The position numbers and the translations under genes were made by a program. A stretch of 64,000 nucleotides of DNA from Bacillus sp. ISL-45 (GTDB lineage: Bacteria; Bacillota; Bacilli; Bacillales; Cytobacillaceae), in contig NZ_JAGGQQ010000004.1 of the NCBI RefSeq assembly GCF_018613195.1, forward strand, positions 149,375-213,374, read 5' to 3'. Below are positions 1 to 64,000 of this stretch, in pieces. Under the pieces are notes generated by a model. It was given only the letters and a program-made list of their open reading frames with translations. It had not been told where the DNA came from and ran no database searches. How positions within the stretch are numbered: the stretch's first letter is position 1; every line of letters begins with the position of its first letter.

Positions 1-383
1 GGGTATCTTTATGCGCGAATCTTACCCTTATGCGAGCTTCTACCTTTCTATAAGGGTAGCTTTCGGTGCGAATCGTACCCTTATGCGGCCCTCCCCCCTC
101 TTCATAAGGATATCTTTCGGTGCGAATCGTACCCTTATGCGGCCTTCTACCTCTTCATAAGGGTATCTTTATGCGCGAATCGTACCCTTATCCGGCCTTT
201 TACCTCTTCATAAGGGTATCTTTATGCGCGAATCGTACCCTTATGCGGCCTTCTACCTTTCTATAAGGGTATCTTTATGCGCGAATCGTACCCTTATGCG
301 GCCTTCTACCTTTCTATAAGGGTACCTTTATGCGCGAATCGTACTCTTATGCGGCCTTCCCCCTCTTCATAAGGATATCTTTC
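1..383. repeat. Tandem array of a 53-bp unit with inverted arms (about seven copies)
   Basis: The motif TAAGGG/TAAGGA recurs at 51, 105, 158, 211, 264, 317 and 370, giving a period of 53-54 bp. A typical unit reads GTACCCTTA, 18 bp of loop, CATAAGGGT (or TATAAGGGT), then about 17 bp containing TTTATGCGCGAATC or TTTCGGTGCGAATC. The arms are reverse complements, so each unit can fold into a hairpin. Copies differ by point changes in the loop and tail. The array runs off the left edge of the window, so its full length is unknown. No reading frame is conserved. It lies downstream of ymdB. The same arm spacing is seen at 49561-49795. Confidence 0.93.
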
Positions 384-384
384 C

Positions 385-413
385 TCCGGATGCTTCTTAA
401 TAAGAGGCATTCG
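385..413. other. Stem-loop next to the tandem array
   Basis: Near-perfect inverted repeat: CCGGATGCTTCTT pairs with AAGAGGCATTCGG apart from two wobble pairs. There is no clear T-run on either side, so it may be a weak terminator on either strand or the degenerate end of the repeat array. Confidence 0.5.
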
Positions 414-459
414 GTATTTCATACACATCCAAATAACCAATTTAACGCAAATTAATAGA

Positions 460-491
460 CTGCAGATAAACTCAAATGAGTCCGTCTGCAG
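460..491 (-). terminator. Possible ymdB terminator
   Basis: CTGCAGA and TCTGCAG arms enclose a second ACTCA/TGAGT stem, forming a long interrupted hairpin 32 bp beyond the ymdB stop. The following bases on the minus strand are AT-rich but have no real T-run, so this may only be an mRNA 3' end structure. Confidence 0.45.
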
Positions 492-522
492 CCTGAAAGA
501 TTGTTAACCAGATATCATACTT

Positions 523-1320
523 TTAATCATAAAAAGGGTGATCTTCGTTAATAAGGATTTTTTGGATTTTCACTGCTTTGCCAGTCTTTTTATCCAAATC
601 TATCAATACTGCAGACAGCTGGTTCCTTCCATCCTTGGCTACTTCGAAACGTGTTGGCAAACTTGTCATGAACCTTCTTAGGACCGCTTCTTTTTCTACT
701 CCCAATATACCATCATATGGCCCGGTCATGCCTACATCGGTAAGAAAAGCTGTACCAGAGGGCAAGATCCTGTCATCTGCTGTCTGGACATGAGTATGCG
801 TACCGACCACAGCGGAAACTCTCCCATCAAGATACCAGCCCATCGCCTGCTTTTCGCTAGTTGCCTCAGCATGGAAATCGACGAAGATGAGGGAAGTGCG
901 TTTGCTAGCTTCCTCAATCAATTCATCTGCTTTTTTAAATGGGCAATCTATTGGTGTCAAGAAGGTACGGCCCTGTAAGTTGATTATTGCCAGTTCTTCC
1001 TGGTTGACCTTTAAATAAACAATTCCTTTTCCGGGTACTTCTTCAGGGAAATTAGCGGGCCTGACCAGATATTTAGCATTATCGATGAATTCGAAAATAT
1101 CTCGATTATCCCATGCATGGTTGCCTAAAGTTACAGCCTGTGCGCCCTGTTCGAGAAATTGCCGGTAAATCTTTTCGGTAATCCCTTTTCCGCTCGCTGC
1201 ATTCTCACCATTTATGATGGTAACAGTCGGACGAAATTTCCCCTTTAGCTTTGGCAGGTATTCCGTAACCATATCCCGTCCAGGCGAACCTACAACATCC
1301 CCTACAAATAAAATCCTCAT
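523..1320 (-). CDS. ymdB: YmdB family metallophosphoesterase (cyclic nucleotide phosphodiesterase)
   Basis: Protein of 265 residues, the usual YmdB length. The N-terminus MRILFVGDVVGSPGR carries the first metal-binding Asp. GENAASGKGIT, the GNHAWDN motif near residue 67 and GTHTHVQTAD near residue 173 give the remaining metal ligands of the calcineurin-like fold. In B. subtilis YmdB hydrolyses cyclic nucleotides in vitro and acts in the switch between motility and biofilm gene expression; that role here is inferred from orthology. The gene follows rny as in B. subtilis but has its own extended -10 promoter. The start is supported by GAGGATAT just before the ATG. A tandem repeat array lies downstream where spoVS would be expected further on. 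Confidence 0.93.
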   Translation of the reverse strand: MRILFVGDVVGSPGRDMVTEYLPKLKGKFRPTVTIINGENAASGKGITEKIYRQFLEQGAQAVTLGNHAWDNRDIFEFIDNAKYLVRPANFPEEVPGKGIVYLKVNQEELAIINLQGRTFLTPIDCPFKKADELIEEASKRTSLIFVDFHAEATSEKQAMGWYLDGRVSAVVGTHTHVQTADDRILPSGTAFLTDVGMTGPYDGILGVEKEAVLRRFMTSLPTRFEVAKDGRNQLSAVLIDLDKKTGKAVKIQKILINEDHPFYD

Positions 1321-1360
1321 ATATCCTCATTCCTGCCTTTAAGTTAGTTTTTATGTAAAA

Positions 1361-1369
1361 ATTGTACCA
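1361..1369 (-). promoter_or_regulatory. Extended -10 promoter for ymdB
   Basis: Reads TGGTACAAT on the minus strand (TGn plus TACAAT), about 40 bp upstream of ymdB and downstream of the rny terminator. The -35 region is poor, as is common with extended -10 promoters. Confidence 0.5.
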
Positions 1370-1410
1370 TAACATCGAGATTAGAGGAAAACCAGCAAAG
1401 TTTCCATCAA

Positions 1411-1440
1411 TATAAAAAGCGGCGCCGAAGCACCGCTTTA
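1411..1440 (-). terminator. rny terminator
   Basis: AAAGCGGTGC, a TTCG loop and GCGCCGCTTT form a 10-bp stem (one GU pair) followed by TTTAT. The TAA stop of rny lies inside the ascending arm. Confidence 0.85.
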
Positions 1441-3003
1441 TTTTGCATATTCAACTGCCCGTGTCTCACGGATGACTGTAACCTTGATATGTCCAGGATA
1501 ATCGAGTTCATCCTCGATTTTCTTGCGAATATCTCGTGCGAGGCGGTGGGCCTGCAAGTCATCGATTTGATCAGGCTTAACCATGATCCTGATTTCTCTG
1601 CCAGCCTGAATAGCGAATGATTTTTCGACTCCTTCATAGGATTCTGAAATCTCTTCCAGCCTTTCGAGACGGCGGATATAGTTTTCAAGCGCTTCGCTAC
1701 GGGCACCAGGCCTTGCAGCTGATAATGCGTCAGCAGCTGCAACAAGTACTGCAATGATCGAAGTCGGCTCTGTATCACCATGGTGAGAAGCAATACTGTT
1801 AATTACAACTGGATGCTCCTTATACTTTGTAGCGAGCTCCACGCCAATTTCAACATGGCTTCCTTCCACTTCATGGTCAATGGCCTTTCCGATGTCATGC
1901 AGAAGTCCTGCACGGCGAGCTAACGTTTCATCTTCACCTAGTTCTGCGGCAAGCAATCCGGACAATTGGGCTACTTCCATTGAATGTTTAAGTACATTCT
2001 GTCCGTAGCTTGTACGGTATTTCAAACGGCCAAGAATTTTAATAAGATCTGGATGCAGTCCGTGAACTCCCACTTCGAAGGTAGTCTGTTCCCCAACCTC
2101 ACGAATATGTTCATCAACTTCACGGCGCGCTTTCTCAACCATTTCCTCAATTCGAGCCGGATGAATACGTCCATCCTGGACAAGCTTGTCTAGAGCTAGA
2201 CGGGCTGTTTCACGTCTGATTGGGTCAAATCCAGAAAGGATAACGGCTTCCGGAGTGTCATCAATAATGAGATCAATTCCAGTCAACGTTTCCAGGGTGC
2301 GGATATTCCGTCCCTCACGACCGATAATACGCCCTTTCATTTCATCATTCGGAAGATTTACGACTGATACAGTCGTTTCAGCAACATGATCTGCTGCACA
2401 CCTTTGAATGGCCAGTGAAAGTACTTCTTTCGCTTTCTTATCGGATTCTTCTTTCGCCCTGTTTTCGTTTTCCTTAATCATTAGTGCAATGTCGTGAGCA
2501 AGTTCTTGCTCAGTACGCTCCAAAATGATGGATTTAGCCTCATCACGCGTTAAGCCCGAGATGCGTTCTAGTTCAGTCTGCTGATTTCGTACCATCTCGT
2601 CCACTTTGCTTTCCATCTCTTCAATATGCTGTTGTCTTTTGGAAAGAGCGTCATCTTTTTTCTCTAAAAGATTCTCGCGTTTGTTCAACGACTCATCTTT
2701 GCGATCAAGATTCTCCTCTTTTTGCAATAAACGATTTTCTTGTTTTTGCAGTTCATTTCTTCGTTCACGAATTTCACGCTCTGCTTCAGTACGCAGCTTG
2801 TGATTTTCATCCTTAGCCTCCAGCAGGGCTTCTTTTTTCATAGCCTCTGCTTCACGCTTCGCATCTTCAACAATTTGTTCTGCGGCGTTTTTGGCACCTG
2901 CAATTTTTGCTTCCGCAACGGATTTACGATAAAAATAGCCAACAACTGCACCGACGAATAGGCCAAGCAAAATGGAGATGATTGAAATAATTAGATCCAT
3001 CAT
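1438..3003 (-). CDS. rny: Ribonuclease Y, membrane-anchored endoribonuclease
   Basis: About 521 residues, against 520 in B. subtilis. In order: an N-terminal transmembrane helix (residues about 4-25), a long charged coiled coil rich in Glu/Lys/Arg to about residue 200, a KH domain with [12 protein letters not shown] near residue 222, and an HD domain with [12 protein letters not shown] near residue 368, whose His-Asp pair binds metal. RNase Y starts decay of many mRNAs at the membrane and is a core part of the Gram-positive degradosome. AGGAGG precedes two adjacent ATG codons (3003 and 3000); I took the first. The pnp and rnjB genes of the same RNA decay system are also in this window. It has its own promoter and terminator. 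Confidence 0.97.
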
Positions 3004-3138
3004 TTTCACCTCCTCTTGCTATGAACTTGTGTTACGTTTTTTAAAGTGTCGGCATGTACATTGTTACAAGCATCAATATACAGCTCAAATGCTTTTAAAC
3101 GTTTTTAATACGATGAAAATGTAAAATATACATTTTTA

Positions 3139-3167
3139 ATTGTAAAGCTGCCATATTTTATTGTCAA
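3139..3167 (-). promoter_or_regulatory. Sigma-A promoter for rny
   Basis: Minus-strand TTGACA (3162-3167), 17-bp spacer, TACAAT (3139-3144). This is a near-consensus housekeeping promoter about 130 bp upstream of rny, in the recA-rny interval (3004-3369) that otherwise holds only the recA terminator. Confidence 0.82.
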
Positions 3168-3307
3168 GGGTTTGTCCCATGTGTATTCTGTTGGTTTGAT
3201 TAATTATTCAATCAATTCTTATTTCTTCGATGTGACTGTTGATTTTCTACGCATTCTCCGAAAGGAGTATAAAGGCTGAAAATCAATATTCACCTAACAT
3301 TAAAGTA

Positions 3308-3350
3308 AGAAAAGTACAAACAAGGCCTCCTGGATTTCAGGAGACCTTGG
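3308..3350 (-). terminator. recA terminator
   Basis: CAAGGTCTCCTG and CAGGAGGCCTTG arms flank a short AAAT loop, followed by TTTGTACTTTTCTT on the minus strand, about 20 bp after the recA stop. Confidence 0.88.
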
Positions 3351-3369
3351 TGATAGCAGAGATAGACTA

Positions 3370-4410
3370 TTAATCTAATGGAAGTTCTTCCTGGTCTTCA
3401 TCAGTTTCAGTCACTTTGAACTCGCCATCAAGGCCGTAGTGATTACGGATTTTCTGCTTGATTTCAAGACGGATGGATGGGTTTTCCTTAAGGAACATTT
3501 TCGCATTCTCTCTTCCCTGTCCAAGACGCTCACCATTGTAGGAATACCAAGAACCACTCTTATCGACGATATCAAGGTCTGAACCCATGTCGATGATTTC
3601 ACCCTCTTGGGAAATCCCCTCACCGTACATGATATCCACTTCAGCTGTACGGAATGGAGGAGCGACCTTGTTCTTGACGACTTTGATCCTCGTTTTGTTA
3701 CCGACCATATCATTGCCCTGCTTCAAAGTTTCAGCACGGCGGACTTCAAGACGTACGCTTGAATAGAATTTAAGAGCGCGTCCTCCAGGAGTTGTTTCAG
3801 GGTTCCCGAACATAACGCCGACTTTTTCACGAATCTGGTTAATGAAGATTGCGATAGTCTTTGACTTGTTGATTGCACCGGAAAGCTTACGCAATGCCTG
3901 GGACATCAAACGGGCCTGAAGACCAACGTGGGCATCGCCCATCTCACCTTCAATTTCAGCCTTTGGAACAAGAGCTGCAACGGAGTCAACAACAATAATA
4001 TCAATTGCTCCACTTCGCACAAGTGCTTCTGCGATTTCCAAAGCCTGTTCTCCAGTGTCAGGCTGCGAAAGAAGAAGCTCATCGATATTTACACCAAGTT
4101 TCTGTGCATATACAGGATCCAGTGCGTGTTCAGCGTCAATGAATGCCGCCTGGCCGCCATTTGCCTGTACCTCTGCAATTGCATGAAGCGCAACAGTTGT
4201 CTTACCTGAACTTTCAGGTCCGTAGATTTCAACAACACGTCCGCGAGGATATCCGCCTATTCCCAGGGCAGCATCCAGTGCAAGGGACCCACTTGGAGAA
4301 GTAGAAATTTTAGTGTCTGTTTTCTCCCCTAATTTCATAACTGATCCTTTACCAAATTGCTTTTCAATTTGTTTTAACGCCATATCTAAGGCAGCTTGAC
4401 GATCACTCAC
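3370..4410 (-). CDS. recA: RecA recombinase
   Basis: 346 residues, a normal RecA length. Walker A GPESSGKT is at about residues 64-72, followed by the RecA signature [13 protein letters not shown] and the NQIREKVG segment of the L2 region. The C-terminus is acidic ([10 protein letters not shown]). RecA forms filaments on single-stranded DNA, drives homologous pairing and stimulates LexA self-cleavage. The gene stands alone between the cinA terminator and its own terminator, with a LexA-type box upstream. B. subtilis has pbpX between recA and rny; here it is absent. Confidence 0.99.
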
Positions 4411-4486
4411 ACAAATTTCCTCCTTTTATATAAAAACGAACCAGCATACTGTCTGGCCGCAAATCTCTTATTTAAAGCCTACTATT

Positions 4487-4516
4487 ACTATACCTTTTTC
4501 CAAGAGGTTTGTCCAA
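4487..4516 (-). promoter_or_regulatory. recA promoter
   Basis: Minus-strand TTGGAC (4511-4516), an 18-bp spacer and TATAGT (4487-4492), about 75 bp upstream of the recA start. Confidence 0.65.
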
Positions 4517-4524
4517 CAAAAAAT

Positions 4525-4538
4525 CGAACATTTATTCG
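4525..4538 (-). promoter_or_regulatory. LexA (DinR) box upstream of recA
   Basis: Minus-strand CGAATAAATGTTCG differs from the symmetric Gram-positive SOS box CGAAC-N4-GTTCG at a single base. It lies 8 bp upstream of the -35 hexamer. Its position supports SOS control of recA by LexA; this is inferred from motif and context. Confidence 0.8.
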
Positions 4539-4695
4539 TTTTTTTTAGAAGAGCAAAAAGCGTCAAAATTGATTTTTCGATGCTTTTTTCAGCAGTTTTA
4601 CTTTGATATATACCCATTAAAATTAGTTTTCAGCAAAGAATCTGCCTATTCTAAATACGGGGATGACTATTTCCTTTCAGTATATTCAGGGGCAT

Positions 4696-4729
4696 AAAAA
4701 GAACACGGGAGTTCATCACTTCCGTGTTC
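4696..4729 (-). terminator. cinA terminator
   Basis: GAACACGG and CCGTGTTC arms followed by TTTTTATG on the minus strand. The TGA stop of cinA lies within the hairpin. The rest of the 4411-4715 interval holds the recA promoter and LexA box. Confidence 0.88.
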
Positions 4730-5963
4730 CTGATAATCTATTAATTATAATCTGACAGCCAAACTTTACTGACCTTTTCCTGATGGCATCCCGGGAACCG
4801 CTGAGGGTCAGTTTTTCCACATGGACTGGCTGCCCCTTTATATGCACCCCGATGAAAACCGTTCCAGCCGGATGCCCCTCCAGGCTGTCTGGACCAGCTG
4901 CTCCGGTAAAGCTGATGCCGATATCAGAGTTGGTAAGCGCTGCAGCATTTACTGCGAGTTCTTCCGCACATTCACTGCTTACAGCTCCAAATTTCTCGAT
5001 TGTTTTCGAATCAACCTTCACAAGACCAATTTTGGCCTCATTGGAGTAACAGACGATACCGCCCTTAAAAAGGCTGCTTGCACCTGGAACTGAAGTCAAA
5101 TCCTGCTGGAACATGCCGCCTGTTAAACTTTCAGCAGCTGATAATGTCAGGTTTCTGCTTTTCAATATTTTTGAAAGCTCTATGACTAAGGAAGTTTCGT
5201 CGTAACCATAAAAATGCTCACCGACTCTGTCCATGATTTCAGCTTCTATTCGGTCAATCAATGCCTGGGCAGACCCGCGCACGTCGTCCCTCGCGGTAAG
5301 CCTCAGTGTAACTTCACCGTCTCCAGCCAGTGGTGCAATGGTCGGATTGCTTTGCTGGTCAATCAAATCTTCAATTTCTGATTCAAGAGCCGCCTCGCCA
5401 ATTCCAAAGAACCGGAGGACTCTCGATTCAATTTTAGCTTGATTGCCAGACAAGCCTTCAATAGCAGCCTGACCGTATTTCAAGAACATAGGCTCCATTT
5501 CAGAGGGAGGCCCCGGCAGAAGCATGTACTTGTTGTCCTCAGTTGGCAGGAACATCCCCGGAGCCATGCCATGATCATTTTTCAGGACAGTGGACCCTTC
5601 GATGACGAGTGCCTGCTTCCTGTTATTCTCAGTCATTACCCTGTTCGTTTTTTCAAAATACAATTCGATGGACTTCATCGCTTCTTCATCAAGAACAAGC
5701 TGCTTTCCAAGCTGCCCAGCAATAGTATCTTTTGTCAGGTCATCCTTCGTCGGACCCAATCCGCCAGTAAAGATAATCAGCTCTGCACGTTCCCTGGCAA
5801 TTTCCATTGCATTCTTCAATCTATCAGGATTATCTCCGACAACAGTATGAAAGTAAACATTGATTCCCAGGTCGGCAAGCTGCCTGGAAAGGAACCTGGC
5901 GTTCGTGTTGACAATTTGCCCAAGGAGCAATTCAGATCCCACAGCAATGATTTCGGCATTCAT
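4716..5963 (-). CDS. cinA: CinA family competence/damage-inducible protein
   Basis: 415 residues from the ATG at 5963 (B. subtilis CinA is 416). The longer frame would add six residues that coincide with the ribosome binding site GGGGGACAAG. The N-terminal half is a MoCF/MogA-like domain ([25 protein letters not shown]) tied to pyrophosphatase activity on ADP-ribose or similar substrates in homologues. The C-terminal part from about residue 255 is the PncC/CinA amidase domain ([25 protein letters not shown]), linked to NMN deamidation. In B. subtilis cinA is co-expressed with recA in competence; here a terminator separates them. The gene follows pgsA by 24 bp. Confidence 0.95.
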
Positions 5964-5987
5964 TTCTTGTCCCCCTGACAAAATCGA

Positions 5988-6566
5988 TTATTTGGAATTA
6001 CTGAATACTTGCTTGTTTTTAGCGAAGTAATCCCATCCAGACCAAATGGTAAAGAACATCGCCACCCATAATGCGATGTCTGCAAACGGAATGGAGAATG
6101 CTTCAAAAATGATATTGTGCAGCAAGAGGGCGGAAATGGCCACTGTCTGGGCCCACATTTTAATCTTACCGGGCATTTTAGCTGCAACAACTTCGCCACC
6201 GCCAGCAAGCAGTAAACGCAATCCGGTTACAGCAAACTCCCGGCTGATGATAATAATGACAATCCACGCAGGGGCATACCCCAGTTCAACCAACACAATC
6301 AGTGCAGAAGAGACAAGCAGTTTATCTGCAAGGGGATCAAGGAATTTCCCAAGGTTTGTAACTAAGTTGTGCTTTCGTGCCAGATAACCGTCAACCCAGT
6401 CTGTAACAGACGCAAAGATGTAGATTAGCGCTCCTACAAAATGAGTGACGGGCATGGTTGTACCAAGCAGGGAGATATCCCCCCATGAAAATGGGACAAG
6501 CATGATGATCATGAATAACGGAATCAATAAAATTCGTGAAACCGTAATCTTATTTGGCAAATTCAT
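5988..6566 (-). CDS. pgsA: CDP-diacylglycerol-glycerol-3-phosphate 3-phosphatidyltransferase
   Basis: 192 residues, the usual PgsA length, with several hydrophobic helices. The CDP-alcohol phosphotransferase signature is complete: Asp56, Asp59-Gly60, Ala63-Arg64, Gly73, Asp77 and Asp81 (D..DG..AR...G...D...D). The enzyme joins glycerol 3-phosphate to CDP-diacylglycerol to make phosphatidylglycerol phosphate, the first committed step of phosphatidylglycerol synthesis, at the membrane. Its substrate is made by CdsA, encoded at 54396-55184. GGAGGAAATAG precedes the ATG. It lies between rodZ and cinA as in other Bacilli. Confidence 0.97.
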   Translation of the reverse strand: MNLPNKITVSRILLIPLFMIIMLVPFSWGDISLLGTTMPVTHFVGALIYIFASVTDWVDGYLARKHNLVTNLGKFLDPLADKLLVSSALIVLVELGYAPAWIVIIIISREFAVTGLRLLLAGGGEVVAAKMPGKIKMWAQTVAISALLLHNIIFEAFSIPFADIALWVAMFFTIWSGWDYFAKNKQVFSNSK

Positions 6567-6669
6567 ATACTATTTCCTCCAGATGAAAAATTGCAAAGCC
6601 ATTAGTTTGACTTCTTTCATTATATCCAATATGTAAAAAACATCATTAAATATGCCTTTTATAATTTTA

Positions 6670-6697
6670 GCCCGTATAAACTAAAGTTCATACGGGC
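6670..6697 (-). terminator. Stem-loop after rodZ
   Basis: GCCCGTAT and ATACGGGC arms with an inner AACT/AGTT stem lie just after the rodZ stop. The following sequence is AT-rich without a solid T-run, so this may be a partial terminator that lets pgsA-cinA be read through. Confidence 0.6.
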
Positions 6698-6711
6698 AAT
6701 AGAATTAAACC

Positions 6712-7608
6712 TTACTTTACAAAATTAATGGTTATATTCTGTGTCGTAGCATTTGAAGGGGAAATTGCATATTCCAGCTTCTGATCATTTACATAAATTT
6801 CGGTATCTGGAGCAAAGCCAACTTTGATCAAAGCCTGAGTATCATTTGTCAGGTCAGCAGTCTCGCTGACTTTGGCATCTTTATTCAACTCTTCACCGAA
6901 ATAAGTCTTGCCTGCCCCGTTTTTAACACTGACCCATGTCCTGCCTAAAGAAACAACCTTCACGACGAACTTGTCTGTATTCTTCAATTCATAAACAGTG
7001 TTGCTGCCGCTGTTTGAGGCGACGGTAAGTTCCTGTTGCGGAGTTTCAGGCTCTGTTTCTTCTTCAGCCGGTTCCTCCTCGGAAGCACCCTCATCCTCGC
7101 CAGTGCCTTCACTTCCGCTATCATCTGTTTGATCATCTTCATCTGTTATCTCTGCAGGTTCTTCCACCCTTGTCTGCTTACCTGTCGTCACAGGATCCTT
7201 TGTTTCATCACCCGCATACTCGACGATCAGATACCAAACCAGTGCGATAGCGCCTATGATAAAGATTCCAAACAAAATTTTCGGAAGAACATCGAGGATT
7301 TTGGAAGTCTCCGGAGAAATACTTTTCCTCGACTGGACACGGGAAAGCTGCTCGGGCAGCTCTTCGTTGTATGTAGATGGGATTTCATTTTTATGCTGCT
7401 CAAAAAGCTGTTCTGGATCAAGCCCCACAGCCTCTGCATATTGTTTAATGAATGCACGGACATAAAACTTTCCTGGCATCATAGAGTAATTGCCCTCTTC
7501 AATACCAAGAAGGTAGCGCTTCTGTATTTTCGTGATGGACTGCAGTTCGTCCAGGCTGAGGCCCTTAGCTTCACGTGCTTCCTTTAATATATTTCCTAAC
7601 TCAGTCAC
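6712..7608 (-). CDS. rodZ: RodZ-like helix-turn-helix membrane protein (YmfM)
   Basis: 298 residues from the GTG at 7608, chosen because GGAAGGTG sits 5 bp upstream; the longer frame starts inside that site. Residues about 1-70 form a HTH_25 (Xre-like) domain (LSLDELQSITKIQKRYL). One transmembrane helix (FGIFIIGAIALVWYLIV) follows at about residues 110-130. Next is a very acidic linker of about 50 residues rich in Glu, Asp, Pro and Thr. The C-terminal DUF4115 beta domain contains VSVKNGAGKTYFGE. RodZ couples MreB filaments to the cell-wall elongation machinery in rods. It sits between ymfK and pgsA, as in B. subtilis. Confidence 0.93.
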   Translation of the reverse strand: MTELGNILKEAREAKGLSLDELQSITKIQKRYLLGIEEGNYSMMPGKFYVRAFIKQYAEAVGLDPEQLFEQHKNEIPSTYNEELPEQLSRVQSRKSISPETSKILDVLPKILFGIFIIGAIALVWYLIVEYAGDETKDPVTTGKQTRVEEPAEITDEDDQTDDSGSEGTGEDEGASEEEPAEEETEPETPQQELTVASNSGSNTVYELKNTDKFVVKVVSLGRTWVSVKNGAGKTYFGEELNKDAKVSETADLTNDTQALIKVGFAPDTEIYVNDQKLEYAISPSNATTQNITINFVK

Positions 7609-7628
7609 GATAACACCTTCCAATACTG

Positions 7629-8420
7629 TTAAAAATCAAATCCGCCAAAATCAGAATCGGTAAACATGTGATTCTTCTGAACCATGTCATACACGATTTC
7701 TTCATCAGGGTTATTGCGAAGTTCAATAATATAATCAAAGTCATCCATTGTATATTCCGTATTCTGGACAAAAATATCCGGATGTTCAACAACCTTTACC
7801 GCAGGCAGGCGCATGATTTCCCTGACAAGCTGCCAGTGCTTCTCATTTGCCCTCCTAGTGGAGACGATTCCGTCAATGATAAATAAATTATCAGCGTTAT
7901 ACTCATCTTCAATCAATTGGTTGCGGATTGTCTGTTTCAGCAATGTTGAAGATACAAACAGCCACCGCTTGTTCGCACAGACACTTGAAGCCACGACGGA
8001 CTCCGTCTTGCCAACTCGCGGCATCCCGCGGATCCCAATCAGTTTGTGTCCTTCCATCTTAAACAATTCTGCCATAAAATCTACAAGTAGTCCAAGTTCA
8101 TCCCTAACAAACCGGAATGTTTTTTTATCATCTGCATCACGCTGTATGTACCTGCCATGTCTGACCGCCATCCGGTCACGAAGCTTTGGTTCACGGATTT
8201 TAATTACCTTTATTGTATCCATTGTATTTAAAATTGACTCTAATCGTTCAATTTGATCATCATCTTTTGCTAGGATCAACAGGCCGCGTCTTCCTTCATC
8301 CACTCCATTGATCGTAACAATATTTATTGACAGCATACCAAGCAAGGAAGAAATATCACCTAGCAGTCCTGGACGGTTAATCATAATCTCATATTCCAAG
8401 TACCATTCTTTCTTTTCCAT
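7629..8420 (-). CDS. ymfK: YmfK family protein: ACT-like domain plus P-loop-like region (DUF3388)
   Basis: 263 residues. The N-terminal 80 residues look like an ACT domain (INRPGLLGDISSLLGMLSIN), a ligand-binding module. Near residues 131-138, GMPRVGKT fits the Walker A pattern GxxxxGKT, and LFIIDG further on could be a Walker B strand, suggesting nucleotide binding. Function is unknown; the family is conserved in Bacilli next to rodZ. AGAGGAGGAG precedes the ATG. It is separated from ymfJ by a terminator and lies 20 bp upstream of the rodZ start, so the two are probably co-transcribed. Confidence 0.85.
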   Translation of the reverse strand: MEKKEWYLEYEIMINRPGLLGDISSLLGMLSINIVTINGVDEGRRGLLILAKDDDQIERLESILNTMDTIKVIKIREPKLRDRMAVRHGRYIQRDADDKKTFRFVRDELGLLVDFMAELFKMEGHKLIGIRGMPRVGKTESVVASSVCANKRWLFVSSTLLKQTIRNQLIEDEYNADNLFIIDGIVSTRRANEKHWQLVREIMRLPAVKVVEHPDIFVQNTEYTMDDFDYIIELRNNPDEEIVYDMVQKNHMFTDSDFGGFDF

Positions 8421-8715
8421 CGTTCTCCTCCTCTGCTATAGGGTCACTTGATTGCGACACATTTTGACATCGAATATCTAGCTACTATATTATATGATTT
8501 TCAAAGAAGATGAAAGGAAAAACAAGCCAGAAGTTAAAAGTAAAATAAAGCCTTGTGCCAGATGCCTTTTCGATGGAAATGCACACCTCTTTGCGTCGAT
8601 AAATAAAGCTCTTTACGAGGAGACTTCTGAATCATGAGCGAATATTACACGTAAACACCAAGGTGCCAGTTTTTACTTTTGGTTAAGAAAGCAACAAATT
8701 TTACGTTAAGAGCGT
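8421..8715. other. Non-coding interval between ymfJ and ymfK
   Basis: No gene is visible. On the minus strand TATAAT occurs near 8490 and may be the -10 of the ymfK promoter, with no convincing -35. The sequences AAAAGTAAAA near 8536 and TTTTACTTTT near 8671 form an inverted pair about 135 bp apart, but the match is short and AT-rich. Confidence 0.5.
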
Positions 8716-8748
8716 AAAAAAAAGAGAGGAAGCTGTATGTCCCCTCTC
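8716..8748 (-). terminator. ymfJ terminator
   Basis: GAGAGG and CCTCTC arms separated by 13 bases, followed by a run of eight T on the minus strand, 12 bp after the ymfJ stop. Confidence 0.85.
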
Positions 8749-8760
8749 AAATTCCACTTA

Positions 8761-9018
8761 TTATTTAGAACCGTTATTCTGAACCAATTTAACCATCACT
8801 GTTGCGATGGCATGCTGTTCGTCAGGACTTGCAACTGACCACAGGTCTGCAAGTACTCTTTCCTGCTCATTTTTAGGGTCGACATTCTTGGCAAGATAGT
8901 CCCCAATTTGGTAGGCAAGGTCTCCCACGACTTCTTTGTTCAGACCCTGTTCCTGCCCCTGATGAAGGCGATCTCCCAAGAAATCCTTCCATTGATTCCA
9001 GTTATCCAGTACGGACAT
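8761..9018 (-). CDS. ymfJ: YmfJ, DUF3243 family small protein
   Basis: 85 residues, starting MSVLDNWNQWKDFLG, with a helical, charged sequence and no membrane segment or catalytic motif that I can recognise. The DUF3243 family is widespread in Bacilli at this position between ymfI and ymfK; its function is unknown. CAAGGAGGTTGTCAAT precedes the ATG, a strong ribosome binding site, which suggests substantial expression. A terminator follows directly. The identification rests on gene order and on recognising the sequence. Confidence 0.87.
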   Translation of the reverse strand: MSVLDNWNQWKDFLGDRLHQGQEQGLNKEVVGDLAYQIGDYLAKNVDPKNEQERVLADLWSVASPDEQHAIATVMVKLVQNNGSK

Positions 9019-9119
9019 ATTGACAACCTCCTTGTCTGAAATAGTACAAGGTTATTTTGCATACGTACTCCCATAATTATTCATAACGGTTCATGTTTTG
9101 AAAAATTGTCACATATGCA

Positions 9120-9842
9120 TCATGTCAGCCAGCCACCGTTAACTGCCAGGACCTGCCCGTTAATATAAGTGGATTTATCAGACAGGAGGAATTCAACACT
9201 ATCTGCCACTTCGTCAGCTTTTCCCAAACGGCCTGATGGAATATCATCGGTGATGGCCTTGATCTCTTCCTGTGAAAGGTCTTCAACCATAGGAGTCTGA
9301 ATCGCTCCTGGAGCTACGGCGTTCACCCTTATCCCTGAGCTTGCCAGTTCTTTGCTCAACGCTTTGGCAAAAGCTATTTGGGCTCCTTTCACTGCCGAGT
9401 AAGCCACTTCATACGATGCGCCTGTCTGCCCCCATATTGATGATACTACGACGATACTCCCTCTTTCTTTTTGCCGCAATTTAGGAATAAGCTCTTTGGT
9501 CAGCATCAAAGGCGATGTTAAATGAATCTGGATAAGTTCCTCTGCTTCCGCCTCCTCCAAATCTTCAAGAAGTCCATAAAGGGCATTACCTGCATTATGT
9601 ACAATCGCATCAATGGAGAAAATGTTTGCCGCTAAATCCAAATAGCCTGTTTTTGAGGCAAGATCTGCCCTGATCGGTATATATTCTCCGCCAAAGTGTT
9701 GAATCTCGCAGACAAGTTCCTCCATCCCTTTTTCGTTCTTGTTAAAATGCAAATAAAGCGAATAACCTTCAGCTGCAAGCTTCGTGGAAATCGCCTTTCC
9801 GATCGCCCCACTTGCTCCTGTAACGAGTGCGAATTTTTTCAT
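9120..9842 (-). CDS. ymfI: SDR family oxidoreductase (YmfI, FabG-like)
   Basis: 240 residues from the ATG at 9842, with GAGAGGGGAAAC upstream. Classical short-chain dehydrogenase: the TGASGAIG nucleotide-binding turn is at residues 8-15, HNAGN near residue 82, the catalytic Ser in VVVSSIWGQ, and YSAVKGAQ for the Tyr-xxx-Lys pair. The C-terminus (INGQVLAVNGGWLT) is typical of FabG-like enzymes. It probably reduces a 3-oxoacyl or similar keto substrate with NAD(P)H, but the substrate is unknown. It follows the ymfF-ymfH pair, as in B. subtilis. A hairpin separates it from ymfH. Confidence 0.88.
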   Translation of the reverse strand: MKKFALVTGASGAIGKAISTKLAAEGYSLYLHFNKNEKGMEELVCEIQHFGGEYIPIRADLASKTGYLDLAANIFSIDAIVHNAGNALYGLLEDLEEAEAEELIQIHLTSPLMLTKELIPKLRQKERGSIVVVSSIWGQTGASYEVAYSAVKGAQIAFAKALSKELASSGIRVNAVAPGAIQTPMVEDLSQEEIKAITDDIPSGRLGKADEVADSVEFLLSDKSTYINGQVLAVNGGWLT

Positions 9843-9872
9843 GTTTCCCCTCTCCAAATACTCTCATGAAAT

Positions 9873-9898
9873 AATGCGCCGGCAAGGACCGGCGCATA
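9873..9898 (-). terminator. Hairpin after ymfH
   Basis: ATGCGCCGG and CCGGCGCAT arms with a TCCTTG loop, followed by TATTTC. The stem is strong but the T-run is weak, so some read-through into ymfI is likely. Confidence 0.7.
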
Positions 9899-9912
9899 AA
9901 TGAAATGCTGTT

Positions 9913-11208
9913 TTATTGCTTATCCTTTGGGACTACCTGGCAGACTGTGAATCGTTCTTCAGCAATCAGCTTGCTGGCAGCCTGCCTAAGATCGTCCAGT
10001 GTAAGGCTTTCAAGCACCGGCACAACATCAAACAGGTCCATTTCATTGAATGCATAGCGTGTGAACTGGTTAGCAATATACTCAGGTGAATTGACCGCCC
10101 TGAGGAAAGCTCCAATTTTTTTCTTTTTTGTTCTTTCAAGGTTGTCATCTGTCAATCCTCGCCCGTCCTTTGCATCCAAAAGCATGGCTTCAAGCTTGCT
10201 TGCGAGGACATCAGGCTCGTTTGTATCGCCGCCAACCATCGCAAAGCCAAAGCCCTGCTCCTCTGTATAATCGTACGAAAAAGTATCATCAATCAAGCCT
10301 GAGCCATACAATTGAGTATAGTTTTCTGAGCTCTTGCCAAAGAGGATATCAAGCATCACATTGATGGAAAGCTCTTTTTTGAGCATCTCCCTGCCCGATT
10401 CAGTTGGGTCTGCAGCCTTGATTCCAACCAGGCACTTGGACGTCTGGACATTCATTTTAAGAACCTGTTTCTTCTCAGCCACCCCTGCCTGCTCCTCATC
10501 AAAACTCCGCTTGATTTCAGGCTGGTTTTTGTATACCTTCTTGCCCTGGTTCTCTTTTATCAAGCCCATGATCTCATCAGGCTTAACAGGACCCACCACG
10601 AACAACAGCATATTGCTTGGATGGTAAAAAGTCTCATAGCACTCATACAGCATATCTTTTGTTATATGGGAAATAGACTCGATTGTACCAGCAATATCGA
10701 TGCTGACCGGATGGTTTTTATACATATTTTGTATAAGGCCAAAATACAGTCTCCAATCAGGGTTGTCATCATACATTGTGATCTCCTGCCCGATGATCCC
10801 CTTTTCCTTTTCAACTGTCTTCTCGGTAAAATAAGGTTCTTGAACAAAGTCGATCAGCGTTTCCAAGTTTTTTTCTACATTGGATGTACTGGAAAACAAA
10901 TACGCAGTCCTCGTGAATGATGTGAATGCGTTCGCCGAAGCACCTTGCTTGCTGAATTGCTGGAATACGTCTCCATCTTCCTTTTCAAACAATTTATGCT
11001 CAAGGAAATGGGCAATTCCATCAGGCACCTTCACGAAATCATTCTTTCCTGGAGGAAGGAAGTGATTATCGATCGAACCGTATTTCGTTGTAAATGTAGC
11101 ATATGTTTTATTGAAGCCTTTTTTCGGAAGTATATACACATCCAGTCCGTTATTCAGCTTTTCATAGTACATTTCTTCCTGGAGCTGTTCAAAGGTAATC
11201 TTCTCCAT
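9913..11208 (-). CDS. ymfH: M16 family zinc metallopeptidase, catalytic-type subunit (YmfH)
   Basis: 431 residues. The inverted zinc motif HxxEH is intact at His67-Glu70-His71 (HFLEH), and the downstream Glu appears in GIIGQEITMYDDNPDW. This is the active-type member of a two-gene M16 pair; its neighbour ymfF lacks the motif. Such pairs (as in the Sphingomonas SphA-SphB or mitochondrial processing peptidase systems) form heterodimers that cleave small peptides. The start overlaps the ymfF stop by one base (TAATG), so the two are translationally coupled. The substrate is unknown. Confidence 0.92.
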   Translation of the reverse strand: MEKITFEQLQEEMYYEKLNNGLDVYILPKKGFNKTYATFTTKYGSIDNHFLPPGKNDFVKVPDGIAHFLEHKLFEKEDGDVFQQFSKQGASANAFTSFTRTAYLFSSTSNVEKNLETLIDFVQEPYFTEKTVEKEKGIIGQEITMYDDNPDWRLYFGLIQNMYKNHPVSIDIAGTIESISHITKDMLYECYETFYHPSNMLLFVVGPVKPDEIMGLIKENQGKKVYKNQPEIKRSFDEEQAGVAEKKQVLKMNVQTSKCLVGIKAADPTESGREMLKKELSINVMLDILFGKSSENYTQLYGSGLIDDTFSYDYTEEQGFGFAMVGGDTNEPDVLASKLEAMLLDAKDGRGLTDDNLERTKKKKIGAFLRAVNSPEYIANQFTRYAFNEMDLFDVVPVLESLTLDDLRQAASKLIAEERFTVCQVVPKDKQ

Positions 11209-12485
11209 TATTTGTCCGCCTCCAATCCAGTTAAGAAGTAAACCGTATCAAGCTGCACCTTTTTGGCTACATCAACGATTTCTTCTTTTGTGGTTTTACT
11301 CATGCCCTGAAGCCAGTCATCGAGGCTGACATTTTGACGTGATACAACATTATGATACAGGACCTCTACCATCCCTCTTGCCGTATCCATTGTTTCAAGC
11401 ATCTGGTTTTCGATTACAGCTTTTGTCTGTTCGATTTCCTGGTCGCTAAAATCGCCAGCTTGCATGGCTTCCATTTGTTCACGGATTATTTTTACGGCCA
11501 GTTCAAAATTTTCAAATTCAATGCCCGACATGACCATCATCAAACCTTTATGGCTTTCAAGTCGGCTGGCGACATAGTAAGCCAGGCTATTTTTTTCCCG
11601 CACATTCAAGAATAGTTTTGAATGTGAAAAGCCTCCGAAAATTCCATTGAACACCTGGAGTGCATAATAATCCTTATCTCCATAAAGGACATTTGTCCTG
11701 TAGCCGATATTCAGCTTACCTTGCTTAACATCCTCATGGTCCTTGACGGTTTTTTCTTCAACGTCAGCACCCTTCGAAGTCTCAACAAGCTTGGGTGTGC
11801 GCTCGTCAAATTGCAGGAGTTCCTGGGCAAACGACTGGACTTCCGCCTCATCAACATCCCCGATAATAAACAGGTCAAGCTCATCTTCCGCAAATGCTTT
11901 TTGGTAATATTCGTAGAGATTTTTCTCGTCTATTTGCGGAATATCATCAATCTCGCCATTGACATGGAGTGCATATGGTTCATCTTTGCACATTTCCTGG
12001 ACGAGCCTGAAATTAGAGTATCGCATCTTATCATCATAGACAGCCTGGATTCTCTGTTTTAATGTACGTTTCTCCTTATCAACTGTCTCTTTGTCAAAAG
12101 TTTCATTTTCAGCCAGCGGATTCACAAGTATCTCCGCCATCAATTGCAATCCTTTTTTCAGCAAAGGGTCAGGGTCGCTCAGGAACTTTTCATTGGCAAT
12201 TTCAAGAGAAAAACTGAGGACTTGATATTCTCCCTTTTTTGAAACATCTACATATAAATTAGCTCCATAAAGCTCATCAAGATAAGATCGAAACTTCGAA
12301 GTCGTTGGGTAAGCCTTGGAACTGCTTTGCAGAACATACGGAAGCAGCGCCCGTTTTGTTACATCCTCACTCGTAAGCGGCGCCTTCATTTTCCAAACGA
12401 TTGTATTTGTCTTGAATTTTTCGGTTTTGACGATATGGAGCTTGTAGCCCTTCATATCCTTGATGCTTTCTGAAATGACAGCCAT
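11208..12485 (-). CDS. ymfF: M16 family peptidase-like protein lacking the zinc motif (YmfF)
   Basis: 425 residues with an M16 fold. At the position where YmfH has HFLEH, YmfF has LLPYVLQSSSKAYP, with no His or Glu ligands. It is therefore predicted not to cleave by itself and probably supplies the second half of the peptide chamber for YmfH. The glycine-rich C-terminal part (NVREKNSLAYYV) is kept, which in M16 pairs helps bind substrate. It is the first gene of the ymfF-ymfH-ymfI-ymfJ run, with a plausible promoter at 12621-12650. Confidence 0.9.
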   Translation of the reverse strand: MAVISESIKDMKGYKLHIVKTEKFKTNTIVWKMKAPLTSEDVTKRALLPYVLQSSSKAYPTTSKFRSYLDELYGANLYVDVSKKGEYQVLSFSLEIANEKFLSDPDPLLKKGLQLMAEILVNPLAENETFDKETVDKEKRTLKQRIQAVYDDKMRYSNFRLVQEMCKDEPYALHVNGEIDDIPQIDEKNLYEYYQKAFAEDELDLFIIGDVDEAEVQSFAQELLQFDERTPKLVETSKGADVEEKTVKDHEDVKQGKLNIGYRTNVLYGDKDYYALQVFNGIFGGFSHSKLFLNVREKNSLAYYVASRLESHKGLMMVMSGIEFENFELAVKIIREQMEAMQAGDFSDQEIEQTKAVIENQMLETMDTARGMVEVLYHNVVSRQNVSLDDWLQGMSKTTKEEIVDVAKKVQLDTVYFLTGLEADK

Positions 12486-12620
12486 TGAAATCCTCCTTTA
12501 TTTATACAACAGGACTTGCTTACAATCTTTCTTCTTCACATTATTGATGAAAATAAAACATTCTTCTTTTTATGTATACGTTGTGAAGTCTATATTTAAT
12601 ATTCCTATAAATATACTCTA

Positions 12621-12650
12621 ACTATACCTTTCACATTAAGTCTTATTCAA
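12621..12650 (-). promoter_or_regulatory. Putative promoter of the ymfF operon
   Basis: Minus-strand TTGAAT (12645-12650), an 18-bp spacer and TATAGT (12621-12626), about 135 bp upstream of ymfF in an AT-rich interval. Confidence 0.45.
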
Positions 12651-12671
12651 GGAATTGGCAGTCAATATGGC

Positions 12672-12697
12672 AAAAGCTTCCCCATTGGGAAGCTTTT
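12672..12697 (-). terminator. Terminator of the GGDEF gene
   Basis: AAAAGCTTCCC, a short loop and GGGAAGCTTTT form a near-perfect hairpin that overlaps the TAA stop of the GGDEF gene. Confidence 0.8.
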
Positions 12698-13784
12698 ATT
12701 GTCTAGAAGCAGCGATTTCATCTTTTGCCCGTGAATAAAAATATGTATAACCAGATTCAAAGTTAGCCTGATTTTTTCCGTTTGCTTTTGCGCTGTATAG
12801 AAGCTGGTCAGTGTAACCAAGAAGTTTATCCGGCAAGACGGACCCTTTTAAAGAAGCTATACCAAAGCTCATTGTGACACTCTTGCATTCTTCACTGAAT
12901 TTTTCAGCAGATAATCTTTCGTAGAGGTCATCAAAAAAGCGGATTTGTTCTGGTTCCTCGATAGCAGGCAATAGAAAGGCAAATTCCTCTCCGCCATAAC
13001 GGAAAGCTTGCGCATCATATTCAGCGGCCAGTTCTTGAAAGATGCTTCCAATTTTCTTCAAGATTTCATCACCCGCTAAATGTCCGAACTGGTCATTAAT
13101 TTGCTTAAAGTGATCAATATCTCCCATTACCAGCAGGAAGTCTTGCCGTGCACTTGCCAAAACCCTTAATTGTTCCTGGAAATGGCGATGATTATATAAG
13201 CCTGTTAAATAGTCAGTGAACATCAGTTCATGAAAAATCTCTTTCTGTTTTAAATGCTTCCTTTCACGTATGACGATCAATGATCCAAACACACCAATGA
13301 TCCATATGAAAACAAGATTTAAAATAAAGACAAATGTTGTATTAAAGTCAAATTGAGCCTGTACGGCAAAAATAGTTATGTATCCTATTGTTAACGAAAT
13401 CGAAGATAAAATTGCCCCTTTCGTCCGCCAATAAATGGTCGCATGCATAACGACCAAATAAGCAATCGGAAAAAGCGGGGACATGACTCCATTTGTCAAT
13501 GCAAGCAGCCACATTAACGCAATATAATCGAAAACGATGCCGGCCTTTGTAAGTAAATTGAAATACTCGTTTCCCGCTGACATTTTTAGTAAAGCAACCT
13601 GGGCTACGGTCATGTAGACAAATCCTAGTGACAGCAATAAAGGAAATGTTTCTTTCGTAAAATTCAGCCTGTCCGCCAATGGGGGAAAGTAGAATAATAG
13701 AATCCCTACCAGCAAGAATATCCAGCGTAAATAAGAAAAGATTTTTTCCGTTTCTCGATCGTCCATATATAATGATAGCTTCAT
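12696..13784 (-). CDS. Membrane-bound GGDEF protein (predicted diguanylate cyclase)
   Basis: 362 residues from the ATG at 13784 (AGAGGG 7 bp upstream). About six transmembrane helices fill residues 18-174, with no extracytoplasmic sensor domain of any size. A short charged linker leads into a GGDEF domain (LTGLYNHRHF, MGDIDHFKQIND, FGHLAGDEILK, RYGGEEFAFLL). The active-site loop is GGEEF at residues 264-268, a functional variant. No RxxD inhibitory site lies just before it. Predicted to make cyclic di-GMP from two GTP at the membrane in response to an unknown signal. B. subtilis has no gene like this at the locus. It has its own terminator. Confidence 0.92.
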   Translation of the reverse strand: MKLSLYMDDRETEKIFSYLRWIFLLVGILLFYFPPLADRLNFTKETFPLLLSLGFVYMTVAQVALLKMSAGNEYFNLLTKAGIVFDYIALMWLLALTNGVMSPLFPIAYLVVMHATIYWRTKGAILSSISLTIGYITIFAVQAQFDFNTTFVFILNLVFIWIIGVFGSLIVIRERKHLKQKEIFHELMFTDYLTGLYNHRHFQEQLRVLASARQDFLLVMGDIDHFKQINDQFGHLAGDEILKKIGSIFQELAAEYDAQAFRYGGEEFAFLLPAIEEPEQIRFFDDLYERLSAEKFSEECKSVTMSFGIASLKGSVLPDKLLGYTDQLLYSAKANGKNQANFESGYTYFYSRAKDEIAASRQ

Positions 13785-13960
13785 GAGCATGCCCTCTTGA
13801 CGATTTTATTTTTAGCAAACTTTTCCTTTATATTAACACATATGGAAGATGAATTCTAAAAAGAATGTTCAAATTTTTAAGATATTATCAACTGATTCTT
13901 TAAGTCTCTTCCACTACAATCAACAGGGACTTAACACAATATTGGGCATTAACAAATATT

Positions 13961-13991
13961 AAAAGAGGCACCCTTTTGAGGTACCTCTTTT
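13961..13991 (-). terminator. Terminator of the nucleoside transporter operon
   Basis: AAAAGAGGTACCTC and GGGTGCCTCTTTT arms lie 14 bp after the last permease gene. The symmetric AAAA...TTTT ends would allow it to act on either strand. Confidence 0.85.
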
Positions 13992-14005
13992 CACAGTAAA
14001 CAGTA

Positions 14006-14959
14006 TTAACGTTTCCCACTATCAAAAGTTTCTCCAACAGCCTTTGGAGCTTGTGATGATTTGGAGAAGATTACGAGTGCGATCAGCGTCACTACATAAG
14101 GGAAAATCTTCAATAAGATTGGTGGAATAACAGCAAGCTCAGGAATTACTTGAGACACGTTTGCAATCGTACTGGCAAATCCAAAGAAGAGTGTCGCTGC
14201 AAGCACACCTAGCGGCTTCCACTGACCGAAAATCAAGGAAGCAAGTGCCAGGAAGCCAAGACCTGCAACGGTTCCTGTGAATTCACCTGACTGTGTGACG
14301 ATAATCAAGGCTCCGCCAAGACCGGCGAAAGCTCCAGAAATCAGTACCCCGCTGTAACGGATTCTCCTGACATTGATCCCTGCTGCTTCTGCAGCCTGCG
14401 GGAATTCGCCACAGGAGCGCAAACGCAGTCCAAACTTTGTTTTATATAAAATGAATGAACTTGCGAAAAGAATAATCAATACCAACCATGTTGTTGGATA
14501 TGTCTTTGTGAAAAATAAATCTCCTATTACAGGTATATCAGAAAGGAAAGGAACATCCCATGGTGAAAAACCGCTTGAGATCCGAATGTTTCCACTACCA
14601 GTAATATTCCTTGCAAGGAACACTGTCAGTGCAGTGGCAATCAGGTTAATTGCCGTACCACTGATAATTTGATTGGCATTAAGATTAATACTGGCAAAAG
14701 CATGCAAGATGGAGAAAAGCACACCAGCAAGTACAGCAGCCAGCAATCCAAGCCAGAGTACCAATGTGTGGTTGTCCAATACACCGCTCAGGTAATGGAT
14801 GGACAGTGCGCCAGAAAAGGCACCAATGACCATCAATCCCTCAAGGGCAATATTAACAATACCACTTCGTTCACTAAAAAGTCCGCCAAGCGCCGTAATT
14901 AGAAGAGGAATTGTAAAGATAATCGCGTAAGGAAAAATTTGTTCTATTATTGACCACAT
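14006..14959 (-). CDS. ABC transporter permease, nucleoside (NupQ/YufQ) type
   Basis: 317 residues, highly hydrophobic with about eight to nine helices, of the BPD_transp_2 family. Segments such as GGLFSERSGIVNIALEGLM and ASINLNANQIISGTAINL are typical of the second permease of BMP-type (purine nucleoside) transporters. It starts 1 bp after the stop of the first permease, so the two are tightly coupled. Together with the ATPase and the lipoprotein at 17805-18899 it should form a complete uptake system. The B. subtilis equivalents are yufN-nupOPQ (guanosine), at another locus; the exact substrate here is not shown by the sequence. Confidence 0.92.
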   Translation of the reverse strand: MWSIIEQIFPYAIIFTIPLLITALGGLFSERSGIVNIALEGLMVIGAFSGALSIHYLSGVLDNHTLVLWLGLLAAVLAGVLFSILHAFASINLNANQIISGTAINLIATALTVFLARNITGSGNIRISSGFSPWDVPFLSDIPVIGDLFFTKTYPTTWLVLIILFASSFILYKTKFGLRLRSCGEFPQAAEAAGINVRRIRYSGVLISGAFAGLGGALIIVTQSGEFTGTVAGLGFLALASLIFGQWKPLGVLAATLFFGFASTIANVSQVIPELAVIPPILLKIFPYVVTLIALVIFSKSSQAPKAVGETFDSGKR

Positions 14960-14960
14960 C

Positions 14961-16040
14961 TTATGAATCTCCCTTCTCGACTACAGGACCACTTTTATCT
15001 TCTTTGTTCGATTTTTTCGCCTTGAATTTGTTCAAAAGACGCTCAATCATAACACTTGTTGCAGCAAAATAAATAATGATCGCGATAATGGTGTTTGCCA
15101 ATTCAGGTGGAATTTCCGTCATTGCGTTCATGAATCCTGTACCAGAGTATAAAATCCCGAACAGTACCGCCGCGAAGAATACCCCTACAGGATGGTTGGC
15201 ACCAAGGAGGGCTACCGCGATGCCGTCATAACCTTGTGAAGGCAGAATACCTATTTGAATACTAGAAGCGTTCCCTGTATACAACGCTACCCCGCCAACA
15301 CCCGCAAGTGCACCTGAAATTAACATGGATAGGATAATGTTACGGTTAACTTTCATACCTGCATATTCTGCAGCAAATCGGTTAAAACCAACCGCTTTCA
15401 ACTCGAAGCCCAATGTCGTCTTATCAATGATAAAGGCAATGATAATAACGGCAATGACTGCAAGGAACAGACCCAGGTTGATATAAGAACCATCAAACAT
15501 TTCAGTTAAGAATGGCGTCCTCAAAGTATCTGATTCTGCGAGTTTCTTAGATTCTGTCTCAAGGAATTCACCCTTGAAATACCCCGGGACAATATAGTAA
15601 ATCGTCCAGTAGGCAATCCAGTTCATCATAATTGTGGAAACAACCTCGTGAACATTGAATTTTGCTTTTAGCAAACCAGGAATGAATGCCCATAAAGCAC
15701 CTGCAATCAAACCTGCCAGTACCATAGCCAAAAGGTTCATGGGTCCGGATAGATCGAAAGTTAAGGCGACAGCTGTTGCAGCAAGTCCCCCTGCCAGCAT
15801 CTGGCCAGAAGCGCCAATGTTAAAAAGACCAGTACGGAATGCAAAAGCGACAGACAAACCAGTGAATACAAGCGGAGTTGCTGTTGCCAAAGTATTACCG
15901 ATCCGCTCTAGATTCTTCAGTGCTCCTAGAAGCAAGTAGGAATAGCCTTCGATCGGATTGCTGCCGATGAACAGCATCAAAATGCCTCCGGCTACCAAAC
16001 CTAGAATAATGGATATTAAAGATACGATGGTATTTCTCAT
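14961..16040 (-). CDS. ABC transporter permease, nucleoside (NupP/YufP) type
   Basis: 359 residues with about nine predicted helices, of the BPD_transp_2 family. The N-terminal region contains LATATPLVFTGLSVAFAFR and GLFNIGASGQMLAGG, the glycine-rich signature of first permeases in BMP-type systems, and the C-terminal tail is basic then acidic. The ATG overlaps the stop of the ATPase gene by four bases (ATGA). It forms the membrane channel with the product of 14006-14959. Substrate is inferred to be a purine nucleoside. Confidence 0.92.
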   Translation of the reverse strand: MRNTIVSLISIILGLVAGGILMLFIGSNPIEGYSYLLLGALKNLERIGNTLATATPLVFTGLSVAFAFRTGLFNIGASGQMLAGGLAATAVALTFDLSGPMNLLAMVLAGLIAGALWAFIPGLLKAKFNVHEVVSTIMMNWIAYWTIYYIVPGYFKGEFLETESKKLAESDTLRTPFLTEMFDGSYINLGLFLAVIAVIIIAFIIDKTTLGFELKAVGFNRFAAEYAGMKVNRNIILSMLISGALAGVGGVALYTGNASSIQIGILPSQGYDGIAVALLGANHPVGVFFAAVLFGILYSGTGFMNAMTEIPPELANTIIAIIIYFAATSVMIERLLNKFKAKKSNKEDKSGPVVEKGDS

Positions 16041-17560
16041 ATGCTTCTCTCCTTAGACACGCCTGCCATCATTAGACCAACTTCATTTTCGTCAGTTTCA
16101 GCTGCATTTACGATTCCTACCAGTTCACCATTGTTTACAACCGCGATACGATCTGATAACTGTAAAACCTCATCAAGTTCCAATGAAATCAGCAAAACTG
16201 CGTTGCCTTTATCACGGTGTTCAATAATCCTTTTATGGATGTATTCAATTGACCCAACATCAAGACCGCGTGTTGGCTGAACCGCAATCAATAGCTTTGG
16301 ATCAAGTTCCAGCTCTCTTCCGATAATGGCTTTTTGCTGGTTACCACCAGATAGTGTTCTGGCAATCGATGCAGCACCTTCACCTGAACGCACATCAAAG
16401 TTCGTCAGTATATTTTGAGCATACGCTTTCATAGCGGACACATTTAATAATCCATTCTTAGAGAAAGGCTTCTTATTATAGATTTGGAGCACCATGTTTG
16501 AGACAAGCGAGTAATCCAGTACAAGACCGCGCTTTTGCCTGTCTTCGGGAATGTGGCTGATGCCTTTTTCATTTCTCTGACGGATTGGAAGATTAGTGAT
16601 TTCATCACCATAAATAAGGATTGACCCGGACTCTGCTTTCCTTAGACCAGTGATTGCTTCCACAAGCTCTGTCTGGCCATTACCTTCAACGCCGGCAATA
16701 CCAACAATTTCTCCCTCTCGAACTTCCAGTGAAAAGTCCTTTAATCCCATTACTTTTCTATTATTTTTGACAGACAAAGAATCTATTTTAAGTACTACCT
16801 CAGCAGGAGTACTTTCTTTCTTATTCACTTTAAAAGAGACCTGACGTCCGACCATCATTTCTGCAAGACTAGCCTCACTTGCTTCTGACACATTGACAGT
16901 GCCAATGCCTTTACCACGGCGGATTACCGTACAACGGTCAGCAACCGCTTTAATTTCTTTCAGTTTATGAGTGATAATAATAATAGACTTGCCTTCTTTA
17001 ATAAGATTGCGCATGATTTTCATTAATTCATCAATTTCTGCTGGTGTTAAAACAGCTGTTGGCTCATCCAAAATCAGAACATCTGCTTCACGATAAAGCA
17101 TCTTCAAAATCTCGACTCTTTGCTGCATACCTACTGAGATATCTTCGATTTTCGCATGCGGGTCAACATTCAAACCGTAATGCTTTGATAATTCTTCAAT
17201 TCTTTTTGCTGCTTTATCAATATCAAGCACCATGCCCTTAAGTGGCTCACTGCCCAAAATGATGTTTTCGGTAACAGTAAAATTCTCGACTAACTTAAAG
17301 TGCTGATGGACCATCCCGATTCCCAAACGGTTGGCAACGTTAGGATTGGTAATCTTTACTTCTTGGCCATTTACTTTTACAATGCCTCGTTCTGGCTGGT
17401 ACATGCCGAACAGGACACCCATCAAGGTTGACTTCCCTGCACCGTTTTCACCTAATAGTGCATGTATTTCCCCTTTTTTTAGGGTAAGGGTAACATTATC
17501 GTTGGCTACGATACCCGGAAACTCTTTCCGGATATTCAACATCTCAACTACATAACTCAT
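16037..17560 (-). CDS. ABC transporter ATP-binding protein, nucleoside (NupO/YufO) type
   Basis: 507 residues from the ATG at 17560, with AAAGGTGAG 7 bp upstream. The longer open frame would add 52 residues, which fall in a degenerate intergenic repeat and are rejected. Two fused ATPase domains: the first has LLGENGAGKSTLM (Walker A), a signature in ISVGMQQRVEI and VLILDEPTAVLT (Walker B). The second has GVEGNGQTELVEA, a divergent Walker A without the usual GKS/T, and LSGGNQQKAIIGRE. This asymmetry is usual in RbsA/BmpA-type tandem ATPases. It powers import by the two downstream permeases. Confidence 0.94.
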   Translation of the reverse strand: MSYVVEMLNIRKEFPGIVANDNVTLTLKKGEIHALLGENGAGKSTLMGVLFGMYQPERGIVKVNGQEVKITNPNVANRLGIGMVHQHFKLVENFTVTENIILGSEPLKGMVLDIDKAAKRIEELSKHYGLNVDPHAKIEDISVGMQQRVEILKMLYREADVLILDEPTAVLTPAEIDELMKIMRNLIKEGKSIIIITHKLKEIKAVADRCTVIRRGKGIGTVNVSEASEASLAEMMVGRQVSFKVNKKESTPAEVVLKIDSLSVKNNRKVMGLKDFSLEVREGEIVGIAGVEGNGQTELVEAITGLRKAESGSILIYGDEITNLPIRQRNEKGISHIPEDRQKRGLVLDYSLVSNMVLQIYNKKPFSKNGLLNVSAMKAYAQNILTNFDVRSGEGAASIARTLSGGNQQKAIIGRELELDPKLLIAVQPTRGLDVGSIEYIHKRIIEHRDKGNAVLLISLELDEVLQLSDRIAVVNNGELVGIVNAAETDENEVGLMMAGVSKERSI

Positions 17561-17602
17561 AGTAGCACTCACCTTTGTATTAGACTCTATACCTATTAAG
17601 AA

Positions 17603-17691
17603 TAGCGTAAGCGCCTTGGTCAGCTTCACAAGATTTGGCCGTGTTGTTCTGGCAGGCCGATTTTGTGTAAGCCAGGCTCTGGAGCTGTACA
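17603..17691. repeat. Degenerate remnant of the GC-rich dispersed repeat
   Basis: AGCGTAAGCGCCTTGGTCAGC matches the left end of the 22424-22714 element (AGCGCAAGCGCCTTGTCCAGC) with two mismatches and a compatible layout. CTCTGGAGCTGTACA resembles its right end. The internal sequence is mostly lost. It lies between the lipoprotein gene and the ATPase gene. Confidence 0.55.
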
Positions 17692-17768
17692 TTTCTTTAT
17701 CAATACGAAAAATCAATCGAACTTACATTTTAAAATTAGCAATTTTTTCCGTACCGGGTTTGATAGAC

Positions 17769-17796
17769 AAAAGAGACGGAAGGAACCGTCTCTTTT
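17769..17796 (-). terminator. Terminator between the lipoprotein gene and the ATPase gene
   Basis: AAAAGAGACGG and CCGTCTCTTTT form a perfect 11-bp stem with a 6-base loop, 8 bp after the lipoprotein stop. It lies inside the transporter operon, which suggests partial termination and higher levels of the binding protein than of the ATPase and permeases. Confidence 0.85.
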
Positions 17797-17804
17797 GCAC
17801 TTTT

Positions 17805-18899
17805 TTACTTAAATAAATCTCCTTGTTCAGCAGAGACCTTGATTTCTTCTGATTTAATCTTGTCGTAAGCTTCCTTAACCTTGCCCATAGTTTCTTCGCT
17901 TAGGTTAGGGTTTTTCTCAGGAAGACCAATACCATCGTTCTTTGCATCAAATGTTAATGTTTCTCCACCTGGGAATTTGCCATCTATTTCAGCTTGGACC
18001 ATGTCGAAAGCAACCTGGTCTAGCTTCTTCATTGCTGAAGTAAGGATAACGGACTTGTCGCCATCGTACTTACCATCTTCGAACTGGTCAACGTCAACAC
18101 CAACGATCCAGACATTTTCTCCGGCCTTAGCACGGTTCTTCGCTTCGTTGATCGCACCAACACCAACACCACCAGCAGCAGTGAAGATGACATCTACGCC
18201 GCGATCATAGAATTGAGCCGCGATTTGTCCACCAGCAGCAGCGTTATCAAATGAACCTTGATATACAACGTTCTCAGCTTTCATTGTTACATTTGTGTCA
18301 AGATTTTCGTTTGCATACTTAAGTCCCTGCTGGAAGCCCCAGTTGAACTTTTGTACTGCCGGAATTTCCATACCACCGATAAAGCCTGCTTCGCCTTCTT
18401 TCAATTCAACCGCTGCTGCTACACCAGCAAGGAATCCAGACTCATGCTCAGCAAAGAATACAGCAACAGTGTTGTCTTTTACGACTGGATTAAAATCTCC
18501 ATTGTGTGGGTTTCCGTCAATGATGACGAATTTAGCATCTTCATATTTATCTTGGGCTTGGAATACTGCTGTTTCGAATTTAAAGCCCGGTGTAATAATA
18601 AACTTATATTCTGCATCATATAAGTTGCCGATTTCTTTTAAGTATTCAGCTTCAGTTGTTCCAGCTGGCTTAAGGTACTTTGTCTTTACGCCAAGTTCTT
18701 CCTCAGCTTTCAGGATTCCTTCCCAAGTACCCTGGTTGAAAGATTTATCATCAATCGTACCTGCGTCAGTAACCATACCTACTCTTAAGTCTGACTCCTT
18801 GCCATTAGAACTGCCGCCTTCGTCGCTTCCGCAACCTGCCAACATTGTACCTGCCGCTAAAAGCAATGACATTACCAAACCAAATTTACGCTTTTTCAA
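17805..18899 (-). CDS. BMP family substrate-binding lipoprotein (nucleoside ABC transporter)
   Basis: 364 residues with a TTG start at 18899 preceded by GGGGGG. The signal peptide is positively charged (MKKRKF) then hydrophobic and ends in the lipobox LAGC, with the lipidated Cys at residue 23. The mature part is of the BMP/PnrA family (GMVTDAGTIDDKSFNQGTWEG, FIGGMEIPAVQKF), which bind purine nucleosides in Treponema PnrA and B. subtilis YufN. It is predicted to be anchored on the outer face of the membrane and to deliver substrate to the permeases. It follows the GntR regulator by 86 bp and has its own terminator. Confidence 0.93.
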   Translation of the reverse strand: MKKRKFGLVMSLLLAAGTMLAGCGSDEGGSSNGKESDLRVGMVTDAGTIDDKSFNQGTWEGILKAEEELGVKTKYLKPAGTTEAEYLKEIGNLYDAEYKFIITPGFKFETAVFQAQDKYEDAKFVIIDGNPHNGDFNPVVKDNTVAVFFAEHESGFLAGVAAAVELKEGEAGFIGGMEIPAVQKFNWGFQQGLKYANENLDTNVTMKAENVVYQGSFDNAAAGGQIAAQFYDRGVDVIFTAAGGVGVGAINEAKNRAKAGENVWIVGVDVDQFEDGKYDGDKSVILTSAMKKLDQVAFDMVQAEIDGKFPGGETLTFDAKNDGIGLPEKNPNLSEETMGKVKEAYDKIKSEEIKVSAEQGDLFK

Positions 18900-18985
18900 G
18901 GTTTGTACCCCCCAGAGAATGTTTGTGATTTCGCAGGAATGTTCTGAAAAACCAATCAGTTAGCGTTTTCATTTCATTAAAAAAA

Positions 18986-19711
18986 TTAAATTCTTCTTCT
19001 AAGGACATGAAAACTGAACTTGTCGGCTTTAAAGTAATTGACCGAATAAAGAATTGGAACATCGTTCTCGTCGAAATGCATCTGTTTTAAAACAAGCAAT
19101 GCTGTTTCGGGCGCGCATTCAAGGATGGGTGAAATCTTCTCATGATAGCCAATTGGCTCGATCTGAGCTACTGCATATGTCACCTTCCGGTTCGATTTAA
19201 TCTCAAGAAGATGAAGCAATGATTCATCTTCAAAAGAAGAATCTTCCGGCAGGATACTTGAAGGAATCTTGTCTAGACAATAGACAACTGGTTCCCCGTT
19301 TGCAGTTCTGACCCTTTCAACGAGTGTGATTTCATCATCAAGCGAACATGAGAAACGACGAATATCTTCTTCGGTTGGCCCAGTAGTCGTTGAGTTTAAA
19401 AAGATTGTACCAGGCTTCATCCCTGCCTGCTCAATCATGCCAGTCACGCTGTTAAGCTGTTCGATACCTGACTCAAACAAGGGTTTGGCGTTGACAAAGG
19501 TTCCTACACCATGCCTGCGAACAATGACGTTTTCTTCTTCAAGAATTCGCAATGCTTCGCGGAGAGTTGCCCTGCTAACTCCAAGCTGTTTGGCAAGATC
19601 AAATTCAGAAGGCAATTTCTCTCTTTCTTTATATATACCTTTTTGAATATCTTGCTTAAGGTGATCGATTACTTGTAAATACAGGTGCCGGTTATCTGAC
19701 TTGATCGACAT
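18986..19711 (-). CDS. ymfC: GntR family transcriptional regulator, HutC/UTRA type (YmfC-like)
   Basis: 241 residues from the ATG at 19711, preceded by GGAGG. The N-terminal winged helix is typical ([28 protein letters not shown] is spread over about residues 36-63), and [12 protein letters not shown] follows. The C-terminal UTRA domain (about residues 90-240) binds a small effector. It sits directly downstream of spoIIIE, where B. subtilis has ymfC, and upstream of the nucleoside transporter, so it probably controls that transporter with a nucleoside or related effector. A perfect palindrome at 19741-19758 between its -10 and its start is a likely operator for self-control. Confidence 0.9.
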
Positions 19712-19740
19712 GAGGCGTTCCTCCAACCTTTTTGCTCAAG

Positions 19741-19758
19741 ACATCAGACATCTGATGT
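19741..19758. promoter_or_regulatory. Perfect palindromic operator upstream of the GntR gene
   Basis: ACATCAGA, two bases, TCTGATGT: eight-base perfect arms, 30 bp upstream of the GntR start and about 25 bp downstream of a TATAGT hexamer at 19783-19788. Its symmetry and place fit a GntR/HutC operator used for autoregulation. Binding is inferred. Confidence 0.75.
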
Positions 19759-19782
19759 ATAGCATTCCTACTAATCGAAAAT

Positions 19783-19788
19783 ACTATA
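19783..19788 (-). promoter_or_regulatory. Putative -10 box of the GntR-transporter operon
   Basis: TATAGT within GTGTTATAGTATT on the minus strand, with a weak T-rich -35 region. A start site around 19776 would put the palindrome in the early transcribed region, where a repressor would block elongation or initiation. Confidence 0.4.
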
Positions 19789-19970
19789 ACACTTTTTTTA
19801 AGATAAATAAATAGAGTTTCATCATTTTGTCGAAAAAAGCTAGAATAACCAAAATTGTCACTTTTTCCGGGACGAAAAACCTATTTTTTTGGTATAATAC
19901 TTTTTTGTAAGCGGTTTTAATAGTATGACACTATTATTTTTTCGATAGGAGTTATTTCCTAAAGAAAGAC

Positions 19971-19998
19971 AAAAGCCGGGTGTATTCACCCGACTTTT
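19971..19998 (-). terminator. spoIIIE terminator
   Basis: AAAAGTCGGGTG and CACCCGGCTTTT arms with a short loop, followed by GTCTTTC, about 20 bp after the spoIIIE stop. The rest of the 19712-20019 interval holds the GntR promoter and operator. Confidence 0.85.
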
Positions 19999-20019
19999 GT
20001 CTTTTATAAACGTAAGAGG

Positions 20020-22353
20020 TTATGCCTCTTCAGACTTAGCCACCAGGACGGTACGCGGCTTGCTTCCTTCATAGGGCCCAACGACACCTCTCAGCTCCAT
20101 TTCATCAATCAGTCTTGCTGCACGGGAGTACCCAATCCTGAATCTTCTTTGCAGCATGGATACAGAAGCTGTCTGCATTTCCACCACAAGGTCTACGGCA
20201 TCACCGTACAAATCATCCTCAACCTCTGACGTATTCTCAGGTATATCTTCAGGAATCATTTCTTCCTGATATTGCGCCTTCTGTTGACCAATCACATAGT
20301 TGACAATCTCTTCAACCTCTTCATCCGAGAGGAAAGCTCCCTGCACCCTGACTGGCTTGGACGCCCCTACAGGCAGGAATAGCATATCACCTCTACCGAG
20401 CAGCTTCTCAGCACCGCCCATATCAAGAATCGTCCTTGAATCTGTCATCGAAGATACTGCAAATGCAATTCTTGAAGGAATATTCGCTTTGATTACCCCT
20501 GTAATGACATCAACAGACGGCCTCTGCGTAGCTATGATCAGATGGATTCCCGCAGCACGGGCCATTTGTGCAAGACGTGTAATCGAATCTTCGACGTCAG
20601 ATGATGCTACCATCATCAAGTCAGCAAGCTCGTCCACGATTACGACAATGAATGGGAGCAAAGGCTGGTTCGCTTCTTCCTCGCTATTGTACCTCTTAAT
20701 ATATTCATTGTAGCCTTCTATGTTCCTTGTTCCAGTGTGCGAGAAAAGCTCATAGCGCCTTTCCATTTCACTGACCACTTTTTTGAGTGCCTGGGATGCT
20801 TTCTTCGCATCAGTCACAACAGGAGCCAGCAAATGTGGTACCCCATTATAAACATTCAACTCTACCATTTTTGGATCGATCATCATCAATTTGACTTCAT
20901 GAGGCTTTGCTTTCATCAGAATACTGGTAATAATCCCGTTAATACATACACTTTTTCCGCTACCGGTGGCACCGGCAACAAGAAGGTGAGGCATTTTGTT
21001 TAATTCTGCCAGTACTGCTTCTCCGGTAATATCGCGCCCCAATCCAATTTGAAGTTTTGATCCAGGTTTGTTGTGCTGTTTGGAATCAATAACTTCCCGT
21101 AAAGAAACCATGGCCACCTCGGAATTAGGTACTTCGATTCCAATGGCTGACTTTCCGGGTATAGGGGCTTCGATCCTGATATCCTTCGCAGCCAGAGCCA
21201 ATGCCAAATCATCGTTCAAACTTACAATTCTGCTGACCTTGACACCGACATCTGGGTGGACTTCATATTTTGTAACAGCCGGTCCAAGGTGAACCTGGGT
21301 AACCCTCGCCTTTACACCAAAGCTGTGGAAGGTCCGTTCAAGCTTGGCTGCATTGGCATGAATCATTTCATATTCGCCGCTCTGGTCGGTTTTATTGGGC
21401 AGCTTCAATAGATCAATCGGCGGAAGCTCATATGAGGTATTCTCTACCTCAGTAAATGTAATAGATTGTGTCAAGTCTTCACCAGCATCACCATTGTCCG
21501 TTCCGGTTTTAGCCTTCTTCTCCGCCTCCTGTGGCTGTGCTTCAGCAGTGTTTGCATAGGCTCGCTCAGCAAAGCTGGATATGATTGGCTCCGGAGCCGG
21601 CTCATCAGTAAGTTCGATTGTTTTTTCAACTGGCGCTTCCTGTGAAACTGCCTGGCTGCTCTCTTTTTTAGCTTGCTTTCCCTGCAGTTTTTCCGTCTTT
21701 TTATGCTGGTGATTTTCTTTCCATTGCTTCACATCTTCAATGAATGAAATCCATTGGTCACTGATAAAACTGCCGATTGGTGTAAGTATTTTTCCGGCAA
21801 CTTCACTAAAGGTTTTCCCTGTAACGAGAATCGCGCCTATAATGATCAACAGAAACGCAATCAACTGGGAGCCAGCTGCATCAAACAAAAAATAAAACAG
21901 CGCAAACATCACAGCCCCGATCATCCCGCCACCAAGGTCTGTTGTGCTTGTCTCTCCTTTTGCCTCCATGACATATAAATCAAATGTATTTTTAATGACA
22001 CTTGGATCCTCAAACTTTCCTCCATTGGATAATAGTTCGAATAACGTCACGTGGCTTAATAACAAGATTGCACTGACAATCAGATATGTACCAATCAACT
22101 TGGTATTGAAAATGAAGGGCAGGCTTCGTTTCCACATAATATAAATACTGAACACGACCAGCCCGACCAGGCTGAGCATATACCATTCTCCGAAGAAAAA
22201 GCGGAAAAACATCACGACCGCCCTTCCAACCGCACCCAAATCCGCCATCGCTATGATGGCCAATGCGAGCAATGCTAACCCGGCAAGTTCATATTGAACT
22301 GTTGCTTTCAATGCACTCTTCTTTCTTGATTGCCGTCTTTTCTTTTTGGCCAT
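20020..22353 (-). CDS. spoIIIE: DNA translocase FtsK/SpoIIIE
   Basis: 777 residues (B. subtilis SpoIIIE is about 787). A basic N-terminus ([12 protein letters not shown]) precedes four membrane helices within about residues 20-185. A charged, Glu/Lys-rich linker follows to about residue 300. The motor has alpha and beta domains with Walker [11 protein letters not shown] near residue 460 and [12 protein letters not shown] as Walker B. The C-terminal gamma winged-helix domain ([21 protein letters not shown]) reads oriented DNA sequences. It pumps DNA into the forespore at the sporulation septum and clears trapped chromosomes during division. It sits between ylzJ and the GntR gene, as in B. subtilis. 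Confidence 0.97.
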
Positions 22354-22423
22354 TTTATCACCTGAATATTTATAGCTTCACTATCAGCATAAACAATGAG
22401 TCCATTCTTCAAACTTATAAGAA

Positions 22424-22714
22424 AAGCGCAAGCGCCTTGTCCAGCCCCGACAAGCGCTGTCCGATTTAAGGCGCCACGTCCTGTGGCTGGCGGGTCTAGC
22501 ACATCGTGTGCCACGGAGGGTCGACCAGTGAAGTCGCTCTTTGACTTCATTGGGCGGACCGAAATCGAAATGTATAGCCGACTGCCCAGAAACGCAGAAA
22601 CTGGAGACTCCGACAAAGAAGCACTTTGCTTCTTCCGGCGGGGTTGAAGTTTCGAAGTTTCTAGGAGGCAACACTAGACAAGCGTCTCGAGGTGCTAGGC
22701 GCTGGAGCTAGACA
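22424..22714. repeat. GC-rich dispersed repeat element, near-complete copy (about 290 bp)
   Basis: Visibly richer in GC than its surroundings and without a convincing gene. One end reads AGCGCAAGCGCCTTGTCCAG; the other, read in reverse, TGTCTAGCTCCAGCGCCTAG. The two ends share TTGTCCAGCCCC/CTGTCTAGCTCC as an imperfect terminal inverted repeat. Inside are several short hairpins, for example GTGAAGTC/TGACTTCA near 22535 and GAAGCA/TGCTTC near 22620. A 35-bp piece of the right end recurs at 34261-34295 with two mismatches. It lies between the ylzJ terminator and spoIIIE. Confidence 0.8.
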
Positions 22715-22931
22715 GGAATCTTAGTTAAAAGCTTATACTTTCTTATGAAGGAAGAAAAGCAGCCCTATCGGCTGCCAATGCTGAGTGTATCCATATTATA
22801 TCATATTTGCGAGGTGAAACGGGACAATCGTTTTCTTAGCTATGCTATTTCAAAAGGTATCTAAACTTATTCCGCAACTGCCTGACGGATTTTCTATTCC
22901 GTGCAAGTAAAAATTTTCCGAGAAGTTTTAA
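22715..22931. other. Interval between the repeat and ylzJ
   Basis: Holds the ylzJ terminator at 22752-22776 and otherwise AT-rich sequence with no gene or clear promoter. Confidence 0.6.
22752..22776 (-). terminator. Terminator after ylzJ
   Basis: GGCAGCC, GATAG loop, GGCTGC, then TTTTCTTCCTT on the minus strand. It is about 155 bp beyond the ylzJ stop and just before the repeat element. Confidence 0.8.
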
Positions 22932-23144
22932 CTACGATAGTGAAATAGTTGAACCCGGTAAACATGAAGGTTCCATATAGTGATTTGGATCGGTACTCAT
23001 AACCCTGATTACCCGGTACTCGTGATTCTCTGTCCATTCAGCCATGATAGGAATTCCATTATAATTTATCATTATCTGGTTTACAGCTCCCTCTTCATTT
23101 GGAGGGAAGACCTGTTCCTGTGGCATCATCGTATAAAGGATCAT
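22932..23144 (-). CDS. ylzJ: YlzJ-like small protein
   Basis: 70 residues starting [17 protein letters not shown], with a short beta-rich core ([23 protein letters not shown]) and no membrane segment or known catalytic motif. The YlzJ family is found beside tepA across Bacilli; its function is unknown. The ATG overlaps the tepA stop by four bases (ATGA), so its translation is coupled to tepA and it may act with it. Confidence 0.85.
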
Positions 23145-23893
23145 TGTACAATCACTTCTGACTTTTGTTTATTCATATCAATTAATTCGTTTAACTTCCT
23201 CATTGCCTGTCCTATGCCGCCGACTTCGTGGATAAGACCGGTTTGCACCGCATCATGGCCGACCACGTTCGTTCCAATGTCTCTCGTCAGGTTCCCTTTG
23301 GCAAACATCAGCTCCTTGAATGTTTCTTCAGCAATATTGGAATGCTTTGTAACAAAATTCACGACTCTTTCCTGCATTTTATCTAGATATTCAAAAGTTT
23401 GCGGAACACCAATGACGAGTCCAGTCAACCTGATCGGATGAATAGTCATTGTTGCTGTCTCCGCAATGAAAGAATAATCACAGGAAACCGCAATAGGCAC
23501 ACCTATTGAATGGCCGCCACCCAGTACGATAGATACTGTCGGCTTCGAAAGTGAAGCCAGCATTTCCGATATCGCCAGCCCTGCTTCTACATCCCCGCCA
23601 ACTGTATTCAAGATAACAAGCAAGCCTTCAATATTCTGGTTTTGTTCAATTGCGACAATTTGTGGAATTAAATGTTCATATTTCGTCGTTTTATTATGAG
23701 GCGGAAGCTGCATATGCCCTTCGATTTGGCCAACAATCGTCAAACAATGGATCTTCGAATCCTGAGACAGCTGGGGTACATTCGTTTGTCCAAGCTGCTG
23801 TATTTTCTCAAGAAGGCCAGACGGTTTGTTCTCCTTATCCCCTTGCTGTCCTTCCTGGTTTTCTGAACTGAATTTATTCATATCAATATCCAT
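23141..23893 (-). CDS. tepA: ClpP-class protease TepA (translocation-enhancing protein)
   Basis: 250 residues of the ClpP/crotonase superfamily. A hydrophilic N-terminal 45 residues is followed by the catalytic core: [15 protein letters not shown], then GGGHSIGVP with the likely nucleophile Ser129, and [10 protein letters not shown] with His152 as the likely partner. In B. subtilis TepA (YmfB) was linked to protein export and degrades small acid-soluble spore proteins during spore outgrowth. The ATG follows AGGGAG by nine bases. It forms a two-gene unit with ylzJ. Confidence 0.93.
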
Positions 23894-23985
23894 CTTTTTA
23901 TGCTCCCTTCAGGCATGATAATTTTAGTATGAACATCATAAGCATTTTCATTCCAGACCAGAGAAGTGACATGAGATGGTAAAAC

Positions 23986-24016
23986 AAAAAGCACTGGCAT
24001 CAAGCCAGTACCTTTT
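23986..24016 (-). terminator. rnjB terminator
   Basis: AAAAGGTACTGGCTT and AGCCAGTGCTTTTT-type arms (GTACTGGC pairing with GCCAGTGC) immediately follow the rnjB stop, with a T-rich 3' side on the minus strand. Confidence 0.85.
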
Positions 24017-24020
24017 GTGA

Positions 24021-25688
24021 TTATTTAACCTCCATTATGATCGGCATGATCATTGGGCGGCGTTTTGTTTTTTCATATAAATATTGATTCAATGAATCAC
24101 GGATGTCCTGTTTAAGACTATTCCAATCAAATAACGCTTTTTCTGCATTTTTCTCTACGATTTCTTTTACAAGCGCAGAAGATTCCGCCATCAGCTTTTC
24201 TGATTCACGGACATAGACGAAACCGCGCGAGATAATTTCAGGTCCGGCTGCAATCCTTCTGTCTGCTTTATTCAGTGTAACGACTACAATTAAAACGCCG
24301 TCCTGCGAAAGCAGTCTTCGGTCCCGGAGAACAATATTGCCTACATCTCCAACCCCGATTCCGTCAATCAATGTATTCCCTGCCGGAACCTTCTCAGTGG
24401 ACTTAAGTTTCCCGCCAGAAATTTCTATTACGTCACCACGGTCAGGAATGAAAATATTCTCCTCTGAAATCCCGCATGATTGTGCCAGCTTTTTGTGAGC
24501 CTTTAACATTTTGTATTCGCCATGAACAGGAATGAAGAATTTCGGGTTCATCAGATTAATCATAAATTTCAATTCTTCCTGACTTCCATGGCTTGAAACC
24601 TGGACACTTTTTTTGCCAGACATAACATTCGCACCGGCACGGTAAAGCATATCCATCGTCTTATATATAAATACTTCACTTCCCCGCAGTGGAGACGCAG
24701 CAAATAGGACTGTGTCCCCTTCCCGGATATTCACCTGTGGATGAACTTGTTTAGCCATCTTCTGCAAAGCTTCAATCGGCTCGCCCTGGCTTCCCGTGGT
24801 TAAAATAACAACCTGATCATCTTCGTAATCCTTTAAATCATTTACCGATATAATTAAGTCTTCTTCCACCTGTAAATAGCCGAGTTGCAATGCAATATCA
24901 TACACACGCTTTAAGCTATTGCCTGCCACCGCTACTTTGCGGCCATTTGCCGATGCACTATTAAAGAGGTGCTGGATCCTGTTTAGGTCAGAAGCAAAGC
25001 AAGCAGCAATGATCCTGCCCTGTGCATTATAAAAAACATTGGACAGTTCAGCAACGACGGTTGATTCTGATGGTGTATACCCTGGTCTTTCAGCCTCTGT
25101 ACTGTCTGAAAGCAAGCAAAGAACACCTTTTTCACCTATTGCTGCCATCTTGCCGACTTCTGGTTTGTACAGTGGTCCAGCAGCCTGGTCGAATTTAAAG
25201 TCCCCTGTATGTACGATTGCGCCTTCTGAAGTATGAATGCTGACGCCTACTGAATCAGGGATACTATGATTGGTTTTGAAAAAGGAAACAGAAACATTGT
25301 CAAAATCCAATACTGAGTCCGCATGAATTTCATGAAAATCAGCAGATCCAGTAAATTCCTGCTCCTTCATCTTCTCTTTGGAAAGGGCAATAGTTAATTT
25401 CGTTCCGTAAACGGGGACATTTATTTTTCGTAAAACATATGTTAATGCCCCAATGTGATCTTCATGTCCGTGCGTCAGGAAAATCGCTTTAACCCTGTGG
25501 CTATTCGATATCAAATATGTTAAATCGGGTATGACTATATCAATCCCAAGCATCTCATCCTCAGGAAACATTAATCCTGCGTCAACCACGAAAATATCAC
25601 CGTCTACTTCGGTGATGTACATATTCTTGCCGATTTCCCCAACTCCGCCAAGTGGAATGATTTTAATACTTTCGTTTTTCGTAATCAA
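24021..25688 (-). CDS. rnjB: Ribonuclease J2
   Basis: 555 residues (B. subtilis RNase J2 is 555). Metallo-beta-lactamase/beta-CASP fold: the HGHEDHIG motif is at His73-His75-Asp77-His78, with further ligands in HTGDFKFD. The beta-CASP motifs and the C-terminal domain (DIRDSLNQYLYEKTKRRP) complete the enzyme. With RNase J1 it acts in 5'-to-3' decay and in endonucleolytic processing of RNA; J2 is the less active partner in B. subtilis. The start is TTG at 25688, preceded by AGGAGG and GGGAGA. A good promoter lies at 25739-25768. It sits between dapA and tepA, as in B. subtilis (ymfA). Confidence 0.95.
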   Translation of the reverse strand: MITKNESIKIIPLGGVGEIGKNMYITEVDGDIFVVDAGLMFPEDEMLGIDIVIPDLTYLISNSHRVKAIFLTHGHEDHIGALTYVLRKINVPVYGTKLTIALSKEKMKEQEFTGSADFHEIHADSVLDFDNVSVSFFKTNHSIPDSVGVSIHTSEGAIVHTGDFKFDQAAGPLYKPEVGKMAAIGEKGVLCLLSDSTEAERPGYTPSESTVVAELSNVFYNAQGRIIAACFASDLNRIQHLFNSASANGRKVAVAGNSLKRVYDIALQLGYLQVEEDLIISVNDLKDYEDDQVVILTTGSQGEPIEALQKMAKQVHPQVNIREGDTVLFAASPLRGSEVFIYKTMDMLYRAGANVMSGKKSVQVSSHGSQEELKFMINLMNPKFFIPVHGEYKMLKAHKKLAQSCGISEENIFIPDRGDVIEISGGKLKSTEKVPAGNTLIDGIGVGDVGNIVLRDRRLLSQDGVLIVVVTLNKADRRIAAGPEIISRGFVYVRESEKLMAESSALVKEIVEKNAEKALFDWNSLKQDIRDSLNQYLYEKTKRRPMIMPIIMEVK

Positions 25689-25738
25689 TCTCCCGCTCCT
25701 CCTATGTTGTTAGCTCCCGAACGCAATCAGTTAAAATC

Positions 25739-25768
25739 ATTATACTTGATGGCAGAAATCCTTTACAA
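25739..25768 (-). promoter_or_regulatory. Sigma-A promoter for rnjB
   Basis: Minus-strand TTGTAA (25763-25768), an 18-bp spacer and a perfect TATAAT (25739-25744), about 50 bp upstream of the TTG start. Confidence 0.7.
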
Positions 25769-25898
25769 CAATATTCATTCGTGTCAAAAGGATGATGCTG
25801 ACCTTTCTCTATGTTCAAGGTTCCAGCTTTTACCGATTGGATTTTGAATTTAGTTTTCGGGTATTACAACGACTCTGTTTTTACTTTCATATAAAATA

Positions 25899-25931
25899 AG
25901 GCCAACCTTCATTACATGAGGCTGGCCTTTT
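25899..25931 (-). terminator. dapA terminator
   Basis: AAAAGGCCAGCCTCATG and the complementary GAAGGTTGGCCTTATTTT form a long hairpin with a T-rich end, directly after the dapA stop. Confidence 0.88.
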
Positions 25932-25934
25932 CTT

Positions 25935-26801
25935 CTATTCAAATAATTTCGCTACTGCTGTTCTTTCTTGTTCTGTCAATGGTACCATTGGCAAACGAAC
26001 GGAACCGACATCTAGCCCTTTCAGCTGCAATGCCGTTTTAACAGGTGCCGGACTTGGTGCGGCGAAGAGTCCTTGCATGATTGGGAGCAGGCGCTGGTGC
26101 AATTTTGCTGCGTCCGCATTTCTTCCGCTGAAGAAAGCATCGACCATTGCTTGCATCTCATTTCCAATCACATGTGAAGCTACAGATACAATTCCAGTAC
26201 CTCCGATGGCAAGGACAGGGAGAGTCAATCCGTCATCCCCGCTATATAAAAGGAAATCCTCTGGTGTATTTGCGATGATTTTAGTCATAGCATTGAGGTC
26301 GCCGCTCGCTTCCTTTACTGCTACAATGTTCGGGATTTCAGCCAATTTGATCACCGTTTCAGGCAGGATGTTGACTACTGACCTGCCTGGAATATTATAA
26401 ACCATTACAGGGAGGGATGTAGCTGCTGCTGCAGCTTTAAAGTGCTGGTATAATCCTTCCTGGTTCGGCTTATTGTAGTAAGGTGCTACGATCATAATCG
26501 CGTCTACACCAATCTCTTCCGCTTTTTTTGTCAGTTCGATGGTCGCATATGTGTTATTGCTGCCTGTTCCTGCAATTACTGGAACCCTCTTGTCTGCAAC
26601 CTTCACGACATGCCGGAATAATGCGATTTTCTCTTCTTTAGATAGAGTCGGGGATTCACCAGTTGTTCCTGCAACAACAAGCGAATCTGTTCCGTTATCA
26701 ATCAAATGGTTTACTAGCTGGGTCGTTTTAGCGAAATCAATGTGACCTTTATGATCAAATGGGGTCACCATTGCTGTGGATACTCTTCCGAATTGAACCA
26801 T
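25935..26801 (-). CDS. dapA: 4-hydroxy-tetrahydrodipicolinate synthase
   Basis: 288 residues, with the class I aldolase fold. The Schiff-base Lys163 lies in VAVKEASGD. Tyr135 in YNIPGR and Thr46-Thr47 in GTTGES complete the usual catalytic triad. It condenses pyruvate with aspartate semialdehyde, giving the precursor of both lysine/meso-diaminopimelate and spore dipicolinate. It is the last gene of asd-dapG-dapA, 59 bp after dapG. The upstream neighbours dpaAB use the next intermediate for dipicolinate, so substrate supply and spore use are clustered. Confidence 0.97.
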   Translation of the reverse strand: MVQFGRVSTAMVTPFDHKGHIDFAKTTQLVNHLIDNGTDSLVVAGTTGESPTLSKEEKIALFRHVVKVADKRVPVIAGTGSNNTYATIELTKKAEEIGVDAIMIVAPYYNKPNQEGLYQHFKAAAAATSLPVMVYNIPGRSVVNILPETVIKLAEIPNIVAVKEASGDLNAMTKIIANTPEDFLLYSGDDGLTLPVLAIGGTGIVSVASHVIGNEMQAMVDAFFSGRNADAAKLHQRLLPIMQGLFAAPSPAPVKTALQLKGLDVGSVRLPMVPLTEQERTAVAKLFE

Positions 26802-26860
26802 TCCTGTTCACTCCTCTTCTGAAAGGCTTCCGGCAGCCGAGACTGGGAAGCAAAATCTTT

Positions 26861-28105
26861 TTATATATCATGACGCTCGAAATCTGCTGTTTCCTCTTCG
26901 AGCTGAAAGGCATCATGCAATGCATTTACTGCCTTTCCTAAATCCTCTTGTTTAACTAATACCCAAATGGTTGTATGGCTGTCAGCGGACTGAAGGATGC
27001 GAATGCCCTTTTCTGATAAAGCTGTAACGATTTTCGAAGTTACCCCTGGGACTCCTGCCATTCCAGCTCCGACTACGGAGACCTTTGCGCAATGTCTCTC
27101 AATTTGCGGGGTGTGCCCCAGCCCCTCCAATACCTTTACCGCCCGGTCCGTCATCTCATCCAAGACTGTGTAAACCACTCCATTTGGAGAAATATTGATA
27201 AAATCAACGCTTATGTTTTCATTTGCCATCGCCTTGAAAACTTCAGATTGCAAATTGTATTGGTCTTTTTTAGCAAATACCTTGATTTGGCTTACATTTG
27301 AAACATGCGCAATTCCTGTCACAGGCCGTTCCTTGATGTCTGTCCCTTTATTCTCACGATTAAGCGCAGTAACCAGCGTACCGAGACCTTCCGAATAGGT
27401 GGACCTGATTCGAATCGGAACTTTTGCCTGCATGGCAATTTCTACTGCACGAGGGTGGATTACCTTTGCTCCCTGGTAAGCCATATTGCAAACTTCAGTA
27501 TAAGTGACCACGGAAAGAGGCCTTGCGTTTTCTGCAATCCTTGGGTCAGCAGTCATGATTCCCTCGACATCGGTAAATATGTCAATCCATTCAGCGTTTA
27601 ACGCTGCACCAAGCGCTGCAGCAGATGTATCACTGCCGCCCCTGCCGATTGTTGTCACGTCTCCATTTTTTGCTGCACCCTGGAAGCCAGCCACGACGAC
27701 AACGTCGAACTGATCAAGTTCCCTCAACAATCGGTCGCATTTCATATCAAGGATTCTCGCGTTCGTATGCTCGCTATTTGTCCTGAATCCTGCCTGTGCA
27801 CCTGTAAGGGCCGTCGCACTTATGCCGTTCTCAAGCAGCATATTGGTAAAAACGATACTGGAAATCGTTTCTCCGCATGACAGCAGGAGATCATGCTCAC
27901 GCTTGCTGATTTTGCTGTCACTTCCTCCTAGCAGACTGAGGAGGGTATCAGTTGCGTACGGGTCTCCCTTCCTTCCCATCGCAGAGACTACCACAACCGC
28001 TTTATACCCATCAGCGATCGCCTTTTTAACATGGCCCATCGCCTGGCTGCGGCTTTGTTCGTCCCGGACAGATGTACCGCCAAATTTTTGAACGATTATT
28101 TTCAT
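26861..28105 (-). CDS. dapG: Aspartate kinase I
   Basis: 414 residues. The kinase domain starts MKIIVQKFGGTSV, followed by TIGRGGSDTSAAAL and WIDIFTDVEGIMTADPRI. The C-terminal third holds two ACT domains (VSNVSQIKVFAKKDQYN; VSVVGAGMAGVPGVTSKI). It phosphorylates aspartate in the first step of the diaminopimelate, lysine and methionine/threonine pathways. B. subtilis DapG is the diaminopimelate-inhibited isozyme, and the same control is inferred. The gene lies 41 bp after asd and 59 bp before dapA, in one operon. Confidence 0.96.
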   Translation of the reverse strand: MKIIVQKFGGTSVRDEQSRSQAMGHVKKAIADGYKAVVVVSAMGRKGDPYATDTLLSLLGGSDSKISKREHDLLLSCGETISSIVFTNMLLENGISATALTGAQAGFRTNSEHTNARILDMKCDRLLRELDQFDVVVVAGFQGAAKNGDVTTIGRGGSDTSAAALGAALNAEWIDIFTDVEGIMTADPRIAENARPLSVVTYTEVCNMAYQGAKVIHPRAVEIAMQAKVPIRIRSTYSEGLGTLVTALNRENKGTDIKERPVTGIAHVSNVSQIKVFAKKDQYNLQSEVFKAMANENISVDFINISPNGVVYTVLDEMTDRAVKVLEGLGHTPQIERHCAKVSVVGAGMAGVPGVTSKIVTALSEKGIRILQSADSHTTIWVLVKQEDLGKAVNALHDAFQLEEETADFERHDI

Positions 28106-28146
28106 CGTAACACCTCAGTAGTTCTGTCATTTAATACAATTATCTT

Positions 28147-29196
28147 CTACTTTACCAATCCAAGCTTCACAAGACTTTCAGCAATCTGGACTGAGTTCCA
28201 TGCAGCACCTTTTAACAGATTGTCAGAAACGACCCACATATGGAAGCCCTTTTCATTGTCCAGGTCCTTCCTGATTCTGCCCACAAAAACATCATTTTTG
28301 CCAACACAGAATGCAGGCATTGGATACAGCTGCTGATCAGGATCATCCTGAAGGACAACTCCTGGTGCATCTGCCAAAAGTTCCTTTACTTCAGCTGCGG
28401 AAACGCCATCCTGGCCAATTTCAATATATACTGACTCTGAATGACCAGTTCCAACCGGGAGCCGCACGCATGTTGCAGCAACCTGCAGCCCAGGCATATG
28501 CATGATCTTTTTAGTTTCATTGATCATTTTCATTTCTTCATATGTGAATCCGTTATCTACGAATGTATCGATTTGCGGAATAGCATTGAACGCAATCTGG
28601 TAGTGCTTTTCCGCTGACTTAACCGGGAGAATCTTTGGTTCATATTCTTCACCGTTCAAGATTGCCTGAGTCTGTTCCTCTAGTTCCTCAACTGCTGCTG
28701 CCCCTGCACCTGATACCGCCTGGTACGTCGATACGATAATCTTATCCAGGCCGAATTTCTTACGTAATGGCTCTAATGCTACAACCATCTGGATCGTAGA
28801 GCAGTTCGGATTAGCGATAATACCATTGTGAGAATGCAAATCTTCCTCATTAACTTCGGGCACGACAAGCGGAGTATTCTCATCCATACGGAATGCACTT
28901 GTGTTATCAACAACGATTGCGCCGCGTTTAACTGCTTCCGGTGCCAGCTCCTTTGAAACACTTCCTCCAGCGCTGAACAGAGCGATATCCACACCTTCGA
29001 AGCTTTCTGGCTTCGCTTCCTGTACTGTTATCTCTTTTCCTTTATATTGAACCTTTATACCAGCTGACCTTGATGATGAAAGCAATAAAAGCTCTGATAC
29101 AGGGAAGTCCCTACTTTCGAGCGTTTGGATCATCTGCTGACCTACTGCTCCTGTTGCTCCCACTACTGCTATACGGTAACCTTTTCTCTCTGACAT
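28147..29196 (-). CDS. asd: Aspartate-semialdehyde dehydrogenase
   Basis: 349 residues from the ATG at 29196, with AAGGGG eight bases upstream; a longer frame adds eight residues over that site. The N-terminal NADP-binding fold begins [13 protein letters not shown]. The catalytic Cys132 is in NPNCSTIQ, and [13 protein letters not shown] plus the catalytic His in [11 protein letters not shown] follow. It reduces aspartyl phosphate to the semialdehyde used by DapA. A promoter at 29304-29331 and a hairpin precede it, which separate its vegetative expression from the sporulation genes dpaAB. Confidence 0.97.
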
Positions 29197-29275
29197 TGCT
29201 GTTTCCCCTTCCACTACCATTATCGTTTTTATATCCCCGCATGTTTGCTGAGGTTGTTTGAACCATAAGTAAAAC

Positions 29276-29299
29276 GGCGGTCCAATAGAAATAACCGCC
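29276..29299 (-). terminator. Hairpin between dpaB and asd
   Basis: GGCGGT and ACCGCC arms with a 12-base loop, then GTTTTACTT on the minus strand. It may end dpaAB transcription. It also lies almost exactly at the start site expected from the 29304-29331 promoter, so it could instead be a 5' hairpin on the asd mRNA. Confidence 0.6.
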
Positions 29300-29303
29300 T
29301 AGT

Positions 29304-29331
29304 ATATTATCCTATATTTTATCATAATCAA
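29304..29331 (-). promoter_or_regulatory. Putative vegetative promoter for asd-dapG-dapA
   Basis: Minus-strand TTGATT (29326-29331), 16-bp spacer, TAATAT (29304-29309), about 110 bp upstream of asd in an AT-rich interval. Confidence 0.5.
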
Positions 29332-29442
29332 TCATTAAGAAAAGAAACATTTTGCTTCACTGCCGGAGAAAAGCGTTTCCAGTTGAAATTAGAGCATTTA
29401 GAGCAAAATTTTGCCCGTTATCTTCGGGGCTAACTTACAGAA

Positions 29443-30039
29443 TTAATTATCCTTATAACGCTCGACCAGCACTGGCTGGAGCTGCTTGCCATTCATCGCC
29501 TCCATGATTGTCTCGGAAAGCATCTCCATTCTCGCTACCATCGAATTTGGCTTTTTGACCGGATCATCCTGGCCAAAAGGAATCATATAAATGTTCTTCG
29601 TTGCCATTAGTCTCATAAGGTTAACGCCATTTAACCCCAAAGCATCGTTCGTGGATATGCCAAGGACAACGGGCTTCTGGTTCCTCAAAGTCGCTTTAGC
29701 AGCCATCAAGACTGGTGAATCTGTCATTGCATTCGCAAACTTGCTCATTGAGTTGCCTGTCAGCGGGGCAATGACCATGCAATCAAGCGGTATCTTGGGA
29801 CCAAGAGGTTCGGCCTTCACAATTGAGTCTATCACATTATTCCCGGTAAGTTCCTCAATCCGCTGTACCCAATCTTCTCCCTTGCCAAAACGTGTTTCTG
29901 TATTTTTAACAGTGAATGTGACAACCGGTAAAACTTCAGCTCCTGCATTCACCAACTTTTCAATTTCAGGAAACACAGCATCATACGTACAATGCGAGCC
30001 TGTTAATCCAAATCCGATCTTTTTCCCTTTTAAACTCAT
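29443..30039 (-). CDS. dpaB: Dipicolinate synthase subunit B
   Basis: 198 residues of the flavoprotein (HFCD/UbiX-like) fold: FGLTGSHCTYDAV at the N-terminus, MVIAPLTGNSMSKFANAMTDSPVLMA near residue 88 (in two halves around the Asn-Ser). With DpaA it oxidises dihydrodipicolinate to dipicolinic acid in the mother cell; dipicolinate then loads the spore core with calcium. The ATG overlaps the dpaA stop by four bases, so the subunits are coupled. Called spoVFB in B. subtilis. Confidence 0.96.
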   Translation of the reverse strand: MSLKGKKIGFGLTGSHCTYDAVFPEIEKLVNAGAEVLPVVTFTVKNTETRFGKGEDWVQRIEELTGNNVIDSIVKAEPLGPKIPLDCMVIAPLTGNSMSKFANAMTDSPVLMAAKATLRNQKPVVLGISTNDALGLNGVNLMRLMATKNIYMIPFGQDDPVKKPNSMVARMEMLSETIMEAMNGKQLQPVLVERYKDN

Positions 30040-30938
30040 GCTTCTTTCTCCTTTCGGTTATTAAAGTCTTCCATAAGCAGCTGAGAAAGAACGTTCGCCA
30101 ATATTTGTCCTGCAGTTTTCGGGGCAACGATTCCCGGCAATCCCGGTGCAAGAAGTGCTTTGATTCCGCGCTTTTCCGCATAGCGAAAATCCGTTCCACC
30201 TGGTTTGGATGCAAGGTCAATGATCAGAGTATGAGCTGGCATCCTTGAAATAACAGAGGCTGTAACGATTTGATGAGGAACCGTATTGATGCAAATATCG
30301 ATATCTGTAACTTCCTTGCCTATTTCAGATAAAAGGAATGGTTCTAATCCCATTTCCGTAATCCTTGCTATGTGCTCACTTTTCCTCGCTCCGACCTTCA
30401 CCTTAGCACCAAGGGCATGGAAGGTCCTCGCCACACTCATACCAACTCTGCCCAACCCAAGAACGGCTACCTCCGAGCCGTGGATGGTGAAATCTGTATG
30501 TTGGATCGCCATCATGATCGTTCCTTCGACAGTCGGGATCGAGTTGTATATTGCTACATCATCACGAGCGAACAGCTGTATAAGTTTCCTGTTAGCCTGC
30601 TTTGTGATACCAGTCAAATATGTGTTGCTGATGCCTGAATAAACTGTGCAATGTTCTGGTGTCTTTTCAAGCATTTCTTTGTTGAGGACTACTTTTTCAT
30701 TCGAGAAAATCGTTTCGACCTGACCCTCCAGACTTGTTCCTGGCACAGGCAGGATTAAAGCGTCCTGGACGGAAAAATCAACTTCATCTATCTTTTCTTT
30801 TGAGGCACCTGTAAAAGCATGGTCCAACTGCTCGAAGCCTATTAAAGAAAGCTTTGCATCAAGCTCTGTCAGCTTGCGAATAATCTCCAGCTGTCTCGCA
30901 TCACCGCCGATAACTGCGATTTGCATTCCTGTCAGCAT
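30036..30938 (-). CDS. dpaA: Dipicolinate synthase subunit A
   Basis: 300 residues from the ATG at 30938, with AGGTGAT seven bases upstream; B. subtilis SpoVFA is 297 and begins the same way (MLTG). An N-terminal domain starts MQIAVIGGDARQLEIIRKL. A Rossmann NAD(P)-binding domain has VAVLGLGRVGMSVARTF near residue 155, and GLPGIVAPKTAGQILAN lies near the C-terminus. It makes spore dipicolinate with DpaB. Expression late in the mother cell is supported by a sigma-K-like promoter at 31005-31033. Confidence 0.96.
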   Translation of the reverse strand: MLTGMQIAVIGGDARQLEIIRKLTELDAKLSLIGFEQLDHAFTGASKEKIDEVDFSVQDALILPVPGTSLEGQVETIFSNEKVVLNKEMLEKTPEHCTVYSGISNTYLTGITKQANRKLIQLFARDDVAIYNSIPTVEGTIMMAIQHTDFTIHGSEVAVLGLGRVGMSVARTFHALGAKVKVGARKSEHIARITEMGLEPFLLSEIGKEVTDIDICINTVPHQIVTASVISRMPAHTLIIDLASKPGGTDFRYAEKRGIKALLAPGLPGIVAPKTAGQILANVLSQLLMEDFNNRKEKEA

Positions 30939-31004
30939 GAGAACAATCACCTTCTTTTCCATTAATCCTGGAATATATATTTCATTCAAATTGAACTACT
31001 TCAA

Positions 31005-31033
31005 CATCATATGTATCAAACTTGCAATAGGTG
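31005..31033 (-). promoter_or_regulatory. Sigma-K-type promoter for dpaAB
   Basis: Minus-strand CACC (31030-31033), a 16-bp spacer and CATATGATG (31005-31013). The sigma-K consensus is mACm-N16-CATAnnnTA, so only the last base differs. It is about 70 bp upstream of dpaA, whose B. subtilis orthologue is made in the mother cell under sigma-K. Confidence 0.72.
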
Positions 31034-31052
31034 AGCTTTCCATAAAAGAAAA

Positions 31053-31074
31053 GCGCCGGCCCTATGGCCAGCGC
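31053..31074 (-). terminator. Second hairpin between ymxH and dpaA
   Basis: GCGCTGGCC, a short loop and GGCCGGCGC, followed by TTTTCTTTT on the minus strand. It backs up the ymxH terminator 50 bp upstream and keeps vegetative transcription out of dpaAB. Confidence 0.75.
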
Positions 31075-31120
31075 AGAAATCTTTGTCTAAGATTATCTTT
31101 GTTTTAAAATTACACAGTCA

Positions 31121-31151
31121 TAAAAAATAAAGCCGGCTTTACGCCCGCTTT
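31121..31151 (-). terminator. ymxH terminator
   Basis: AAAGCGGGC and GCCGGCTTT arms (one mismatch) with a GTAAA loop, followed by ATTTTTTAT, at the ymxH stop. Confidence 0.8.
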
Positions 31152-31396
31152 TACTCTTCGTCATCAGGAATGTCAATGATAATCATGTCGGTACCTATTT
31201 TCTTTATATGCTTCCATGGAACCCGAACCTCTCCGGATTGTTTGCGGAGACCGAACCATTTTAAAGATGGAATGATCAATGCTTCTATTTGTCCAGAACG
31301 TTCATTAATTTCCAGATCAGTCTGTCCGAGCACGCCCAATCTTTCTGCCCTTTTCGCATCGACGATTTCTTTCCCGCCAAGTTCACTTAATTTCAT
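31151..31396 (-). CDS. ymxH: YlmC/YmxH family PRC-barrel protein
   Basis: 81 residues from the ATG at 31396, with GGGGGTG six bases upstream; three further upstream codons fall in that site. It is a single PRC-barrel-like domain (LSELGGKEIVDAKRAERLG, then VPWKHIKKIGTDMIIID at the C-terminus). The related YlmC is also made in Bacilli and is linked to sporulation or to ribosome maturation-like folds, but the function of YmxH is not established. It lies between mlpA and dpaA, as in B. subtilis. Confidence 0.9.
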   Translation of the reverse strand: MKLSELGGKEIVDAKRAERLGVLGQTDLEINERSGQIEALIIPSLKWFGLRKQSGEVRVPWKHIKKIGTDMIIIDIPDDEE

Positions 31397-31508
31397 GTCT
31401 GGCACCCCCTGTCACTTTGTCCTTACTCTATATGTATCAATCCAGGAGGTTTTTTAGAATACATATCCTTGAAAAAAGGGGGAATTGTTATCAGAATCGC
31501 TGGTTATT

Positions 31509-31595
31509 TTGACAGCTTTCAGATGAATGACTCAAACCTGTCATGATTCCTTCGTTTTCTTGACAGCTTTTCTTGTGCAGAGACTAAACCTGTCA
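31509..31595. repeat. Two tandem copies of a 51-bp inverted-arm unit
   Basis: TTGACAGCTTT starts at 31509 and again at 31560. In each copy CTGTCA follows about 25-30 bp later (at 31538 and 31590), in the shared phrase AAACCTGTCA. The arms TGACAG/CTGTCA are reverse complements. The loops differ. It lies in the 304-bp mlpA-ymxH interval, which otherwise holds only the mlpA terminator and the ymxH ribosome binding site. Confidence 0.8.
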
Positions 31596-31656
31596 CGAAC
31601 ATGCTCCTCTTTCTGCCTTCCCGCTGTAACTGGAATGGCTAAATGTATCTTTAAAT

Positions 31657-31691
31657 AAAAACAGCAGTTTCACATGGAAACTGCTGTTTTT
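31657..31691 (-). terminator. mlpA terminator
   Basis: AAAAACAGCAGTTTC and GAAACTGCTGTTTTT form a perfect 15-bp stem with a five-base loop, 10 bp after the mlpA stop. Confidence 0.92.
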
Positions 31692-31700
31692 GGGAAGATA

Positions 31701-32933
31701 TTATAAATTTGGCAGTTCGCCATTTGGACTGATCAAGGAAACAGAATATTTATCCGTGAAGATCCTATTGGCCATTCCATCGACACTATCCTTGGTCACT
31801 TGATCGATTTGTTCGACTATTTCATCAAGGGAGCGATGTCTTCCAAGCAGAAGTTCATTTTTTCCATTCCTGCTCATACGGCTGTTTGTGCTTTCAAGAC
31901 TCAACATCAGGCTGCCTTTGAGCTGTTCTTTGCTGTTGTTGAGTTCTTTTTCCGTAATTCCTTCTGCACGCAGCTTCGCAAGAGTGTCCTGGATTGTTTC
32001 ATATAAAACGTTCAGCTGATTTGCTCCCGTCCCGCCATAAATTGTCACCATACCGCTATCCTGGTACGCCGAATGATAGGAAAACACAGAGTAAGCTAGG
32101 CCGCGCTGTTCACGTACTTCCTGGAACAGCCTGCTGCTCATGCTGCCCCCCAGTACATTGTTCAAGACGATCAGGCTATAGACGTCAGAGTGGCCGATCT
32201 GCAAGCCTTCAAAACCCAGGCAAAGGTGTGCTTGTTCAGTTTCCTTTTTCCTGGAAGCATGTGTTGCATGGAATTCAGGTTTCTCATTATCCACCTTTTC
32301 CTTGCTTGCTTCATATGAGCCAAAGAAATCTTCTGCGTTTTTAATGAAAGATTCCGGAACGTTCCCGGCAATGGATATGACTACATTTTCCGGTCTGTAA
32401 GTATCATGCATATACTGCTCCAGCTTTTCTCCGGTAAAACTTTGAAGCGTTTCCTCCGTTCCAAGGATTGGATACGCAAGCGGATGATCTCCGTAAACTG
32501 CCTGGCTAAGCAAATCGTGGACGATATCATCAGGTGTATCTTCGTACATCTTGATTTCTTCGTTCACAACATTCTTCTCTTTATTCAATTCCTCGGAATC
32601 AAAAGTAGAATTAAAGAACATATCAGCTAAAACTTCTAGTGCGTATGGAGCATGATTATCTAATACCTTCGCGTAATAGCATGTATATTCCTTGGAAGTG
32701 AATGCATTCACCTGGCCGCCAATGCTGTCAAAGGACTCTGCGATTTCTCTTGCAGTCCTTGTTTTAGTGCCTTTGAAGAACATATGCTCAAGAAAATGGG
32801 AAATTCCATTGTTCTCTGGGTTTTCATTACGGGAGCCTGTTCCGATCCATACTCCGATTGCCACCGAACGGACAGTTGGGATTTGTTCTAGTACAATTCT
32901 TACACCATTTTGGCATGTATATTTCTTTATCAT
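31701..32933 (-). CDS. mlpA: M16 family zinc protease MlpA (YmxG)
   Basis: 410 residues. The inverted zinc motif HFLEH is intact at His46, Glu49 and His50, with a downstream acidic ligand region NVVNEEIKMYEDTPDD. The glycine-rich substrate-binding segment SRLFQEVREQRGLAYSV is present in the C-terminal half. The B. subtilis orthologue is a processing-peptidase-like protease reported to affect exoprotease production. AGAGGAGG precedes the ATG. A third M16 pair, ymfF-ymfH, is encoded at 9913-12485, so this genome segment holds two separate M16 systems. Confidence 0.94.
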   Translation of the reverse strand: MIKKYTCQNGVRIVLEQIPTVRSVAIGVWIGTGSRNENPENNGISHFLEHMFFKGTKTRTAREIAESFDSIGGQVNAFTSKEYTCYYAKVLDNHAPYALEVLADMFFNSTFDSEELNKEKNVVNEEIKMYEDTPDDIVHDLLSQAVYGDHPLAYPILGTEETLQSFTGEKLEQYMHDTYRPENVVISIAGNVPESFIKNAEDFFGSYEASKEKVDNEKPEFHATHASRKKETEQAHLCLGFEGLQIGHSDVYSLIVLNNVLGGSMSSRLFQEVREQRGLAYSVFSYHSAYQDSGMVTIYGGTGANQLNVLYETIQDTLAKLRAEGITEKELNNSKEQLKGSLMLSLESTNSRMSRNGKNELLLGRHRSLDEIVEQIDQVTKDSVDGMANRIFTDKYSVSLISPNGELPNL

Positions 32934-33017
32934 TATATTCCTCCTCTGGAACCAGCTGCTAAAACTATTGCATTTACTTAGTATAGTCCATTTAACTTAC
33001 TTTTTCCAAATACAATG

Positions 33018-33983
33018 CTATTCTTTCATTTTTTTTGTGGTTACTATCCGGTTTTCACTTAATAAACTGGAAACTGTCCCAATTTGTAAATCTTTGGCTT
33101 TTATTTGAGTGATCAATTGATCGAGCGAAGCAGCCGTCGACTCTGTTGGATGCATTAGAATCATTGCGCCATTATGAACCTTCCCCATTACCCTGTTGAT
33201 CAATTTATCTGGAGAGGGCTTCTGCCAATCGATCGTATCTACGCTCCACATGACGGTCCTTAAATTATGTGCGGCAGCAATTTCAACCACTTCATCCTTG
33301 TAGTACCCACTTGGAGGAGCAAACCACTTACTTTTCACACCAGTTACTGCTTCAATAACCTCATTTGTCCTGCGGATCTCTTCATTGATTTTCGCTGCAG
33401 AAAGCTGCTTCATGTTTGGGTGTGTAAATGAATGATTTCCTATCTCATGACCTGCATCAGCAATCATTTTCGCAATGCCTGGATTATTCTTTACCCATCT
33501 GCCTTCAAGAAAAAAACTTGCAGTCACATTATGCTTCTTTAATGTCGCAAGCATCCCTGTTAAGTACTCATTTCCCCATGCTACATTAATAATAAAGCTT
33601 ACCATCGGCTTTTCAGGATGCCCTTTATAGATGGCCGTCGGCGGCAAATCATTTAGATGGACTTGAGGCCGAACCTGCTTGAAGACTAGCTTTTCCGGAT
33701 CGAATTCGCCTTCCTTCTCCATCTTGGCAAAAGACTTTTTGATATCTACTTTAAGCCCATTGTAGCCAGGAACTACCTTCCAGACAGGATCTTTTCTGGC
33801 ATCGGATGGTTCGACTTCATATTCTTTTGCTTTCGATTCAATTTCTGACATTAACGAATTCTTATTGCCAGCCACTTCAAGTGCCCCGGTTTTAAGTCCT
33901 GAAACATATGTATGGGAGAATGGATTATTCACCGTGATCCACGCAGCAATCAATAAAACAGAAATTAATACAAACTTTCGCAT
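33018..33983 (-). CDS. ylxY: YlxY family polysaccharide deacetylase-like protein
   Basis: 321 residues with an N-terminal hydrophobic helix (FVLISVLLIAAWITV, residues 4-18) that may be a signal peptide or anchor. The NodB homology domain covers about residues 125-310. Its second motif is present (GNHSFTHP, residues about 182-189), giving the two His metal ligands. The first motif, usually TFDDG with the catalytic base Asp, is replaced by NVAWG near residues 132-136. Catalysis as in PdaA or PgdA is therefore doubtful, or uses another residue. It lies between pnp and mlpA, as in B. subtilis, where its role is unclear. Confidence 0.9.
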   Translation of the reverse strand: MRKFVLISVLLIAAWITVNNPFSHTYVSGLKTGALEVAGNKNSLMSEIESKAKEYEVEPSDARKDPVWKVVPGYNGLKVDIKKSFAKMEKEGEFDPEKLVFKQVRPQVHLNDLPPTAIYKGHPEKPMVSFIINVAWGNEYLTGMLATLKKHNVTASFFLEGRWVKNNPGIAKMIADAGHEIGNHSFTHPNMKQLSAAKINEEIRRTNEVIEAVTGVKSKWFAPPSGYYKDEVVEIAAAHNLRTVMWSVDTIDWQKPSPDKLINRVMGKVHNGAMILMHPTESTAASLDQLITQIKAKDLQIGTVSSLLSENRIVTTKKMKE

Positions 33984-34197
33984 TTAATTTGCCTCCTCTA
34001 CTGTTAAGGCCCTCGAAAATATGTTTGATACTATACAAATTGGGCCTTATTTTACTTTATGAAACAGAAGGACAAGGTAGAACGAAAGACAACAGTGAAC
34101 GAACAAGAAAAGAAAGGATCTTGGCTATTATCTTGTGTGAAACCTGCTGGGGATGGTCTTTGTGGGTGTTAAGATGGTGGCACAGTGAAAAAACATT
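33984..34197. other. Interval upstream of ylxY
   Basis: No supported gene. AGAGGAGG lies just before the ylxY start. A TATAGT hexamer near 34032-34037 on the minus strand could be a -10, without a good -35. A plus-strand open frame of 79 codons here runs into the pnp terminator and looks like chance. Confidence 0.5.
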
Positions 34198-34225
34198 AAA
34201 AAGGCCGGGAATGCACCCCGGCCTT
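34198..34225 (-). terminator. pnp terminator
   Basis: AAAGGCCGGGGTG and the complementary TTCCCGGCCTTT form a strong hairpin followed by TTAATG. It is about 84 bp beyond the pnp stop because a repeat fragment lies between. Confidence 0.87.
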
Positions 34226-34260
34226 TGAATGATTTATAAGAAATCTTGTACTGTGATCAG

Positions 34261-34295
34261 TGTCCAGCTCCAGCGCCTAGCCCCTCGAGACGCTT
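34261..34295. repeat. Fragment of the GC-rich dispersed repeat
   Basis: Begins TGTCCAGCTCCAGCGCCTAG and ends CTCGAGACGCTT. All 35 bp match the right end of the 22424-22714 element in reverse, with two mismatches. It sits between the pnp stop and the pnp terminator, so it becomes part of the 3' untranslated region. Confidence 0.88.
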
Positions 34296-34308
34296 CCGCA
34301 TTTCTTTT

Positions 34309-36426
34309 TTATGATTGTTTTTCTGCTTTTTCACGCTGTTCTTTCAATACTGCCTTGCGTGAAAGATTGACTCTGCCTTGTTTGTCGATTTCAGTTACCT
34401 TGACCAGTAGTTCATCTCCCAGCTTCAGGACATCTTCTACCTTACCTACTCGCTCTTCAGCAAGCTCGGAGATATGGACCAAGCCATCTTTACCAGGGAA
34501 GATTTCAACGAACGCACCAAATTTTTCAATGCGGCGGACTTTTCCGAGGTACATTTCTCCAACTTCGACTTCACGGACAATGTCTTCGATAATTTTCTTT
34601 GCTCTTTGGATCATCTCTTCATCTACTGAGCCAATAAATACCGTACCATCTTGTTCGATATCGATTTTTACGCCAGTTTCTTCAATGATTTTATTGATTT
34701 GTTTTCCGCTTGGCCCAATGACGTCACGGATTTTATCAGGTTTGATCCACATCGTGATGATTTTTGGTGCATATTTTGAAAGCTGTTCACGTGGTTCTTT
34801 AATGGTCGCCAGCATGGAATCAAGAATATGCATACGCCCTTTTTTCGCCTGTTGTAAAGCTTCTTCAAGAATCTCACGGGATAATCCTTCGATCTTGATA
34901 TCCATCTGCAGGGCTGTAACACCTTTTGCAGTTCCAGCTACTTTGAAGTCCATGTCACCAAGGTGGTCTTCCATACCCTGGATATCAGAAAGAATAGAAT
35001 AGTGTTCTCCTGATTTGATCAGACCCATTGCAATACCAGCAACCGGTGCTTTAATTGGCACCCCTGCATCCATAAGAGCCAATGTACTAGCACAAATACT
35101 CGCCTGAGAAGTAGAACCATTTGATTCAAGCACCTCGGATACAAGCCGGACAGTGTATGGGAAGTCTTTCTCATTCGGGATCACAGGTTCAAGGGCTCTT
35201 TCACCAAGTGCACCGTGACCAATTTCACGTCGACCCGGCCCACGAATCGGACCTGTTTCACCAACAGAGAATAATGGGAAATTATAATGGTGCATGAATC
35301 GTTTTTCTTCTTCGATTCCAAGACCGTCAAGAATCTGCACATCACCCATTGCGCCAAGTGTACAAATGCTTAGTGCCTGTGTTTGTCCCCTTGTGAACAA
35401 TCCAGAACCATGTGTTCTAGGAAGCAAGCCTACCTCAGAAGAAAGCGGTCGGATTTCATCGACTCCACGGCCGTCTGGACGGACTTTTTCTTCCGTAATC
35501 AAGCGGCGAACTTCACCTTTGACGATTTTATCAAGGATTTGTTTCACTTGCTTAAGTTTGTCTTCATCCGCTTCCTGCTCTTCATAGCGGGCGATGACGG
35601 CATTTTTCACTTCTTTGATCGCATCTTCACGAGCATGCTTTTCCTGTACCTGGATTGCCGAAACCATATCCTGCTCACAAATTCCGCGAACTTCAGCTTC
35701 AAGTTCTTTATCTAATTCAAAAAGTTTAATTTCTCTTTTTTCTTTTCCAACCTGTGCGACGATTTCCTGTTGGAAGGCTATCAAACGCTTGATTTCATCA
35801 TGTCCAAACATGATTGCTTCAAGCATGACCTCTTCAGGAACCTCTTCCGCACCTGCTTCAACCATGTTGATTGCATCCATTGTACCTGCAACAACCAGAT
35901 GCATATCACTCTTTTCTGTTTCTTCAACAGATGGATTGATTACAAACTTCCCTTCAATTCTTCCCACAGTGACACCAGCGATTGGTCCTCCAAATGGGAT
36001 ATCGGAAACGGAAAGTGCTAAAGATGATCCAAACATAGCAGCCATTTCTGATGAACAGTCCTGGTCAACACTCATGACAATGCTGATTACCTGGACATCG
36101 TTGCGGAATCCATCCGGGAATAATGGACGGATCGGACGGTCAATTAATCGGCTCGCAAGGATCGCCTTTTCACTTGGACGTCCTTCACGTTTAATGAAGC
36201 CGCCTGGAATTTTTCCGACAGCATATAGTCTTTCCTCATAATTGACTGTCAAAGGGAAGAAATCTAAATTCTTCGGTTCTTTTGATGCTGTCGCTGTACT
36301 TAATACAGCCGTATCACCGTAACGGACAAGGACTGCACCACTCGCTTGCTTTGCAAGCTGTCCAATTTCAACTGTAAGCTTGCGCCCTGCCCAGTCGAAG
36401 GAAAAACTTTGTTTTTCTTGTTCCAT
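34309..36426 (-). CDS. pnp: Polynucleotide phosphorylase
   Basis: 705 residues from the ATG at 36426 (the longer frame's 17 extra residues cover the leader hairpin and ribosome binding site). Two RNase PH domains: the first with [17 protein letters not shown], the second with [18 protein letters not shown] and [17 protein letters not shown] domain follows ([20 protein letters not shown]), then a C-terminal S1 domain ([26 protein letters not shown]). It degrades RNA 3'-to-5' with phosphate and is the main 3' exonuclease of Bacilli. It follows rpsO and has a leader hairpin at 36458-36474 that may matter for control. Confidence 0.98.
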
Positions 36427-36457
36427 GCTTTTTAGCCCCTCTCTACCACTAAATACA

Positions 36458-36474
36458 CCCAGGCCTTGCCTGGG
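36458..36474 (-). promoter_or_regulatory. GC-rich hairpin in the pnp leader
   Basis: CCCAGGC, AAG loop, GCCTGGG: a perfect 7-bp stem about 32 bp upstream of the pnp ATG, just before the ribosome binding site. No T-run follows, so it is not a simple terminator. It could be a site for translational or stability control. Confidence 0.55.
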
Positions 36475-36697
36475 CATTTATTTTAAAACACCACAAACGC
36501 ATGTCTTATAACAAATATACCTTTATAATGAATGATAAAACCATGAACCAGCCAATCCAGCCTGATTTACAAAGGCTTGTACAACAAAGCATGTTGAATG
36601 GCTGTCATTTTTAGAAATCTTTTATGTTATATTATGCTCCAAAAAGGAGCGCTTCATATCAATCAATCGTTATGTACCTGCAAAAAATTTGCCTAAT

Positions 36698-36723
36698 AAA
36701 AAAGCGGGAATAATCCCGCTTTT
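36698..36723 (-). terminator. rpsO terminator
   Basis: AAAAGCGGGAT and TCCCGCTTTTTT arms, with a T-run, directly after the rpsO stop. The rest of 36475-36697 is an AT-rich interval that should hold the pnp promoter; I could not settle on one. Confidence 0.9.
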
Positions 36724-36728
36724 ACAGA

Positions 36729-36998
36729 CTATCTACGTAGACCAAGCTTGTTGATTAACTCGCGGTAGCGAGCAACGTCCTTGTTACGAAGGTAAGTCAA
36801 AAGATTACGACGCTTACCTACCATTTTCAAAAGACCGCGACGTGAGTGGTGGTCCTTCTTGTGAACGCGCAAGTGATCGTTCAATGTATTGATTTCTGCA
36901 GTAAGGACAGCGATTTGAACTTCTGGAGATCCAGTATCACTTTCGTGAGTCTTGAATTCGTTGATCAGTTCGTTTTTACGTTCTTTTGTGATTGCCAT
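36729..36998 (-). CDS. rpsO: Ribosomal protein S15
   Basis: 89 residues from the ATG at 36998, the standard S15 length; the five-codon upstream extension lies in the GGAGGTG ribosome binding site. The signature region contains [19 protein letters not shown] and [11 protein letters not shown]15 binds the central domain of 16S rRNA early in 30S assembly. It has its own promoter and a structured leader (37035-37058) of the kind used for S15 autoregulation in Bacilli. It precedes pnp, as in most bacteria. Confidence 0.98.
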
Positions 36999-37034
36999 CC
37001 GTTTCACCTCCATTTAATAATCCCCTGTTACCTA

Positions 37035-37058
37035 GCAAGCGTCGGTGACTCGACTTGC
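37035..37058 (-). promoter_or_regulatory. Structured rpsO leader (possible S15 autoregulatory site)
   Basis: GCAAGTCG and CGACGCTTGC pair with a two-base bulge around an AGTCAC loop, about 36-60 bp upstream of the rpsO ATG. S15 is known to repress its own mRNA through leader structures in Geobacillus and other Bacilli; whether this hairpin is that site is inference. Confidence 0.5.
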
Positions 37059-37089
37059 CAAGCAAAGGTTCTTTTTTGATACGTTAATA

Positions 37090-37118
37090 AGAATACATCT
37101 TTTTACGACAAAAAGCAA
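37090..37118 (-). promoter_or_regulatory. Putative rpsO promoter
   Basis: Minus-strand TTGCTT (37113-37118), 17-bp spacer, TATTCT (37090-37095), directly after the ribF stop and about 90 bp before rpsO. Confidence 0.5.
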
Positions 37119-37120
37119 GT

Positions 37121-38074
37121 CTAACCCTTGTTTTTTTCAAAGTATAGAATGGCTTCTTGCTTATCTTTTTCGATTTGGGCAATAAGCTGCTGGATTCCCT
37201 CGAATTTCCGTTCACTTCTGAGGCGCAGATGCCACTCTATCGCTGCGGATTCCCCGTAAATCTCTTTATTGAAATTGAAAATATGGACTTCGACAGTAGG
37301 TTTGTCCTTTTTTTCCATGTGGAATGTTGGTTTATAACCAACATTGCAGACACCTTCATGCCATTCTCCCTCTACATGAATCTTAACAGCGTATACTCCA
37401 GTAGGAGGGAGAATGTACTGCTCATCTATGCTTACATTTGCTGTCGGGAAACCGATCGTACGCCCTCGGCGATCTCCATGGATAACTGTACCCCCTGTGG
37501 TATAAAATCTCCCTAGCAAGCCCGGCATCTTATCCACCTTGCCGTCACGTAAAAACGTCCGGATCAAGGTAGAACTGACCTTTTCTTGTTCTCTTGTAGA
37601 CAGCTTGGATACCACAGTGAAATCGAACTTGCCTCTTGAATGGAACTGGATCGTCTCCATATTTCCTTTTCCCATTTTTCCGTATGAATAGTCGAATCCT
37701 GCAACGACATGGTGTACATTCAAACCAATGATATATTGATCGATAAATTCCTGGGGCAAAAGACTTGAGAATTCGGTTGTGAAATGAACAACAAATAAGT
37801 AGTCCACTCCCATTGCTTCGATAGTTCGAGCTTTATCATTTAATGGGGTGATATATTCCATGTGCTGAACACTTTTGCCAAGAACAACAGAGGGGTGAGG
37901 GTCAAATGTCATGACCGCACTTTTCAGCCCTTTCGCTTCTGCCTCTTTTTTTGCTTCCTCGATAACCTGCTGGTGGCCTAGATGAACTCCGTCGAAATAG
38001 CCGAGGGCCATGGCCATTGGAGGAAAATCTTCTTTATTATATTCATGAGGATGGTTTAGTTTAATCATTTCCAC
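37121..38074 (-). CDS. ribF: Bifunctional riboflavin kinase/FAD synthetase
   Basis: 317 residues from the GTG at 38074 (B. subtilis RibC is 316), seven bases after AAGGTGAG; the longer frame starts inside that site. The N-terminal FAD synthetase (nucleotidyltransferase) domain has ALGYFDGVHLGHQ and later SSTLIRTFLRDG. The C-terminal riboflavin kinase domain has GRTIGFPTANV and GVYAVKIHVEG. It converts riboflavin to FMN and then FAD. It follows truB by about 96 bp, as in B. subtilis (ribC). Confidence 0.96.
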   Translation of the reverse strand: MEMIKLNHPHEYNKEDFPPMAMALGYFDGVHLGHQQVIEEAKKEAEAKGLKSAVMTFDPHPSVVLGKSVQHMEYITPLNDKARTIEAMGVDYLFVVHFTTEFSSLLPQEFIDQYIIGLNVHHVVAGFDYSYGKMGKGNMETIQFHSRGKFDFTVVSKLSTREQEKVSSTLIRTFLRDGKVDKMPGLLGRFYTTGGTVIHGDRRGRTIGFPTANVSIDEQYILPPTGVYAVKIHVEGEWHEGVCNVGYKPTFHMEKKDKPTVEVHIFNFNKEIYGESAAIEWHLRLRSERKFEGIQQLIAQIEKDKQEAILYFEKNKG

Positions 38075-38170
38075 GATATTACTCACCTTTTCTGACCCAG
38101 CTGCTCTTTAATCAAGACTTTAGAGTTCACATCGCTAATTTGTAAAATAAACAAATTATACAGTGATGAT

Positions 38171-39088
38171 CTATTGATCATTTCTCAAAACTTTATCAGG
38201 TTTCATCATCCCTATTTTTGTTGGATGTGCTCTATAGATGGCGAGCGCTTTTCCGTCTTCTGTTTCTACTATAATGGGACCGCTATCCCCTGCATATTCC
38301 TCCGGGATAGGAAGCAGTGCTCCATTTTTCACTTTCTCTGCTACTTTATCATTAATGCGATATTTCGGCAAATAAGAAATACCAGCTTCCAATGGGTGCA
38401 GGGAAGCCGCCAGATTGCCTTCTTCAGCCAATTCCTCGAGCTGTTCAAACGTATAACAGTCCTCAATAGTGAAGTCAGCGGATTGAATTCTTACAAGGGA
38501 AGACATATGGGCAGGATATCCTAGTTTTTCACCAATGGTCACTGCCAATGTCCGAATGTATGTCCCCTTACTGCAGGAAACTCGGAATTTGAAACTAATC
38601 TGTTCACCTTCAAATGAATCTCTGCCATCAAGCAGCTCTATCCCATAAATGGTGACCTTCCTGGTTGGCCTTTCAACTTCAATTCCTTGTCTCGCGTATT
38701 CATATAGTTTTTTTCCATTAACTTTTACCGCTGAATACATAGGGGGAGTCTGTGCAATTTCGCCTGTCAGTGATTGGAGGACTTCTTCGATCTCTGTCCT
38801 TGTAATTGTCCTGTCCACTGCTTTTTCCTCCACCTTCTCACCTGATGCATCTTCTGTAGTTGTCGTGAAGCCCAGGGTGACTTCCCCCTCATAGGCTTTT
38901 CCGGCGTCAGTAATGTATTCGGCAATTTTTGTCGCCTTGCCAACACATATAGGCAGTACTCCAGTTACATCAGGATCAAGAGTGCCCGTATGCCCGACCT
39001 TCTTCGTTCTTAACAATTTCCTGAGTTTAAACACACAATCATGCGAAGTCATACCCGCTGGTTTAAAAAGAGGCAGAATCCCTTCCAT
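38171..39088 (-). CDS. truB: tRNA pseudouridine-55 synthase
   Basis: 305 residues starting MEGILPLFKPAGMTSHD. The catalytic motif is KVGHTGTLDPDVTGVLP, with the nucleophilic Asp in LDPD. SCSKGTYIRTLAVTIGEKLG is the second conserved region. It makes pseudouridine 55 in the T-loop of tRNAs. A terminator after rbfA and a 315-bp interval with an inverted repeat and a dispersed repeat separate it from the infB operon, so it is probably transcribed on its own with ribF. Confidence 0.96.
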   Translation of the reverse strand: MEGILPLFKPAGMTSHDCVFKLRKLLRTKKVGHTGTLDPDVTGVLPICVGKATKIAEYITDAGKAYEGEVTLGFTTTTEDASGEKVEEKAVDRTITRTEIEEVLQSLTGEIAQTPPMYSAVKVNGKKLYEYARQGIEVERPTRKVTIYGIELLDGRDSFEGEQISFKFRVSCSKGTYIRTLAVTIGEKLGYPAHMSSLVRIQSADFTIEDCYTFEQLEELAEEGNLAASLHPLEAGISYLPKYRINDKVAEKVKNGALLPIPEEYAGDSGPIIVETEDGKALAIYRAHPTKIGMMKPDKVLRNDQ

Positions 39089-39120
39089 TTTCTTTTTCCT
39101 CGATTCTTTTATGTATTAGG

Positions 39121-39212
39121 CTTTTTTCTCACACTTTGTTGCTATTGGCTACAAAATAGGATTGAATGACCTATTTTTTTCGAAAAGTTGACTCTTTTGT
39201 GAGAAAAGAGCA
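39121..39212. repeat. Nested inverted repeat upstream of truB
   Basis: Outer arms CTTTTTTCTCACA (39121-39133) and TGTGAGAAAAGAG (39199-39211) match in reverse complement except at one position. Inside, AAAATAGG (39155-39162) and CCTATTTT (39170-39177) form a second hairpin. It lies in the expected truB leader. It could be an mRNA structure or a small palindromic element. Confidence 0.65.
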
Positions 39213-39246
39213 TGCAAAATTAATACCAACCTGCAAAATAGCTTAT

Positions 39247-39313
39247 ATTACATTAAAATCGGCTTCAGAATTTTAACGACAATCTTTACGAAAACAGCCT
39301 TACTAAAACAGCC
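39247..39313 (-). repeat. Dispersed GGCTGTTTTCGTAAAG repeat, copy 1
   Basis: On the minus strand it reads GGCTGTTTTAGTAA, then GGCTGTTTTCGTAAAGATTG, about ten bases, GAAGCC and GATTTTAATGTAAT. The same order and near-identical words occur on the plus strand at 56330-56380. No gene is present. Confidence 0.82.
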
Positions 39314-39342
39314 ATGTATTATTAGTTTTATGACACTTATCG

Positions 39343-39375
39343 AAAAAAATGGATAGACAAAAGTGTCTATCCATT
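39343..39375 (-). terminator. Terminator of the rimP-rbfA operon
   Basis: ATGGATAGACA and TGTCTATCCAT flank a short loop, followed by TTTTTTTCG on the minus strand, about 30 bp after the rbfA stop. Confidence 0.92.
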
Positions 39376-39403
39376 TTTCATATCAAGATCTACGGCGAAC
39401 CGT

Positions 39404-39784
39404 TTAATCATTATCCTTTTCTTGCCCATCTTCTTCTGGCTGCTCTTCCCTCTGCAGCTCATGGATCAGTGAATTGATGCGATTACCATAAGCCATCGTT
39501 TCATCAAATTCAAAGATCAGTTCAGGTGTCTTTCTCAGGCGGATTCGCTGGCCAATTTCAGTCCTGATAAAACCTTTTGCCTTAGCTAACCCTTTAAGTG
39601 TATCTTCTCGTTGTTGTTCATCACCCAAAACAGAAATATACACTTTTGCCTGCTGAAGATCCCCTGTAACCTGGACATCCGTTACTGTCACGAAACCAAC
39701 TCGCGGATCCTTGATTTTACGGCTGATAATATCGCCCAGTTCTTTTTTCATTTGTTCGCCAACACGATTTACTCTATGACCCAT
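39404..39784 (-). CDS. rbfA: Ribosome-binding factor A
   Basis: 126 residues from the ATG at 39784, seven bases after GAGGTG; an upstream TTG lies too close to that site. The fold is KH-like, with [21 protein letters not shown] at the N-terminus in the typical RbfA pattern, and a charged, acidic tail ([14 protein letters not shown]). It binds immature 30S subunits and helps 16S rRNA 5' end maturation, mainly in the cold. It is the last gene of the infB operon, followed by a strong terminator. Confidence 0.95.
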
Positions 39785-39803
39785 TTTCAATCACCTCGTT
39801 CTA

Positions 39804-40085
39804 TCAAAGCCATTCTATTTCGGTGATGGTACGTTCGATCTCTGGAAAAGAATCAATCATTTTCAAGGCATTCTGCAGCTCTCTTTCAGTTGAAACCTTC
39901 GATGCTGATACGGCTGCAACTGCAATTGTTGTCCGCTGCCAAACATCGTGATGGTCCACTTCAGATACAGATACATTGAACTTTTGCTTCAGCCTTGTGA
40001 TGATCCGCTGGAGGACAGCCCTCTTTTCCTTAAGAGAATGAGCATCATAGATGATGCATTCACAGGCTGCTAAGCCTACTACCAT
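39804..40085 (-). CDS. ylxP: DUF503 family protein YlxP
   Basis: 93 residues starting [20 protein letters not shown], with the pattern KEKRAVLQRIITRLKQKFNVSVSEV typical of the DUF503 family (split here at about residue 21). It is a small alpha-beta protein. Function is unknown; homologues are found between infB and rbfA in many Firmicutes, so a link to ribosome maturation is likely but unproven. The ATG overlaps the infB stop by one base (TAATG). Confidence 0.92.
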   Translation of the reverse strand: MVVGLAACECIIYDAHSLKEKRAVLQRIITRLKQKFNVSVSEVDHHDVWQRTTIAVAAVSASKVSTERELQNALKMIDSFPEIERTITEIEWL

Positions 40086-42385
40086 TAACGTTCCACTTCT
40101 TCCATGATATATGCTTCAATAACATCGCCTTCTTTTACGTCCTTGAAGTTTTTAATGGTAATACCGCACTCATAGCCTTGTGCAACTTCCTTCGCATCGT
40201 CTTTGAAGCGCTTCAGTGCATCGACTTCGCCTTCAAAGATGACGACTCCGTCACGGATCAAACGAACACCGCTGTCACGAGTGATTTTACCATCAGTTAC
40301 ATATGAACCGGCAATCGTGCCGATTTTTGATACCTTGAAGGTCTGGCGGACTTCAGCCTGGCCGATTACCTTTTCGGCATAAACCGGATCCAGCATGCCC
40401 TTCATCGCTGATTCGATTTCTTCAATCACTTTGTAAATAATGCGGTGCAGTCGGATATCGACGCTCTCTGATTCCGCAGCGCGTTTCGCATTATTGTCAG
40501 GACGTACGTTGAAACCGATGACGATACCGTTTGATGCTGCTGCAAGTGTGATGTCAGACTCATTGATCGCACCAACACCAGTGTGAATGATTCTTACATT
40601 AACACCTTCCACATCCAGTTTCTGCAATGCTGCTGCAAGTGCTTCAACTGAACCTTGGACGTCGGCTTTAATAATTAGATTTAGGTCTTTCATTTCCCCT
40701 TGTTTCATATGTTCAAACAATGTATCGAGGCTCACGCGCGCTTTTTCGCTTCTTTGTGCCTGTACAGCCTGCTGCGAACGGATTTCTCCAACCTGGCGGG
40801 CAGTCTTTTCATCTTCGAATACTACAAAACGATCGCCTGCTTGAGGGACATCGTTAAGACCAGTAATTTCAACCGGTGCTGATGGGCCAGCTTCTTTTAC
40901 GCGGCGTCCCAAATCATTTACCATCGCACGGACACGGCCGAATGTGTTTCCGACGACGATCGGGTCACCAATTTTCAGTGTACCGTTTTGTACAAGCAAT
41001 GTGGCAACAGATCCTCGTCCTTTATCAAGCTGTGCCTCGATAACAGTACCGATTGCGTTTCTGTTTGGGTTTGCTTTGTATTCTTCCACTTCACCAACAA
41101 GAAGAATCATTTCAAGCAAGCTGTCGATGCCCTCGCCAGTAAGTGCGGAAATCGGAACAAAGATTGTGTCGCCGCCCCATGCTTCCGGTACTAGTCCATA
41201 CTCTGTCAATTCCTGCATAACGCGATCAGGGTTGGCAGTCGGTTTATCCATTTTGTTTACCGCAACAATGATCGGTACCTCAGCAGCTTTTGCATGGTTC
41301 AAGGCTTCAACAGTCTGCGGCTTGACACCATCATCAGCAGCTACAACAAGGATAGTGATATCGGTAATCTTTGCACCACGAGCACGCATTGTCGTGAACG
41401 CTGCGTGACCAGGTGTATCAAGGAATGTGATTTTTTTGCCGTTTTCTTCAACCTGGTAAGCACCGATATGCTGAGTGATGCCGCCGGCTTCCCCTGCAGT
41501 CACTTTCGTGTTGCGGATGGAATCAAGCAAGGTTGTTTTACCATGGTCAACGTGACCCATGATTGTAACAACGGACGGTCTTTCAACCAATGATGCTTCC
41601 TCATCTTCTGTGAAGTAGACTTCAAGGTCAGTTGCATCAATCTTGATTTCCTCTTCCACTTCAACACCGTAATCTGTAGCAATCAGTTCAATTGCATCCT
41701 TATCAAGGTCCTGGTTAATAGTTGCCATGACACCAAGCATAAATAGCTTCTTGATAAGCTCTGATGGCTCACGGTTAAGCTTCTTGGCTAGTTCAGCTAC
41801 TGTTAGGGACTCACTGAAAGTGATTTTTGACGGAAGCTCTTTAACCTTCTTCGGCTGTTGTGGAGCTTGCTGCTGGTTCTGTCGGCCTTTATTCTGGTTC
41901 TGCTGGTTTCTGTTCTTATTGTTTGGTTTGTTTTTGTTATTTTTATTGAAAGGCTGCGTGTTACCAGGCTTTTTAGCAGCAGCTGAACTTTTCACCTTTT
42001 CCGGAGTTGTTGCGCGGCGCTCATCGTCTGAAAAAGCACTGGCTGTTGTCTTCAGCTGGGCTTTTGGCTGTCCCTGGTTGTTTTTTTGCTGGTTTTGGGA
42101 TTGATTGCGATTCTGACCCTGATTAGGCTTTTGGCCTTGATTGCGGTTCTGGGCTTGTTTCTGTCCTTGTGAAGCCTTCTGCTGGCTTTGCTGCTGCGGC
42201 TTTGACTGTGCTTGTGGCTTCTCTTCTCTTTTATTATAGACAGCGTCAAGCTTCTTCACAGTTTCATCTTCCATTGCAGTCATATGGTTAGAAACCTCGA
42301 TGTTCATTTCTTTTAATTTTATAATCACGTCTTTACTCGATAAATTATGCTTCTTTGCATATTCATAAACGCGTGTTTTACTCAT
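40085..42385 (-). CDS. infB: Translation initiation factor IF-2
   Basis: 766 residues. An N-terminal IF2_N domain ([19 protein letters not shown]) is followed by a Gln/Asn/Lys-rich low-complexity linker (about residues 50-180) and a second IF2_N domain. The GTPase domain has [12 protein letters not shown] near residue 275, DTPGHAAF and NKMDK. Domains II-IV follow to the C-terminus. IF-2 brings initiator tRNA to the 30S subunit and promotes subunit joining. The linker repeats of GQ/NQ codons are likely to vary in length between strains. The gene lies between rplGA and ylxP. Confidence 0.98.
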
Positions 42386-42404
42386 ATCTTCACCCCCGCT
42401 AGAA

Positions 42405-42707
42405 TTAATCGAGCAACGTCAACAGTTTTTTTGCAAAACCCTCGTCCAACAGGGCTACTACAACACGTGCTTCCTTGCCGATCGCCTGGCCAAGCAGGAA
42501 CCGGTCCGGGACCAATTTGTAAGGCACATTATAGGATTTGCACTTGTCGGTAATCTTTTTTGTAGTATTTGCGGATGCATCCGCAGAAAGCAAAATGAGC
42601 TTCGCCTTCCCGCTTCTGATTTCTTTGACGGAAAGCTCTTCCCCTGAAATAATTTTCCGTGCTCGATTGGCTAAGCCAAGCAATGACATCCATTGATTTG
42701 AGTTCAT
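42405..42707 (-). CDS. rplGA: YlxQ, ribosomal protein L7Ae-family RNA-binding protein
   Basis: 100 residues of the L7Ae/L30e/S12e fold: [19 protein letters not shown], then [16 protein letters not shown]. Members bind kink-turn RNAs; B. subtilis YlxQ (RplGA) has been shown to do so. A role in ribosome or RNase P function is possible because its neighbour encodes the RNase P modulator RnpM. The ATG overlaps the rnpM stop (TGATG). It lies 19 bp before infB. Confidence 0.93.
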
Positions 42708-42988
42708 CAGGATAGTCTGCTCTCCTTTTCGATGAGATCATTCAGCTCATCGTATATTGCATCGTCCACTTGAGTTTCAAGCTGTTTGGACAATATATTC
42801 CTTTTCTTTGCTAATTGCACTGCTTCTTTTTCTTTAGAAAGATAGGCACCACGGCCTGATTTCTTGCCAGTCAGATCGATGGATACTTCGCCTTCCTTTG
42901 AGCGAACGATGCGAACTAGTTCTTTTTTCGGTCTCATTTCACCGGTTGCGACACACTTTCGCATAGGAACCTTTTTACGGCTGTTCAC
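42707..42988 (-). CDS. rnpM: RNase P modulator RnpM (YlxR)
   Basis: 93 residues from the GTG at 42988, seven bases after GAGAGGTG; the frame's earlier ATG is too close to that site. The family signature is plain: [20 protein letters not shown], followed by [13 protein letters not shown]. YlxR binds the RNA part of RNase P and modulates its activity in B. subtilis. It is in the nusA-infB operon, 16 bp after nusA. Confidence 0.93.
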
Positions 42989-43004
42989 AATCATTCACCT
43001 CTCA

Positions 43005-44114
43005 TTAATCGATGTCTTCATCTTCAAAGTCGTTATCAGCAGTCAACAGCGGCTCATTGTCACGAGGATAAATCCCGGACTCCCTAGCATCGGTTTCTGC
43101 TTTGATGTCAATTTTCCAACCAGTCAATTTAGCAGCAAGACGCGCATTTTGCCCGCGCTTTCCGATTGCAAGTGACAACTGATAATCAGGAACGATAACG
43201 GTAGTCGCTTTTTCTTCTTCGTTGACAATGACATCAAGAACCTTTGATGGGCTCAATGCATTGGCCACAAATACGACTGGGTCTTCAGACCATTTAACAA
43301 TATCGATTTTTTCACCCTTAAGCTCATTGACGACAGCCTGGACACGAGTTCCACGAGGTCCGACACATGAACCAACTGGATCCACTTCTTGATTGTCTGA
43401 GTGAACAGAAATCTTTGAACGGTCGCCTGCTTCACGCGCAACTGACTTAATTTCAACTGTTCCATCATAGATTTCAGGAACTTCAATCTCGAATAGTCTC
43501 TTTAACAGCCCCGGGTGGGTTCTGGAAACGAAGATTTGTGGACCTTTAGTGGTTTTTTCAACCTTGGTGATAAATACTTTGATGCGGTCGTGAGGCTTAT
43601 AGTGTTCGTTCGGCATCTGTTCATTCGCTGGCAGGATGGCCTCGATTTTCCCAAGACTTACATAGATGAACTTAGGATCCTGGCGCTGGACAATACCTGT
43701 CATGATATCTTCTTCACGATCGATGAACTCAGAATAGATGATTCCTCTTTCTGCTTCACGGACACGCTGAGTAACTACTTGCTTGGCAGTCTGCGCAGCA
43801 ATCCTTCCGAAATCCTTTGGTGTTACTTCAAGTTCAACGACATCTTCAACCACGTAATTCGGATTGATTTTTTGTGCATCTTCCAATGAGATCTCCAGAC
43901 GTGGATCGAACACTTCATCGACAACTTCCTTCCTTGCAAAAACACGCATTGAACCATTGCCAAGGTTCAAATCAATACGTACGTTTTGTGCCTGGTTAAA
44001 GTTGCGGCGGTATGCAGAAATAAGCGCTGCCTCGATCGCATCAATTAAGATGTCCCTGGAAATTCCTTTTTCTTTTTCAAGAATCGTAAGAGCATCCAAC
44101 AATTCGCTGCTCAT
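43005..44114 (-). CDS. nusA: Transcription termination/antitermination factor NusA
   Basis: 369 residues from the ATG at 44114 (B. subtilis 371), beginning [18 protein letters not shown]. An N-terminal RNA polymerase-binding domain is followed by S1 ([17 protein letters not shown]), KH1 ([20 protein letters not shown]) and KH2 ([20 protein letters not shown]) domains. The C-terminus is short and acidic and lacks the extra repeats of E. coli NusA. The ribosome binding site AAGGGGG is about 11 bases from the ATG, a little far. It is separated from rimP by 204 bp, wider than in B. subtilis, and this gap has no gene I can support. Confidence 0.96.
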
Positions 44115-44318
44115 GAGATATAAATCCCCCTTTTTTACTACCCTGCTTAGTAAGGCTCTTTTCGAAACTCCGCCCTTTGCCCGCCAGTTCACACCTCAAA
44201 AACGTTATCATCTTCCTGTACAGGATGCACACGTTTAAGCATTATGAACTTTTGCCTAAAAAACAATAGGTTCGAAACGATCCTTTAATTAATTAACTTA
44301 AGATAATTTCTGGACAGA

Positions 44319-44789
44319 TTATGAAAAAGTGACAGCGAGTCTCGCGCTGGCAATCTTATCGAATGGGATGACGAGTGTCTTCGTGCGAGTTTTGATCTTC
44401 ACTTCAACAGTGATGGTTTCCCCATTGAAATCAGTCAACACTCCTTCAAAAGCCTTTTCCCCATCAATTGGTTCATAGGTTTTAATGAAGACATTCTTGC
44501 CGATTGCTTTCTGATAATCCTTTTCCTTTTTAAGCGGACGTTCTGCACCTGGTGAGGAGACTTCCAAAAAGTAGTTATGCGGGATTGGATCAATGGCATC
44601 GAGCTTTTCGCTAAGGCGCTCACTGACGATGCCGCATTCTTCGATATCAATTCCATTGTCCTTATCAATGTATACGCGCAGGAACCAGTTCTTTCCTTCT
44701 TTGACATATTCGATGTCTACCAATTCTAGTTCGTTTTCATTTAAGATGGGAGTTACTAGCTCTTCCACAACTTCGGTAACCTTGCTCAT
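44319..44789 (-). CDS. rimP: Ribosome maturation factor RimP
   Basis: 156 residues from the ATG at 44789, directly after AGGAGGGATTTT; B. subtilis YlxS is also 156. An N-terminal alpha-beta domain contains [20 protein letters not shown] and the conserved [15 protein letters not shown], and a C-terminal SH3-like domain follows. It assists 30S assembly. It is the first gene of the rimP-nusA-rnpM-rplGA-infB-ylxP-rbfA operon, as in most bacteria, downstream of the polC terminator. Confidence 0.95.
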
Positions 44790-44867
44790 AAAATCCCTCC
44801 TTTGACGCAACCTCATTACTTAATCACTATTTGGTTTTTATCCCCGTAAAAGTGCCTAACAAACAAG

Positions 44868-44891
44868 AAAGAGCGGGTTTCCCCACTCTCA
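44868..44891 (-). terminator. polC terminator
   Basis: AGAGTGGG, GAAA loop and CCCGCTCT (one GU pair), then TTCTTGTTT on the minus strand. It lies about 110 bp beyond the polC stop. Confidence 0.82.
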
Positions 44892-45002
44892 TCTGCCAGA
44901 GATATCCTTAGTATTTCCAATAAAAATATAACATAACCAGATATTTATTGCAAACAAACGGCAGTTATAGCATTCCTCTCCAGAAGGCTAAGATGATAAC
45001 AA

Positions 45003-48000
45003 TTAGAATAACGACAATTGGTTTTGGTCAGGCATGCCCTCAAGACAGCCATGATTGTCGAGGTATTCCAGAATCGTCTTGGAGATTTTCCCTCGCTGCT
45101 GCAGGTCTTCCTTGGAGAGGAATTCTCCTTCTTCACGTGCTTTGACGATATTAATCGCTGCATTCGTTCCGAGTCCAGGTATCGCATTGAATGGCGGTAT
45201 AAGCCTATCGCCTTCGATAATGAACTCTGACGCACTCGATTTGTACAGATCAACCTTTGCAAATCCAAATCCACGCTCACACATCTCAAGCGCGAGTTCC
45301 ATTACGGTCATCAAATTTTTCTCTTTTGTCGAAGCGTCAAGCCCCTTGGCGCTGATTTCTTCAATCACCGCCCGGATGCTCTCGGAACCGCGGACCATTG
45401 CATCGACATCAAAGTCATCTGCCCTGACTGTGAAGTATGCTGCATAATACATGAGCGGATGGTGAACTTTGAAGTACGCGATCCTTACGGCCATCAAAAC
45501 GTAAGCAGCGGCGTGAGCTTTTGGGAACATATACTTGATCTTTTTGCACGAATCGATGTACCATTCAGGAACTTTATTCTTGCGCATTTCTTCTTCCATT
45601 TCATCCGTCAAGCCTTTACCTTTACGAACAGATTCCATGATCTTAAACGCAAATGCCGGCTCCAGTCCCTGGTAAATCAGGTAAACCATGATATCATCAC
45701 GGCAGCCGATTACTTCGCTGAGGTTACAAATATTGTTATGGATCAATTCCTGGGCATTTCCAAGCCATACATCTGTACCGTGGGAAAGACCTGAAATCTG
45801 TACGAGTTCAGAGAATGTCGTCGGCTTTGTGTCCTCAAGCATCTGGCGAACAAATCTGGTTCCGAATTCCGGAATCCCGAGTGAGCCGGTCTTGGACATT
45901 ATTTGTTCCTCAGTCACACCCAGCGATTCTGTTCCGCTGAAAATCTTCATGACTTCAGGGTCATCGGTCGGAATTGTCTTAGGGTCGATTCCACTTAAGT
46001 CCTGAAGCATCCTGATCACTGTCGGGTCATCGTGCCCCAGAATATCCAGCTTCAACAAGTTATCGTGAATCGAATGGAAATCAAAGTGGGTTGTTTTCCA
46101 TTCGGACGTGCTGCTGTCTGCAGGGAATTGGATTGGCGAAAAATCAAAAATATCCATGTAATCAGGAACTACGATGATTCCGCCCGGGTGCTGGCCAGTC
46201 GTCCGCTTTACACCAGTACAGCCGGATGCAAGACGGTCAATTTCCGCACCGCGCAGCTGGAGATTATTGTCGCCCTGGTATCCTTTTACATAACCATAGG
46301 CCGTCTTATCCGCTACAGTTCCGATTGTTCCCGCGCGGTAAACATAATCCTCACCAAACAGCACTTTTGTGTAATTATGGGCACGCGGCTGGTATTCACC
46401 CGAAAAGTTCAAATCGATATCGGGTACCTTGTCCCCTTTGAAACCAAGGAAGGTTTCAAACGGTATGTCATGTCCGTCTTTTTTATATTTAATGCCGCAA
46501 TCCGGGCAGTCCTTGTCCGGTAGGTCAAAACCTGAACCGACTGATCCATCATTGAAGAACTCCGATTTTTTGCACTTTGGACATACATAGTGCGGCGGCA
46601 GCGGATTAACCTCAGTGATTTCCGTCATCGTCGCTACGAAAGAAGACCCTACCGATCCACGTGAACCTACTAGATAGCCATCATCCAGTGACTTTTTAAC
46701 AAGTTTATGAGAAATCAAATAGATAACGGCAAAACCATTGTCTATGATACTTTTCAATTCTTTTTCAAGGCGAGCCTCAACGATTTCAGGAAGGTCATCC
46801 CCATAGATGTCGCGGGCCATTCCGTAACTCATACTGCGCATTTCTTCATCTGCGCCTTCGATTTTCGGCGTATAGAGATCATCTTTGATTGGCTTGATGA
46901 CATCAATCATGTCAGCAACCTTGTTAGAGTTTTCTACAACAATTTCTTTCGCCTTTTCTTCTCCCAGAAACTTAAAGGCATCGAGCATTTCATTCGTTGT
47001 CCTGAAATGCACATCAGGAAGCTCATGACGATTAAGAGGGTTTGCTCCTCCCTGGGAGTTGACCAGGATTTTGCGGTAAATTTTATCATTCTCGTTCAAG
47101 TAGTGGACATTACCTGTAGCAACTACCGGCAAGTCCAGCTTCTCGCCAAGCTTGACGATATTGTTAATGATATCCTCGAGTGCCTTCTGGTCCCGTACTA
47201 ATTCCAGCTCAAGCAAGTGAGCATAAACAGCCTTTGGATGAACTTCCAGATAGTCATAGAACTGTGCTGCCTCTTCGACCTCTTCCGGACCTTTTTGCAT
47301 CATGCCTTCAAAAACTTCACCCTTATCGCATCCAGAACCAATCAGGATTCCTTCACGATGTTTATTTAAAAGTGATCGTGGGATTCGCGGCACCCTGTAA
47401 AAGTATTCAATATGGGAAATAGACACAAGCTTGAAGATGTTTTTCATACCGACTTCGTTTTTAGCCAGCAAGGTAGCATGATAAGGACGCGCTCTCTGGA
47501 ATGCTTTACCCTGGCCCATATTGTCATTCAGCTGATCGTGGTATTCCAGTCCTTTTTCCGCTGCATCCTTTAACATTTTCACCAACAGGTACCCTGTCGC
47601 TTCTGCATCATAGATAGCACGGTGGTGCTGTGTTAGTTCAATATCGAATTTCTTCGCTAATGTATTCAATCGATGATTTTTCATGTCTGGATACAGGAAG
47701 CGGCCAAGCTCCAGTGTATCGATAACAGGATTCGGCGCTTTGCCCATGCCGATCTTTTTATAGCCGACATTCAGGAAACCCATATCGAAAGAAGCATTGT
47801 GGGCAACCAGAACACAGTCACCTGTCCATTCCTTAAACTTTTCCAGTACTTCACTCACTTCCGGCGCATTGCGGACCATATCATCGGTAATGCCTGTCAA
47901 GTTGATGGTCGTTGCCGATAAACGGTGATGAGGATTAGCGAATGATTCGAACCGGTCAATGATTTCTCCGTCGCGGATTTTGACAGCTGCAAGTTCAATG

Positions 48001-49328
48001 ATTGTATCGTATACAGCTGACAGACCTGTTGTTTCGACGTCAAAAACGACATACGTATCGTCTGCCAGCAATCTGTGTGCGTCATTATAGGCGATTGGCA
48101 CACCATCATCAACAAGGTTTATTTCCACACCGTACAGGATCTTGATATCATTTTTCTTTCCTGCCCCGAAAGCTTCCGGGTAGGATTGCACAACTGCATG
48201 GTCAGTGATTGCCACTGCTTTATGCCCCCACTTTGCTGCCTGGGAAACCAGTGCACTCACAGATGACACCGCGTCCATCTGGCTCATTGGTGTATGCAGA
48301 TGAAGCTCGACTCTTTTTTCGCCTTCTGGCGCAGAATCAATTCTTCCTTTAGGTTTGATTTCATTCACGTCATTTCCAATCATAACAAGATCGCGGACAA
48401 AGGTGTCGTTCTGGATGCTGCCCCTTACCTTTAGCCACATTCCTTTTGAAATGCGCTGGTAAATGGCGGCGTCTTCCTTATCGCGTGAGAACATTTTTAC
48501 CATGATGGAGCTTGTATAGTCCGTAATTTTGAATGTCAAAAGCGTCCTGCCGCTGCGAAGCTCTTTTGTTTCGGCAAAGAATACATAGCCTTCGACGGCT
48601 ACGCGGCGCTCTTCATCAACGATGTCTTCAAGCTTGCGGAAGTCAGCATCATCCTTGATCGTAAGTCCAATGGTAACCGGGCCTTCCTGCGGCGCACCAT
48701 CTCCCTTGGCTTGTTCAGCTTCCTTCTTCTGCATCTCGATCATCGCCATCAGACCGCGTTCCTGGTCTTCTTTCTCTTTAGCCTTCATGAATTTTTCATA
48801 TTCGTCTGAAGAACTATCTTTACTTACAACCGTATCAATCGTAAGTAAAGGAAAACCAAAACTCTGGTAAATCTCGGCTATAGTGCCCCCATATTTACGC
48901 TTAAGTGCAAGTCCTTCGGCTTCATTCCTGGCTGTTAAAATGAGTTTTGTTCCCTGGATTTGCGGAACTTGCTCATTCAGGAGCTTTAACAATGGAGGCG
49001 CGATGCCATCTATTTCTTTAATGCATGACTTCCAGTAATCCAGGATTTCCTTGTCACTGATTGCCTGTTCAAGCACTTTTACCGAGTATGATATTTTCGC
49101 AATATGTGAGAAAGTCTGTTCCAGCTTGCCAATGAATGTGTTATACAGCTGACAAGGAACGATTCTTTCAAACTGGAAAAAGAAATGCCATTTCCTTGCC
49201 TGTTTCTCAATCACTACCCTGTCAATTTCAGCGTTTTGAAAATGAGTGACAATTGCATCTTCTGTTAGCTGCAGCTGCTGCAGCAGGAGCTGAAACCTTT
49301 CTTTTTTTCCCGAAGAAAGATCACCCAT
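45003..49328 (-). CDS. polC: DNA polymerase III PolC-type alpha subunit
   Basis: 1441 residues (B. subtilis 1437). Order of domains: an N-terminal domain, an OB fold, a PHP domain ([19 protein letters not shown] near residue 335) interrupted by a DEDDh proofreading exonuclease ([16 protein letters not shown] near residue 427; later [11 protein letters not shown]), a zinc finger (CPKC and CPDCG, about residues 913-943), the polymerase palm ([11 protein letters not shown] near residue 970) and a C-terminal region ending QLSLF, the beta-clamp binding motif. It is the main replicative polymerase of low-GC Gram-positives. It stands alone with its own promoter and terminator. Confidence 0.99.
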
Positions 49329-49434
49329 GGTTATTTCTCTCCCATCTGAAAAGCTTAAATTCTATCTATCGGGCGGAATTGCCCGTTTGAAAAACAACTC
49401 TGGTTGCATGAATTCCTGTTTAATAGCAAAGGTT

Positions 49435-49443
49435 ATTATAACA
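49435..49443 (-). promoter_or_regulatory. Extended -10 promoter for polC
   Basis: TGTTATAAT on the minus strand, a perfect TATAAT with the TGn extension, about 107 bp upstream of polC. A small CGGGC/GCCCG hairpin (49369-49384) lies in the leader. Confidence 0.6.
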
Positions 49444-49560
49444 TAAAATGCCTGTACCGTTACCTGTGTTTGATATTACCATTTCAATGCTTCAATAAAA
49501 ATATAATTTTTCCATACCGTACACAAACTCAGTTATATCAAAATACAGATTGTGCCGATG

Positions 49561-49795
49561 TGTACCGTTATGGGAAGTGAAGTTGTGGCTTAAAGGTGAG
49601 TATTAGACCTTAAATGTACCCTATTAGGAAGAGGTATCTCTGCATGAGGGTGTGATTTGACCCTAAAAGTACACTTACATGGAGTGAAGAGGGTGCATAG
49701 GGATCAGTTTAGCCCTAAAAATACCCTTAAGTCGGATGACGAGTCTGCATAAGGGTGTGGTTTGACCCTAAATGTACTCTATAAGGGTGCGTTTG
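49561..49795. repeat. Second 53-bp tandem array (four full copies plus a partial one)
   Basis: The phrase TGTAC (or a close variant) starts units at 49561, 49615, 49668, 49720 and 49773, giving a period of 52-54 bp. A typical unit reads (G/A)TACCCTTA, 18 bp, CATAAGGGT, then GTGGTTTGACCCTAAA. Copies are more diverged than in the 1-383 array, but the arm words and the 18-bp spacing are the same. The array occupies the polC-proS interval; no reading frame is conserved. Confidence 0.88.
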
Positions 49796-50012
49796 CTGGA
49801 AAATTCGTTATAATCAGGCGCACTATACGGACTGGAAAAATTATTCTCTTAATAGTGGTTGATAATCTCCCGAAACAACCCTGGATTTGCCTGAAAGTCT
49901 GCATTAATCTCCTAAAAAACAGTCATAATCAATCCAAACGAGACAATAATCGTGCCGTCTTCCGATTTCTGGAAAAATATTCACTTTGTATATATCTAAA
50001 TCGAGGAGCAAA
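49796..50012. other. Interval between the second array and the proS terminator
   Basis: AT-rich sequence with no gene I can support. A plus-strand open frame of 91 codons starts within the repeat array and has no family resemblance. Confidence 0.5.
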
Positions 50013-50044
50013 TAAAAAAAAGCGGACCCTGAAGTAGGATCCGC
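50013..50044 (-). terminator. proS terminator
   Basis: GGCGGATCC and the complementary GGGTCCGC (one bulge) with a TACTTCA loop, then TTTTTTTTATTT on the minus strand. Confidence 0.9.
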
Positions 50045-50052
50045 CAAACAGA

Positions 50053-51780
<1,728 letters not shown>

Positions 51781-51790
51781 TCATGTTTTT

Positions 51791-51829
51791 GAAAAAATGT
51801 TCCTGCCCGGTGCGGCCTAGGCAGGAAGT
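51791..51829 (-). terminator. rseP terminator
   Basis: TTCCTGCC and GGCAGGAA arms enclose a short TAGGCC/CGG stem, followed by CATTTTTTC on the minus strand, within 15 bp of the rseP stop. Confidence 0.85.
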
Positions 51830-51842
51830 AAAATGTATTGAC

Positions 51843-53105
51843 TTACAGGAAGAACCTTTGAATATCATTCCAGGTGACCACCAGCATCAGCAGCATCAAC
51901 AATGCGAAGCCGATGAAGTGGACCATACCCTCTTTTTGCTTGTCGATTGGTTTTCCTCTCAGCGCTTCAACCGCAAAGAAGGTCAGCCTGCCCCCGTCGA
52001 GTGCCGGGAATGGGAGAAGGTTCATGATTCCCAGGTTGATGCTTAGGATTGCAGCCCATTTCATTAGATAGAAGATTCCGGACTTTGCAACCGTATCAGT
52101 AGAGACATAAATGCCCACAGGTCCGGATAAGGCGTCAATCGAAAATTGGCCAGTCAGCAGTTTTCCAAGCATGGAAAAAATCTCTTTTGTCCAGAAGTAT
52201 GTTTCCTTCACACCATAGGATATCGATTTCAATGGCGATTTTTCTACCGGGCTGTAGACGCCAATCAATCCAATTTTTTCACCCTCAATATCCTTTACTT
52301 CTGGTGTTACAGGCAGCTCGATACTCTGTCCTTCACGAACGACCGAGAAATCGAGTTCATTCCCTGGATTCTTGCGGATAATTTCAACAACATCCTGCCA
52401 GCTTGATACTTCAGAACCCTCAATACTGTTTACGACGTCCCCTTCCTGCAGCCCTGCCTTAAGGGCACTTCCATCCGGGGTCAGCTTGCCTAAAACAGGT
52501 TCATTTGACGGGATTCCCTGAAAAATGGCAAGGATGATGAAAATAACCATCGCCAGGATAAAATTCATCATAGGTCCAGCGAAGATAGCCATTGTTCTCT
52601 GTCCAAGCGTTTTCGAACCGAACTGCCTGTCAAATGGAGCAATTTGCGTTTCCACTCCATTCTCGACAAGAACGGCTGTTTTACTTATTGGGAAAGATGT
52701 CAGCTGGCTGTCATCCTCTCCTTCTTCATACCCTTTAATGAAAAGCTCGCGTTCGATATCGGCTTTTTCCACTTCGATAATTCGTGCGTCGGGATACTTT
52801 TCCTTGTTATTTAGAATGATTTTCTGAACTTCTTCACTCTTGTTAAAGAGTAAACCTACTCTATGCCCTGGCTTGATCTCAATCATTTCCGGATCTTCGC
52901 CAGCCATTCTGACAAACCCTCCGATAGGAAGAAGGCGGATCGTATAAGTCGTTTCATTTTTCTTAAAAGAAAAGACCTTAGGACCGAATCCAATTGCAAA
53001 TTCACGGCAGAGGATCCCTGCACGTTTGGCGAAAATCAAGTGCCCAAGTTCATGGAAGAACACGAGGGCGCCAAAAATGACGATAAAGGCAATAACTGTA
53101 TTCAA
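51843..53105 (-). CDS. rseP: Site-2 intramembrane zinc protease RasP/RseP
   Basis: 420 residues when started at the TTG at 53105, eight bases after AAGGTGG; this equals B. subtilis RasP exactly, whereas the longer frame would add 12 residues over that site. The zinc motif HELGH is in the first membrane helix (His18, Glu19, His22). A PDZ domain lies at about residues 180-280. The second catalytic segment NLLPFPALDGGRL is near residue 360. It cleaves anti-sigma factors RsiW and RsiV, FtsL and signal peptide remnants in the membrane. It follows dxr by about 50 bp. Confidence 0.96.
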   Translation of the reverse strand: MNTVIAFIVIFGALVFFHELGHLIFAKRAGILCREFAIGFGPKVFSFKKNETTYTIRLLPIGGFVRMAGEDPEMIEIKPGHRVGLLFNKSEEVQKIILNNKEKYPDARIIEVEKADIERELFIKGYEEGEDDSQLTSFPISKTAVLVENGVETQIAPFDRQFGSKTLGQRTMAIFAGPMMNFILAMVIFIILAIFQGIPSNEPVLGKLTPDGSALKAGLQEGDVVNSIEGSEVSSWQDVVEIIRKNPGNELDFSVVREGQSIELPVTPEVKDIEGEKIGLIGVYSPVEKSPLKSISYGVKETYFWTKEIFSMLGKLLTGQFSIDALSGPVGIYVSTDTVAKSGIFYLMKWAAILSINLGIMNLLPFPALDGGRLTFFAVEALRGKPIDKQKEGMVHFIGFALLMLLMLVVTWNDIQRFFL

Positions 53106-53156
53106 ATTTTCTAACCACCTTTTAATAGGATAAGAATCCACTATTGAGACTAAAAT

Positions 53157-54299
53157 TTATAGTAGTGACTTTACATACCTTCTAGTCTCTTTGTCAACCT
53201 CTTGAATTGATTCAAGGTCCGGTTTTTCTATGATGTTATGGTTTTCCATTGCTCTCTCTATCAAGTCTTCAATTTGAAGGAATGTGATTCTGTCGTCCAA
53301 AAAGGCAGCTACTGCTGCTTCATTAGCAGCATTCATAACTGCAGGCAAAGTGCCTCCCGCCCGTCCGGCATCATAAGCAAACTTCAGGCAGCGGAACCGG
53401 TCAAAGTCCATTTCCGAAAAGTGGAGCTGGCCAATTTCCGCAAGGTTCAGCCTTTTCCCTGTAACCAGTGGCAGTCTGTCTGGATATGTAAGAGCGTATT
53501 GAATGGGCACTTTCATATCAGGTGTGCCGAGCTGGGCCATAATACTTGTGTCATGGAACTCGACCATCGAATGGATGATGCTCTCTCGATGGAGGAGTAC
53601 CGATATATCGTCATACGGAAGAGAGAAAAGCCAATGAGCTTCGATGACTTCCAGACCCTTATTCATCATCGTGGCGGAGTCAATCGTGATTTTTGCTCCC
53701 ATCGACCAGTTTGGATGGTTCAAGGCATCTGCTTTTGTTACACCTAGCAGCTCTTCCCTCTTCCGATCTCTGAAGCTGCCTCCCGATGCTGTAAGGATCA
53801 GTCTCTCAATATTCCTTTCTCTTTCACCTTGTAATGCCTGAAAAATGGCAGAATGCTCACTGTCTACAGGGAGGATGGATACATTATGCCGCCTTGCCGC
53901 ATCCATCACGATATGTCCAGCAGTCACAAGCGTTTCCTTATTCGCGATTGCGATCGTCTTGCCTGATCTGATCGCCTCCAATGTCGGCCCTAAACCAACA
54001 CTTCCAAGTACAGCATTGACAAGTATATCCGCCTTTTGAAAAACAGCAGCTTCCACTAGGCCTTCTTGTCCAAATATAACCCTCACCTGCGGGAATTCTG
54101 ATTTTAACCGTTCAGCATCGTCTTTCTCCTGAACAGAAACAAGTTCTGGCAGGAACTCAATTATGATTTTCCTGGTAAGCTCTATGTTTCTTCCAGCAGA
54201 CATCGATACTAGCTTGAACTCTTCGGGATGCTCCCTGATTACATCGAGCGTCTGGATTCCAATCGATCCTGTTGCTCCCAACAAGCTGATTCTTTTCAC
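53157..54299 (-). CDS. dxr: 1-deoxy-D-xylulose 5-phosphate reductoisomerase
   Basis: 380 residues from the GTG at 54299, eight bases after AGGAG; the longer frame adds 20 residues with no family match. The NADPH fold begins [18 protein letters not shown]. Metal and substrate motifs follow: [13 protein letters not shown], and [20 protein letters not shown] with the [11 protein letters not shown] stretch. It makes 2-C-methylerythritol 4-phosphate, the first committed step of the MEP pathway. The product pathway feeds UppS, encoded two genes upstream, with isoprenoid units. Confidence 0.97.
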
Positions 54300-54395
54300 T
54301 AATTTCACTCCTAATATCTCCAACGGGAAACGGTACACACCCGGTATTATCGAATTCATTCATTTCTTCTCTTTTTTTGCGATGAAATCAAGACA

Positions 54396-55184
54396 TTATA
54401 ACAAATGGAACAGGTTGATTAACGGCCAGACAAACAACAAGCTGTCGAAGCGGTCAAGCATGCCTCCATGTCCTGGAAGTATGTTGCCTGAGTCCTTAAC
54501 ATTGTAATGTCTCTTCAGTGCTGACTCAACAAGGTCTCCAATTTGGCCGAACACTGACAAAAATGCTGTCGCCATAAGCAGGATGACAGTCGGAACTTTC
54601 ATATCCCCGAACATACTGAACAAGGCAGCAACTGCGAGTGCAGATACTACACCGCCAAAAAAGCCTTCTGTGGTCTTGTTCGGGCTGATTTCGGGCCACA
54701 GTTTATGTTTGCCAATTGCCCGTCCGATAAAATAGGCTCCTGAATCGGTAGCCCAGATAATGAATAGTGAATAAAACACATAGATCAGGCTTTCTTCTCT
54801 AGTTTCAATGAAGAAATAAAAGCCGATCCCGACATAGAGTATTGACATGATTGAAAAAGCAACATCTTCAAAAGTGAAGCGATTTTTAGTTATGACAGTA
54901 TAAGTAAGATATAAAAGCACTCCAAGAAAGAAAAGCTCCAGTTTTGTATAATCTAATTTATCAAGAAGAACGCTATATTGTTCAGGTATCAGGAAAATCC
55001 ACAATAACAACAATGATAAAATGCCCGGAACCGAGAAAAGCTTTAAATTCTTCATCTTCAATGCTTCATATAATGCAATGGATGCTATTAGGTAAACCAT
55101 TGCAATAAATGGCCAGCCTCCAAAAATTACGATTGGAAGAAAAACAGCTGCTGCTATGACTGCTGTAATGATTCTTTGCTTCAT
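54396..55184 (-). CDS. cdsA: Phosphatidate cytidylyltransferase
   Basis: 262 residues with about seven to eight membrane helices, beginning MKQRIITAVIAAAVFLPIV. The family signature is at the C-terminus: GDLVESALKRHYNVKDSG, then LPGHGGMLDRFDSLLF. It joins phosphatidate with CTP to give CDP-diacylglycerol, the substrate of PgsA (5988-6566). It lies 19 bp after uppS and about 96 bp before dxr, so the four genes uppS-cdsA-dxr-rseP form one run. Confidence 0.96.
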   Translation of the reverse strand: MKQRIITAVIAAAVFLPIVIFGGWPFIAMVYLIASIALYEALKMKNLKLFSVPGILSLLLLWIFLIPEQYSVLLDKLDYTKLELFFLGVLLYLTYTVITKNRFTFEDVAFSIMSILYVGIGFYFFIETREESLIYVFYSLFIIWATDSGAYFIGRAIGKHKLWPEISPNKTTEGFFGGVVSALAVAALFSMFGDMKVPTVILLMATAFLSVFGQIGDLVESALKRHYNVKDSGNILPGHGGMLDRFDSLLFVWPLINLFHLL

Positions 55185-55203
55185 CTATTTATTCACACCT
55201 TTT

Positions 55204-55980
55204 TTATACTCCTCCAAAACGCCGCTGCCGGCCCTGGAATGCTTCAATTGCTTCGACAAAGTGTTCTTCATCAAAGTCCGGCCACAGAACATCAGTAAAC
55301 CAGAACTCCGTGTATGCAAGCTGCCAAAGCATAAAATTGCTCAAGCGGATTTCTCCACTAGTCCTGATTAACAAGTCGGGATCATCCAAATCCTTAGTCA
55401 TCAAGTAAGATGAAAAGACTTCTTCCGTCAACTCACTTTCAGCCATTTTACCATTTTTCACATCATCTATGACTCTTTTGACACTGTCAATGATTTCTCC
55501 ACGGCTTCCATAGTTGAGGGCAAAGTTCAAGACAAGACCGGTGTTATCCTTCGTGTCTTCCATCGCTTTCCCTACAGCCCTTTTGGTATGCTCAGGAAGC
55601 TTATCCATATAACCAATCATTTCTACACGAACATTTTCTTCAATTAATTCTGGAAGGAAGGTGCCAAGAAACTCTTCGGGCAACTTCATCAGGAAATCCA
55701 CTTCCATTTTCGGTCTTTTCCAGTTTTCAGTAGAGAAAGCATAAACAGTTAGCGTCTTGACACCAAGCTCATTGGCCAGCTTGGTTATTTTACGGACAAC
55801 CTTCATGCCTTCATGATGGCCAGCAACCCGGGGCAAAGCACGCTTTTTAGCCCAGCGTCCGTTACCATCCATAATGATGGCAACATGAGAGGGGACTTCA
55901 TGTTCTTTAATATGAAGTACACGATCTCGGAAACCGGCAGGATTTTGATCCTTCTTCCACGGATTCATTTTATTTAACAT
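55204..55980 (-). CDS. uppS: Undecaprenyl diphosphate synthase
   Basis: 258 residues. The motif HVAIIMDGNGRWAKKR gives the catalytic Asp38 and the phosphate-binding residues. YAFSTENWKRP and the C-terminal DPDLLIRTSGEIRLSNFMLWQ with FWFTDVLWPDF follow, as in cis-prenyltransferases. It extends farnesyl diphosphate to the C55 lipid carrier for peptidoglycan and teichoic acid. GGGGGAG precedes the ATG. It begins a new run after the frr terminator and a 610-bp interval. Confidence 0.97.
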   Translation of the reverse strand: MLNKMNPWKKDQNPAGFRDRVLHIKEHEVPSHVAIIMDGNGRWAKKRALPRVAGHHEGMKVVRKITKLANELGVKTLTVYAFSTENWKRPKMEVDFLMKLPEEFLGTFLPELIEENVRVEMIGYMDKLPEHTKRAVGKAMEDTKDNTGLVLNFALNYGSRGEIIDSVKRVIDDVKNGKMAESELTEEVFSSYLMTKDLDDPDLLIRTSGEIRLSNFMLWQLAYTEFWFTDVLWPDFDEEHFVEAIEAFQGRQRRFGGV

Positions 55981-56536
55981 TGTGACAGCTCCCCCAAAAG
56001 ATTATCTTTAGCTCCAATGAGTCTTTCATCCCTAAGACTATACCAGGGATCGATTTGGTGCTGAAGCTGGACTGCTCATTAAAAGCGATAGAGTAATTCT
56101 TTTTTCTCTCTTCTTCAATTCCATATGCCACTATCATACCAAAAAAGAAAAAAGATATCTCTATAAACGGATGGTCTCACATTAATATTCTTTAAATCCA
56201 GCCTGCCCTTATACAAAAGGAGCCTTATATACAGAATATGTTCTTATGAAGAAAAACAGAATACAGCAGCCAATATTATTATATTCTATCATCCAGGCTG
56301 TTTTCGTAAACTCATTGTTTTTAAATCTTGGCTGTTTTCGTAAAGATTGTTGAAATCCTAAAGCCAATTTTAACGTGATAAAAAGCCATTTTTAAATCGG
56401 TATTTAGTGTGCAAGCTCTTTTCTCATAATAAACTTTAATTTTGTGAAGAAACACAGGTCATTCAATCCTATTTTGTCGTCAATTGCAACAAAGTTTGAG
56501 AAAAGAATCTTTTCCTTCAAGCGGTATATGTATAGA
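55981..56536. other. Long interval between frr and uppS
   Basis: About 550 bp with no gene I can support. It contains the dispersed repeat at 56296-56387 and otherwise AT-rich sequence. An open frame of 80 codons (56404-56646) overlaps the frr terminator and looks spurious. No promoter for uppS could be fixed with confidence. Confidence 0.6.
56296..56387 (+). repeat. Dispersed GGCTGTTTTCGTAAAG repeat, copy 2
   Basis: GGCTGTTTTCGTAAA occurs at 56296 and again, as GGCTGTTTTCGTAAAGATTG, at 56330. The second is followed by AAAGCC and AATTTTAACGTGAT. The order of words matches the minus-strand copy at 39247-39313. GGCT and AGCC at the ends are complementary. Confidence 0.85.
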
Positions 56537-56566
56537 GAAAAAACCCCCTGGAAAACAGAGGGTTTT
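56537..56566 (-). terminator. frr terminator
   Basis: AAAACCCTCTG, TTTT loop and CAGGGGGTTTT arms (one bulge), followed by TTCTC, directly after the frr stop. Confidence 0.88.
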
Positions 56567-56590
56567 CGATGTTGACTACGAAAGCAGTGA

Positions 56591-57148
56591 TTACACTTCC
56601 ATAATTTCTTTTTCTTTGTCTTTTGTAATCTGATCGATTTTTGCAATGTGTTCGTCTGTCAGCTTTTGAATATCGTCAGAATATCCACGAAGGTCATCCT
56701 CTGTGATTTCGCCGTTTTTCTCAAGCTTTTTCAGATCTTCATTTCCATCACGACGGATATTGCGGATAGCGATTTTCGCTTCTTCTGCTTCCTTTTTAAC
56801 TTGTTTTGCAAGTTCCTTGCGTCGTTCCTCAGTCAGTTGAGGAATCGCGATCCTGATGATTGATCCATCATTTGCAGGATTCAGGCCAAGATCAGACTTC
56901 AGGATTGCTTTTTCAATCTCACCAAGGATTGACTTATCATAAGGCTGGATGACCAAAAGACGAGCTTCCGGTACAGAAATGCCAGCAAGTTGATTGACTG
57001 GAGTTGGAGCCCCATAGTATTCCACCTGTACTCTGTCTAGAAGAGAGGCACTTGCTCTCCCTGCACGAATGCTGGCAAGTTCGCGAGAATAAGCTTGGAT
57101 CGCTTTAGACATTCTTTCTTTCAAATTGGCAATTGCTTGTTTTGGCAT
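56591..57148 (-). CDS. frr: Ribosome recycling factor
   Basis: 185 residues, the standard length. [20 protein letters not shown] and the P-E-A-R-L segment ([14 protein letters not shown]) identify the family, as does [20 protein letters not shown] in the long helical arm. With EF-G it splits the post-termination ribosome. The ATG overlaps the pyrH stop by one base (TAATG), a standard coupling in bacteria. A terminator follows. Confidence 0.98.
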
Positions 57149-57873
57149 TAGTTTTTCCCCCTCACGGTTGTTCCGATTGTTTCACCCATTACTGCTCGTT
57201 TAATATTACCTTTTTCCATAATAGAGAATACAATTAACGGGATATCATTGTCCATACACAAGGATGAAGCCGTTGAATCCATGACAGCAAGACCTTCCTT
57301 AAGCACATCCAGGTATGAGAGCTCTTCATACTTAGTAGCATTTTTGTCAATACGCGGATCAGCTGAGTACACGCCATCAACGTTATTCTTAGCCATAAGG
57401 ATTACATCTGCTTCGATCTCAGCAGCGCGCAATGCAGCTGTAGTATCCGTTGAGAAGTACGGATTTCCTGTTCCAGCTGCAAAAATGACCACGCGCTTTT
57501 TCTCCAGGTGCCTTATTGCCCTTCTTCTTATGTACGGCTCTGCTACCTGACGCATTTCAATGGAAGTTTGAACCCTTGTCTCTATTCCCGCTTGCTCCAG
57601 GCTGTCTTGCAATGACAGGGAATTCATGACGGTAGCGAGCATGCCCATATAGTCTGCCGTCGCTCTGTCCATGCCCATTTCTTCACCGATTTTGCCTCTC
57701 CAGATGTTTCCTCCGCCTACTACAACAGCGACCTCAACATCCAGTTCCGCAATCTCCTTCACCTGGTCTGCAACATTTTTAATTACCGACGGATTGATGC
57801 CGAATCCTTGTTCTCCGGCTAATGCTTCTCCACTTAACTTTAAAACAACTCTTTTGTATTTAGGGCTCGTCAT
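57148..57873 (-). CDS. pyrH: UMP kinase
   Basis: 241 residues of the amino acid kinase fold. [20 protein letters not shown] at the N-terminus, then [11 protein letters not shown] and [20 protein letters not shown] mark the bacterial UMP kinase family. It makes UDP from UMP with ATP and is usually a hexamer controlled by GTP and UTP. GGAGGTAC precedes the ATG. The gene follows tsf after a terminator, so it may have its own promoter in the 126-bp interval. Confidence 0.98.
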
Positions 57874-57948
57874 AGGGTACCTCCATATGTAATTTCAGGC
57901 TTTCTGCAGCAAAGATGCTGACGAAAAAGCCTAATTAAAGCTATGTCC

Positions 57949-57977
57949 AAAAACAGGGAACACTGGAGTGTTCCCTG
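57949..57977 (-). terminator. tsf terminator
   Basis: CAGGGAACACT and AGTGTTCCCTG form a perfect 11-bp stem with a tight loop, followed by TTTTTGG on the minus strand. Confidence 0.93.
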
Positions 57978-57999
57978 CAATTACATAGGCTAGTAAAAA

Positions 58000-58884
58000 T
58001 TATTTCTTGTTTACTTGGTTCATTACTTCTTCAGCAAAGTTATCTTCACGCTTTTCGATTCCTTCGCCTACTTCATAACGAGTGAACTCACGAAGTGTTG
58101 CGCCTTTTGATTCAACAAACTGGCGTACTTTTTGGTCAGGATTCTTAACGAATGGCTGGTCAAGTACACAAACATCTTCGAAATATTTGCTCAGGCGGCC
58201 TTCAACCATTTTCGCAACGATATTCTCTGGCTTGCCTTCGTTAAGAGCTTGTTGTGTAAGGATTTGGCGCTCGTGTTCAACTTCTTCCTGGGAAACTTCA
58301 TCACGAGAAACATATTTAGGGTTCAATGCAGCGATGTGCATGGAAACATCTTTAGCAGCTGCTTCGTCTGTAGTTCCTTCAAGAACGGATAGTACGCCAA
58401 TGCGTCCGCCCATGTGAAGGTATGCACCGAATGCATCGTTATCAGTCTTAGTTTTCACTTCAAAGCGGCGAAGTGAAAGCTTCTCACCGATTTTAGCGAT
58501 TGCATTGTTGATGCGAGTTTCAACTGTATCGCCATTTTCCATAGTTTGAGCGTTAGCTTCTTCAGCAGAAGCAGGCTTGTTCTTAAGAAGGTGCTCAGCG
58601 ATTTCCTTAACTAGAACCTGGAAGCCTTCGTTCTTTGCTACGAAATCCGTTTCAGAGTTCACTTCAAGAATAACAGCTTCATTTCCTTCTGCAAGGATGT
58701 AAGTAGTACCTTCTGCAGCGATGCGGTCAGCTTTCTTGGCAGCTTTAGCAATACCTTTTTCACGAAGGAAATCGATCGCCTGGTCCATATCACCATTTGT
58801 TTCCTGAAGAGCTTTTTTGCAGTCCATCATACCTGCGCCAGTTTTTTCGCGCAATTCTTTAACCATTTGTGCAGTAATTGCCAT
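58000..58884 (-). CDS. tsf: Elongation factor Ts
   Basis: 294 residues. The UBA-like N-terminus ([20 protein letters not shown]) and the core signature [13 protein letters not shown] identify it, with a typical C-terminus [14 protein letters not shown]. It exchanges GDP for GTP on EF-Tu. AGGAGGAATTTCATT precedes the ATG. The hairpin after rpsB and a TATAGT hexamer upstream suggest it can be transcribed separately from rpsB. Confidence 0.98.
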
Positions 58885-58986
58885 AATGAAATTCCTCCTA
58901 AAATCTCGGTTATATGTAACTATACTTTATTTTAACTTGATTTCGCCAATATAAACCCCAATGGAAGTTATATGGAATATAAGTCT

Positions 58987-59025
58987 TAAAAAAAGGTGAT
59001 AAAGGGTGCTTCCCTATATCACCTT
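58987..59025 (-). terminator. rpsB terminator
   Basis: AAGGTGATATAGGGA and TCCC-TTTATCACCTT arms (with small mismatches), then a T-run of seven on the minus strand, just after the rpsB stop. Confidence 0.9.
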
Positions 59026-59033
59026 ATTTTAAA

Positions 59034-59783
<750 letters not shown>

Positions 59784-59858
59784 TCATCTTCAGCCAGGAA
59801 CTGCCGAAACAGCACCATCTGACCGAATCAATGAACGTGTGTATTAACACCATGAGAT

Positions 59859-59887
59859 AATATAGCATAAATAAAACGGACATTCAA
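59859..59887 (-). promoter_or_regulatory. Sigma-A promoter for rpsB
   Basis: Minus-strand TTGAAT (59882-59887), 17-bp spacer, TATATT (59859-59864). The -35 lies directly after the swrB stop, so the ribosomal gene starts its own transcription at the end of the flagellar operon. The leader to the rpsB ATG is about 108 bases and contains complementary segments (TCAG and CTGA; TGC and GCA) that could fold. Confidence 0.65.
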
Positions 59888-59888
59888 G

Positions 59889-60458
59889 TTATTCTTGCGT
59901 ATTTTGCCGAAATTTAAGCAAAAGTTCTATTTCGGTTTTCCCTTTATCCAAATCCCTGGCAATTTCCTCAATCGTCAATCCCTGTTTTTTCATGTTCACA
60001 ACCTGATCAACAAAGCTTAATTGTTTGGATTCACTATGATCTTCGGGAAATTCCATATAAATTTTATCATTTGAAACAGTTGGAACTGGTTCATGATTCT
60101 GCTGGTATGCCTTCCTGGCAGCATGGTAGGAAATTCCTTTGCCAAGACGCTGGTGCGTTTCCTTGCTTGCTTCATCAGCACCTGTATCCGGCTTTTCTTC
60201 TGTCGCTTCAATCGGGGCAGCCTTTTTACCGCCAGACTGCTTCTGAATGTTTGTTGCAGTCATCAATTCAAGAAATTTATCATTTTCTTCTTTCAATTCA
60301 AAAAGGTAAGCTGAAAACACCTCTTCAATCTCCTTGATGATTTTCCCCTGCTTTTTCTCTGCTTCTGCGAGCCGATTTTGCCGTAAATATAATAGGATGA
60401 TTGCGAAGATTGCTGCGCCGTTTAACATGAGGCTTAAGAGTAGTAGAAAAGTGGTCAT
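59889..60458 (-). CDS. swrB: Swarming motility protein SwrB
   Basis: 189 residues (B. subtilis SwrB is 167). One N-terminal membrane helix (about residues 3-24) is followed by a cytoplasmic coiled-coil-like region (LAEAEKKQGKIIKEIEEVF) and an acidic low-complexity stretch. The C-terminus contains GLTIEEIARDLDKGKTEIELLLKF, a helix-turn-helix-like segment (split GLTIEEIARDLDKG / KTEIELLLKF). In B. subtilis SwrB promotes flagellar type III export and so activates sigma-D genes. It is the last gene of the fla/che operon. AGAGGGATGTT precedes the ATG. Confidence 0.9.
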   Translation of the reverse strand: MTTFLLLLSLMLNGAAIFAIILLYLRQNRLAEAEKKQGKIIKEIEEVFSAYLFELKEENDKFLELMTATNIQKQSGGKKAAPIEATEEKPDTGADEASKETHQRLGKGISYHAARKAYQQNHEPVPTVSNDKIYMEFPEDHSESKQLSFVDQVVNMKKQGLTIEEIARDLDKGKTEIELLLKFRQNTQE

Positions 60459-60467
60459 AACATCCCT

Positions 60468-60779
60468 CTATCCGCTGTAATCAATCACCTTCCCTTTATA
60501 TGGGTGGTGTGGCTGTTCGGGTTGATCATTCTTGTTCTTTTGATCTCGCCGGCTATTATGCTGCTGCTTGCCTGATGGGCTGCCATCCTGATTCAGGCGG
60601 GCTTCTTGCTTTTGATTATTTTTAATTACGGTCTTACGCTTTAAGTCATCTTCCTTTGTCACACTTTGTGCCGCATGCTCCTGAAGATGCTGTCCTCGCT
60701 GCTGAAGTTGTTCCTGAATCTTGCCGGCATCATGTGTCCTAGGAAGTGCAATCTGCATTTCGATTGCTTTGAGGCTCAT
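60468..60779 (-). CDS. Small unknown protein between the FapA gene and swrB
   Basis: 103 residues from the second of two adjacent ATG codons (60779), seven bases after AGGAAG. The N-terminal third, MSLKAIEMQIALPRTHDAGK followed by IQEQLQQRGQHL, looks ordered and is the part I would expect to be conserved. The rest is very hydrophilic, rich in Gln, Asn, Lys and His, and probably disordered. It has no signal peptide, membrane helix or known motif. It sits 4 bp after the FapA gene and 9 bp before swrB, so it is co-expressed with motility genes. B. subtilis swrB follows sigD directly and lacks this gene. Confidence 0.8.
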   Translation of the reverse strand: MSLKAIEMQIALPRTHDAGKIQEQLQQRGQHLQEHAAQSVTKEDDLKRKTVIKNNQKQEARLNQDGSPSGKQQHNSRRDQKNKNDQPEQPHHPYKGKVIDYSG

Positions 60780-60783
60780 CATG

Positions 60784-62166
60784 TCACTTCCTGACTATTG
60801 GACTTTCTTTCTCTACTATCGGGTGAATCGAAATCTCGCTATTTTCCAGATGAAAGCTAACTTTCTTATAAAGCTGGTTTGTCAGGATCGCATACTTCCC
60901 GAAAAACACCTTCGTATTTGGGAATACTCTTTCTAATACAAACAAGGATGAGTACAATCTGTCCTGCTTTTCCATTTTTAGAAACTCAAGTTCAGCCACC
61001 AATTCCGCTAAACCAGTTTCAACATTCTGCCTGGTATTGCGCTGCTTCGAAATCATTTGCTGCTGTTCTGCTTTAAGACCACCTGCCCGGTTGCCAATTC
61101 CGGCCAGCTTCACTTCGATTTCTGTAAGTTTTCTAATATTTTCTTTTGCTGTTTCGATGAATTGAAGAGTTTCAATTTCCGCTTGCTCAAGCAATGGATC
61201 CCAGCCTACAGCTAACTCTGTTTTCGTAAAAAGCTCATTACCTAATTCCTTGACGAAAATATTCCGACCGGCAGAGATGGTTCCCCCAATGATTGTACCT
61301 GTACGGCAATCTACATTTCCTGACGCAGTCAGTTTACTGTGCAGTATGGATGACCTTACAATTATATCCTGTCCCGCTTTAACATTTGCCTGGTTGAGAT
61401 AACTCGCCAGTAGATTTCCTCCGGCTCTAACCTTCCCCTTCATCGCACCGGCCACGCCGCCTTTAATTATGATATTGCCTTCCGCTTGGAGATTGGCTGC
61501 TTCAACAAGACCTTCCACTACAATATCTCCGCCGGCTTTCAACTCATACCCGCTTGGCACATTCCCTCTAATGGTGATATTTCCGACAAAATCAATATTG
61601 CCTGTCCTTAAATCCAGATCACCCTTAACCTCGAATACTGGATTGACTGAGACTGCTTTATCAGTAATGCTGACTTGCCCATCGCAAACTGCAAAGAACT
61701 GCCCGGATTCAAACATAACATTATTTCCCGGCTTCACCCGGATGGGACGTCCTGGCTTTGCCGGAATCATCCTCCCCGTGACATCTGTCCCCTGGGTTCC
61801 ATTCATAGGCGGGACCACAGAAGCCAACAACTGACCTTTTCTCACTGAGGGAATAAGCATAACGGAACGAAAATTAAAAACTTTATGGTCAAGACGACTG
61901 TTATAATGGAGTTCGTTACGCAAATACGCATCTGCACCATCCACTTTTGGCTCTCCAGCAGCAATGGTGACTGGATAGTCAAAAGAATAAGGGTTCTCTG
62001 AGATTTGCGTTAACAGATCCTTTTTGACACCAAAAACGATCTTTTCAGCTTCTAAAATATCCAATAATTCCTCTACGGAAAAAGCCAATTCTTTATTTTC
62101 GGTATCCAGAATCAATTCAGCAGTAAGCCTGTCCTGGGATAACCTTACCTTATACTCAGTCGCCAA
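60784..62166 (-). CDS. FapA family (DUF342) protein in the sigD operon
   Basis: 460 residues with a TTG start at 62166, six bases after AGGAG. The N-terminal half has the DUF342 pattern (DAYLRNELHYNSRLDHKVFNF given in part as DAYLRNELHYN and PMNGTQGTDVTGRMIPAKPG). The middle is a right-handed beta-helix of short repeats (GDLDLRTGNIDFVGNITIRG, GYELKAGGDIVVEGLVEAAN). A C-terminal coiled coil of about 100 residues follows. The family is named after flagellar assembly protein A of Vibrio; its role in Bacilli is not established. B. subtilis has no such gene between sigD and swrB. Confidence 0.9.
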   Translation of the reverse strand: MATEYKVRLSQDRLTAELILDTENKELAFSVEELLDILEAEKIVFGVKKDLLTQISENPYSFDYPVTIAAGEPKVDGADAYLRNELHYNSRLDHKVFNFRSVMLIPSVRKGQLLASVVPPMNGTQGTDVTGRMIPAKPGRPIRVKPGNNVMFESGQFFAVCDGQVSITDKAVSVNPVFEVKGDLDLRTGNIDFVGNITIRGNVPSGYELKAGGDIVVEGLVEAANLQAEGNIIIKGGVAGAMKGKVRAGGNLLASYLNQANVKAGQDIIVRSSILHSKLTASGNVDCRTGTIIGGTISAGRNIFVKELGNELFTKTELAVGWDPLLEQAEIETLQFIETAKENIRKLTEIEVKLAGIGNRAGGLKAEQQQMISKQRNTRQNVETGLAELVAELEFLKMEKQDRLYSSLFVLERVFPNTKVFFGKYAILTNQLYKKVSFHLENSEISIHPIVEKESPIVRK

Positions 62167-62185
62167 GTTGATCTCCTGCCTTCTG

Positions 62186-62947
62186 TTAAGCTGTCTCTAG
62201 CCATTTTCTCAGTTTAAAGATCGCTTTTGAATGAATCTGCGAGATCCTTGAGGTTGAAAGATTCATGACTTGTCCAATCTCTGTCAGCGTTAATTCTTCT
62301 TTGTAAAACAAACTCAACACGAGTTGTTCTTTGTCATTTAATTTTGAGACTTTTTCAGCTATCTCTTCCAGCATTTCAGACTTTAAAAGTTTATCTTCAG
62401 GGATTTCAGCTTTTTCATCCTTGATTACGAATGATTGGTTGTCCCGTTCATCATTTTCAATTGGATGCTCATCTATCGATAGAACATTCGCAAAAAAATG
62501 TTCATTTATTGTGGTGTAAATCTCGGTCTCATCCATGTTCAGTTCACTGGCAATTTCTTCGATGGTCGCATTGCGCATATATCGCTGCTCCAGTCTCTCA
62601 ATGGCTGCATCAATCTTTTTTGCTTTTTCCCTGGTACTTCTCGGCAGCCAGTCTTCCTTTCTTAATCCATCCAATATTGCTCCGCGAATCCGGAAAGAAG
62701 AATATGTATCAAATTTCAAATCCCTGTTCGGATCGAATTTTTCCAGAGCATCATATAAACCAATCATGCCAAGGCTTTTTAAATCATCTCTAGACACACT
62801 TTTCGGAAGACTCACTGAGATTCTTTGCACATGGTAGGAAACAAGTGGCATATATTTTTTTATCAGTAAATTACCTGCATCCGGATCACGGAACTGTACC
62901 CATTTATCCCATGTTACCTGTTCTTCCGACGTGGATCCTCGTACCAT
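62186..62947 (-). CDS. sigD: RNA polymerase sigma-D (FliA family)
   Basis: 253 residues from the ATG at 62947, six bases after GAGGAGG (B. subtilis SigD 254). Region 2 contains GLYDALEKFDPNRDLKFDTY and FRIRGAILDGLRKEDWLPR. Region 4 contains KEELTLTEIGQVMNLSTSRI followed by SQIHSKAIFKLR. It directs late flagellar, chemotaxis and autolysin genes and is held by the anti-sigma factor FlgM until the hook is complete. It lies 65 bp after cheD and 19 bp before the FapA gene. Confidence 0.98.
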   Translation of the reverse strand: MVRGSTSEEQVTWDKWVQFRDPDAGNLLIKKYMPLVSYHVQRISVSLPKSVSRDDLKSLGMIGLYDALEKFDPNRDLKFDTYSSFRIRGAILDGLRKEDWLPRSTREKAKKIDAAIERLEQRYMRNATIEEIASELNMDETEIYTTINEHFFANVLSIDEHPIENDERDNQSFVIKDEKAEIPEDKLLKSEMLEEIAEKVSKLNDKEQLVLSLFYKEELTLTEIGQVMNLSTSRISQIHSKAIFKLRKWLETA

Positions 62948-63012
62948 TGTCATCCTCCTCACGCGCATCACGCATTATTCTTGGAAGCTGCTTATAATTC
63001 ATATTCAACGAA

Positions 63013-63510
63013 TTAAATCTCACTATTCCCTTTATTAACAGTCCTGATCTGCATCAAACCGGTTTTTGAATCAAACTCGATTGTCCTTCCGCTATTTCCG
63101 CCTACATCCTGGGCTATAACAGGAACCCTGAGCTCCTTCAATTCCTTTAAAACTGCTTCCACATTTCTTGGTCCAATTCTCATCATGTCACTGCTTCCAG
63201 AAAACTGGAACATTTGTGCCCCTCCAGCAATCTTGGCCTTTATTCCCGGAGGTCTGGCACCTGCTCTCATCAGGCCATCTAAAAGTTCCTTGATGGCAGT
63301 ATTAGCAAATTTTGCTTTATTCAGCGGCTCTGCCCGCGACAAAGCCGAATCTGGCAGCATGATATGCGCCATGCCCGCAACTTCTCTTGCCTGATCATAC
63401 AAAACCACGCCGACACAGGAGCCAAGGCCTGTGGTCCGTATTAAATCGGGAACTTTAACAATGTTCATATCAGCAATACCAACTTTGATGATTTCTGCTG
63501 TTTTATGCAT
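63013..63510 (-). CDS. cheD: Chemoreceptor glutamine deamidase CheD
   Basis: 165 residues from the ATG at 63510, eight bases after AGGAGT. The catalytic Cys32 lies in TTGLGSCVGVVLYD and His49 in MAHIMLPDS, as in Thermotoga CheD. AKIAGGAQMF and IGPRNVEAVLKEL are further family words. It deamidates glutamines on chemoreceptors and, with CheC, adjusts CheY-P levels in the Bacillus-type adaptation system. It overlaps the end of cheC by eight bases. Confidence 0.96.
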   Translation of the reverse strand: MHKTAEIIKVGIADMNIVKVPDLIRTTGLGSCVGVVLYDQAREVAGMAHIMLPDSALSRAEPLNKAKFANTAIKELLDGLMRAGARPPGIKAKIAGGAQMFQFSGSSDMMRIGPRNVEAVLKELKELRVPVIAQDVGGNSGRTIEFDSKTGLMQIRTVNKGNSEI

Positions 63511-64000
63511 CAAGCCTTACTCCTAGCGCAGAGAAGATGATATGGAATGAATCAGGGTCCGGGAGCAGGAAGAAATGTCCATTCACACTGTCAGGCATCT
63601 GCGCATCTTCTTCATCCAAAGCTGTATCGATCACGATCGCATAATCGCTCACCTGCGATAATTCCAATAGTCCGAAGCTGATGACTGCTCCTACCATATC
63701 TATGCTTAAAGCCGGAACTGATGGATACAGGCTCAGCTTGGTGAAATCTGATAGTGAGGAAAGATATGAACCTGATAAAATATTCCCTAGTTCCTGGAGA
63801 GCAGACAGTGCCAGCTCATTATCCTGTTCTTCTGTAAAAGAAAATGACTGTTTTTTTATTAGTTGGCCGATATACTTCTCTGCCTGTGGGAGCGGAAGGA
63901 TAAAAAACATGCTTCCCGGGGCATCGCCTTCTATTCGAAGAAATACGCTCGCTACGACATTGTCAGCACCACCGGCTAGTTCCATCACTTCATCAAAGGA
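63503..64000 (-). CDS. cheC: CheY-P phosphatase CheC (5' end outside the window)
   Basis: Partial: the frame is open to the right edge and begins SFDEVMELAGGADNVVAS inside the window, so about 40-50 N-terminal residues are missing (B. subtilis CheC is 209). Two CheC-type repeats are seen, each with an E-x3-N core: the first contributes the region before MELAGG, the second shows LALSALQELGNILSGSYLSS. CheC removes phosphate from CheY-P and binds CheD. It is part of the fla/che operon and overlaps cheD. Confidence 0.93.
   Translation of the reverse strand, partial: SFDEVMELAGGADNVVASVFLRIEGDAPGSMFFILPLPQAEKYIGQLIKKQSFSFTEEQDNELALSALQELGNILSGSYLSSLSDFTKLSLYPSVPALSIDMVGAVISFGLLELSQVSDYAIVIDTALDEEDAQMPDSVNGHFFLLPDPDSFHIIFSALGVRLDA

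What the first reader, a model, noticed from the sequence alone, without database searches (positions are those of the whole stretch)
49561..49795. A second array with the same 53-bp period and the same 18-bp arm spacing, almost 50 kb away
Units here have GTACCCTTA (or ATACCCTTA), exactly 18 bp, CATAAGGGT, and a period of 52-54 bp, as in 1-383. Outside the arms the two unit types share little sequence. Two independent arrays of the same plan but different filler suggest a family defined by the hairpin arms and unit length, perhaps spread by a mechanism that copies only this frame, or convergent under a structural or protein-binding constraint.
Basis: partly seen in the sequence, partly recalled or inferred. 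Interest (0 to 1): 0.75.

Follow-up and report, generated by a model that had tools for sequence, protein, structure and literature searches.

The report
Phased DNA dyad arrays in Mesobacillus
The two arrays belong to a set of repeated mirror-image DNA words, found in many genomes of the genus, whose spacing is close to whole turns of the double helix, which makes them look like docking rows for an unknown chromosome-binding protein; the repeat class is known, but its job is not.

Summary
The frame is no coincidence: the genome holds 107 places with TACCCTTAT-N18-ATAAGGGTA (<=3 mismatches; reversed control 0), 15 of 21 genomes of the genus have exact ones, and spacing is almost fixed. The kind is known: '52-nt' satellites of bacilli (Subirana & Messeguer 2021), function unknown. 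Added here: (1) arrays are inherited in place, arms diverging three-fold less than filler (units chosen by arms); (2) a second 52-bp family and more co-exist; (3) 52-bp arrays of this genus and of another (plus one of a third) share a geometry: dyad on a base, half-sites at about +3 to +17, AC at +11/+12 in 13 of 22 and 11 of 14 arrays. Half-sites lie about two and three helical turns apart. I favour binding sites for a dimeric, cooperative chromosome-binding protein, an idea those authors raised. RNA, RAYT and tyrosine-recombinase readings each failed a test, RNA least decisively. The protein is unidentified.

The parts
1..383 (.). Array 1: 53-bp dyad units (motif 1), 7 units seen; continues left into an assembly gap; lies between ymdB (its 3' end faces the array) and spoVS (outside the window)
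   Evidence: gap seen in L027; ymdB; spoVS landmark
49563..49789 (.). Array 2: decayed motif-1 array, about 4 units plus a truncated fifth, between proS and polC
   Evidence: motif-1 arms at this site in 4 of 20 genomes, own genome included
49722..49757 (.). The only unit of array 2 with near-intact arms (2 mismatches of 18)
50021..50045 (-). Intrinsic terminator-like hairpin behind proS, between proS and array 2
   Evidence: 1 found, shuffles mean 0.5;
50053..51765 (-). proS (prolyl-tRNA synthetase; name from general knowledge of the sequence), gene upstream of array 2
45003..49328 (-). polC (PolC-type DNA polymerase III alpha; name from general knowledge), gene downstream of array 2
523..1320 (-). 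ymdB-like gene whose 3' end faces array 1 (name from general knowledge)

Best explanation
The arrays are rows of binding sites for a dimeric, sequence-specific, probably cooperative DNA-binding protein that organises the chromosome in gaps between transcription units. Elementary module (supported by where arrays begin and end): two half-sites of about 15 bp that face each other over about 16 bp; modules abut with 5-7 bp, so half-site midpoints alternate at about 21-22 and 30-32 bp, close to 2 and 3 helical turns, 52-53 bp in all, roughly on one face of the helix. Shown: fixed spacing, slower change of the arms at orthologous places, a similar geometry in families with different letters and in another genus. 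Inferred: that a protein reads it, that neighbouring dimers cooperate or bridge, and that the role is nucleoid structure or insulation between genes. A protein that needs the constant spacing was already suggested by Subirana & Messeguer (PMC8161180).
For: Spacing: within the range allowed by the script (25-28), '><' is 27 in 291 of 304 and '<>' is 26 in 273 of 276 arm pairs from 51 arrays of 5 genomes; the wider N14-24 scan gave one length in 41 of 42. Selection: at ymdB-spoVS arms differ 0.129 between 15 genomes, fillers 0.382 and 0.481 (0 of 20000 permutations). Module: 28 of 41 motif-1 arrays begin and end with complete facing dyads, 2 of 41 the opposite (10 contig-edge or worn arrays left out by hand; over all 51 it is 31 against 3); motif 2 8 against 2 of 18, other arrays 11 against 5 of 29. 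Common geometry: arm identity is high from about +3/+4 to +16/+18 of a dyad on a base and low beyond; AC at +11/+12 on both arms is the top word in the arrays of other genera (11 of 14; 13 of the 14 are from one genome, G070) and among the top three in this genus (GA at +10 14, AC 13, CA 13 of 22). Place: 65 gene 3' ends against 29 5' ends face the arrays; a terminator-like hairpin lies between gene and array for 35 of the 65; nearest predicted start codon 79 bp.
Against: No protein was found and no gene-content profile could be run. Transcription of 52-nt arrays is reported for B. coagulans (PMC8625621, passages read). Arms could also be held by gene conversion between units. Units for one search were picked by their arms, which lowers arm divergence. 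The two half-sites are not identical (columns 37/53 are C-A or T-G in 30 of 46 arrays), which a simple homodimer does not predict. Three of 14 arrays of other genera and 9 of 22 of this genus lack AC at +11/+12 on both arms, and the core pattern hit 0 times in the G012 sample. Arrays turn over and are absent at some sites and species, so no single array looks essential.
Confidence: 0.6

Rival explanations
1. The arrays act as RNA: each unit is transcribed into a hairpin that regulates mRNA or sponges a protein.
For: Units fold better than shuffles (array 1 unit z -2.5 and -2.1 on the two strands; array 2 unit z -1.9 and -0.8). Outer column pair 38/52 and arm pair 1/36 pair slightly more often than shuffles (z 2.4 and 2.2). 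Subirana & Messeguer report 52-nt repeats among B. coagulans RNA reads (PMC8625621, passages).
Against: In 24 tandem-context arrays, transitions in arms are as often incompatible with G-U pairing in the direction of the flanking genes as compatible: 22 against 26 distinct events, 68 against 56 variant letters. Apart from 1/36, 38/52 and 7/30 (where one worn array is broken on both sides) no pair exceeds shuffles by 2 standard deviations, and 10/27, 11/26, 18/19 and 37/53 fall below them (z -2.4 to -3.2). Many arrays lie behind terminator-like hairpins, 17 between convergent genes. No Rfam match in the window.
Confidence: 0.15
2. REP/RAYT-like elements: single-strand hairpins moved or once moved by a Y1 transposase.
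For: Imperfect palindromes with conserved mismatches, alternating orientation, intergenic, many copies. Y1_Tnp matches occur in 18 of 21 genomes. One 52-bp array of G012 ends about 100 bp from a broken Y1_Tnp frame.
Against: G016 and G020 (99-100% complete) have 29 and 33 exact units but no Y1_Tnp match. None of the 30 fetched Y1 loci (of 47 listed matches) has a motif-1 or motif-2 unit at <=4 mismatches within about 1.5 kb.
Confidence: 0.08
3. Rows of tyrosine-recombinase core sites, one recombinase per motif family.
For: A compact reading of the dyad (two arms of 14-16 bp around 5-7 bp) resembles loxP-type sites (recalled).
Against: G007 shows several motif families in a 400-kb sample (grouped by eye) but has only 3 PF00589 matches. 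Array ends more often complete the wide dyad than the compact one.
Confidence: 0.04
4. A passive minisatellite kept going by slippage and unequal crossing-over, without function.
For: Copy number varies between species (1-19 units at ymdB); two-unit blocks repeat inside some arrays (by eye; periods of 104 and 106); relics and empty sites exist.
Against: Does not predict slower change of arms than filler at orthologous places (with its selection of units by arms), near-fixed length despite filler divergence, or a similar geometry in families with different letters and in another genus.
Confidence: 0.13

Closest known systems
52-nt tandem repeats (satellites) of Bacillus, Subirana & Messeguer 2021 (PMC8161180; parts 1-4 of 5 read, tables and supplements not seen) and J Bacteriol 2020 (not held; known only as cited there)
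   Same: Constant unit of 51-53 nt, variable sequence, several families per genome, short species-specific words with their reverse in the same repeat, partial conservation between strains, unknown function; a protein needing constant spacing, or small RNAs, proposed.
   Different: The parts read state no common internal geometry. Added here: dyad on a base, half-sites at fixed offsets, a frequent GAC/AC core in two genera (plus one array of a third), facing dyad as the module, slower arm change at orthologous places, frequent position behind terminator-like hairpins. Motif 1 has 53, not 52.
20-21 nt tandem repeats of Bacillus (same paper)
   Same: Constant unit close to two helical turns; half-site midpoints across the junction here are also about 21-22 bp apart.
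   Different: Link is only an idea, not tested here.
BIMEs / REP (PU) elements of enterobacteria, bound by gyrase and IHF (recalled)
   Same: Intergenic, 3' of genes, alternating orientation with two alternating spacer lengths.
   Different: As recalled, stems there are near-fixed in sequence; here filler is free, the period is fixed to 52-53 and the RAYT tests made were negative for motif 1 and 2.
CRISPR arrays (comparison also made in PMC8161180)
   Same: Fixed-length units with constant and variable parts.
   Different: Filler is mostly shared inside an array and units are dyads; cas genes were not looked for here.

Membership tests
52-nt Bacillus tandem repeats (Subirana & Messeguer) | Unit 51-53 nt, at least four repeats, regular length | tested here: met
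   Array 1: 53 bp, 7.2 copies. Array 2: about 4 units, irregular; not reported by TRF and it might fail their regularity filter.
52-nt Bacillus tandem repeats (Subirana & Messeguer) | Several families per genome with different sequence | tested here: met
   Motif 1 and motif 2 in G000 (107 and 47 places at <=3 mismatches); several families in 400 kb of G007.
52-nt Bacillus tandem repeats (Subirana & Messeguer) | Short conserved words and their reverse in the same repeat, specific to a species or close group | tested here: met
   TACCCTTAT/ATAAGGGTA; the exact tandem form came back in 55 stretches of the genome collection, from records named Mesobacillus (3 species), Bacillus sp. ISL-37/-41/-55, Cytobacillus oceanisediminis 2691 and Chryseobacterium sp. 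ISL-80. Contig lengths tie four of these eight to genus members G001, G006, G008, G013; the ISL-37/-41/-55 records were not tied.
52-nt Bacillus tandem repeats (Subirana & Messeguer) | Not coding | tested here: met
   49 of 51 motif-1 arrays have no ORF of the script's set (>=90 aa, longest first) across them; L020 and L027 have one, which I judge spurious. In another family (L231, G012) long frames run through the 52-bp units on the minus strand; I take them for chance frames, untested.
REP/RAYT system | Cognate Y1 (RAYT) gene in the genome | tested here: not met
   No match in G016 and G020, which carry the arrays; present in 18 of 21 genomes.
REP/RAYT system | RAYT gene flanked by the repeat | tested here: not met
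   0 of 30 fetched Y1 loci (of 47 matches) within about 1.5 kb for motif 1 or 2; one broken Y1 frame beside another 52-bp family in G012.
Tyrosine-recombinase sites | A recombinase for each site type | tested here: not met
   3 PF00589 matches in G007 against several families there; 10, 10, 15 and 8 matches in G000, G012, G020, G005.
Known RNA family (Rfam) | Match above the gathering score | tested here: not met
   0 in the window.
BIME-like gyrase/IHF binding array | Binding by gyrase, IHF or a homologue | not testable with these tools
   Needs binding assays.

The most novel reading that the evidence does not exclude
All 52-53-bp satellites of Bacillaceae are rows of one architecture: a facing dyad of two ~15-bp half-sites with an AC-type core at a fixed distance, spaced by two and three helical turns, read by one fast-evolving family of dimeric chromosome-organising proteins; the letters differ between families and species because site and protein co-evolve, and the 20-21-bp satellites may be the half-site version of the same system.
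Probability: 0.4. Interest if true: 0.82.

Novelty: new member of a known kind. Interest (0 to 1): 0.6.

Why it matters
The constant size of these satellites is described as unexplained in the 2021 paper (PMC8161180). A common site geometry turns the question 'what holds the length at 52?' into a biochemical one: which protein binds a facing dyad with this core, and does binding depend on helical phase? A nucleoid protein of Bacillaceae that reads such rows would matter for chromosome biology. The arrays also stand at the ends of several contigs, so they hamper assembly, and their copy number differs between species.

Tried and rejected
Coincidence of two arrays: rejected. RAYT/Y1 transposase as maintainer: rejected for motif 1 and 2. 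One tyrosine recombinase per family: rejected. RNA hairpins: no G-U strand bias and little compensation. Origin or terminus bias: the motif-1 places of G007 and G009 listed look spread by eye; not tested formally. Macrodomain, CRISPR and MITE readings were considered and not pursued. Literature: five searches ran; the arm word ATAAGGGTA is in 91 papers, of which the 20 listed look unrelated by title, the other 71 were not seen. No search was made for the motif-2 or GGACA words, so I do not claim that these are unprinted. The 2020 J Bacteriol paper is not held; tables and supplements of PMC8161180 were not seen.

Weak points: the core at +10 to +13 was noticed on the genus arrays first and then met in other genera. 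Of those 14 arrays 13 are from one genome, G070 (10 of its 13 have AC), and one from G036; they are not independent (five groups with and three without AC by my eye; the binomial 4.5e-5 rests on that grouping). Four G070 arrays with periods 103 or 106 were left out, as were two of the 17 (L257 motif 1, L259:5501-5699 motif 2). The dyad centre is chosen to give the best arm match, which raises arm identity by construction. The pattern scan is partly circular, since the core came from these arrays. The sampled stretches were not drawn at random: in G012 some lie near Y1 hits, and G007:740001-760000 holds a motif-1 place that one search had listed. In one search units were chosen by their arms (<=3 mismatches), which lowers arm divergence by construction; a count free of this choice was not done. 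Gene ends, directions and terminators come from a simple ORF and hairpin script, not from annotation. Names of genes beside the arrays come from general knowledge. The genus name rests, where contig lengths equal those of contigs of G001, G006, G008 and G013.

Full report
What is there. Array 2 (49563-49789) is a worn array of about four units in the frame TACCCTTAT-N18-ATAAGGGTA-N17. Its best four-unit chain matches 57 of 72 arm positions; other tiles of the window reach at most 40 (224 tiles) and letter shuffles 41 (300). Only one unit is near intact. It lies between a terminator-like hairpin behind proS and the start of polC. Array 1 (1-383) is clean, 53 bp, 7.2 copies, behind ymdB; a run of N stands just outside the window.

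Genome and genus. An open-gap scan (N14-24) of the own genome gave 42 exact places, 41 with the same length; with up to 3 mismatches 107 places and none in the reversed control. In the genus 15 of 21 genomes have exact places, 3 to 63 each; none in G002, G004, G010 (66% complete), G012, G018 and G019; the reversed control hit once, in G019. In a scan of the genome collection the exact tandem form came back in 55 stretches, from eight named genomes: Mesobacillus selenatarsenatis, subterraneus and boroniphilus, Bacillus sp. ISL-37, -41 and -55, Cytobacillus oceanisediminis 2691 and Chryseobacterium sp. ISL-80 (records near the own genome may be left out there). Contig lengths of four of them equal those of G001, G006, G008 and G013, so I read the set as one genus, Mesobacillus, with old or wrong labels; the ISL-37/-41/-55 records were not checked.

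Anatomy. I extracted 51 motif-1 arrays from 5 genomes (places listed by the searches, whose lists were cut; not a full census). Inside the script's range of 25-28, arms facing inwards are 27 apart in 291 of 304 pairs and arms facing outwards 26 in 273 of 276. From 46 arrays with full units (254 units) the half-site is GAAWSRTACCCTTATR, the rest weak. Arrays begin and end with complete facing dyads in 28 of 41 cases, the reverse in 2, mixed ends in 11; ten contig-edge or worn arrays were left out by hand, and over all 51 the counts are 31, 3 and 17. Outside the last arm the match is near background (2.5-3.1 of 9 against 2.4). So the module is probably a 48-bp facing dyad with a 5-bp junction; half-site midpoints are then about 21 and 32 bp apart. 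In the 52-bp families the same measure gives 22 and 30.

Descent. At ymdB-spoVS 16 of 21 genomes carry units 112-183 bp behind ymdB, G004 only as a relic, with related filler. Between 15 genomes arms differ by 0.129, inner filler by 0.382, outer by 0.481; units were picked by their arms, which favours this result. At proS-polC 4 of the 20 genomes with a ProRS match have motif-1 arms; G009 has a short region without an array; G001, G002, G004 and G020 show a 52-bp array or relic with other arms (by eye), and motif-2 matches lie there in G003 and G004. Clusters of flanking genes show several more sites shared between genomes. Fillers of different loci in one genome resemble each other more than letter shuffles (6.9 against 5.0 of 16 in G000) and slightly more than column shuffles (6.6).

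Other families. Motif 2, TTATCNNCACATTA-N7-TAATGTGNNGATAA in a 52-bp unit, occurs in 16 of 21 genomes at <=3 mismatches of its searched core; G011 has one weak hit, and the reversed control hit once each in G012 and G017. Its gaps are 23 (71) and 29 (79) of 165 (a script that looked for 22-24 and 28-30). It is not in the window. A scan of 1.18 Mb of G007, G012 and G018 for any period of 12-149 found 51-53 or its double in 17 of 29 arrays: 12 of 16 in G007, 3 of 4 in G012, 2 of 9 in G018. Folding 22 arrays of the genus (15 of these 17 and seven met by chance beside other loci) and 14 arrays of other genera (13 of G070, one of G036) on their best dyad gave: centre on a base in 35 of 36; arm identity high from about +3/+4 to +16/+18, with a dip at +15 in this genus, and low beyond; AC at +11/+12 on both arms in 13 of 22 and 11 of 14. 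Of the two centres the script took the one whose matched segment lies nearer. A two-unit pattern with this core hits 47 times at inner spacing 17 and period 52 (36 in G007, 11 in G018, 0 in G012) and 0-1 times at every other spacing or period tried, reversed control 0; this is partly circular. Motif 1 itself has AC one base nearer the centre.

Function tests. RNA: arm transitions 26 compatible and 22 incompatible with G-U pairing in gene direction (56 and 68 letters); three symmetric column pairs exceed shuffles (one of them through a single worn array) and four or five fall below; units do fold somewhat better than shuffles. Y1 transposase: no match in two array-bearing genomes, no motif 1 or 2 near 30 Y1 loci, but a broken Y1 frame stands beside a different 52-bp array in G012. 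Tyrosine recombinases: 3 in G007. Place: 65 gene 3' ends and 29 5' ends face arrays; a terminator-like hairpin stands between for 35 of 65, none was found for 30; gene pairs 17 convergent, 23 tandem, 3 divergent, 8 cut by contig ends (one of the divergent, L034, is tandem on inspection). No Rfam family in the window.

Reading. Near-fixed spacing close to two and three turns, slower change of half-sites, a similar geometry with changing letters, and a place mostly outside transcription units fit rows of sites for a dimeric DNA-binding protein with evolving specificity. Which protein, and what it does there, is open. The class and its constant size were described by Subirana & Messeguer (PMC8161180, parts 1-4 of 5 read; PMC6749651 outline and passages; PMC8625621 passages), who also suggested a protein that needs constant spacing; the geometry, the module and the inheritance in place are what these calls add to the parts read.

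Noticed in passing
L027 (G000 C23:146400-152800), about 2842-2980, just left of window position 1: A run of N interrupts array 1, so its true length is unknown; contigs C3, C10, C18 and C24 also begin or end in motif-1 arrays, and the genes at the C3 start and C24 end match the two sides of one site in G005 (L083).
   Followed up: partly
L231 708-1699, 5496-5908 (G012): Two arrays of another 52-bp family flank a block of about 3.8 kb; a broken Y1_Tnp frame lies about 100 bp from the first; long minus-strand frames run through the units.
   Followed up: partly
L155 2948-3988 (G004): A motif-2 array is followed closely by a second 52-bp array with related but different half-sites, as if caught in drift.
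   Followed up: no
L022 6129-6289, L097 4840-4960: Repeats of 42 or 21 bp, possibly the second satellite class of bacilli, in the same genomes.
   Followed up: no
L148 (G008), L256, L265, L268, L273 (G007): In GACAGSTTT arrays the two half-sites differ at offset 15, C on one and G on the other, a recurrent asymmetry; motif 1 keeps one at columns 37/53.
   Followed up: partly
L045 (G006 proS-polC): The intergenic region (556 bp) holds an unrelated insert instead of an array (by eye).
   Followed up: no
JAGGQZ010000005.1 and others (L159, L164): Records named Chryseobacterium sp. ISL-80 carry motif-1 arrays and one matches the length of G013 contig C32; the label looks wrong.
   Followed up: partly
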